Shown here: in pieces, positions 1-28,734 of the stretch | Layout of the letters: each line of letters starts with the position of its first letter | How positions within the stretch are numbered: the stretch's first letter is position 1 | DNA from: a virus | IMG/VR virus record: IMGVR_UViG_3300042453_004093 | Span: 1-28,734 of that record | DNA: 28,734 nucleotides | Reading direction: 5' to 3' (one strand) | Position numbers and translations under genes: made by a program | Notes under the pieces: model-generated | Told to the model about the DNA's origin: nothing | What the model saw: the letters and a program-made list of their open reading frames with translations, nothing else | Database searches by the model: none

Positions 1-1
1 G

Positions 2-112
2 GAGATCCATGACCTGCTCGCCTACGTCGTCGCGAGTTACGAGCGCAGCGGCGTGGACTTCGGCGCTGTTGCCAACCTGCCCGAGTCGGTCATCGACTGG
101 GTTGCGCAGTGA
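2..112 (+). CDS. C-terminal end of an unknown protein (cut by window edge)
   Basis: An open frame enters from the left edge and ends at the TGA at 110-112, giving the last 36 residues. It finishes with a short acidic and hydrophobic stretch (ESVIDWVAQ). The stop overlaps the GTG start of the next gene in a GTGA junction, the same tight coupling seen through the rest of the early module, so I read it as a real gene rather than chance. No family is recognisable from this fragment. Confidence 0.6.
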   Translation, partial: EIHDLLAYVVASYERSGVDFGAVANLPESVIDWVAQ

Positions 113-324
113 GCGGGCGCACGTACATCGTCAAGGTCTATCGGCACGCCAGGTTTGGATGGATTGCCAGTGCTCGGACGGCGGACGGCAACTCCCTTTG
201 GTGGATGACGGCGACCGGGTGCACGCGTCGACAGGCGATCCGCCGAATCAAGCGCAAACTTCGCAAGCACGAATGCGAGATGGCGTGGCAGCACGACGAA
301 GAGCAGGTTGAGGTCACCCTATGA
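109..324 (+). CDS. Small basic phage protein, paralogue of the gene at 779
   Basis: This encodes 71 residues from a GTG that overlaps the previous stop. The protein begins SGRTYIVKVYRHARFGWIAS, contains a TATGCTRRQAIRRIKRKLRK stretch that is strongly basic and probably helical, and ends in an acidic VEVTL tail. It aligns along its whole length with the protein at 779-991: same V-R-RF-W-A pattern, same TGC-S/T-R-AIR core, same V-E-V/I-E tail. The two flank the RuvC-like gene. I do not recognise a named family. The predicted fold (beta strands, then a basic helix) would suit nucleic-acid binding, but that is inference. Confidence 0.75.
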   Translation: MSGRTYIVKVYRHARFGWIASARTADGNSLWWMTATGCTRRQAIRRIKRKLRKHECEMAWQHDEEQVEVTL

Positions 325-782
325 CCCTCACCATCGGCATCGACCCCGGCGTCGCCGGCGCCATCGCCGTTGTCAACGCCGCCAACGAGGTGCTCGTCTG
401 GGACATGCCGACGATCGAGGTGCGTGGCAAGAAGCGCATCTCGGCCCGGCATCTGCGCGACCTGCTCGTCGACATCGGCCCGGCCGTCATGGTCGTCGTC
501 GAGGACGTCCAAGGCGTGCAAGGCTCCGGCGCCACGTCGGCGTTCTCGTTCGGCCGCGGCTGCGGCGTCATCGAAGGCGTGCTCGCCGGGCTCGACCGGC
601 CCGTCACCTACGTGTCGCCGCAACGCTGGACGAAGGATCTCGGTGTCGGCTCCGACAAGGGTGCGCACCGCCTGGCGGCGCAACGGCTGTGGCCGCTCGA
701 CGACCTGTTCGACCGGGTCAAGGACGACGGGCGGGCCGACGCTGCGCTGCTCGCTCACTGGTGGATGAGGGGGCTGGGGTGA
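321..782 (+). CDS. RuvC-like Holliday junction resolvase
   Basis: A 153-residue protein with the RNase H-like resolvase layout. An N-terminal first strand carries IGIDPGVAGAIA with catalytic Asp8, an internal strand VVVEDVQ carries the glutamate, and the C-terminal DDGRADAALLAHW supplies the final acidic pair. These match the RuvC family catalytic tetrad, and length is close to cellular RuvC. Phage versions usually act on branched DNA from replication or recombination, often clearing junctions before packaging. The ATG overlaps the previous stop (ATGA), and the gene lies between two paralogous small genes. I am confident of the fold; the exact substrate is inferred. Confidence 0.88.
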   Translation: MTLTIGIDPGVAGAIAVVNAANEVLVWDMPTIEVRGKKRISARHLRDLLVDIGPAVMVVVEDVQGVQGSGATSAFSFGRGCGVIEGVLAGLDRPVTYVSPQRWTKDLGVGSDKGAHRLAAQRLWPLDDLFDRVKDDGRADAALLAHWWMRGLG

Positions 783-991
783 GCGGCGGCAAGTGCATCG
801 TCACCGTCGAACGGTGGTCCAGGTTCACGTGGGTAGCGATTGCCCAGCATCGCGCCGAGCCGCAGACATGGGCAACTGGATGCGCCTCCACGCGTTCGGG
901 GGCGATTCGTGTTGCCTGTCGGGCTCTCGGCAGGGAGATCCGCAGGCTGGCATGGAAAGCCGATGTGGAGCGGATCGAGGTCGAACTGTGA
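779..991 (+). CDS. Small basic phage protein, paralogue of the gene at 109
   Basis: This encodes 70 residues from GTG 779, which overlaps the resolvase stop. It starts SGGKCIVTVERWSRFTWVAI, continues through ATGCASTRSGAIRVACRALG and ends ADVERIEVEL. This is the same arrangement of strands, TGC motif, arginine-rich helix and acidic tail as in the 109-324 product. The nucleotide sequences have diverged well beyond simple recent duplication. Function is unknown. Two paralogous copies around a junction resolvase suggest a link to DNA processing, but nothing in the sequence proves it. Confidence 0.72.
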   Translation: MSGGKCIVTVERWSRFTWVAIAQHRAEPQTWATGCASTRSGAIRVACRALGREIRRLAWKADVERIEVEL

Positions 992-1200
992 CCCCCGACC
1001 CGACACCGATCCCGGCGACCGGCATCACCCGCGACGAGCACGACGAGCTCGTCGCCGCCAAGGGTCGGCCGCTCACCCAGGGACCGATCAGGCGGCGACG
1101 CCAGGTCGACGACGCCGCCGACCTCGGCGGCATGACCGTGCTCGACGGCGTGCTGGCCGAGCACCTGAGGAACGAGAAGAACAAGGAGGTAGGGGAGTGA
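988..1200 (+). CDS. Hypothetical small charged protein
   Basis: This encodes 70 residues from GTG 988, overlapping the previous stop by 4 nt. The N-terminus is proline-rich (TPDPTPIPATG), then comes a charged segment with a run of arginines (GPIRRRRQVDD), and the C-terminal third (VLAEHLRNEKNKEVGE) looks helical. No motif points to a function. The gene is accepted as real because of the tight overlaps at both ends and codon use like its neighbours. Confidence 0.65.
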   Translation: MTPDPTPIPATGITRDEHDELVAAKGRPLTQGPIRRRRQVDDAADLGGMTVLDGVLAEHLRNEKNKEVGE

Positions 1201-1382
1201 CCAAGGATGAGCTGTACCCCGTCATCGACGAGGTGCTGCACGAACGCAGCCACCCGTACACCAACGCTGGCAGCGCATGGATCGACATCGCCCCATTCGA
1301 CGATGTCCAGTTGAAGATCCACGAACTGGCCGAGGCGCTGTGCGACGCCATCGTCGAGCGCATGGCGGGAGGCCCGTCGTGA
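1197..1382 (+). CDS. Hypothetical small acidic protein
   Basis: This encodes 61 residues. The GTG start at 1197 overlaps the upstream stop and is preceded by an AGGTAGGGG ribosome binding site. The product is acidic and probably alpha-helical (KDELYPVIDEVLHERS near the N-terminus, IHELAEALCDAIVERM near the C-terminus). Its last residues (GGPS) and stop codon are written by the first copy of the junction cassette at 1368-1390. No family recognised. Confidence 0.66.
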   Translation: MTKDELYPVIDEVLHERSHPYTNAGSAWIDIAPFDDVQLKIHELAEALCDAIVERMAGGPS

Positions 1383-1390
1383 GCGGTGAC
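1368..1390 (+). repeat. Gene-junction cassette, copy 1
   Basis: GGAGGCCCGTC sits directly against a start codon, followed by GTGAGCGGTGAC. The first half is the Shine-Dalgarno sequence plus spacer and the second half encodes the start (MSGD). The TGA at 1380-1382 inside the start codon overlap ends the upstream gene. The same 23-nt layout recurs at four more junctions. Confidence 0.85.
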
Positions 1391-1735
1391 ATCGTGGAGC
1401 GGCTGCGGGACTGTGGCGTGTTCACGACCACGGACGAGAACGGTGACGTTCAGGCCGGGATGAGGCTCGTTTCACCGAAGGACTGCAACGAAGCCGCCGA
1501 CGAGATCGAGCGGCTGCGGGCCGAAGTTCTGCGCAAACACGATTACGGCTGCCGCATGGATGCGTTGGCCGAGGAACGGCTCATGGAGATAACTCGGCTG
1601 TGGCTCGCTGGTGCGGCATTGGCTGAAGTTGCTTTGTATGCGCGCTCCTGGATCACGCCTGTGGCTGCGATGAACTTTCGCGACCGGCTCGACGCTGCCC
1701 TCGCCGCATGGCAGGAGGCCCGTCGTGAGCAGTGA
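1379..1735 (+). CDS. Hypothetical helical phage protein, paralogue of the gene at 2257
   Basis: A 118-residue protein beginning MSGDIVERLR, with the motif CNEAADEIERLRAE at about residues 38-51 and ending AALAAWQEARREQ. The gene at 2257 has the same three landmarks in the same order but lacks the middle. Proteins of the 'D-I-V-E-R-L-R ... EAADEIERLR' type are common in phage genomes and have no assigned function; the heptad-like pattern suggests a coiled coil. The start is fixed by junction cassette copy 1. The middle (residues 55-95) has more A/T-rich codons than the ends. Confidence 0.8.
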   Translation: MSGDIVERLRDCGVFTTTDENGDVQAGMRLVSPKDCNEAADEIERLRAEVLRKHDYGCRMDALAEERLMEITRLWLAGAALAEVALYARSWITPVAAMNFRDRLDAALAAWQEARREQ

Positions 1736-1736
1736 G
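1714..1736 (+). repeat. Gene-junction cassette, copy 2
   Basis: GGAGGCCCGTC followed by GTGAGCAGTGAG, with the downstream start at 1725. Here the upstream gene reads through in the other phase (EARRE) and stops at the second TGA of the cassette (1733-1735), giving an 11-nt gene overlap. Confidence 0.85.
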
Positions 1737-2003
1737 CCAATGACTGATGACAAGTGCCCGCATTGCGGACACGTTCCACCACCACCCTCTGCTGGCTGGC
1801 ATCGCACCGACCAATCACGAGTTGTCGAACTTGAAGACGAGTACGAAATCACCGGCACCTTGCCCGTTGGCGGTTTGGTTCGCACCGAAGAATCTGTGTC
1901 CATGATTGCTCGACGCCGATGGACAACCGAACAGTTGTGGGTTCGGCGGTGGGTTGAGGGTCAGTGGTTGCGAGAAGGGCAACGACCAGGAGGCCCGCCG
2001 TGA
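1725..2003 (+). CDS. Hypothetical protein with a CPHCGH zinc-binding-like motif
   Basis: This encodes 92 residues from GTG 1725, set by junction cassette copy 2 (an ATG at 1740 is a weaker alternative because it lacks the ribosome binding site). Near the N-terminus is DDKCPHCGHVPPPP, half of a zinc knuckle; no second Cys pair follows. The remainder is mixed, with a tryptophan-rich end (WTTEQLWVRRWVEGQW). It ends GGPP in cassette copy 3. Function unknown; base composition is less GC-rich than in the structural genes. Confidence 0.72.
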   Translation: MSSEPMTDDKCPHCGHVPPPPSAGWHRTDQSRVVELEDEYEITGTLPVGGLVRTEESVSMIARRRWTTEQLWVRRWVEGQWLREGQRPGGPP

Positions 2004-2011
2004 GCAGTGAC
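1989..2011 (+). repeat. Gene-junction cassette, copy 3
   Basis: GGAGGCCCGCC followed by GTGAGCAGTGAC, with the downstream start at 2000. One base differs from copies 1, 2 and 5 in the ribosome-binding half. The upstream stop is the first TGA (2001-2003). Confidence 0.84.
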
Positions 2012-2260
2012 CCGCGCGTTGGTACCGAATACCCGGCTCTTCGCCATCTGGTCGCTGGCCTGGTGGGCGACAAGCACCGCCACCGCTACACATCGTCGGC
2101 CCATTTCAAGATGGCGGTCGACCAGATCGCCGCCATGCTCCCTGCCTGGGTCGATGGATTGGCCGCACAGTCAGACGCCTACGACGTGGATCACCAAGCC
2201 AGGATGCTGCAGATGTTGGAAGGCTTCAACGTCGCCCCCATGCGAGGAAGCCCGTCATGA
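2000..2260 (+). CDS. Hypothetical phage protein
   Basis: This encodes 86 residues from GTG 2000 (cassette copy 3). The N-terminal half contains HRHRYTSSAHFKMAVDQIAA and the rest is a helical segment (MLPAWVDGLAAQSDAYD). I have an impression of similar small proteins in other actinophages, without known function. The product ends GSPS, encoded by cassette copy 4. No catalytic or metal-binding pattern is apparent. Confidence 0.7.
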   Translation: MSSDPRVGTEYPALRHLVAGLVGDKHRHRYTSSAHFKMAVDQIAAMLPAWVDGLAAQSDAYDVDHQARMLQMLEGFNVAPMRGSPS

Positions 2261-2268
2261 GCGGTGAC
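2246..2268 (+). repeat. Gene-junction cassette, copy 4
   Basis: GGAAGCCCGTC followed by ATGAGCGGTGAC, with the downstream start at 2257. This is the only copy with an ATG start. Identity with copy 1 continues past the cassette because the two downstream genes are paralogues (MSGDIV). Confidence 0.84.
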
Positions 2269-2460
2269 ATCGTAAAGCGGCTGCGGCGCATTCATGGCGG
2301 TTCGGCAGTCGTGGAGGTAACGCAAGAGGCCGCCGACCAGATCGAACGACTGCGCGCCGCTGGCGATGCGCTGGCCGAGGTGGTGGCGTGGTGGGGCGAG
2401 GGTACCAGTACGGGCGACGCCGTCCTCGCAGCATGGGAGGAGGCCCGTCGTGAGCGCTGA
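2257..2460 (+). CDS. Short paralogue of the gene at 1379
   Basis: A 67-residue protein beginning MSGDIVKRLRR, with TQEAADQIERLRAAG in the middle and ending VLAAWEEARRER. It shares these start, middle and end landmarks with the 118-residue product at 1379-1735 but lacks about 50 central residues. Start set by cassette copy 4, stop by the second TGA of copy 5. Probably a small coiled-coil protein. Function unknown. Confidence 0.78.
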   Translation: MSGDIVKRLRRIHGGSAVVEVTQEAADQIERLRAAGDALAEVVAWWGEGTSTGDAVLAAWEEARRER

Positions 2461-2461
2461 C
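2439..2461 (+). repeat. Gene-junction cassette, copy 5
   Basis: GGAGGCCCGTC followed by GTGAGCGCTGAC, with the start of the first WhiB-like gene at 2450. The upstream gene ends at the second TGA (2458-2460), as at copy 2. Confidence 0.84.
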
Positions 2462-2845
2462 TGGCGCACCCTCGCTGCCTGCCGTGGGCTCGACCCGGAC
2501 CTGTTCTTCCCCGCTCGGGGCGACTCGTTCACCGCTCGCAACGCCCAGGCGGTCTGCGCCGCCTGTCCGGTGGCCGAGCAGTGTCTGGAGTTCGCCATCG
2601 AGGTCGGCGAGACAGAGGGCATCTGGGGCGGTCTGTCCGGTCGGCAGTTGCGGCAGGAGAGGCAGCGACGGGCGGGTGGCCGCAAGGGACCGAAGCCGGG
2701 CACGACGCTCAAGCCGATCAAGCACGGCACCACCAGCGGGTACAACGCCCACCGCTACCGGGGCGAGCGACCTTGCCAGTCATGTCGTGAAGCGGCAGCC
2801 GCCTACAAGGCCGAGCGGGAGCGCAAGCGGGAGCGGGCGGCATGA
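2450..2845 (+). CDS. WhiB-family [4Fe-4S] transcriptional regulator with C-terminal CxxC extension
   Basis: A 131-residue protein from GTG 2450. It has the four Wbl cysteines Cys11, Cys36, Cys39 and Cys45 (ACRG; CAACPVAEQC) that hold the iron-sulfur cluster, then GIWGG at 57-61, the turn that in WhiB proteins contacts the principal sigma factor. A basic region (RQERQRRAGGRKG) follows. The tail has a second module, HGTTSGYNAHRYRGERPCQS, continuing to a CxxC pair, and a charged helix. Wbl proteins are confined to Actinobacteria and their phages, so this gene sets the host phylum. A role in host or phage transcription is inferred. It is followed directly by a second Wbl-like gene. Confidence 0.92.
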   Translation: MSADWRTLAACRGLDPDLFFPARGDSFTARNAQAVCAACPVAEQCLEFAIEVGETEGIWGGLSGRQLRQERQRRAGGRKGPKPGTTLKPIKHGTTSGYNAHRYRGERPCQSCREAAAAYKAERERKRERAA

Positions 2846-3228
2846 ACTGGGCCGAACTGCGTGCGCAGCTCGCCTGCACCGGCCGTGGCGACGAGATGGT
2901 CGTCGACGCTTGGCGGCCGCAGCACCAGCGCGCCAGGCAGGAACGGGCCGGGCTCGCCATCTGCGCCGACTGCCAGCACCTCGACCGGTGCCGGGCGTGG
3001 GTGCTGCGCCACGACGACGACCCGTCGCCGGTCATGGTCGTCGGCGGCATGACACCGGGGCAGCGGCGCAAGTACCGCCACGGCGGCGACGCCTGCGGGA
3101 CAGCCGCCGGGTACTGGCGGCACCACCGCAACGGCGAGGAAGCGTGCCGACCGTGCAAGGCAGCAGTGAACGAGGCGCGACGGGACTACCGGGCGCGACG
3201 CAAGAACGAGGGAAGGGGAGCGGCGTGA
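2842..3228 (+). CDS. Second WhiB-like protein, with the same C-terminal CxxC module
   Basis: A 128-residue protein whose ATG overlaps the upstream stop (ATGA). Four cysteines have Wbl spacing: Cys12, Cys41, Cys44, Cys50 (CADCQHLDRC). The usual G[VI]WGG turn is replaced by VVGGMTP, with no tryptophan, so sigma-factor contact may be altered. The C-terminus repeats the module of the preceding gene (CGTAAGYWRHHRNGEEACRP, then KAA) and ends in a basic helix. The tandem copies probably arose by old duplication or by successive acquisition. The Wbl assignment rests on the Cys pattern and on the neighbour. Confidence 0.82.
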   Translation: MNWAELRAQLACTGRGDEMVVDAWRPQHQRARQERAGLAICADCQHLDRCRAWVLRHDDDPSPVMVVGGMTPGQRRKYRHGGDACGTAAGYWRHHRNGEEACRPCKAAVNEARRDYRARRKNEGRGAA

Positions 3229-4202
3229 GCCACACGTTGTATGACCACGAAAGATGGCGGGATTTGGACGGCGGGCGCGACCTCACTTGCGCAATCAGTT
3301 TCGGCCCACGCGGCGCTGCTGACGCTCATCTGGAGTTGACCAAATCGTGGCAGCATGACGGCATCAACTGCCGAGCGCTCGGCGCGAGGCGTCAAGCGGG
3401 CCTGTATGTCGGCGATTCTTCCGACAGTCACATCGCGAGCATTCACTGCGACAACATGCGCCGTTCGGAGGTGATGTGGGTCGCGCCTGGAATGTGCGAT
3501 CTACTGGTGACTGCTGCTGACTCAATTGAAGTTGAGTACCGACTGTCGCAGGAACTGGTGCCGATTCTTCGAGGCTTGTGCTTCTTTGCCTCAACCCTGG
3601 CGGGTGAAGGACTGCTCCGAGACCAGGGCCATCCCGTTCCAGTGGACGCCATTCACTGGTACCCGGCCGTTCGTTTGGATCGGCAGGGAAATGCTCATCC
3701 GATTCTCATGATCGATAGCTACGGCTGCATGCGAACTCCACACGGTCAAGCGCTTGTGTTTTCCGGCGGGTCGGAATGGGAGTTGGGGCATGGCCTGACT
3801 GACCGCAGCCACGATCACACAGCAGACGACCGCGATGAATCAGTGTTTGAGGACCGCCGACTACTGCTCGCGCTCTGGTCATTGATGGAATCCCGCGGTG
3901 TCGTTGACGTCGTCGAAGAACCACTGGACAGGGCGACCAGGCGCAGGATGGAGCGCAGCGATATGCCGCTGGATGCCGTGCGCGTGATCTACCTGCGTGG
4001 GTCGCGTGCCCAGACAGTGAAAGCACATCTGGAAGAAGTGGCCTCGTATCGCCATCAGTGGATCGTGTCGGGCCATTGGAGGTCGCAGCCCTACGGGCCC
4101 AACAGGGCACTACGACGACAGGTGTGGATTTCGCCATACATCAAAGGTCCTGCTGATGCGCCATTGCTGACGGGCCCGAAAGTGAAGGCATTGGTGCGAT
4201 GA
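3225..4202 (+). CDS. Hypothetical protein with lower GC; C-terminal motif of an actinophage family
   Basis: This encodes 325 residues from GTG 3225, overlapping the previous stop and preceded by GGAAGGGGAG. The N-terminal 230 residues show no motif I recognise. The C-terminus has a strand (AVRVIYLRGS) and then a tryptophan- and proline-rich segment (YRHQWIVSGHWRSQ; WISPYIKGPADAPLL). I recall such endings in uncharacterised actinobacterial and phage proteins, but cannot name a domain. Two 60-base stretches that I counted in this gene are 57-58% GC, against 68% in the start of the next gene. It may be a recent arrival. Function unknown. Confidence 0.78.
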   Translation: MSHTLYDHERWRDLDGGRDLTCAISFGPRGAADAHLELTKSWQHDGINCRALGARRQAGLYVGDSSDSHIASIHCDNMRRSEVMWVAPGMCDLLVTAADSIEVEYRLSQELVPILRGLCFFASTLAGEGLLRDQGHPVPVDAIHWYPAVRLDRQGNAHPILMIDSYGCMRTPHGQALVFSGGSEWELGHGLTDRSHDHTADDRDESVFEDRRLLLALWSLMESRGVVDVVEEPLDRATRRRMERSDMPLDAVRVIYLRGSRAQTVKAHLEEVASYRHQWIVSGHWRSQPYGPNRALRRQVWISPYIKGPADAPLLTGPKVKALVR

Positions 4203-6838
4203 ACCTCATCGACCACGCCCTGCGCTACGCCGCTGCCGGGTTCGAGGTGTTCCCGGTATCGCCGGCCGACAAGGCACCGCTCACCACCAACGGCATGAAG
4301 GACGCCACCCGCGACCCTGCCCAGGTCGCCGCCTGGTGGACAGCCACACCGACAGCGCTCATCGGATGCCGCATCCCGGTCGACATGATGGCGCTCGACA
4401 TCGACCCGCGGCACGGCGGCCTCGACACCTGGCGGCTGCTCATCGACTCCTACGGCCCGATCCCCGGTGGCCGACGCCACCGCAGCGGCCGCGGCGACGA
4501 CGGCTTCCACCAGTGGTTCTTCCGACCCGCCGGGAAACTGTCAGCCAAAGAACTCCACGAATGGGCACGCCGCAGCGGCGTCGGCCAACAGGCAGGCAAA
4601 CGGTCATGGACGTCGGGCATCGACATCTTGCACCACGACCACCGCTACACCATCCTGCCGCCATCGCCGCACCCCGAGACCGGCCTGCCGTACGAGTGGC
4701 TGACCAAAGGCGATCCGGCGCCGCTGCCGGCCTGGCTCGAGCAGTACATCATCGCCAAGCCGCCCACATCGGCGACACCACCAGCGTCACGGCCGGTGCT
4801 GCGCATCGCCGACGACTCGTCGATCGCCGACTGGTTCAGCGGCTCGGCCAACTGGAACGACCTCCTCGGCCCGGCCGGTTGGCTGCGCGTCGAAGGCGAC
4901 GGCGACAGCGACGGGTCGAAGTGGCGGCACCCGAACGCCAGTGCCAAGCAGTCGTCGTCGATCCGGCACGGCTGCCTGTTCGTGTACTCGCCGAACACCG
5001 ACTTCGAGATGACCGAAGACGGCGACGCCAACGGCTACACCCGGTTCCGCGCCTGGGCGATCCTCGACCACGGCGGCGACATGGCCGTCGCTGCCAGAGC
5101 GGCACGCGAGATGCGCGACGGCCCGTCCACGTTCGACGTGTTCGGCGGCATCACCGGCCCGACGATGAGCACCCCGGCCAGCACGGCCACCGGCACCGGC
5201 GACGACTGGCCTGCACCGATCCCGGTTGGGGTGGCCAGCGAAGTGCCGCCAGCGTTCCCGATCGACGTGTTCCCCGCCTGGATCGCCGACCACGTCGCCC
5301 AGGTCGCCAAGGAACTGCAGGTGCCCGTCGACCTGCCGGCCGCCCTGGCGATCGTCGGCCTGGCGGTGTGCTGCGCCAAGCGTGCCGAAGTGTGGGTGAC
5401 CCGCACCTGGCGCGAACCGCTGTGTCTGTACATCGTCGTCGCCATGCCACCCGGCGCAGGCAAGAGCCCGGCCGTCAGGTTCATGCTCGGCTCGCTCGAG
5501 GCGCACGAACGCCAGCTACGCGACGCCGCCATCCCGGCCATCGCCGAAGCGGAAACCAAGCGGGCGATCTTGGAGAAGTCGCAACGCAAGGCGATCGACA
5601 AGGGCGAGACCGCCATGGCGCTCGCACTCGGCGACGACATGCTCGCCCTGCGAGTCCCGGTCGAACCCCGGCTGTTCGTCGACGACGTCACCGTCGAGAA
5701 GCTCTCCGACCTGCTCGGCGAACAGAACGGCCGCCTGGCGCTCGTCTCCACCGAAGGCGGCCTGTTCGATCAGATGGCAGGCCGGTACTCCGAGCGAGGC
5801 TCCAAGGCCAACCTCGACCCGTACCTGCAGATGTGGTCGGGCGACACCGTGCGCGTCGACCGTGTCGGCCGCGGGTCGGTCGTGATCGACAGACCGGCGC
5901 TGACCATCGGCCTCACCGTGCAGCCCACCGTGCTGTCAGCGCTCGCCGAGCGACCCGAACTGAAAGGCCGCGGCCTCACCGCCCGGTTCATGTACGCCCT
6001 GCCGCCATCGAACGTCGGATACCGCAACATGCTCACCGGCGAGGCCGACATCGACGACATCGTCGCCGACCGGTACGACCAGCGGATGCTGGCCCTGTGG
6101 CGGCAACTCGAGGTGCACGGCACCGCACCGGCCCGCCTGGACATCGCACCCGAAGCCCGCCAGCGATTCACCAGTTGGCGGCAGGCGCTCGAGGAGGCCC
6201 GCCGACCTGGCGCCGACCTGGCAGCGCTCGCTGAATGGTCGACGAAGGTCGAGTCATCGGTCGCACGGCTCGCCGGCCTGCTCCACCTGGCGCACGGCAA
6301 CGACGCCGGGCAGCCCGTCAGCGACGCCACGATGGCCGCGGCGATCACCGTCGGCGAGTACTGGATCGCTCACGCCAAGGCCGTCCACGCCCTGTGGGAG
6401 ACCGACCAGGAGATGGCGGCAGCGGGCACCGTGCTGGCATGGCTGGCCGACCAGGGCAGCGTCGACGTCAGCGTCAGGGACATCTACGCCGCCCATCGGA
6501 CACTGTTCCCGCGGGCCACCGACGTTGCCGCACCGCTGGCCCTGCTCGTCGAGCGAGGATGGCTACGTCCCCTGTTCGAGGGACCACTGGTGGTTGGCAA
6601 GCGTGGCGTGCCGTCACCAAGGTTCGCCGTTCATCCCCGGCTTTCGTCATACGTTCGTCACAATCATGCGCGCATGCGCGAGTTGCGCGTAGAGACATCA
6701 AAAAAGGCTTTCTCTCTCTCTCTGGGAGAGAACACGGACAAGGCAGACCTCGCGCATGACGCGCATGCGCGCATGACCCCCGAATCGACGCCCACCCCAA
6801 CGACCGACCACGGCGGCCCTGCCGTCATGCACTTCTGA
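4199..6838 (+). CDS. Primase-polymerase / DUF3987 helicase-like replication protein
   Basis: An 879-residue protein. Residues 1-190 match the archaeo-eukaryotic prim-pol domain found in phage and plasmid replication proteins: GFEVFPVSPADKAPL near the start, catalytic MALDIDPRHGG with Asp67 and Asp69, then the histidine-bearing HHDHRYTILPPS. Residues about 360-700 resemble DUF3987 (YfjI-like) ATPases: Walker A MPPGAGKS at 416-423 and an acidic LFVDDVT strand near 493. Together they would synthesise primers and unwind DNA at the phage origin. The last 60 residues are low in complexity because this DNA contains an inverted CATGCG repeat (see 6664-6776). ATG overlaps the preceding stop. Confidence 0.88.
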   Translation: MNLIDHALRYAAAGFEVFPVSPADKAPLTTNGMKDATRDPAQVAAWWTATPTALIGCRIPVDMMALDIDPRHGGLDTWRLLIDSYGPIPGGRRHRSGRGDDGFHQWFFRPAGKLSAKELHEWARRSGVGQQAGKRSWTSGIDILHHDHRYTILPPSPHPETGLPYEWLTKGDPAPLPAWLEQYIIAKPPTSATPPASRPVLRIADDSSIADWFSGSANWNDLLGPAGWLRVEGDGDSDGSKWRHPNASAKQSSSIRHGCLFVYSPNTDFEMTEDGDANGYTRFRAWAILDHGGDMAVAARAAREMRDGPSTFDVFGGITGPTMSTPASTATGTGDDWPAPIPVGVASEVPPAFPIDVFPAWIADHVAQVAKELQVPVDLPAALAIVGLAVCCAKRAEVWVTRTWREPLCLYIVVAMPPGAGKSPAVRFMLGSLEAHERQLRDAAIPAIAEAETKRAILEKSQRKAIDKGETAMALALGDDMLALRVPVEPRLFVDDVTVEKLSDLLGEQNGRLALVSTEGGLFDQMAGRYSERGSKANLDPYLQMWSGDTVRVDRVGRGSVVIDRPALTIGLTVQPTVLSALAERPELKGRGLTARFMYALPPSNVGYRNMLTGEADIDDIVADRYDQRMLALWRQLEVHGTAPARLDIAPEARQRFTSWRQALEEARRPGADLAALAEWSTKVESSVARLAGLLHLAHGNDAGQPVSDATMAAAITVGEYWIAHAKAVHALWETDQEMAAAGTVLAWLADQGSVDVSVRDIYAAHRTLFPRATDVAAPLALLVERGWLRPLFEGPLVVGKRGVPSPRFAVHPRLSSYVRHNHARMRELRVETSKKAFSLSLGENTDKADLAHDAHARMTPESTPTPTTDHGGPAVMHF
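6664..6776. repeat. Inverted CATGCG repeat with central pyrimidine tract (candidate origin) inside the primase gene
   Basis: TCATGCGCGCATGCGCG at 6664-6680 is repeated exactly in inverse orientation at 6760-6776. A further 9 bp on the inner side match at 7 of 9 positions. Units begin at 6665, 6673 and (TTGCG variant) 6682 on the left, and 6755, 6764 and 6772 on the right, giving mirrored 8- and 9-bp steps. Between them lie A6 (6700-6705), a TCTCTC tract and a 7-bp stem TTCTCTC/GAGAGAA (6710-6716/6726-6732). Iterons plus an easily melted centre next to a primase suggest an origin; this is inference. Confidence 0.6.
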
Positions 6839-6888
6839 CGATGAACCGCTCACCGCTGTCCCCACCTCTGACGATGAAAGGCCAACCC

Positions 6889-7392
6889 ATGACCCGCACC
6901 CGTATCGACGTCCAACTCGCTGCAGCCGCCACCCTGCTCGACCGCCTGGCATCGTCGTACCCGTCGGCGCTCGGCCACCTCGCTCGCGAGCTGCTCGTCC
7001 TCGACGGGATGCCCGACCACACCAGCGGCGCCGGTATCACCCGTGGCGCCGGTAGCGACGTCGAGGCGCTCACCGCCGTCGAACGGGTCGCCGCCTCGAG
7101 GCTGCACTTCTCGACCGAGCTCGACACACTCCGCGAGGACGCCCAGGCGGTCATCGAGATGGTCGGCGCCCTGGCGCACATGATCGACCGGGCCATCGGC
7201 CTGCGTGCACCGATCGCTGTCGCCCGGTGTCGCGATTCGCTGCCCGGCCGGGATGGCGGCATGGAGTGGGGCGACCCGACGTGTGAGGAGATCCCGGCGA
7301 AGGCGGGGCTGTGCAGCGCCTGCTACCAGCGTGAGCGGCGCTGGCGCATTGGTGAGGGGCTGGCAGTTCGGGACGTCGTCGATGCTCGATGA
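6889..7392 (+). CDS. Hypothetical protein with C-terminal zinc-knuckle-like cysteines
   Basis: This encodes 167 residues from ATG 6889, chosen because AAAGG lies 7 nt upstream; ATGs at 6841 and 6874 are in frame but lack a clear site. The N-terminal two thirds are helical and alanine/leucine-rich. The C-terminus has a cysteine after VAVAR, then DPTCEE and GLCSACYQRERRW, which could make a four-cysteine zinc finger. Such treble-clef ends occur in small actinophage DNA-associated proteins. It follows the replication gene and precedes a possible transcription start. Function unknown. Confidence 0.75.
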   Translation: MTRTRIDVQLAAAATLLDRLASSYPSALGHLARELLVLDGMPDHTSGAGITRGAGSDVEALTAVERVAASRLHFSTELDTLREDAQAVIEMVGALAHMIDRAIGLRAPIAVARCRDSLPGRDGGMEWGDPTCEEIPAKAGLCSACYQRERRWRIGEGLAVRDVVDAR

Positions 7393-7418
7393 AACCTGGC
7401 CGCTGACCTGCAGGAATG

Positions 7419-7448
7419 TTGGACAATGAAACCAGAAACCTGTAGTCT
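7419..7448 (+). promoter_or_regulatory. Possible sigma-70-type promoter
   Basis: TTGGAC at 7419-7424 and TAGTCT at 7443-7448 are separated by 18 bp, in the 117-nt gap after the gene ending at 7392. The -10 keeps the three most conserved bases (TA...T). Predicted transcription would start near 7455, just before a long hairpin. Moderate evidence only. Confidence 0.4.
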
Positions 7449-7458
7449 CGGTGTAAGT

Positions 7459-7489
7459 CGCCCGTCGTGTGCAGCAGCACCGGCGGGCG
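7459..7489 (+). promoter_or_regulatory. Long hairpin in the 5' leader of the P-loop gene
   Basis: Bases 7459-7467 pair with 7481-7489 (9 pairs, one G-T), then after one bulged T, GTGC 7469-7472 pairs with GCAC 7477-7480 around an AGCA loop. No T-run follows, so it is not a typical terminator. It would form at the very 5' end of an mRNA from the promoter at 7419-7448. Confidence 0.55.
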
Positions 7490-7509
7490 TTGCCGTTGTC
7501 GGGGGTGGC

Positions 7510-7887
7510 GTGCGAGACGTTGTCCTGATCACCGGTGCCCCCGGTTCGGGCAAGTCGACCAAGGCACACGAACTCGCCCTTGCCGGCTATCTGCACCTCG
7601 AGCGAGAGCAGTACCCGGACGACGAAGCGTTCAGGTCGGCGGTCGAAACGCTGACCCGCACGAAGGCGAAGGTCGCCGTGGTGCGCTGCTGCTTCACCCC
7701 TGGCGAACTGGCCTACTGGCTGAAGTTCACCGGGGCGACACAGCACATCGAGCTCGACCCCGGGATCGACACGGCCCGCAGCAGAGTCGTCGAACGGGCC
7801 AATGCCGACTGGCGTGGCGAGTTGTGCGGCGTGGAGCGCTGGTATCGGGGCCGAGCCCAGACCGTCAGTGCTGGCAGATGGTGGTGA
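7510..7887 (+). CDS. P-loop ATPase/kinase-like protein
   Basis: A 125-residue protein from GTG 7510, which has a GGGGTGG ribosome binding site; an in-frame ATG at 7426 would add 28 unlikely residues encoded by the promoter and hairpin region. The Walker A GAPGSGKST is at residues 8-16, close to the N-terminus as in AAA_33/zeta-toxin-like and polynucleotide-kinase folds. Later elements (VAVVRCCFTP; HIELDPGIDTARSRV; a final ERWY) fit the nucleotide-kinase lid region. In actinophages, small P-loop genes of this kind often precede the HNH and terminase genes, as here. Substrate unknown. Confidence 0.82.
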   Translation: MRDVVLITGAPGSGKSTKAHELALAGYLHLEREQYPDDEAFRSAVETLTRTKAKVAVVRCCFTPGELAYWLKFTGATQHIELDPGIDTARSRVVERANADWRGELCGVERWYRGRAQTVSAGRWW

Positions 7888-7892
7888 CGATG

Positions 7893-8078
7893 CATGATCG
7901 TTGCATGCCCGCATGCATGACCATGCAGTCGCCATGCATGAAGGGGAGGGGGAGGGGCGTTCACGCACGCGAAACGCCTGGTAGAGCACCCCGCCGCTTC
8001 TCGTCTCTCTCTCCGAGGCTCACCGGGGGTGCATGGTCGGTGCATGAACATGCATGAATGCATGCATGGAGGTGCATG
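7893..8078. repeat. Phased inverted CATG-repeat element upstream of HNH/terminase (candidate cos/pac or origin)
   Basis: The left block has CATG units at 7893, 7904, 7912, 7916, 7922, 7933 and 7937. The right block has them at 8032, 8043, 8053, 8061, 8065 and 8075. TGCATGA occurs six times. Steps reading toward the centre on the left are 11, 8, 10, 11, and away from it on the right 11, 10, 8. The pattern CATGCATG-2-CATGCA-5-CATGCA on the left is matched by the reverse complement of the right block. The centre has G-rich runs (7942-7958) and CTTCTCGTCTCTCTCTCC (7997-8014). No convincing gene spans it. Confidence 0.7.
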
Positions 8079-8081
8079 ACG

Positions 8082-8369
8082 ATGCCTGCGAAGGACCGCA
8101 GCCACTACGCCGGGTCGTACGACAAGCGCGCCCGCCTGGTTCGCGAGCGGGCCTACGCCGATCTCGGCACCCGCTGCTGGCGGTGCGGTCGCACGCTGGC
8201 CGAGGAGCAGCGCCTGGTGCCGTGGAAGCGGGTCACCTGGCACGCCGGCCACACGGTCGACGGCGACAACTCGGCGCCGCTGATGCCTGAGCACTCGACC
8301 TGCAACCAGCGGGCCGGTGCGATGGCGGGCAATCTGGCCCGCAACCCGAAGGGAACTCGCTGGTGGTGA
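8082..8369 (+). CDS. HNH endonuclease (terminase-associated)
   Basis: A 95-residue protein from ATG 8082, chosen because GGAGG at 8068-8072 lies 9 nt upstream. The zinc pair CWRCG, the core WHAGHTVDGDNSAPLMPEHS and then TCNQRAG match the HNH/McrA type: CxxC, the His of the HAGH strand, an Asn, and a final Cys. In HK97-like phages the HNH protein beside the terminase is needed with it for specific cleavage of genome ends (HK97 gp74). Position directly ahead of small and large terminase genes supports that role. The protein is short, as these phage versions are. Confidence 0.88.
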   Translation: MPAKDRSHYAGSYDKRARLVRERAYADLGTRCWRCGRTLAEEQRLVPWKRVTWHAGHTVDGDNSAPLMPEHSTCNQRAGAMAGNLARNPKGTRWW

Positions 8370-8614
8370 CCGACGACGATCGCCGCCTACGCCTGGAGCG
8401 GCTGCGTGACCAGCTCACCGCTGCGATCGAGGCGTGCAGCGAGAACATGCTCCCGCAACTGGCAGGGCAGTTGCGGGCGACGCTGGCCGATCTGGCGGCG
8501 TTGCCGGAGCCCGTCGAGAGGCAGTCACTCACCGATGAGCTCAAGCAGCGTCGTGCAGCGCGTCGGAGCGCAACGGCCCAGACTTCAGCACCTGCCTCCG
8601 GGTCAGGTCAGTAG
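8366..8614 (+). CDS. Putative terminase small subunit
   Basis: This encodes 82 residues from GTG 8366, overlapping the HNH stop (GTGA); a GTG at 8363 is an alternative adding one residue. The body is helical (RLRLERLRDQLTAAIEACSE; LRATLADLAALPEP), followed by a basic, disordered tail. I assign it by position between HNH and large terminase and by resemblance to small helical proteins at this place in actinophages. No helix-turn-helix is obvious. Its 3' end overlaps the large terminase gene by 80 nt in another frame, which is unusually long. Confidence 0.65.
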   Translation: MTDDDRRLRLERLRDQLTAAIEACSENMLPQLAGQLRATLADLAALPEPVERQSLTDELKQRRAARRSATAQTSAPASGSGQ

Positions 8615-9971
8615 CGCCGGGCAGGACGCCGTCGACTTCGCCGCTGCGTGCGGCCTGGTGCTCGACGACTGGCAGGCGTGGTGCCTGGACAAGATGCTGG
8701 GCGAGGACGCAGCCGGTCGGGCGTTGGCCACGACGGTGCTGCTGATCCTGCCCCGCCAGAACGGCAAGAACGCCGTGCTCGAGGCGCTGGAACTCTACGC
8801 CTTCTACGTGCTCGACGAGCCTCGCATCCTGCACACGGCTCACCTGGCCAAGACGGCCGCCGATCACATGCAGCGCATGGTGGCGCTGGTGCGATCGAAC
8901 CCCGACCTCGACGAGGTCACGCACGCCTACTTCGCCAACGGCAAAGAGGCGTTGCAGCGTCGGGACACCGGCGCCCGGTTGGAGTTCATCACCCGCGGCC
9001 GCAAGACGGCCCGTGGTGGTTCGCCGACCCGGGTGGTGTTCGACGAGGCGCTGTTCCTGCTCGACGAGCAGGTGCAGTCGATCCTCCCGGCGATGTCGGC
9101 GCAGTCGATGCGTGCCGACCCGCCGCAACTGATCTACACGTCGTCTGGCCCGTTGCCGGAGTCGGTGGTGCTTCACCGCCTGCGCCGTCAGGGCATGGCC
9201 GGCGAATCGCCCCGGATGTTCTTCGCCGAGTGGTCGTGCGAGGTCGGCACCGACCTGCGTGACCGTGACGGCTGGTACGAAGCGAATCCGGGTCTCGGCA
9301 TCCGCATCGGTGAGGACTGGATCGCTGGCACCGAGCTGGTGCAGATGTCGCCCGAAGGGTTCGCTCTCGAGCGGCTCGGCATCGTGGTCGCCGACGACGG
9401 TGCGCACGCCCATCTTCCCGGCTGGGAGGCGTGTCGTGCGTCGAAGTCGGCGCTGGACAAGCCGCCGACATCGGTGGCGGTGGCGGTCGGGCCTGGTGGC
9501 CAGTGGTCGTCGGTGGCTGCTGTCGGTGCGTGCGCCGACGGTCTGCCGTACGTCGAGCTGATCCGGCGGGAGCCGGGCACTGCGTGGCTGGTTGCCGAGG
9601 TGCAGGCCGCTCACCAGGCGGTCGGCGTGCCGATCGTGATCGACCCCAGGTCGCCGTCGGTGGGTGTGATCGACGAGATCAAGCGTTCCGGCGTGCCGGT
9701 CACCGAGTCGACCACGGCCGACTATCTGCGCTCATGCGCTGCTCTGCAGGACGCCGTCGGCAACGCCAAGGTGCGCCATTTCGGTGACCAACCGCTCGAC
9801 GCTGCCGTGGTCGGCGCCGACATCCGCTCCGTCGGTGAGGCGTGGGCCTGGTCACAGAAGGCGTCGACGGTGGACATCACACCGCTCGTCGCAGCGACGC
9901 TCGCTCTCGGCGCATGGAACGCACCGGCTGCCCCCGAATCCGAGGCTTGGGCCTCGCTGATCGACCTGTGA
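8535..9971 (+). CDS. Terminase large subunit
   Basis: A 478-residue protein from ATG 8535, the motor and nuclease that packages DNA through the portal. The ATPase part has Walker A-like LPRQNGKN (residues 72-79; Asn79 in place of the usual Thr/Ser) and Walker B VVFDEALFL with Asp170-Glu171. A coupling motif lies near IYTSSGP. The nuclease half keeps a final acidic residue in STVDITPLVAATLA, but the first strand reads SVAVAVGPGGQ (from residue 313), where actinophage terminases usually have Asp (AVDVSPD-type). No ribosome binding site precedes the start; coupling to the small subunit is likely. Confidence 0.9.
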   Translation: MSSSSVVQRVGAQRPRLQHLPPGQVSSAGQDAVDFAAACGLVLDDWQAWCLDKMLGEDAAGRALATTVLLILPRQNGKNAVLEALELYAFYVLDEPRILHTAHLAKTAADHMQRMVALVRSNPDLDEVTHAYFANGKEALQRRDTGARLEFITRGRKTARGGSPTRVVFDEALFLLDEQVQSILPAMSAQSMRADPPQLIYTSSGPLPESVVLHRLRRQGMAGESPRMFFAEWSCEVGTDLRDRDGWYEANPGLGIRIGEDWIAGTELVQMSPEGFALERLGIVVADDGAHAHLPGWEACRASKSALDKPPTSVAVAVGPGGQWSSVAAVGACADGLPYVELIRREPGTAWLVAEVQAAHQAVGVPIVIDPRSPSVGVIDEIKRSGVPVTESTTADYLRSCAALQDAVGNAKVRHFGDQPLDAAVVGADIRSVGEAWAWSQKASTVDITPLVAATLALGAWNAPAAPESEAWASLIDL

Positions 9972-9978
9972 GGTGACG

Positions 9979-10119
9979 ATGAACAAGCGCATCACCTCGG
10001 CAGTGGAGATCGCTTCGGCGGCCGCTCTCGTCATCGGCGCTGCGATGGTTGCCGGTGCTGCTGGCTGGATCGTCGGCGGTCTGCTCGGCATGGTGTTCGC
10101 TTGGCGGGCCGGGCTGTGA
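9979..10119 (+). CDS. 46-residue membrane protein
   Basis: An ATG at 9979, preceded by GAGGTGACG, opens a frame of 46 codons ending in the GTGA overlap with the portal start. After a short charged N-terminus (MNKRITSAVEI) nearly the whole product is hydrophobic (ASAAALVIGAAMVAGAAGWI, then VGGLLGMVFAW), enough for one or two membrane helices joined at Gly/Trp. Small hydrophobic genes between terminase and portal occur in other phages; the role is unknown. Confidence 0.62.
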   Translation: MNKRITSAVEIASAAALVIGAAMVAGAAGWIVGGLLGMVFAWRAGL

Positions 10120-11792
10120 GTCTGTTGTTCCGCACCCGCAAGCCTGCCGAGGTCGAGGCCGAGCGCAGCCAGATCAGCTTCGCCGAGTACACCAAGCTCA
10201 TCGAGCCGTGGCTGCCGTGGTTCTCGCAGCAGCCGAAGTCTCGCGAGCACACCGAGCGCACCCTGGCAGGCATGACCCGCCAGGCGTACGGCACCTCCGG
10301 GGTGGCGTTCGCGTGCGCAGCGGTGCGCATGCAGGTGTTCAGCGAGGTGACGTTCCGTTGGCAGGATCTGGCCAGCCGCCGACTGTTCGGCAACGCCGAC
10401 CTGTCGCCGCTGGAGTCGCCGTGGCCGGGTGCTGCGACCGACGATCTGCTGGCCCGCATGGAGCAGGACGCGACGATCTGCGGCAACTCATACTGGATCA
10501 GCGCCGGTTCGCTGGTGCGCACGGACGGCTTGCAGTTGCAGCGTCTGCGCCCGGAGTGCGTGACGATCATGCTCGAGCCGGTCGAGCACCGTTTCGGTGG
10601 TGTGATCGGGATGCGCAAGGCGGGCTACGTCTACGCCGAGGACGACAAGAGTGAGCCGGTGCTGCTCGACCTGGAGGAGGTGGCGCACTTCGCGCCGCTG
10701 CCCGATCCTCGGGCCCAGTTCCGGGGCATGTCGTGGCTGTCGGCGGTGCTGCCCGACGTGGACATCGACTCGTCGATTCAGGACTTCAAGCAGTCGTTCT
10801 TGGACAACCAGGCGACGCCGAACCTCGTCATCTCGTTCGATCCGTCGGTGTCGCCGGAGACGTTCAAGCGGCTGACAGAGGTGATCCGGTCGAAGGCGGC
10901 GGGCACGGCGAACGCCGGCAAGACGCTCGCTCTCGGCGGCGGTGCCGACGTGAAGGTCGTCGGCTCGAACTTCGAGCAGCTCGCCGTGAAGGCGGTGCAG
11001 GGTGCGGGCGAGACCCGGATCGCTGCTGCTGCTGGTGTGCCGCCGGTGATCGTCGGCCTCAGCGAAGGCCTGTCCGGTTCGTCGCTGAACGAGGGCAACT
11101 ACGGCCAGGCGCGCCGCCGGTTCGCTGATGGCACGATGCGCCCGAACTGGCGCAGTGCTGCGACCGCTCTGGCGACACTGGTGCGCCCGCCTGCGGGTGC
11201 ACGGCTGTGGTTCGACGCTTCCGACGTGGCGTTCTTGCAGGAGGATGTCGCCGACGATGCGGCGATTCGTGAGGCGCATGCCCGCACGATTCGCCAACTG
11301 GTCGACGCTGGTTTCACGCCGTCGGCGGCGGTGTCGGCGGCGGTCGACGGCAACTTCGACGGTCTCGCTGCGGCTCATTCGGGCCTGTTCAGTGTGCAGT
11401 TGCAGCCTCCCGGGTCGGGCGATCAGCCTGCCCGTTCGGAGATGCTGGTGCCGCTCGTCGAGGAGCGCACCACGGCGCCGGAGATGCATTTCCATCTGCC
11501 CGACTCGATCGACGTGCAGATGCGCCAGGAGCCGATCATCATCCCGGCTCCGGTGGTCAATGTGCCTGCTCCGATCGTGAACGTGTCGGTCGATCCGACG
11601 CCGGTGCAGGTCGACGTCGCTGCTCCGGTGGTGAATGTCGCTCCGGCCGAGGTCGTGGTGAATGTGCCGCCGGTGCAGTTGCAGTTGCTGCCTGCGCCCG
11701 AGTCCGAGGATGGGCCGGAGCGCAAGAAGGTCACGTTCAAGCGCGACAAGGACGGCCGGATCATCTCGGCTGAGATGGTCGAGGAGGACTGA
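10116..11792 (+). CDS. HK97-family portal protein
   Basis: A 558-residue protein. Typical portal landmarks are VAFACAAVRMQVFSEV (first helix of the portal core), GNSYWI, HFAPLPDPRAQFRGMSWLSA (wing) and GVPPVIVGLSEGL with SLNEGNY (stem/crown). It forms the dodecameric ring at one capsid vertex through which terminase pumps DNA. About residues 478-525 form a low-complexity run of APVVNV / APIVNV / PVQVDV-like units, then a conserved basic end (KKVTFKRDKDGRI). Repeats of this type are known at portal C-termini in this family. GTG start overlaps the previous stop. Confidence 0.93.
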   Translation: MSLLFRTRKPAEVEAERSQISFAEYTKLIEPWLPWFSQQPKSREHTERTLAGMTRQAYGTSGVAFACAAVRMQVFSEVTFRWQDLASRRLFGNADLSPLESPWPGAATDDLLARMEQDATICGNSYWISAGSLVRTDGLQLQRLRPECVTIMLEPVEHRFGGVIGMRKAGYVYAEDDKSEPVLLDLEEVAHFAPLPDPRAQFRGMSWLSAVLPDVDIDSSIQDFKQSFLDNQATPNLVISFDPSVSPETFKRLTEVIRSKAAGTANAGKTLALGGGADVKVVGSNFEQLAVKAVQGAGETRIAAAAGVPPVIVGLSEGLSGSSLNEGNYGQARRRFADGTMRPNWRSAATALATLVRPPAGARLWFDASDVAFLQEDVADDAAIREAHARTIRQLVDAGFTPSAAVSAAVDGNFDGLAAAHSGLFSVQLQPPGSGDQPARSEMLVPLVEERTTAPEMHFHLPDSIDVQMRQEPIIIPAPVVNVPAPIVNVSVDPTPVQVDVAAPVVNVAPAEVVVNVPPVQLQLLPAPESEDGPERKKVTFKRDKDGRIISAEMVEED

Positions 11793-12229
11793 TGGCCGAC
11801 AACGTCGGGTACACCCCAGGGTCGGGCGCGATCGTCGCTGCCGACGAGATCGACGGTGCGCTGCATCAGCGGGTGAAGTTGGGCATCGGCGACGACGGTG
11901 TCGCCGTCGACGTGTCGGAGTCCAACCCGATGCCGATCAACGCCGTCGGTGAACTGATCGAAGCGGTCGAGGCAATGCGTCTGGCGATCCATTCGCTGAC
12001 CCGCTCGATGGGTCAGGCAATGCCCGACGCCGCCGGCCGTCTGCGCGTGAACGTCGAACTGGGCGCACTGACGGCGTCGATCGCTGCAGCGCAGACCCTG
12101 GCGACGGTGACGACGGTGGCGACGCTGACGAACCAGACACAGATCGGCGGCCTTCCGGCCTTCGAACAGATCCCGGCGCTGATGCGCCTCGGCGCAGACA
12201 GCCTGCGCCGCAACGTGAGCGTGAGCTGA
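11792..12229 (+). CDS. Probable virion structural protein
   Basis: A 145-residue protein whose ATG overlaps the portal stop by one base. The N-terminus (MADNVGYTPGSGAIVAADEI, then VKLGIGDDGVAVDVSESNPM) resembles a domain seen in many tailed-phage structural genes, where it often precedes decoration or fibre proteins. The second half is helical, then threonine/alanine-rich (TLATVTTVATLTNQT). Position between portal and a Kelch-like protein suggests a head-associated component. Exact place in the particle is not shown by the sequence. Confidence 0.72.
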   Translation: MADNVGYTPGSGAIVAADEIDGALHQRVKLGIGDDGVAVDVSESNPMPINAVGELIEAVEAMRLAIHSLTRSMGQAMPDAAGRLRVNVELGALTASIAAAQTLATVTTVATLTNQTQIGGLPAFEQIPALMRLGADSLRRNVSVS

Positions 12230-12239
12230 GGCAGGGGCA

Positions 12240-13682
12240 ATGGCAACGACGAACGGCAACCGCAAGATCCTCGACCTGAAGCGATGGGAGTTCTGCACGC
12301 CTGCCCCGGTGGCAACGGCTGCAGGCGCGTTCATCTCGTCGAGCCGCCACTACCGCCAGCAGCAGCTCTACGTCACCAGCGCCACGGTGCACCACCTGTA
12401 CTCGCCGCTCGAGGATGCGTGGGTGCAGATCCCGTCGGGCGCGCTGGCAGGCACGTTCGCCGCTGGTGCGTGCGGCACGGCCACGGCGATCGGCCCGTCG
12501 GGTACCGCCACGGGTGGCAGCACGTCGACGATCAACACGAACCTGACGCTCGCTCGCGACCTGCGCGGCTACTCGATCCACATCACGGGTGGCCCGAACG
12601 CTGGCGTGACGCTGGCGATCTCGTCGAACACGATCGGTGCGAACTCGGTCGTCACGGTGCCGACCCAGGCGTCGGCGTTCACCGCCTCGACGACCTACCG
12701 GCTCATCACGCCCCGCTGGTACGTGCTGAACGCCATCACGGCCGCAGGTACGACGACGGCCGCCGTGTTCCGGTTCTACGATTTCGCCACCAACACCTGG
12801 GCCTCGGCCGAGACCGGTGCGACGGACGGCATCGCCCCGGCGGCGGTGATCGGCACCGACTCAAAGCTCATCGCCACTCCGTCGTGGCAGGGCACCGACT
12901 ACCGGGCGTTCGCCACGGGCACGGCCACGGCGGGCGGTGCATCGACGCTGACGAACTCGGCGAAGACCTGGACCGTGAACCAGTGGACGAACTACCAGGT
13001 GCGCATCGTGTCCGGCACTGGCGCTGGCCAGATCCGCACCATCGCCTCGAACACGGCGACGGCGCTGACCACCTCGGCGGCGTGGACGACCGCCCCGGAT
13101 GCCACCTCGGTCTACAACATCGAGGGCAACGACGACTTCATCTACTACATGGGGTCGGGTGCCGTCACGCTGTACCGCTACTCGATCAGCGCTGGCACCT
13201 GGACGACGATCGCGCCGGGCGTCGCCCGCGCTGCTGCGCCGGGTGCTGGCATGTCGGGGCACTGGGCGTGGGAGTCGACCGACTCGGCGTGGACGAACGA
13301 GTCAGCGATCATCTCCGGTCGGCGCATCTACTCGTTCCGTGGCGGTGCTTCGGCGGTGCTCGACTACTACGACATCGCTTCGAACACCTGGGTCAACGGC
13401 GTGACCTATGCGCCGGCGGCGGAGACGTTCACGACGGGCAGCAAGTACGTCTACCTCAATGATGCGATCTACGTGCAGAAAGAGGCGACCGGCCGCTGGC
13501 TAAGGCTGAACCTGGTCACGTCCGAGCAGGGCGGCTGGTCGACGATGACCTACACCCAGGGTGCTGCGGTGCTCGGCGACACGGCGTTCGATGTGCACTA
13601 CACGGACGGCGCCACGGAGATCGACTACATCTACACGGTGCTCAACACCAGCACGGTCATGCTCCGGGCGATGGTGATCTGA
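12240..13682 (+). CDS. Kelch-like beta-propeller structural protein
   Basis: A 480-residue protein, preceded by GGCAGGGGC. Repeating blade-like units are visible: FRFYDFATNTWASAETG, LYRYSISAGTWTTIAPG and LDYYDIASNTWVNGV each place an aromatic strand before a NTW/GTW turn, the hallmark of Kelch propellers. Between them lie Thr/Ser/Gly-rich segments, two of which are similar (GPNAGVTLAISSNTIG and GTGAGQIRTIASNTATAL). Comparable proteins appear in phage structural modules and are assumed to be displayed on the virion. The position between portal and prohead protease suggests a head-surface or head-fibre protein; this is inference. Confidence 0.72.
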   Translation: MATTNGNRKILDLKRWEFCTPAPVATAAGAFISSSRHYRQQQLYVTSATVHHLYSPLEDAWVQIPSGALAGTFAAGACGTATAIGPSGTATGGSTSTINTNLTLARDLRGYSIHITGGPNAGVTLAISSNTIGANSVVTVPTQASAFTASTTYRLITPRWYVLNAITAAGTTTAAVFRFYDFATNTWASAETGATDGIAPAAVIGTDSKLIATPSWQGTDYRAFATGTATAGGASTLTNSAKTWTVNQWTNYQVRIVSGTGAGQIRTIASNTATALTTSAAWTTAPDATSVYNIEGNDDFIYYMGSGAVTLYRYSISAGTWTTIAPGVARAAAPGAGMSGHWAWESTDSAWTNESAIISGRRIYSFRGGASAVLDYYDIASNTWVNGVTYAPAAETFTTGSKYVYLNDAIYVQKEATGRWLRLNLVTSEQGGWSTMTYTQGAAVLGDTAFDVHYTDGATEIDYIYTVLNTSTVMLRAMVI

Positions 13683-13843
13683 TGACCGTCGACGACCTGA
13701 TCCGCCAGGCCCGTACGTGGGTCGCTCGTCAGACGGTGCTACGCGCCGAAGCGGCGCGCCTCGGCGACACGGCAGCCATCGCCGCTGCCGACGCCGAGAT
13801 CGCCACCACCGAGGACACCATCGCCACGCTCGAAGCGCTGTAG
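13682..13843 (+). CDS. 53-residue helical protein
   Basis: The ATG at 13682 shares its A with the stop of the preceding gene. The product is a single charged helix (MTVDDLIRQARTWVARQTVL, then AARLGDTAAIAAADAEIATT). Many phages encode such a short alanine-rich helical protein after a fibre or propeller gene. Codon use matches its neighbours. Function unknown; it might assist folding or attachment of the preceding structural protein. Confidence 0.65.
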   Translation: MTVDDLIRQARTWVARQTVLRAEAARLGDTAAIAAADAEIATTEDTIATLEAL

Positions 13844-13858
13844 CCGAAGGGAGCGGCC

Positions 13859-14023
13859 GTGCTGCTCACGCTGCTGCAGTCACAGGGATCGACACCGCCC
13901 GAGCCGCCCCCGTCGCCGGGTGGTGGCCCTGGCAACAAGTTCCGGCTGCTCACCGAGCGACTGCCGGACCTGAACGACGACGACGAGGCGATCGCCCTCG
14001 CTCTCGTCCTGCTCGCCGCCTGA
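13859..14023 (+). CDS. 54-residue proline/glycine and leucine-rich protein
   Basis: A GTG at 13859 with AAGGGAG seven bases upstream. It encodes a leucine-rich start (MLLTLLQSQG), a PPEPPPSPGGGPG linker and an acidic, then hydrophobic end (NDDDEAIALALVLLAA). I recall similar small genes near portal or protease genes in metagenomic siphophages. It could be a minor membrane or scaffold-associated peptide. Function unknown. Confidence 0.55.
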   Translation: MLLTLLQSQGSTPPEPPPSPGGGPGNKFRLLTERLPDLNDDDEAIALALVLLAA

Positions 14024-14052
14024 CGGCGACCGACCCTCACAGAGGAGGCACC

Positions 14053-14796
14053 ATGCTCGCCTTCGAGCGCTACGCGCCCCTGGACGACCTCGAGGTGCGC
14101 TCGACGGCCACCGGCCGCCAGTTGCACGCCTATGCGGCCGTGTTCGGTCGCGATCAGGAGATCCGTGACCGAGAGGGTCACTACCTCGAGCGGATCGCCC
14201 CGACGGCGTTCGATCGCACGATCGGCCAGCGCGGCACGAACTTCCAGGTGCTGTTCAATCACGGCCGCACCATCCACGGCGAGTCGTCGGAGCGGTACTC
14301 GATGCCGATCGGTGTGCCCGCCGAGGTGCGCGCCGACGGGCGTGGCCTGTGGACGGTGACCGACATCGCTGCCACCCCGCTCGGCGATGAGGTGCTCGCC
14401 CTCGCCGAGGGCGGTGCGCTGCGTGGCATGTCGTTCTCGGGCCAGTTCCGGGCCACGAAGTCTGCCGGCAAGGTCGACGGCCTAGCCGTCAAGGAACGCA
14501 CCGAGATCGCCATGATCGAGTACGGCCCGACGCCGTTCCCGGCCTACTCAGACGCCGCCATCGTGGCGGTGCGCTCGGAGTTCTCGTCGCTCAGCGACGA
14601 CGAACTCGCCCTGATTCTCGGCGAGGACGACGCCATGCGCGCCCGTCTCGCCGACCTGCTCGCCTCGCTCACGCCCGTCACCGGGCCCAGCGAGTCGTCC
14701 CCCACCTCCTCGCCCGACACCGGGCACGTCGTGGTCCTCACCCCATCCCAGCGTCGCTTACGCGACCTGATCCTCACGAAGGAGACCGCACGATGA
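14053..14796 (+). CDS. HK97-type prohead protease
   Basis: A 247-residue protein from ATG 14053 with a perfect AGAGGAGG site upstream. This is the serine protease (family S78) that cleaves the scaffold part of the capsid protein during maturation. Visible motifs are the catalytic histidine in VLFNHGRTIHG and the serine in LRGMSFSGQF, followed by EIAMIEYGPTPFPAYSDAAI, the standard end of the catalytic core. The C-terminal 60 residues are acidic and low-complexity, as usual for a self-cleaved targeting tail. It overlaps the capsid gene by 4 nt. Confidence 0.92.
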   Translation: MLAFERYAPLDDLEVRSTATGRQLHAYAAVFGRDQEIRDREGHYLERIAPTAFDRTIGQRGTNFQVLFNHGRTIHGESSERYSMPIGVPAEVRADGRGLWTVTDIAATPLGDEVLALAEGGALRGMSFSGQFRATKSAGKVDGLAVKERTEIAMIEYGPTPFPAYSDAAIVAVRSEFSSLSDDELALILGEDDAMRARLADLLASLTPVTGPSESSPTSSPDTGHVVVLTPSQRRLRDLILTKETAR

Positions 14797-16193
14797 ACCG
14801 TGCAGCACTCGTCGCCGAGGCCGAGGCCATCCGTGCCCGACTCGCCGACATCGACCCCGACAACCTGACCACCGATCAGGCCGACGCCTTCGAGGCCGAC
14901 GCCGCCCGCTACGCCGAGATCGAGGCCGACGTGGCCAAGCTCGACGAGCGCGCCGCCAAGATCGAAGCGATCCGCAGCGGCGAGATCAAGACCATCACCG
15001 GCGACAGCCGTGACGTGGTCGCCCCGACGGTGCTGAAGCGCAGCGCCGACCGCGACCTGTACGACATCGAGGGTGCGGGCCGTTCGGCCAACGCCCACGA
15101 CATCGTCGAGCGTGCCATCACCGCCGTGGAGCGCAACGCCGAGCGGAGCTACTCCGACGAGCAGCGCGACGCCACGACCCGTCTGCTGGAGCGCAGCACC
15201 AAGCACACGCCGAAGATCGCCGAGTACATCCTGCTGACCGGTTCGCCGCAGTACCAGCAGGAGTTCGAGACCTTCGTCAAGACGCAGGGCCGCTCGTTCG
15301 GTCCGCTGCTCGAGCGTGCGGCGATGAGCCTGACCACCGCCAACGGCGGCGCGATGGTGCCCTACATCCTCGACCCCTCGGTGATGCTGACCAACTCCGG
15401 CGTCAACAACCCGGTTCGCCAGGCGGCCCGCGTCGAGACCATCGCCGGCTCCAACGAGTGGCGTGGCGTGACCTCGGCCGGTGTCACGGCTGAGTGGCTG
15501 GCGGAAGGCGCCGAAGCGGCCGATGCGTCGCCGACGTTCGCCCAGCCGGCGATCCCCACCTTCAAGGGTGCGGCCTACCTGTTCGGCTCGTACGAGGTGC
15601 TCGCCGACAGCGGTTTCGCCTCGCAGGTGCAGGCGCTGATCGGTGACGCCAAGGACCGCCTCGAGGGCACCGCCTTCACGACCGGCAACGGCACCACGGC
15701 CCCGCAGGGCTTCATCACCGGCAAGGTGGCCGCCGGTTCGCTGGTGGCTTCGGCCACGACCGACACCTTCGCCGTCGCCGACGTGTACAACACGCAGGCC
15801 GGTCTCGCTCCCCGCTTCCGCAACTCGCGGTCGGCGTGGATGGCGAACGTGTCGATCATGAACCGCATCCGCCAGTTCGACACCGGCGGCGGCTCGTCGC
15901 TGTGGGCGCAGCTCGCTGCGGCCGCACCGGCCAACCTGCTCGGTCAGCCGATCTACGAGACCTCGGACATGGACGGCACCATCACCGCCCTGGCCGACAA
16001 CTATGTCCTTGCCTACGGTGACTGGCAGCAGGCGTACATCATCGTCGACCGGGTCGGCGTCGAGGTCTACTACGACAACCTCGTGCTCGGCGCCAACCGC
16101 CGTCCCACGGGTCAGGCCGGGTTCTTCGCCTTCTGGCGTACCGGCGGTGAGGTCGTGGTTCCCGAGGCGATCAGCCTCCTCAACGTCACCTGA
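14793..16193 (+). CDS. HK97-fold major capsid protein
   Basis: A 466-residue protein. The first ~110 residues are a charged coiled-coil delta domain (RARLADIDPDNLTTDQADAF onwards), the internal scaffold removed by the protease encoded just upstream. The shell domain shows GGAMVPYILDPSVM, EWLAEGAEAADASPTFAQPA and PTFKGAAYLFGSYEVL, characteristic of this capsid family, and EGTAFTTGNGT in the A-domain side. It ends with GEVVVPEAISLLNVT. The ATG overlaps the protease stop (ATGA). Assignment is secure from motif order and gene neighbourhood. Confidence 0.94.
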   Translation: MNRAALVAEAEAIRARLADIDPDNLTTDQADAFEADAARYAEIEADVAKLDERAAKIEAIRSGEIKTITGDSRDVVAPTVLKRSADRDLYDIEGAGRSANAHDIVERAITAVERNAERSYSDEQRDATTRLLERSTKHTPKIAEYILLTGSPQYQQEFETFVKTQGRSFGPLLERAAMSLTTANGGAMVPYILDPSVMLTNSGVNNPVRQAARVETIAGSNEWRGVTSAGVTAEWLAEGAEAADASPTFAQPAIPTFKGAAYLFGSYEVLADSGFASQVQALIGDAKDRLEGTAFTTGNGTTAPQGFITGKVAAGSLVASATTDTFAVADVYNTQAGLAPRFRNSRSAWMANVSIMNRIRQFDTGGGSSLWAQLAAAAPANLLGQPIYETSDMDGTITALADNYVLAYGDWQQAYIIVDRVGVEVYYDNLVLGANRRPTGQAGFFAFWRTGGEVVVPEAISLLNVT

Positions 16194-16684
16194 TGACCCC
16201 TCAGCGAGTCGGCACCGACCAACTCGCTGCCCTGCTCGACCTCGTCGGCCCGTTGTGGTCGGCGAGGTCGAGCGCCACCGAGACCGGTGTGCACGACGGC
16301 TACCGCCAGGTGACCATCGTGCACGCCGGTCGTCTGGCGGTGCCCGGCTTCGCCGAGGTGCTCGCCCAGTTCGCTCCGGTGCATGGGGCGTGGCTGTCGG
16401 GCCTTGCGCCTGGCGGCTTCATCGCCGAACACATCGACGCCGGGCCGTACTGGGAGCGGTGGCAGTTGCCGTTTGCGACGGCTGGCTGCCTGCTCGAGTG
16501 CGGCACCCCGGTGCTCCACGAGGTCGGCGTGCCGTTCCGGGTGGCGCACCACGACTGGCACAGCGTGGTCAACACCGACGACACCGAACGGGTGGCGCTG
16601 GTGATCGACCGTGCCGTGCCGCTGTCCATTCCGTCCGCACCGCTGCAGGTGCGCAACATCGAGGAGGGGCGATGCCTCGTCTGA
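16193..16684 (+). CDS. Aspartyl/asparaginyl beta-hydroxylase-like 2-oxoglutarate oxygenase
   Basis: A 163-residue protein with the cupin core of the Asp_Arg_Hydrox family. PGGFIAEHIDAGPYWERWQL gives the iron-binding His80-x-Asp82, the distal histidine is His123 in HHDWHSVVN, and Arg133 in DTERVALVIDRAV is placed to hold 2-oxoglutarate. Related enzymes hydroxylate aspartate or asparagine beta-carbons, or free amino acids. The gene starts at the last base of the capsid stop and overlaps the next small structural gene by 13 nt, so it is locked into the head operon. A virion protein as substrate is plausible but unproven. Confidence 0.83.
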   Translation: MTPQRVGTDQLAALLDLVGPLWSARSSATETGVHDGYRQVTIVHAGRLAVPGFAEVLAQFAPVHGAWLSGLAPGGFIAEHIDAGPYWERWQLPFATAGCLLECGTPVLHEVGVPFRVAHHDWHSVVNTDDTERVALVIDRAVPLSIPSAPLQVRNIEEGRCLV

Positions 16685-16839
16685 CCGAGACCGTGCACCA
16701 CGCATCGGGCACCTACGAGGCGGGCACGGTGCTCGCCGCCGATCACCCGCTGGTGAAGGCCGGGCCGCACCTGTTCGTCGCCGACGAGCCGGTCGCCGCC
16801 AAGCCCGCCAAGCCCGCCAAGGTGAAGGCCGAGGGCTGA
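16672..16839 (+). CDS. 55-residue head-region protein
   Basis: The ATG at 16672 follows a strong GAGGAGGGGC site and lies inside the 3' end of the hydroxylase gene. The product (MPRLTETVHHASGTYEAGTV..., then PHLFVADEP) ends in a lysine/alanine/proline tail of KPAKPAKVKAEG. Small proteins with this sort of beta-strand body between capsid and connector genes are frequent in siphophages and may be minor head or stopper components. No firm family. Confidence 0.66.
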   Translation: MPRLTETVHHASGTYEAGTVLAADHPLVKAGPHLFVADEPVAAKPAKPAKVKAEG

Positions 16840-16840
16840 C

Positions 16841-17440
16841 GTGGCCTACGTCTCGCTCACCGACTTCAAGTCGTGGGTGCGCAACGAGCTCGGTACTGCC
16901 GAGGATTCGATCTTGCAGGCTGGCATCGACGCCGCCGTCATCGCCGTGAACGAGCATTGCGGGCGCAGCTTCGACATTGCCGGTGCGCCCTCGGCGCGTT
17001 CGTTCGTGCCCGAGTCGTATCGCCTGGTCATCATCGACGACTGCACCAGCGTCACGTCGGTCGTCGAGAACGGCGACACGATCGCTGCCAGCGGCTACCA
17101 ACTGGAGCCGCTGAACGGTCGCCGCCCGAGCGGCCTGGCGGTGCCGTTCGACCAGATCCGACGCATCTACGGCGACTGGTACATCGACGCCACCGATGAG
17201 GGCCGTGCGACGATCGTCGTGACGGCGGCGTGGGGCTGGGCAGTCAGGCCCGCCCCGGTGATCGAGGCAACCAAGATCCTCGCCAAGGACATCCTCATGC
17301 AGCGCGACACCCGTAACGGTGTCGCTGCGTTCGGCGAGTTTGGCTCGCTGCGCGTGCGGCTCAACCCGTACGTCGAGGAGCTGCTCAAGCCGTTCGTGAA
17401 GGAATCAGCCACGCCGGTCGACGCCATCGGGGTGTTCTGA
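16841..17440 (+). CDS. Head-tail connector (adaptor) protein
   Basis: A 199-residue protein from GTG 16841. The N-terminus (MAYVSLTDFKSWVRNELGT) and the helix ILQAGIDAAVIAVNEHCGRS match the helical start of HK97 gp6-like adaptors; TAAWGWAVRPAPVIEATKIL is the usual C-terminal helix motif of that family. It would bind under the portal ring to close the head and receive the tail. The C-terminus carries FGSLRVRLNPYVEELLKPF. Position right after the capsid genes agrees. Confidence 0.83.
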   Translation: MAYVSLTDFKSWVRNELGTAEDSILQAGIDAAVIAVNEHCGRSFDIAGAPSARSFVPESYRLVIIDDCTSVTSVVENGDTIAASGYQLEPLNGRRPSGLAVPFDQIRRIYGDWYIDATDEGRATIVVTAAWGWAVRPAPVIEATKILAKDILMQRDTRNGVAAFGEFGSLRVRLNPYVEELLKPFVKESATPVDAIGVF

Positions 17441-17883
17441 TGGCGACGCTCGACCTGCGTGCCGTGATGACGGCGCTCGCCAACCAGATCGACGCCAACA
17501 CGTCTCGGGCGCTCGCCTGCTACGACCTGCAACCCGCAACGTTGCCGCAGTTCCCGTGCGCCATCGTGCGCCCCGCTGACCAGTTCGTCGCCTATCACGA
17601 ATCGTTCGGTGCCGCGCCGCTCGTCGATGTGCAGCTCGAGGTCGCAGTGATGGCGCAAGGGACGAGCGACATCGACAGCCAGATCGCCGTGCTCGACATG
17701 TTGTCGGCGGGCGCCGGGATGTCGAACTCGATCATCGACGCCATCAGCGCCGACCGCACGCTCGGCGGCGCCGTCGAGAACACCATCGTCCGCACTGCGT
17801 CGGGCCTGTCACGCGCTGGGGCCGATGACGGCTCGGCGGCGGTGATGGCCGTGCTCGCTGTCGGCATCAAGCTCCGGAGGTAG
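17440..17883 (+). CDS. Head-tail joining / tail terminator-like protein
   Basis: A 147-residue protein with ATG overlapping the previous stop by one base. It shows the mixed alpha/beta pattern of tail terminator and neck proteins: an N-terminal helix (DLRAVMTALANQI), a strand pair (FPCAIVRPADQF; LVDVQLEVAVMA), a helix (DSQIAVLDMLSAG) and a C-terminal strand (VMAVLAVGIKLRR). Order after the adaptor and before the tail tube supports this. The specific neck role (stopper or terminator) is not resolved. Confidence 0.68.
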   Translation: MATLDLRAVMTALANQIDANTSRALACYDLQPATLPQFPCAIVRPADQFVAYHESFGAAPLVDVQLEVAVMAQGTSDIDSQIAVLDMLSAGAGMSNSIIDAISADRTLGGAVENTIVRTASGLSRAGADDGSAAVMAVLAVGIKLRR

Positions 17884-17886
17884 GGC

Positions 17887-18618
17887 ATGCCCGTCTACGC
17901 CAATACGTCTGTGTCGGCCGTGGTCGACACGCTCGAACTCGCTGCCTTCGCTCGCACAGTCACCCTCGAGGCGTCTGCCGACGAGATCGACGTGACGACG
18001 CTCGCCTCGGGCGGGTGGCGTCAGAAGATCTGCGGGCTCAAGTCGTTCACCGCGTCGGCCGAGGGCTTTCAGGACTTCGCTACGACCGGCGTCGAGCCGG
18101 TGTTCGGTGTCGGTGCGCTCACCGGTCTGGACACGTTCACGATCGCCCCGATGTCGACGGCCACGGCTGGCGATGTGGCCTTCATCGGCCAGGGCCGCCT
18201 CGGTGCGAACACGGTGCTGTCCGGTGCTGTCGGTGACGCCGCCGGGTTCACGCTGAACTGGGCGGGTACCGATGTCGTCGCTCGCGGCCAGGTGCTGCAC
18301 CCGTCGGCGGCTCGCACCGCCACCGGTAGCGGCACTGCTCTGGCGTTCACGTTCCCGACGACCGGGCAGCGGCTCTACGCCACGTTCCACGTGCTGAGCG
18401 TGACCGGCACCGGTTCGATCGTGTTCACGGTGCAGAGCGACAACGCCGTCGGGTTCCCGTCGGCAACGACGCAGATCACCTCGCAGTCGTTCACTGCGGT
18501 CGGGCACCAGTTGGCGAGTGTCGCCGGGCCGATCGCTTCAGAGACGCACATCCGGCTCGGCTGGACGATCACCGGTTTCACGTCGGTCACGTTCGTCGCT
18601 GCTGCCGCCACCGCCTGA
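17887..18618 (+). CDS. Tail tube (major tail) protein, long paralogue with C-terminal beta domain
   Basis: A 243-residue protein. Residues 1-140 resemble a tail tube monomer: TLEASADEIDVTTLASGGWR, QKICGLKSF and GFQDFATTG. The same sequence pattern (ASGGWRQKI-G-L) occurs in the separate gene at 18697. From about residue 140 there is an added beta-rich domain (ATGSGTALAFTFPTTGQRLY to FTSVTFVAAA), which recalls the C-terminal Ig-like domains on some tube proteins such as lambda gpV. A hairpin follows the stop. Whether this or the next gene makes the main tube is unclear. Confidence 0.75.
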   Translation: MPVYANTSVSAVVDTLELAAFARTVTLEASADEIDVTTLASGGWRQKICGLKSFTASAEGFQDFATTGVEPVFGVGALTGLDTFTIAPMSTATAGDVAFIGQGRLGANTVLSGAVGDAAGFTLNWAGTDVVARGQVLHPSAARTATGSGTALAFTFPTTGQRLYATFHVLSVTGTGSIVFTVQSDNAVGFPSATTQITSQSFTAVGHQLASVAGPIASETHIRLGWTITGFTSVTFVAAAATA

Positions 18619-18633
18619 TCTTCCCCCTCGCTC

Positions 18634-18660
18634 GAAGCCGCCTGATCCCTGGGCGGCTTC
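18634..18660 (+). terminator. Hairpin between the two tail-tube genes
   Basis: GAAGCCGCC (18634-18642) pairs perfectly with GGCGGCTTC (18652-18660) around a 9-nt loop, 15 nt after the stop of the first tube gene. There is no T-run after it, so it may be an attenuator or an RNA-processing/stability element rather than a full terminator. Confidence 0.55.
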
Positions 18661-18696
18661 GTCGCGTACCCCCACACCAGCACAGAAGGAGCCGTC

Positions 18697-19185
18697 ATGG
18701 CCGTCTTCGCTCTCACCAGCGCCACCATCCTGACCGGCACCGCATGGACCGGCACCGCTCCCGGCGGCAGCGCCGCCGCGTCGGGCACGATCACGACGTC
18801 GACCGACATCTCGGCGATGGTCACCCAGGTCGAGTTGAGCCTCGAGGCCGAGGAGCTCGACTACACCAACTTCGCTTCGGCCGGTTGGCGCCAGAAGATC
18901 GGCGGCCTGCAGATGGGCACCGTGAACCTGACCCTCAACCAAGACTTCGCCGCCTCGCAGGTCGACGCCATCTTCGGTCTCGGTGGCACGCTCGGCTTCG
19001 GTTCGACGTCCTCGCTGTACATGGACATCAAGCCGACGAGTTCGGCCCGGTCGGCGACGAACCCGTCGTACGTGTTGCGGTTCCTGAACCTCGGTTACAC
19101 CCCGATCAGCAACTCGGTCGGCGAGTTGGCCGTCGTGTCGCTGTCGTTCCCGACGACCGGCGTGGTCACCCGCCTCGCATCCTGA
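18697..19185 (+). CDS. Tail tube (major tail) protein, short paralogue
   Basis: A 162-residue protein from ATG 18697 with AGAAGGAG upstream. It shares with the preceding product a start rich in Thr/Ala/Ser, the core LEAEELDYTNFASAGWRQKI and the strand VNLTLNQDF, but ends after one domain (VSLSFPTTGVVTRLAS). The size fits a simple siphophage tube subunit. The strong ribosome binding site and the position nearer the tape measure gene make this a good candidate for the abundant tube protein. Confidence 0.78.
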   Translation: MAVFALTSATILTGTAWTGTAPGGSAAASGTITTSTDISAMVTQVELSLEAEELDYTNFASAGWRQKIGGLQMGTVNLTLNQDFAASQVDAIFGLGGTLGFGSTSSLYMDIKPTSSARSATNPSYVLRFLNLGYTPISNSVGELAVVSLSFPTTGVVTRLAS

Positions 19186-19187
19186 TC

Positions 19188-19706
19188 GTGCCGACGTTCA
19201 ACTCGCTCGCTGCTTTCGAGCGGGAACTGGCGAAGTTCGGCAAGGAGTTGGAAAAGGTCGAGCGGAGCAGGATCACGCGCGAGCAGGCCGAGGCGATGCA
19301 GTCGATTGCGACCCGTGTCGCCTCGGCCGACCTCGGCGGCGACCCCAAGTTCAGCGGCTGGGCGCCGACGCTTGACACCCAACTCAAGACACTGGGCAAC
19401 GGCGCAACCTTGCTGACCCCGACCAAGACCAGCGCCGGGCCGTGGACCGTGGCTGAGGTTGGCCGCAACCAGGGCAATGCCGGCGGATTCGCCGGGCCGG
19501 GCCTGAACGCGCGCACCGGCAACACCGGCCGCAAGAAAGACGGCTCGCTGCGCAAAGTTCGCGAGCGCAAGGCGAAACGGTGGAACGGCTACACCAAGGG
19601 CAAGGGCACAGCGACCAAGACGCGCGAACAGGCCCAGCGGCTCGTCGAAGAGATCGCAGTCAAAGGGCTACGGCGCACCAGCCGCAAGTATTTCGACGTC
19701 GACTGA
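19188..19706 (+). CDS. Basic tail-associated protein of unknown function
   Basis: A 172-residue protein from GTG 19188, starting 3 nt after the previous stop. The N-terminal third is helical (FERELAKFGKELEKVERSRI). The middle has GPWTVAEVGRNQGNAGGFAG followed by PGLNARTGNTGRKKDGSLRK, and the C-terminal part is very basic (RERKAKRWNGYTKGKGTATK). I recall similar proteins in actinophage tail modules without known function. It sits where a tail assembly chaperone normally lies but does not look like one. Confidence 0.74.
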   Translation: MPTFNSLAAFERELAKFGKELEKVERSRITREQAEAMQSIATRVASADLGGDPKFSGWAPTLDTQLKTLGNGATLLTPTKTSAGPWTVAEVGRNQGNAGGFAGPGLNARTGNTGRKKDGSLRKVRERKAKRWNGYTKGKGTATKTREQAQRLVEEIAVKGLRRTSRKYFDVD

Positions 19707-19717
19707 GGCGGTGATTC

Positions 19718-21325
19718 ATGGCCAACAGGATCACTACGCTGTTCGATCTCGACGCCAAAGGGTTCGACAGCGGACTGAAGAAGTTGCGCACCGAGGTGGC
19801 CAAGGCTGACGGCGCCGTCAACAAACTCAAGACCGCAGGCTCCGGTCTCGGAACGATCCTGCAGGACAACCTCGCCAACGCTGCAGTCGCCGCCGGCGCC
19901 GCCTTGCTCGCCTTCGGCGTCAAGTCGGTGCAGGCGTTCCAGGACACGGCGCTCGCCGCCGGTGCGTTCAGCGACGCCACCGGCCTGGCCGTCGATGAGG
20001 CCAGCCGCTTCATCGAGGTCGCTGGCGACATCGGCATCGAGGCCGGGACCGTCGAAGCGGCGCTCGGCCGGATGAACAAGACGCTCGGCGGCTCGCCGGA
20101 ACTGTTTGCCGAACTGGGCGTCGAGATCGCCAAGACCGGCACCGGCGCGACCGACGTGAACGGCACGTTCCTCAACGTCGTCGACCGGCTCAACGCCATC
20201 GAGGACCCGGCCGAGCGGGCGCGTGTTGCGTCGCAGTTGCTCGGCAAGGGCTGGCAGGGCATGGCCGAACTGATCGGCCAGGGGTCCGCCGAGTTGAAGG
20301 CGTCGCTCGCTGGTGTCGGCGACGCCCAGGTGATCGACCCCGCCGAACTGAAGAAGGCTCGCGAGTTCCGCGACCGCATGGACGAGCTGAACGACCGGCT
20401 TGGTGCCGTTGCGCTCACCGCGGGTGAAGCAGTCGTGCCGAAACTGGCTGAAGCGGCCGATGCCGTGATGTGGATCACCGACAAGGTCAGCAAGCTAAAT
20501 GTTGAACTGAAAGACGGCGACGAAAGCCTTGGTCTGTTTTCAAGCTGGGGTGACGCGCTTCGCTACTACAAGAAGCAGTGGAACGACGTATTCGGCGACG
20601 AAACGCAATCCGACCTAGATGACACCACTGAAGCCACGTTGTCGCTTGATGAGGCGATGGGCATGGTGGAAAGTCGCGTGAGCGACGCGGATTACTCGCG
20701 CCTTGAAGGCGAACTGCGAGACATCAGCTCAGGGGCACAAGACACTGCCGAAGCGATGGAACAGGCTGAGCAGGCGGCCGCCGAGCTCGACGACGCCTAT
20801 AGCGCCCTGATCGGCAAGCTCGATCAGCAGGACGCATGGGACGGCTTCTTCGAGAAGATGTACGTCTACCATTCTGAGACGGGCCGCAGCGCCCAGGAGA
20901 CTCGCGACTACACCCGAGACATCGCCGAGATGGTGATGGCGCTCGAGGGCGTGCCGCCAGAGACGAAGGCGCAGCTGATCGCCACGCTCGACGCCGGGAA
21001 CATCGCTGCCGTCGAGAGTCGGCTGAACCAGTTGGCGCGAAACCGCGTCGTGTCGATCAGCGGCCAACTCGTCGGCTCCGGTCTGCGCAACGAGATGGAA
21101 GGGCGCGCCACCGGCGGCCCGGTCACTGCCGGTACGCCGTACCTCGTCGGCGAGAAGGGTCCCGAGATCGTGGTGCCCGGCCAGTCGGGCACCGTCATCC
21201 CGAACAACCGGATCGGTGTCGGCGGCGGCATCAACGTCGCCATCTACCCCAAGACCTTGCCGACCGATCGTGAACTGATCGACCTGGTGACCAACCTGCG
21301 TCGCCGCAACGGTGGGGTGATCTGA
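19718..21325 (+). CDS. Tail tape measure protein (short)
   Basis: A 535-residue protein. The start (ANRITTLFDLDAKGFDSGLK) and following coiled-coil are typical of tape measures, a hydrophobic segment (NAAVAAGAALLAFGVKSV) could be the membrane-spanning part, and the end (ATGGPVTAGTPYLVGEKGPE, then IVVPGQSGTVIPN) is the standard siphophage tape-measure terminus. With roughly 1.5 Angstrom per residue, the known family rule, this predicts a tail near 80 nm. DNA around 20461-20640 (residues ~250-310) is only 50-53% GC in the lines that I counted, against 73% nearby. Confidence 0.88.
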   Translation: MANRITTLFDLDAKGFDSGLKKLRTEVAKADGAVNKLKTAGSGLGTILQDNLANAAVAAGAALLAFGVKSVQAFQDTALAAGAFSDATGLAVDEASRFIEVAGDIGIEAGTVEAALGRMNKTLGGSPELFAELGVEIAKTGTGATDVNGTFLNVVDRLNAIEDPAERARVASQLLGKGWQGMAELIGQGSAELKASLAGVGDAQVIDPAELKKAREFRDRMDELNDRLGAVALTAGEAVVPKLAEAADAVMWITDKVSKLNVELKDGDESLGLFSSWGDALRYYKKQWNDVFGDETQSDLDDTTEATLSLDEAMGMVESRVSDADYSRLEGELRDISSGAQDTAEAMEQAEQAAAELDDAYSALIGKLDQQDAWDGFFEKMYVYHSETGRSAQETRDYTRDIAEMVMALEGVPPETKAQLIATLDAGNIAAVESRLNQLARNRVVSISGQLVGSGLRNEMEGRATGGPVTAGTPYLVGEKGPEIVVPGQSGTVIPNNRIGVGGGINVAIYPKTLPTDRELIDLVTNLRRRNGGVI

Positions 21326-23169
21326 TGCCGGTACCGACGCTCACCGTCGAGGTGGCGTTCGCTTCGGACCCACTCACGGCGTCGCCGTCGTGGACCGACA
21401 TCACCGCCTACGTTCGTGATTCGCCGGGTGTGAGCATCTCGCGTGGCCGCACGAATGAGGTGTCGACGTTCGGCGCCGGGCAGTTGTCGTTGACGCTCGA
21501 CAACCGTGATCGCCGGTTCGATCCGTTGCACACCTCGGGCCCGTATTACGGGCAACTGTTGCCACGCAAGCAGATCCGTGTCCGGGCGACATGGTCGGCG
21601 ACGTCGTATGACCTGTTCCGCGGGTTCGTCGTCGGTTGGCCGACGAAGCATCCTCGGGTCGGTCGCGATTCGGTGGTCGATCTGGTTGCGATCGACGGCC
21701 TGGCGTTGCTGAACGACATGCTGATGCCCGATCAGGTTTTCCGCTATGCGGACACGACGATCGGCAGTCTGTTCGCGTTCTTCCGTTCGGCGGGCGCTGA
21801 CGGCTGGCTCGACGCGAAGGGCGGTCGGGTGTTGTCGTTGTCGTCGGGTACGGCACAGTTCACCGATAGCGATCTTGCGTTGTCGACGGAGTTGTCGCGG
21901 CCGGTGGTGTTCTCGTCGGGGACGGCGTGGTCGTTGCCGGTGACGGTCGACATCAGGCCCGGCTTCTCGACGCCGTTCAGTTATTCGTTCTGGCTGCAGA
22001 CGACTGGCGCTGGTGCGTCGTCGTCGAACTGGATGGCGATCCTCGGTGACGGCGGCAAGCAGCGCATCGGGATCGACAACCTCGGCCTGGTGCAGTACCA
22101 GGGCTTCGACTGGAACCCTGGGTTCATCCCGTCGGCACAGTCGACGCTCGCCGTGAACGACGGCCAGCCGCACCATGTGGTCGTCGTCCATGACGGGACG
22201 CTGATCCGCATCTACATCGACGGTGTCGACCGCACCGGGTTCTACACGGCACCGCCGTCGTCGTGCAACATCCGGCATGTCGGCCGTCCGAACCCGACCA
22301 GCGTCGACACCTACTTCGTCGGCACCTTGCAAGACGTCGCGTTCTTCACGAAGGCGTTGTCGGCGACCGAGGCGCAAGGGCTCTACGGGGCGTCGGTCGG
22401 GGTGGTGCAGCAGTCGTCGGCGACCCGTGTCGGGTTCGTGCTCGACTCTGTCGGCTGGCCTGCGTCGTGGCGGTCGCTTACGTCGACCGGCGTCGGTGTG
22501 TGTGGCACGTTGCAGACTGCCGGCCAGTCGGCGCTCACCGAGCTGCAGTTGGCTGCAGCGACCGAGCAGGGCCGCATGTTCGTCGATCGTTCCGGCAATG
22601 TTGCCTTGCAGGGGCGGTTCTGGTCATCGACCGATGTGCGTGGTTCGACGACGCAGGTGACGTTCGCTGATGACGGCACCGGGGTGTCGTTCCAAGGGTT
22701 CGGCGGGTTCGACGCGGGCGACCGTGAGGTCGTGAACGATGTAACGGTGTCGGGTGCTGCTGGTGCGCAGCGGTCGTCTGATGCGGCGTCGATCACGGCG
22801 CACGGTCAGCGGGCGGTGTCGGTGCAGACCGAGGTGCCCGACTTGGAGCAGGCCCGGTCGATCGCTGCCGGGATCGTCTATCTGCGCAAGACGCCCCGCT
22901 CGAGGGCGATGCCGGTGTCGGTGTCGCTGACGGACACGTCGTCGTTCGCGTCGCTGCTGTCGTTGGAGGTCGGCGACCGGGTGGCGGTGAAGATCACGCC
23001 GATGTCGGTCGGGTCTGCGATCACGCAGACGTTGCATGTCGAGCAGGTCAACTGGTCGATCTCGTTGTCGGAGTGGGTGGTCGAGGTCGGTGGACCGCCG
23101 ACACCTCCGGCCGGTTGGTTCATTCTCGGCACGTCGAGCCTTGGCGGCTCGGACGTGCTCGGCTTCTGA
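21325..23169 (+). CDS. Tail hub / distal tail protein with LamG-like insertion
   Basis: A 614-residue protein, ATG overlapping the tape measure stop. The N-terminus (WTDITAYVRDSPGVSISRGR, FGAGQLSLTLDNRDRRFDPL) and C-terminus (SLEVGDRVAVKI; EWVVEVGGPPTPP) are typical of actinophage minor tail proteins at the tail tip. Residues about 205-350 form a concanavalin A/LamG-like domain: SYSFWLQTTG, HHVVVVHDGTLIRIYIDGV and the closing VGTLQDVAFFTKALSATEAQ. Such inserted lectin-like domains are used for glycan binding, so this protein is a candidate receptor-contact component. The assignment of domain borders is approximate. Confidence 0.82.
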   Translation: MPVPTLTVEVAFASDPLTASPSWTDITAYVRDSPGVSISRGRTNEVSTFGAGQLSLTLDNRDRRFDPLHTSGPYYGQLLPRKQIRVRATWSATSYDLFRGFVVGWPTKHPRVGRDSVVDLVAIDGLALLNDMLMPDQVFRYADTTIGSLFAFFRSAGADGWLDAKGGRVLSLSSGTAQFTDSDLALSTELSRPVVFSSGTAWSLPVTVDIRPGFSTPFSYSFWLQTTGAGASSSNWMAILGDGGKQRIGIDNLGLVQYQGFDWNPGFIPSAQSTLAVNDGQPHHVVVVHDGTLIRIYIDGVDRTGFYTAPPSSCNIRHVGRPNPTSVDTYFVGTLQDVAFFTKALSATEAQGLYGASVGVVQQSSATRVGFVLDSVGWPASWRSLTSTGVGVCGTLQTAGQSALTELQLAAATEQGRMFVDRSGNVALQGRFWSSTDVRGSTTQVTFADDGTGVSFQGFGGFDAGDREVVNDVTVSGAAGAQRSSDAASITAHGQRAVSVQTEVPDLEQARSIAAGIVYLRKTPRSRAMPVSVSLTDTSSFASLLSLEVGDRVAVKITPMSVGSAITQTLHVEQVNWSISLSEWVVEVGGPPTPPAGWFILGTSSLGGSDVLGF

Positions 23170-23186
23170 AACAAGGGGGGGCAGTC

Positions 23187-23801
23187 ATGGCCTATCGCAC
23201 CTGGACGACGGGTGAGGTTCCGTCGGCGGCGCAGTTCAACGCGCAGTCGCCGACGGTGTGCGTGTCGTCGGCGCGTCCGACGGGCGCTGGCGCCCATGAG
23301 GGGGCGATCATCACCGAGACCGACACCGACCGGGTGAACGTGTACGACGGCTCTGCGTGGCAGCGCACCGGTTGGTATGCCTCGGGTGGCCGCACTGCGT
23401 ATATCGCTGGCATCAGTACCGCCGGCTCTGATGCGACGATCACGACAGCAGTCGAGAAGACGTTGGTGATGGGCACTGAATCGCAGGACACCGATTCGTT
23501 TGCCACGGCAGGCACGTCGACCTCGGTGACGATCCCGGCGAGCCTTGGTGGCCTGTACGCGATCACGGTGCATGTCGAGCAGACAGCAGGCGGCACCGGC
23601 ACGAACGGCTACATCAAGGTCATCGCTGGCGGCACGACCTACGTCGCGCCCGCGATGTCGAATCAGGGCACCTACGACTGGTCGGGCGTCATCACTCTGA
23701 ACGCTGCCGACACGATCCAGGTCAAGCTCTATCAGGACTCGGGCGCGTCGAAGACGATCGGCTCGCCGTCAAAGATCTTCGTCGTGCGGCTCGGTGCGTG
23801 A
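23187..23801 (+). CDS. Tail fibre-like protein with C1q-like beta sandwich
   Basis: A 204-residue protein from ATG 23187, after AAGGGGGGG. The N-terminal motif AYRTWTTGEVPSAAQFNAQ occurs at the start of many phage fibre proteins, followed by a short VNVYDGSAWQRTGW element. The C-terminal ~125 residues form a beta-rich region (YAITVHVEQTAGGTGTNGYI, GVITLNAADTIQVKLYQDSG) ending IFVVRLGA, resembling C1q/TNF-like jelly rolls. It is probably trimeric and exposed at the tail tip. Host ligand unknown. Confidence 0.76.
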   Translation: MAYRTWTTGEVPSAAQFNAQSPTVCVSSARPTGAGAHEGAIITETDTDRVNVYDGSAWQRTGWYASGGRTAYIAGISTAGSDATITTAVEKTLVMGTESQDTDSFATAGTSTSVTIPASLGGLYAITVHVEQTAGGTGTNGYIKVIAGGTTYVAPAMSNQGTYDWSGVITLNAADTIQVKLYQDSGASKTIGSPSKIFVVRLGA

Positions 23802-24280
23802 TGCCCACCATCACTCCCCGCATCAACCTCGGCCTGCCCGCCCGGGTCACTAACACCAACCGCATCACCGCTCGGCGAGCGCTGGCCCGCAACCTCGGCA
23901 TGATCGTCTGCCACTACACCGGCGTCAATCGGTCGTACGCCTCGGCCGACCTGGCCAAGTCGGTGCAGTCGATCCACCGGTGGAGAGCGAACGAGTACAA
24001 CTACGTGATTCACGCCGACGGCCGCATCGCCGAGTTCGCCGGCGCCTACCAGGCGGCGCACTGCGCAGGCCGCAACGCCACCTCGTACGGCGTGCTGATG
24101 CTGAACGGCACCAACGACCCGTGCACCGATGCGCAGGTCGCCTCGTTCCGCTGGTTGGTCGACGTCCTCAAGTGGACGCAGGCGGTCGCGCCGGGCGTGC
24201 GGATCGTGCAGCACGGCCAGGTCGCCGCCACGGCGTGCCCCGGCCGAGTGAAGGAACGCTGGGCGGAGTTGGTGGCATGA
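23801..24280 (+). CDS. N-acetylmuramoyl-L-alanine amidase (endolysin)
   Basis: A 159-residue Amidase_2-type enzyme that cuts the bond between MurNAc and the peptide stem. Zinc ligands are seen in MIVCHYTGVN (His), AAHCAGRN (His) and ATACPGR (Cys), with the NYVIHADGRIAEFAG core between. There is no cell-wall binding domain and no signal peptide, so release should need the holin encoded just downstream. The ATG uses the last base of the preceding stop; a GTG one codon earlier is possible. The next gene overlaps by 4 nt. Confidence 0.9.
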   Translation: MPTITPRINLGLPARVTNTNRITARRALARNLGMIVCHYTGVNRSYASADLAKSVQSIHRWRANEYNYVIHADGRIAEFAGAYQAAHCAGRNATSYGVLMLNGTNDPCTDAQVASFRWLVDVLKWTQAVAPGVRIVQHGQVAATACPGRVKERWAELVA

Positions 24281-24561
24281 CCACCATCATCGTCGCCATC
24301 ATCGGCGGTGCGTTCGGCCTGGCCACGATCTGGCTACAGGCACGGGTGCACCGCGACAACCGCAACGACCACGCCAAGACGGCTGCGACGGTCGACACCA
24401 TCGCCGCTGTCGTCGGCGACATGCGTGCCGACCAGATCGAGATCAAGGCCGACCTCAGAGAAGTGAAAGCCGACCTGCGGGATCACTCGCAACGGCTGCG
24501 CATCGTCGAGCACGTCGACGCCGCCGAGCCACCGAAGCGCCAACGGAGGAAGCCAGCATGA
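24277..24561 (+). CDS. Membrane-anchored coiled-coil protein of the lysis cassette
   Basis: A 94-residue protein. One N-terminal transmembrane helix (TTIIVAIIGGAFGLATIWLQ) is followed by a long helical region with repeats (IEIKADLREVKADLRDHSQR) and a basic tail. It has the layout of DUF2746-type proteins common beside actinophage lysins. It could be a second holin, a holin regulator or a spanin-like anchor. It overlaps both the amidase and the r1t-type holin genes, so it belongs to the lysis operon. Confidence 0.78.
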   Translation: MTTIIVAIIGGAFGLATIWLQARVHRDNRNDHAKTAATVDTIAAVVGDMRADQIEIKADLREVKADLRDHSQRLRIVEHVDAAEPPKRQRRKPA

Positions 24562-24803
24562 GCCGTCACCTGTTCACCCGAGCGTTCTGGGCCGACGCCG
24601 CTGAGCGCGCGATCAAGACCGCCGCCCAGGTCGCTCTCGTCGCCATCGGCCAGGACGCTGTCGGCGCCGATCTGTGGGGCGCCAACCTCGGCAACGTCGC
24701 TGCGCTCGCAGCGTCGGCGGCGCTGGTGTCGCTGCTGACGTCGATCGCATCCGCTCGAGTGCCGGGGATCTCACCGGCATCGACGGTGCCGCCCGGCCTC
24801 TGA
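24558..24803 (+). CDS. Holin, r1t type
   Basis: An 81-residue protein. The start FTRAFWADAAERAIKTAAQV is the signature of r1t-type holins, an amphipathic segment before the first membrane helix (ALVAIGQDAVGADLWG), and a second hydrophobic segment follows (VAALAASAALVSLLTSIAS). These proteins open the membrane at the end of infection so that the amidase can reach the wall. The ATG overlaps the previous gene and AGGAGG-like AACGGAGGAAG precedes it. Confidence 0.87.
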   Translation: MSRHLFTRAFWADAAERAIKTAAQVALVAIGQDAVGADLWGANLGNVAALAASAALVSLLTSIASARVPGISPASTVPPGL

Positions 24804-24816
24804 GCCGAGCACCAAC

Positions 24817-24834
24817 GCCCGGTGTGCGCCGGGC
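24817..24834 (+). terminator. Small hairpin after the lysis cassette
   Basis: GCCCGG (24817-24822) pairs with CCGGGC (24829-24834) around six bases, 13 nt after the holin stop in the 53-nt gap before the next gene. No T-run follows. It could be weak attenuation or mRNA processing. Confidence 0.4.
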
Positions 24835-24856
24835 ACAACGCCACAGGGAGGCAACC

Positions 24857-25129
24857 ATGAGCAAGGGCAAGACCACCGGCGTCGACATCGACGCCATCCT
24901 CGGCGAGCACGTCCGCAAGCGGGCGGGTAGCACCTGCACGGTGTGCGCCGCCCTCGCCGAGATGCCCGCCGACTGGCGGGCCAAGTTCGAGGCGGCGATC
25001 GACGACGTGAAGCGTTACTCGGCCATGTCGCTGGTCAACGCCTTCGAGAAGGTCGACGTGGTGCTCGCGCGGAACTCGGTCGAGCGGCACCGCAACCGTG
25101 AGTGTCTGGCTCGTCGTGGCCACGCCTGA
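24857..25129 (+). CDS. Small protein with helix-turn-helix-like C-terminus
   Basis: This encodes 90 residues from ATG 24857 with CAGGGAGG upstream. A cysteine pair (GSTCTVCAALAEMP) is followed by a helical region and the end SLVNAFEKVDVVLARNSVER with HRNRECLARR. The 'S-x-x-RHR-x-x-C' finish resembles short DNA-binding proteins of actinophages. The 3' 32 nt overlap the phosphoesterase gene in another frame if that gene starts at 25098. Specific role unknown. Confidence 0.7.
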   Translation: MSKGKTTGVDIDAILGEHVRKRAGSTCTVCAALAEMPADWRAKFEAAIDDVKRYSAMSLVNAFEKVDVVLARNSVERHRNRECLARRGHA

Positions 25130-26276
25130 CATCGAAGCGTTGCTTGCCGACAACGTGCGCAAGCCGGCGAAGTCGGCGACGCTCGGCAAGTTGGCCGAGC
25201 TGCTCGACCGTTCCGGCATCGAACTCGACGACGTCGCCCGGGTGACGAAGGTCCGCGCCTGGCAGGGGTTCTACAAGGACGACCAGGGCGAGGCGCACAC
25301 AGTCGACATGCACGGCATCGAACTGGTGCCGTCATGGGTCGACGGCCCGGCGTGGCCGGTCGTTCAGCCGGGCCCGGCGGTGAAGGTGCCAGCACCGAAG
25401 GCGTCTGCCGCCAAGCCGTCGGGCTGGTGCACGGCGGTGATCCTGCCCGACATGCAGGTCGGCTACTTCCGCACGGCCAGCGGCGACCTCGATGCGCTGC
25501 ACGACGAGCGCGCCCTGGCCGTGACGCTGGCAGCAACGGCCCGGCTCGACCCTGACATGGTGGTGATGGTCGGCGACAACGCCGACTTCGCCGAGTTCGG
25601 GAAGTACCGGCTCTCGCCGGCGTTCGCTCAGACGACGCAGGCGACGATCGACCGGCTGACCGTACTCGCCGCCCAGGTGCGCACCGCCGCCCCACGGGCA
25701 CGCATCGTCTGGTTGGCCGGCAACCATGAGGAACGCCTGCCGAACTACATCCTTGACAACGCCCGTGCGGCGTTCGGTCTGCGCCGGGGCAACGCCCCCG
25801 AGTCGTGGCCAGTGATGTCGTTGCCGCACCTGTGCCACTTCGACGATCACGGCGTGGAGTTCGTGCCCGGCTATCCGGCGTCGCACCTGTGGCTGAACGA
25901 CCGGCTGCGGGTCATCCACGGCGACAAGGTGGCCAGTGGTGGCAGCACCGCCCACAAGTACCTCGCCACCGAGAAGACGAGCGTGATCTTCGGCCACATC
26001 CACCGGCGCGAGTACGCCGCCCGCACCCGTGAGGACCGTGACGGCCCGAAGGAAGTGATGGCGGCATCGCCCGGCTGTCTCGCCCGCATCGACGGCGTGG
26101 TGCCCTCGACCCGCGGCGGCACCGACCTCGACGGCCGCCCGATGCGACGCACCGAGGACTGGCAGCAGGGCTTCGCTGTCGTGCGCTACCAAGAGGGCGA
26201 CGGCATGTTCACCTACGAGTCGGTCGCCATCCACGACGGCTGGGCGATGCACAACGGCAAGGAGTACCGGGCATGA
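25098..26276 (+). CDS. Metallophosphoesterase (calcineurin-like)
   Basis: This encodes 392 residues from GTG 25098; GTG 25116 is an alternative, and neither has a convincing ribosome binding site. Residues 1-105 are unassigned, possibly a DNA- or protein-binding part. The catalytic domain has VILPDMQVGY (first Asp), MVGDNADF (GDxxD), WLAGNHEERL (GNHE), RVIHGDKV and IFGHIHRREY (GHxH). The first motif is usually DxH; here Gln replaces that His. It would cleave phosphodiesters, likely nucleic acid. It lies after the lysis genes, unlike the early placing of most DNA enzymes. Confidence 0.85.
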   Translation: MSVWLVVATPDIEALLADNVRKPAKSATLGKLAELLDRSGIELDDVARVTKVRAWQGFYKDDQGEAHTVDMHGIELVPSWVDGPAWPVVQPGPAVKVPAPKASAAKPSGWCTAVILPDMQVGYFRTASGDLDALHDERALAVTLAATARLDPDMVVMVGDNADFAEFGKYRLSPAFAQTTQATIDRLTVLAAQVRTAAPRARIVWLAGNHEERLPNYILDNARAAFGLRRGNAPESWPVMSLPHLCHFDDHGVEFVPGYPASHLWLNDRLRVIHGDKVASGGSTAHKYLATEKTSVIFGHIHRREYAARTREDRDGPKEVMAASPGCLARIDGVVPSTRGGTDLDGRPMRRTEDWQQGFAVVRYQEGDGMFTYESVAIHDGWAMHNGKEYRA

Positions 26277-26506
26277 CCGGCACCGCCATCGTCGTCGTCT
26301 GGCACGACGCCCACGCTGACCGTTCCGGCGGCTGGGTGCTGCCTGCCGACATCGACGCCGAGCCCTACCGGGTCACGAGCGTGGGGTGGCGCATCGTGCC
26401 GAAGCCCGGCCACGTCTCGCTCGCCCAGTCGATCGGCGACGACGGTGCGCTCGACCACATCATCCACATCCCCGACGGCATGGTGATGGAGGTGACAGAG
26501 CTGTGA
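26273..26506 (+). CDS. Hypothetical protein, small beta-rich phage family
   Basis: This encodes 77 residues with ATG overlapping the phosphoesterase stop. The pattern VVVWHDAHADRSGGWVLPAD, YRVTSVGWRIV, HVSLAQSIGDDG, then HIIHIPDGMVMEVTEL is the general shape of a small, widely distributed phage protein whose role is unknown. It seems to form one compact beta domain. Coupled to the next gene by GTGA. Confidence 0.74.
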   Translation: MTGTAIVVVWHDAHADRSGGWVLPADIDAEPYRVTSVGWRIVPKPGHVSLAQSIGDDGALDHIIHIPDGMVMEVTEL

Positions 26507-26682
26507 TCGACATCACCGCCGAGTTGGCCCGCCTCGTTGCTGATGCGAGAGGCCACGGCCTGACGAGCATCGACCTGTTGTCGCTCGAACGGCTGCTCGT
26601 TCGTGCCGATGATCAACGCCGACGGCTCGAGCAGCGCCGCCGTGACCTGATGGCGGTCTACGACCTGCTGCCGCCTGACTGA
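26503..26682 (+). CDS. Hypothetical short coiled-coil protein
   Basis: This encodes 59 residues from GTG 26503, overlapping the previous stop. The product is helical: IDITAELARLVADARG, then SIDLLSLERLLVRADDQRRR and LEQRRRDLMAVYDLL with heptad-like leucines. It is the last gene of the rightward late operon; a strong terminator begins 30 nt after its stop. Function unknown. Confidence 0.7.
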   Translation: MIDITAELARLVADARGHGLTSIDLLSLERLLVRADDQRRRLEQRRRDLMAVYDLLPPD

Positions 26683-26712
26683 TTCGTTCGCTGCGCCCCC
26701 TGAGCAGTGCGA

Positions 26713-26756
26713 CGCCACGCCCCTCGCCTTCACCGGCGAGGGGCTGTTGGCGTTTT
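26713..26756 (+). terminator. Rho-independent terminator ending the late operon
   Basis: A perfect 9-bp stem CCCCTCGCC/GGCGAGGGG (26720-26728/26735-26743) with a 6-nt loop is extended by CGCCA/TGGCG (26713-26717/26748-26752) and followed by TTTT at 26753-26756. This is the clearest terminator in the window. The minus-strand gene ends 4 nt beyond, so the stem may serve both directions, though the T-run serves only the plus strand. Confidence 0.85.
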
Positions 26757-26759
26757 CGG

Positions 26760-27152
26760 CTACCGCTGAGGGTCGAAGCCGTCGATGGCGCAGCTCGACG
26801 GACGTTGGTCGAGCACCCAACTGAACTCGACGCCTTCGCTCTCGCCTGGCGGCAGATTGGCGATGACCTCGTAATCGCGCCCTGCCTCCGTGCCACCTAT
26901 CGATGCGGTGGCCCACAGCCTGCCGCTGACGGGGTCGTCGCCGGTGTTGTAGAAGCGGCCCGAGTAGCCATCCTCATCGCAGGTGCCGACCTCGAACCGC
27001 CACGACGGCTTCGCTTCGGTGCGAGCGTCCCTGAGTGTCGGGGCAAGGTAGACGACTGCCGCCACCAGCACCCCGACGATGAGCGGCCAGTACCTCGACA
27101 GGGGGAAGCGTGAAGTCGGCGGGGGTGGCTGGATCTGGGGCGGGGGGAGCAT
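26760..27152 (-). CDS. Membrane-anchored protein with extracytoplasmic domain (moron candidate)
   Basis: The only convincing minus-strand gene: 130 residues from the ATG complementary to 27150-27152 (a GTG at 27233 would add 27 residues and run into the att arm). A proline-rich cytoplasmic start (MLPPPQIQPPPPTSRFPL) precedes a membrane helix (YWPLIVGVLVAAVVYLAPTL). The outer domain has two cysteines (VGTCDEDGY; SSCAIDG) that could pair, and strands such as YSGRFYNTGDDPVSGRLWAT. The architecture resembles bacterial surface proteins rather than phage enzymes. Its position between the late terminator and attP suits a lysogeny-expressed gene such as superinfection exclusion; this is inference. 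Confidence 0.65.
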   Translation of the reverse strand: MLPPPQIQPPPPTSRFPLSRYWPLIVGVLVAAVVYLAPTLRDARTEAKPSWRFEVGTCDEDGYSGRFYNTGDDPVSGRLWATASIGGTEAGRDYEVIANLPPGESEGVEFSWVLDQRPSSCAIDGFDPQR

Positions 27153-27221
27153 GGCGCCATCATGGCCATCAGGCAAGCCGTCGTCTAGGTCGCTGACGAC
27201 ACCAGGCCACCCCACGTTCGC

Positions 27222-27435
27222 CCCACAATCCACCAGGCACGCCGCGACGCCACCTGGCGAAATGCGACCGGACGAGACGAGAAAGCCCAGGTCAGGGCAC
27301 GTCTTACGAGCTTGACACGGTGGAGGTCTCCGGTTCGAGTCCGGCTACGCCCACCACAAAGCCCCAGGTCAGAGGGGGTGGCGAGTCGGCCGGGACGTTC
27401 GGACCTTGACCGCCATCCCACAATCCCCCACAATC
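27222..27435 (+). other. attP region with arm-type repeats
   Basis: This non-coding stretch holds the tRNA-like core (27311-27356) flanked by two near-identical direct repeats, AAAGCCCAGGTCAGGG (27282-27297) and AAAGCCCCAGGTCAGAGGG (27358-27376). Further out are three copies of CCCACAATC at 27222-27230, 27417-27425 and 27427-27435. Paired repeat types around a core are what tyrosine integrases use as arm sites. The last two copies lie directly before the integrase start, so integrase could repress its own gene. Confidence 0.75.
27311..27356 (+). other. attP core: 3' half of a tRNA-Val(GAC) gene
   Basis: The sequence runs from the anticodon loop (CTTGACACGGTGG, anticodon GAC) through the T arm (CCGGTTCGAGTCCGG) to the acceptor end CTACGCCCACCA. 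Upstream bases do not complete an anticodon stem, D arm or 5' acceptor strand, so this is a half tRNA and not an intact gene. Phages that integrate into tRNA genes carry exactly such a 3' copy to restore the host gene. Confidence 0.83.
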
Positions 27436-27441
27436 ACCGCC

Positions 27442-28524
27442 ATGACGAAGCGTGCATACGGGTCCGGGTCGAAGCGGGAGATCAGGCCGGGGGTGTGGGA
27501 ACTGCGAGCCGCCGGCCGCTCCAAGACGGTGCGGGGCACGGCGAAGCAGGCCGAGCAGGCGTTGGCGCAGATGGTCGCCGGCACCGGTGGCCGCACCGGC
27601 TCATCGGATGCGACGCTCGCCGAACTCGTCGAGCACTGGTTGGCGTCGGCGCGCCTCGAGGCGTCGAGCGTCGCCACCTACCGTGTCGCCCTCGCGCATC
27701 TGCCCACATCGCTGGGCCGCAAGCGGGTCGACCGGCTCACCCTCGCCGACTTCGATCGTGGCTACGTCGACGCCGAGCGGGCCGGGGCACCGGTGCACCA
27801 GGTGCACAAGTTGCACACGGCGCTGTCGTCGGCGCTGACGCAGGCGGTGCGCTGGGGCTGGATCGGTGCGCACCCGGCCCGCGGCGCACGGCTGCCGTCG
27901 CTGCCTGACCGCAAGGTGAAGCCACCGTCGGCGACGCAGGTGCAACAGATCCTCGCCGAAGCAGCGAAGGACCTGCAGACGCACGCCTGGCTGCGCCTGG
28001 CGGTGACCACCGGTGCTCGGCGCGGCGAGGTGTTAGCACTTCGCTGGTCGGACATCGACCTCGATGCGGCGACGATGACCGTCGGCCGGTCGCTGAACGA
28101 GGACCGCACGACAAAGTCGACGAAGACGAACCGGGTGCGGGTGGTGCGCCTCGATGCCGTCACGGTGGCGTTGCTGCGCCAGTGGCGCAACGGCCAGCGC
28201 GAGCGCGCCCTGGCGTGCGGCGCAAGGCTCGCCCGCGATCCGTTCGTCCTCAGCAACTCGCCAGATTCGTCCGTGCCGTGGCGACCCGACGGCACGACGC
28301 AGCGGTTCCAGCGGCTGTGCGTCCGAGCCGGGGTGGAGGGCGTGCGGCTGCACGATCTGCGGCACGCGATGGCGTCGCAGCTGCTCGAGCGTGGCGTGTC
28401 GCCGGTGACGGTCGCCGGTCGCCTCGGCCACGCATCGACGACGACGACACTGCGCACCTACGCGCACGTCGTGAGCGGCGCCGATGCTGCTGCTGCCGAC
28501 GTGATCGCCGACGTGATCGGCTGA
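27442..28524 (+). CDS. int: Tyrosine-family integrase
   Basis: A 360-residue protein from ATG 27442. The N-terminus MTKRAYGSGSKREIRPGVWE is an arm-binding-like strand region, then a SAM-like core-binding domain (DATLAELVEHWLASARLE, then YRVALAHLP). Catalytic residues are Arg in TTGARRGEVLALRW, His-x-x-Arg in LHDLRHAMASQLL, His in VAGRLGHAS, and the nucleophile Tyr in LRTYAHVV. It recombines attP with the host tRNA-Val gene. The gene points away from attP, with arm repeats covering its promoter region. No excisionase gene is seen nearby. A GTG 36 nt upstream is in frame but lies within the arm repeats. Confidence 0.93.
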   Translation: MTKRAYGSGSKREIRPGVWELRAAGRSKTVRGTAKQAEQALAQMVAGTGGRTGSSDATLAELVEHWLASARLEASSVATYRVALAHLPTSLGRKRVDRLTLADFDRGYVDAERAGAPVHQVHKLHTALSSALTQAVRWGWIGAHPARGARLPSLPDRKVKPPSATQVQQILAEAAKDLQTHAWLRLAVTTGARRGEVLALRWSDIDLDAATMTVGRSLNEDRTTKSTKTNRVRVVRLDAVTVALLRQWRNGQRERALACGARLARDPFVLSNSPDSSVPWRPDGTTQRFQRLCVRAGVEGVRLHDLRHAMASQLLERGVSPVTVAGRLGHASTTTTLRTYAHVVSGADAAAADVIADVIG

Positions 28525-28525
28525 G

Positions 28526-28595
28526 TGTCGCGCGCGACATGCCCGGCATGGCCTGACATCGCAGTCATGTCGTCAGGCACACTCGCCCGGCATGG
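28526..28595. promoter_or_regulatory. Operator-like palindrome and repeats downstream of int
   Basis: TGTCGCGCGCGACA at 28526-28539 is a perfect 14-bp palindrome, starting 2 nt after the integrase stop. GCCCGGCATGG occurs twice (28541-28551 and 28585-28595). GCCTGAC/GTCAGGC (28551-28557/28572-28578) make an inverted repeat. Together they look like protein-binding sites ahead of the gene at 28656. The inverted repeat could also end the int transcript, though it has no T-run. Confidence 0.5.
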
Positions 28596-28608
28596 ACAGA
28601 GGATCAGC

Positions 28609-28620
28609 GGGGGGGGGGGG
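28609..28620 (+). repeat. G12 homopolymer
   Basis: Twelve consecutive G lie 23 bp upstream of the putative -10 of the next gene. Such tracts are prone to slippage and to sequencing error. The length should therefore be treated as uncertain. Confidence 0.7.
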
Positions 28621-28642
28621 CGACTAGCGCGCACCCCCGGGT

Positions 28643-28648
28643 TACGGT
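28643..28648 (+). promoter_or_regulatory. Possible leaderless promoter -10 element
   Basis: TACGGT ends 7 nt before ATG 28656, which lacks any Shine-Dalgarno sequence. A TAnnnT box at this distance is the usual sign of a leaderless actinobacterial transcript. No -35 is evident. Confidence 0.4.
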
Positions 28649-28655
28649 CGGTCAG

Positions 28656-28734
28656 ATGTTGAACGACGACATCATGGCTGCGATCGCTTCGGCGCAGGTG
28701 CTGCTCGACGAGCTGCATCTTCGAGTCGAGCGAC
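28656..28734 (+). CDS. N-terminus of an unknown protein (cut by window edge)
   Basis: An open frame of 26 complete codons runs to the right edge, beginning MLNDDIMAAIASAQVLLDEL and looking helical. The start is supported only by the possible leaderless promoter and by the operator-like sequences upstream. Genes at this position, after int, often control lysogeny or early functions, but the visible part shows no helix-turn-helix. Confidence 0.5.
   Translation, partial: MLNDDIMAAIASAQVLLDELHLRVER

Follow-up and report, generated by a model that had tools for sequence, protein, structure and literature searches.

A probable cos site between two mirrored CATG arrays beside the terminase genes of an uncultured virus

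The CATG arrays and the genes around them

Why should a dense and ordered cluster of CATG tetranucleotides lie between a primase region and the terminase genes of a virus? The question is raised by positions 7893–8078 of a 28.7-kb IMG/VR virus record (IMGVR_UViG_3300042453_004093), whose whole stretch of 28,734 nucleotides is hereafter referred to as the window. The interval is preceded by a Prim-Pol/helicase gene about 1 kb away and by a conserved promoter-like block, to which this phage adds a small P-loop gene. Downstream, genes for an HNH protein, an 83-aa protein (TerS), the large terminase (TerL), the portal and the head follow in this order. A preliminary description had left two readings in competition: a replication origin used together with the upstream primase, or the cos/pac site recognized by the HNH-terminase complex.

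The cluster itself is confirmed, with CATG occurring 14 times in the 186 bp rather than about 13 times as first counted. The units form two blocks of seven, with starts at 7893, 7904, 7912, 7916, 7922, 7933 and 7937 in the left block and at 8032, 8043, 8049, 8053, 8061, 8065 and 8075 in the right block. For comparison, the maximum reached in 200 simulated first-order Markov windows of the same dinucleotide make-up was 8 CATG per 186 bp. No hexamer of the window is more clustered than TGCATG, which has 10 of its 14 copies inside the interval. The successive starts, initially reported to be mostly 8, 10 or 11 bp apart, include 4- and 6-bp spacings as well. The spacing is indeed inverted between the blocks; it does not follow an 11-10-8 pattern, in which 6 and 4 had been merged, but reads 11-6-4-8 from the centre outward in both of them, with five matched pairs around one axis at 7984. 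The mirror match comprises five of seven coincidences (p ~0.016 against random placement, 0.08 against permuted gaps) and is a real pattern of only moderate significance. Placement of the units near one helix face is borne out to a modest degree, with phasing near 10.7 bp (R=0.52, p ~0.001, post hoc).

Two units of the window make an exact dyad, TGCATN4ATGCA: TGCATGACCATGCA at 7914 and TGCATGAACATGCA at 8041. The centre of the interval contains a G-rich run (7943–7957) and, between the two blocks, a pyrimidine tract (TCTCTCTC at 8003–8013), both in agreement with the preliminary description. Similar G-rich runs are found near the right ends of Sleepyhead, EmiRose and Babsiella and to the left of the core of a relative, L074, considered below. 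A GGCGTT/AACGCC hairpin at ~7958–7979 is broken in the relative L003 and was therefore not taken as functional. Features of the locus are collected in Table 1.

Table 1. Features of the packaging locus in window coordinates
Feature	Position	Strand	Remarks
Promoter-like block TTGGAC-N18-TAGTCT	7419..7448	+	Upstream of packaging genes; promoter role suggested by sequence
Left TGCATG array	7890..7940	.	7 CATG, including dyad TGCATGACCATGCA at 7914–7927
G-rich run GGGGAGGGGGAGGGG	7943..7957	+	Left of cos
Probable cos core GAGCACCCCGCCGCTT^CTCGTCTCTCTCTCCGA	7984..8016	.	98.6% conserved in type A; related cores in L074, L125, L185/L186 and L152
Proposed single-stranded 3′ overhang	7989..7999	.	Length proposed by analogy with HK97
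Pyrimidine tract GTCTCTCTCTCC	8003..8014	+	Right-flank signature common to genome left ends of many TerL relatives
Right TGCATG array	8030..8080	.	7 CATG, including dyad TGCATGAACATGCA at 8041–8054; last unit overlaps HNH start codon
HNH endonuclease, 97 aa	8076..8369	+	Start 8076 or 8082, after GGAGG at 8068–8072
Small terminase (TerS), 83 aa	8363..8614	+	Orthologues match PHROG 1459 'terminase small subunit'
Large terminase (TerL)	8553..9971	+	phrog_9

With E 0.0055, the HNH homology of the window protein is weak, and its relative in L030 scores better (2e-4); a tblastn search with the HNH protein against cultured phages gave no match. The small terminase assignment comes from orthologues in L030, L149 and L161, which match PHROG 1459 at ~1e-7, and in most of the relatives tested a gene of the 83-aa family comes shortly before TerL. 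The predicted TerS model, of moderate confidence (mean pLDDT 73), consists of a helical hairpin and a basic C-terminal helix and contains no helix-turn-helix. A fold search with this model returned only chance coiled-coil matches with E above 1. The true start of TerL is probably 8553 or 8562; the listed ORF start at 8406 is too early and overlaps TerS.

Several further observations were made in the course of the annotation. The listed start of the P-loop ORF (window 7426–7887, MKPETCSL) falls within the conserved promoter block, so the true start is probably further down. A distant relative of the P-loop protein (33% identity) adjoins the packaging genes in L029/L033, and the P-loop gene is missing from L005. 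A run of 12 G at 28609–28620, near the end of the record, may have arisen where assembly or sequencing reached its limit. At L012:1–180, upstream of orf6841, there are dense GGGGCGCGCCCC-type inverted repeats, some of which are common to L083.

Contig ends and the core between the blocks

Relatives with TerL 95–99% identical to that of the window were compared for the positions of their contig ends. Contigs of three relatives of different sequence (L004/L061, L006 and L013/L060) begin exactly at window position 8000, which lies in non-repeated sequence between the array blocks, and one more contig (L010) begins at 8011. The other ends of the same full contigs are scattered. Nine other relatives and the window itself continue across 8000, which is compatible with circularised or concatemeric DNA. 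The coincident ends place the top-strand nick between 7999 and 8000.

Contig ends at an equivalent location were also observed outside this group. An 82.7-kb contig of a different phage (L066) stops at the homologous core, and a second contig (L074) runs across that core; the second end of L066 is not at cos. A contig end is located 100–700 bp upstream of TerL in 30 of the 57 non-redundant TerL relatives, and the next 600-bp bins contain 5, 5, 2 and 1. A pyrimidine tract of 9 or more nucleotides is present at 13 of 35 such contig ends, compared with a background of 0.5% at random positions. The L158 contig begins with CTTCCGATCT (L158:1–10), presumably the remnant of the end of an Illumina adapter, and its pyrimidine tract comes immediately after, as expected if the adapter had been ligated to a natural DNA end. 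Two pattern scans for left-side contig ends revealed only contigs that span the site or lead into other terminase types. Shared ends alone do not prove cos and may have other causes, since in a phage with another terminase (type B) the ends of two contigs from different samples (L079 and L084) are likewise no more than 1 nt apart, at an unrelated position that follows the promoter block by ~3.3 kb.

Sequences that span the site share a core pattern composed of ACCCCGC, a few variable bases and a TTTCYCTCYCC-like tract. The core reads ACCCCGCCGCTT^CTCGTCTCTCTCTCC in the window, ACCCCGCT^CTTTTCGTCTCCCTCCCC in L074, ACCCCGCCGCTGTCGTTTCCCTCCCC in L125, ACCCCGCCCGCACTCGTTTCCCTCTCC in L185/L186 and ACCCCGCTTGGTTTTTGCCTCTCCCC in L152. 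In L074 and L185/L186 the gene order core, HNH, TerS is the same as in the window, and neither a CATG array nor TGCAT dyads were found in these phages. Thus, the arrays are dispensable for cos function in general. Among cultured phages, DNA matches of the cos interval were at chance level only, and no cultured phage with this array was found.

Recurrence of the dyad, transfer of the array and competing explanations

In 65 relatives, the exact dyad is present in 7 copies at 5 loci within 1.2 kb upstream of TerL and is absent from 358 kb elsewhere, an enrichment that is not fully blind, since the motif was derived from the window and then tested and the relatives had been viewed by eye before the count. 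In L030, which carries a type C terminase with TerL 38% identical to that of the window, TGCATGACTATGCA lies 59 bp to the left and TGCATGACCATGCA 69 bp to the right of the inferred cut. The core of this phage is located between a P-loop gene and TerS, with HNH further upstream, and the dyads remain with the core and not with HNH. In L172 there is a dyad on either side of the core, and one related dyad with a 5-bp spacer lies ~2.4 kb away. The sole TGCATN3-5ATGCA sequence in the genome of EmiRose, a cultured Corynebacterium phage with annotated ends, is 152 bp away from the right end; near the left end, TGCAAAGTATGCA begins at a distance of 43 bp. No comparable array was found in the region upstream of TerL in prophage L077. 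Mapped as a trait on the TerL tree, the dyad requires 5 changes (mean of 6.6 after shuffling; 33 of 500 shuffles gave as few), a count blurred by contigs that start at cos and miss the left flank. This suggests that the dyad is recurrent rather than inherited once. The impression that such arrays are unusual for actinophage packaging regions holds for arrays of this density, but not for the motif as such, since the dyad is also found, more thinly spread, close to the cos sites of other phages.

Could the arrays instead serve as an operator or a 5′-UTR control element of the HNH-TerS-TerL operon, with proximity to cos being secondary or with both jobs combined? The array is preceded by the promoter-like block and followed by HNH, whose start codon overlaps the last unit, and a double role has a precedent in the SPP1 pac site, which overlaps promoters and the ribosome-binding site of the TerS gene (PMC6316719). 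However, the two blocks straddle the cos core, the dyads of L030 flank a core that is downstream of HNH, and those of L172 and EmiRose straddle the core or the genome end. We therefore regard a control element as an unlikely explanation. It is quite improbable that the interval is a pac-type (headful) site, where packaging would initiate and genome ends would be variable. Two-sided TerS-binding regions at a cut would resemble the pacL-pacC-pacR arrangement of SPP1, but independent contigs share one exact end base, and some of the TerL relatives are from cultured phages in which HNH genes are adjacent and the annotated ends lie close to TerL.

The origin reading, in which CATG units would be iterons for an initiator or primase encoded upstream, draws on the look of the clustered repeats and on the Prim-Pol/helicase gene nearby. 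Natural recombinants bear on this reading. Across the group, the upstream gene and the promoter block are nearly identical, yet the phages carry five different HNH-TerS-TerL modules. Over a 4.4-kb stretch that includes Prim-Pol, the L005 phage (type A, the terminase type of the window, with the array) matches the L034 phage (type B, without the array) at 99.6% identity, and the two diverge at the array start. L009 (type A, with the array) and L030 are 94.6% identical over 2.5 kb upstream, while the window and L003 combine a type A terminase with yet another upstream region. The array thus accompanies type A terminase in three upstream contexts with different Prim-Pols, and is missing beside an almost unchanged Prim-Pol block when the terminase type differs. 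We conclude that the array moves with the terminase module and not with the primase. In addition, the centre of the interval is G- and C-rich, without an AT-rich unwinding element. The GC skew, proposed earlier as a check, was computed and has no clear switch, which is uninformative. Given this dissociation from Prim-Pol, the origin reading has very little probability left. The ~120-bp block that holds the promoter-like element (window 7390–7510) is nearly identical across the five different terminase modules and may be a recombination hinge for module swaps.

Alignment of the interval across related phages, also proposed earlier, revealed that the CATG letters outlast the spacers. Within type A, the conservation of CATG letters versus spacers is 94% versus 75% in the left block and 99% versus 93% in the right block. 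In the most diverged relative (L013) the right block is 10 bp nearer the contig end and keeps its 11-6 start. It is hardly credible that the array is low-complexity noise and the contig ends are breaks of the kind that repeats can cause in assemblies: the shared end sits in non-repeated sequence, nine relatives assemble across the array, and unrelated contigs without an array end at the equivalent core.

The array itself and the association of the dyad with other cos regions are borne out by the data, as are the coincident ends at 8000, the core signature found with many terminase modules and the transfer of the array together with the terminase, and the interval is very probably a cos site. 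Of the two readings offered at the outset, the packaging site is the one upheld, in its cos form.

A model of the site and its relation to known packaging sites

Taken as a whole, the data are explained best, and we hold this with good confidence, by a cos site of the actinophage/HK97-like 'cos + HNH' type, whose cut is flanked by arrays that would bind a packaging protein or a host protein. Concatemeric DNA would be cut to unit length at the core, with cutting and packaging carried out by the HNH, TerS and TerL proteins encoded immediately downstream. The terminase would cut the core with the help of HNH, as proposed for HK97. With the top strand cut at 7999/8000, the bottom strand would probably be cut ~10 nt to the left, producing a GC-rich 3′ overhang.

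The CATG blocks would be mirror-placed arrays of putative protein-binding sites with the 14-bp dyad as a unit. It is likely that the arrays serve packaging. Most likely, a packaging protein or a host DNA-bending protein is held on both sides of the cut, and we infer that the resulting looped or wrapped complex would mark DNA for packaging and position the nicks. Chances are about even that the dyad is read by TerS or HNH or by a host factor. The latter would fit the TerS model, with no helix-turn-helix, and the sporadic recurrence of the dyad. A more general proposal is tentative: TGCATN4ATGCA may be an accessory signal for packaging that actinophage-type cos sites use in general and that divergent terminase lineages have acquired more than once. 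It would be bound on both sides of the cut, possibly by a DNA-bending protein of the host in the role that IHF has for lambda, and phages of the window's group would have expanded it into mirrored arrays.

Only for very few cos phages is it understood in detail how terminase recognizes phage DNA. The core described here (ACCCCGC...^...TTTCYCTCYCC) provides a cos signature at the sequence level for a large, mostly uncultured terminase family and offers means of placing genome ends in metagenomic contigs. The dyad is a specific motif whose reader can be searched for by ordinary binding tests; if that reader belongs to the host, it would play in actinobacteria the part of IHF at lambda cos. No earlier description of a two-sided, mirrored-array cos architecture was found in the openly accessible literature.

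Among well-studied systems, the HK97-type cos shares with the window a phrog_9 TerL, a small HNH gene adjoining the terminase genes and a short conserved region just to the right of the cut, here the pyrimidine tract. In HK97 the overhang is 3′ and 10 nt long, cutting is stimulated by the HNH protein gp74, and TerS binds at +15 to +29 (PMC11331095); the conserved tract of the window is at +4 to +15. HK97 TerS needs a single 15-bp site, whereas the window has dense mirrored dyad arrays on both sides. Unlike in HK97, TerS of the window is only 83 aa long, and the overhang is one we propose by analogy.

The lambda cosQ-cosN-cosB site likewise has repeated protein-binding sites (putative in the window) beside the cut and near the terminase genes. 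In lambda, three R sites and an IHF site are together in cosB (PMC4669245), whereas in the window there are seven units to either side of the cut, and no winged helix-turn-helix is present in the predicted TerS. Judged by the two-sided arrays and by this model, the site would not be of the lambda type, which is defined by R sites with an IHF site in cosB and by a winged helix-turn-helix TerS. Lactococcus 936-type cos is another repeat-flanked cohesive-end site, with inverted repeats, short direct repeats and putative terminase sites around the cohesive ends (PMC6105707), but its repeat is AATCT and the host group is different. In SPP1, TerS-binding regions of pacL-pacC-pacR lie on both sides of the cut and the site overlaps the promoter and ribosome-binding site of the packaging operon (PMC6316719). 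The two-sided flanking of the cut is similar; however, SPP1 packages by the headful mechanism, and independent contigs of the window's relatives share one exact end.

The EmiRose cos resembles the window site in having TGCA-type dyads 43 and 152 bp from annotated ends, with HNH at the right end and TerS-TerL at the left. It differs in having, instead of an array, a single short dyad on each side with either a 3-bp spacer or a mismatch, and in the position of HNH to the left of the cut. The cos core of the window is of a widespread kind, and the dense mirrored arrays on either side of it are an unusual elaboration.
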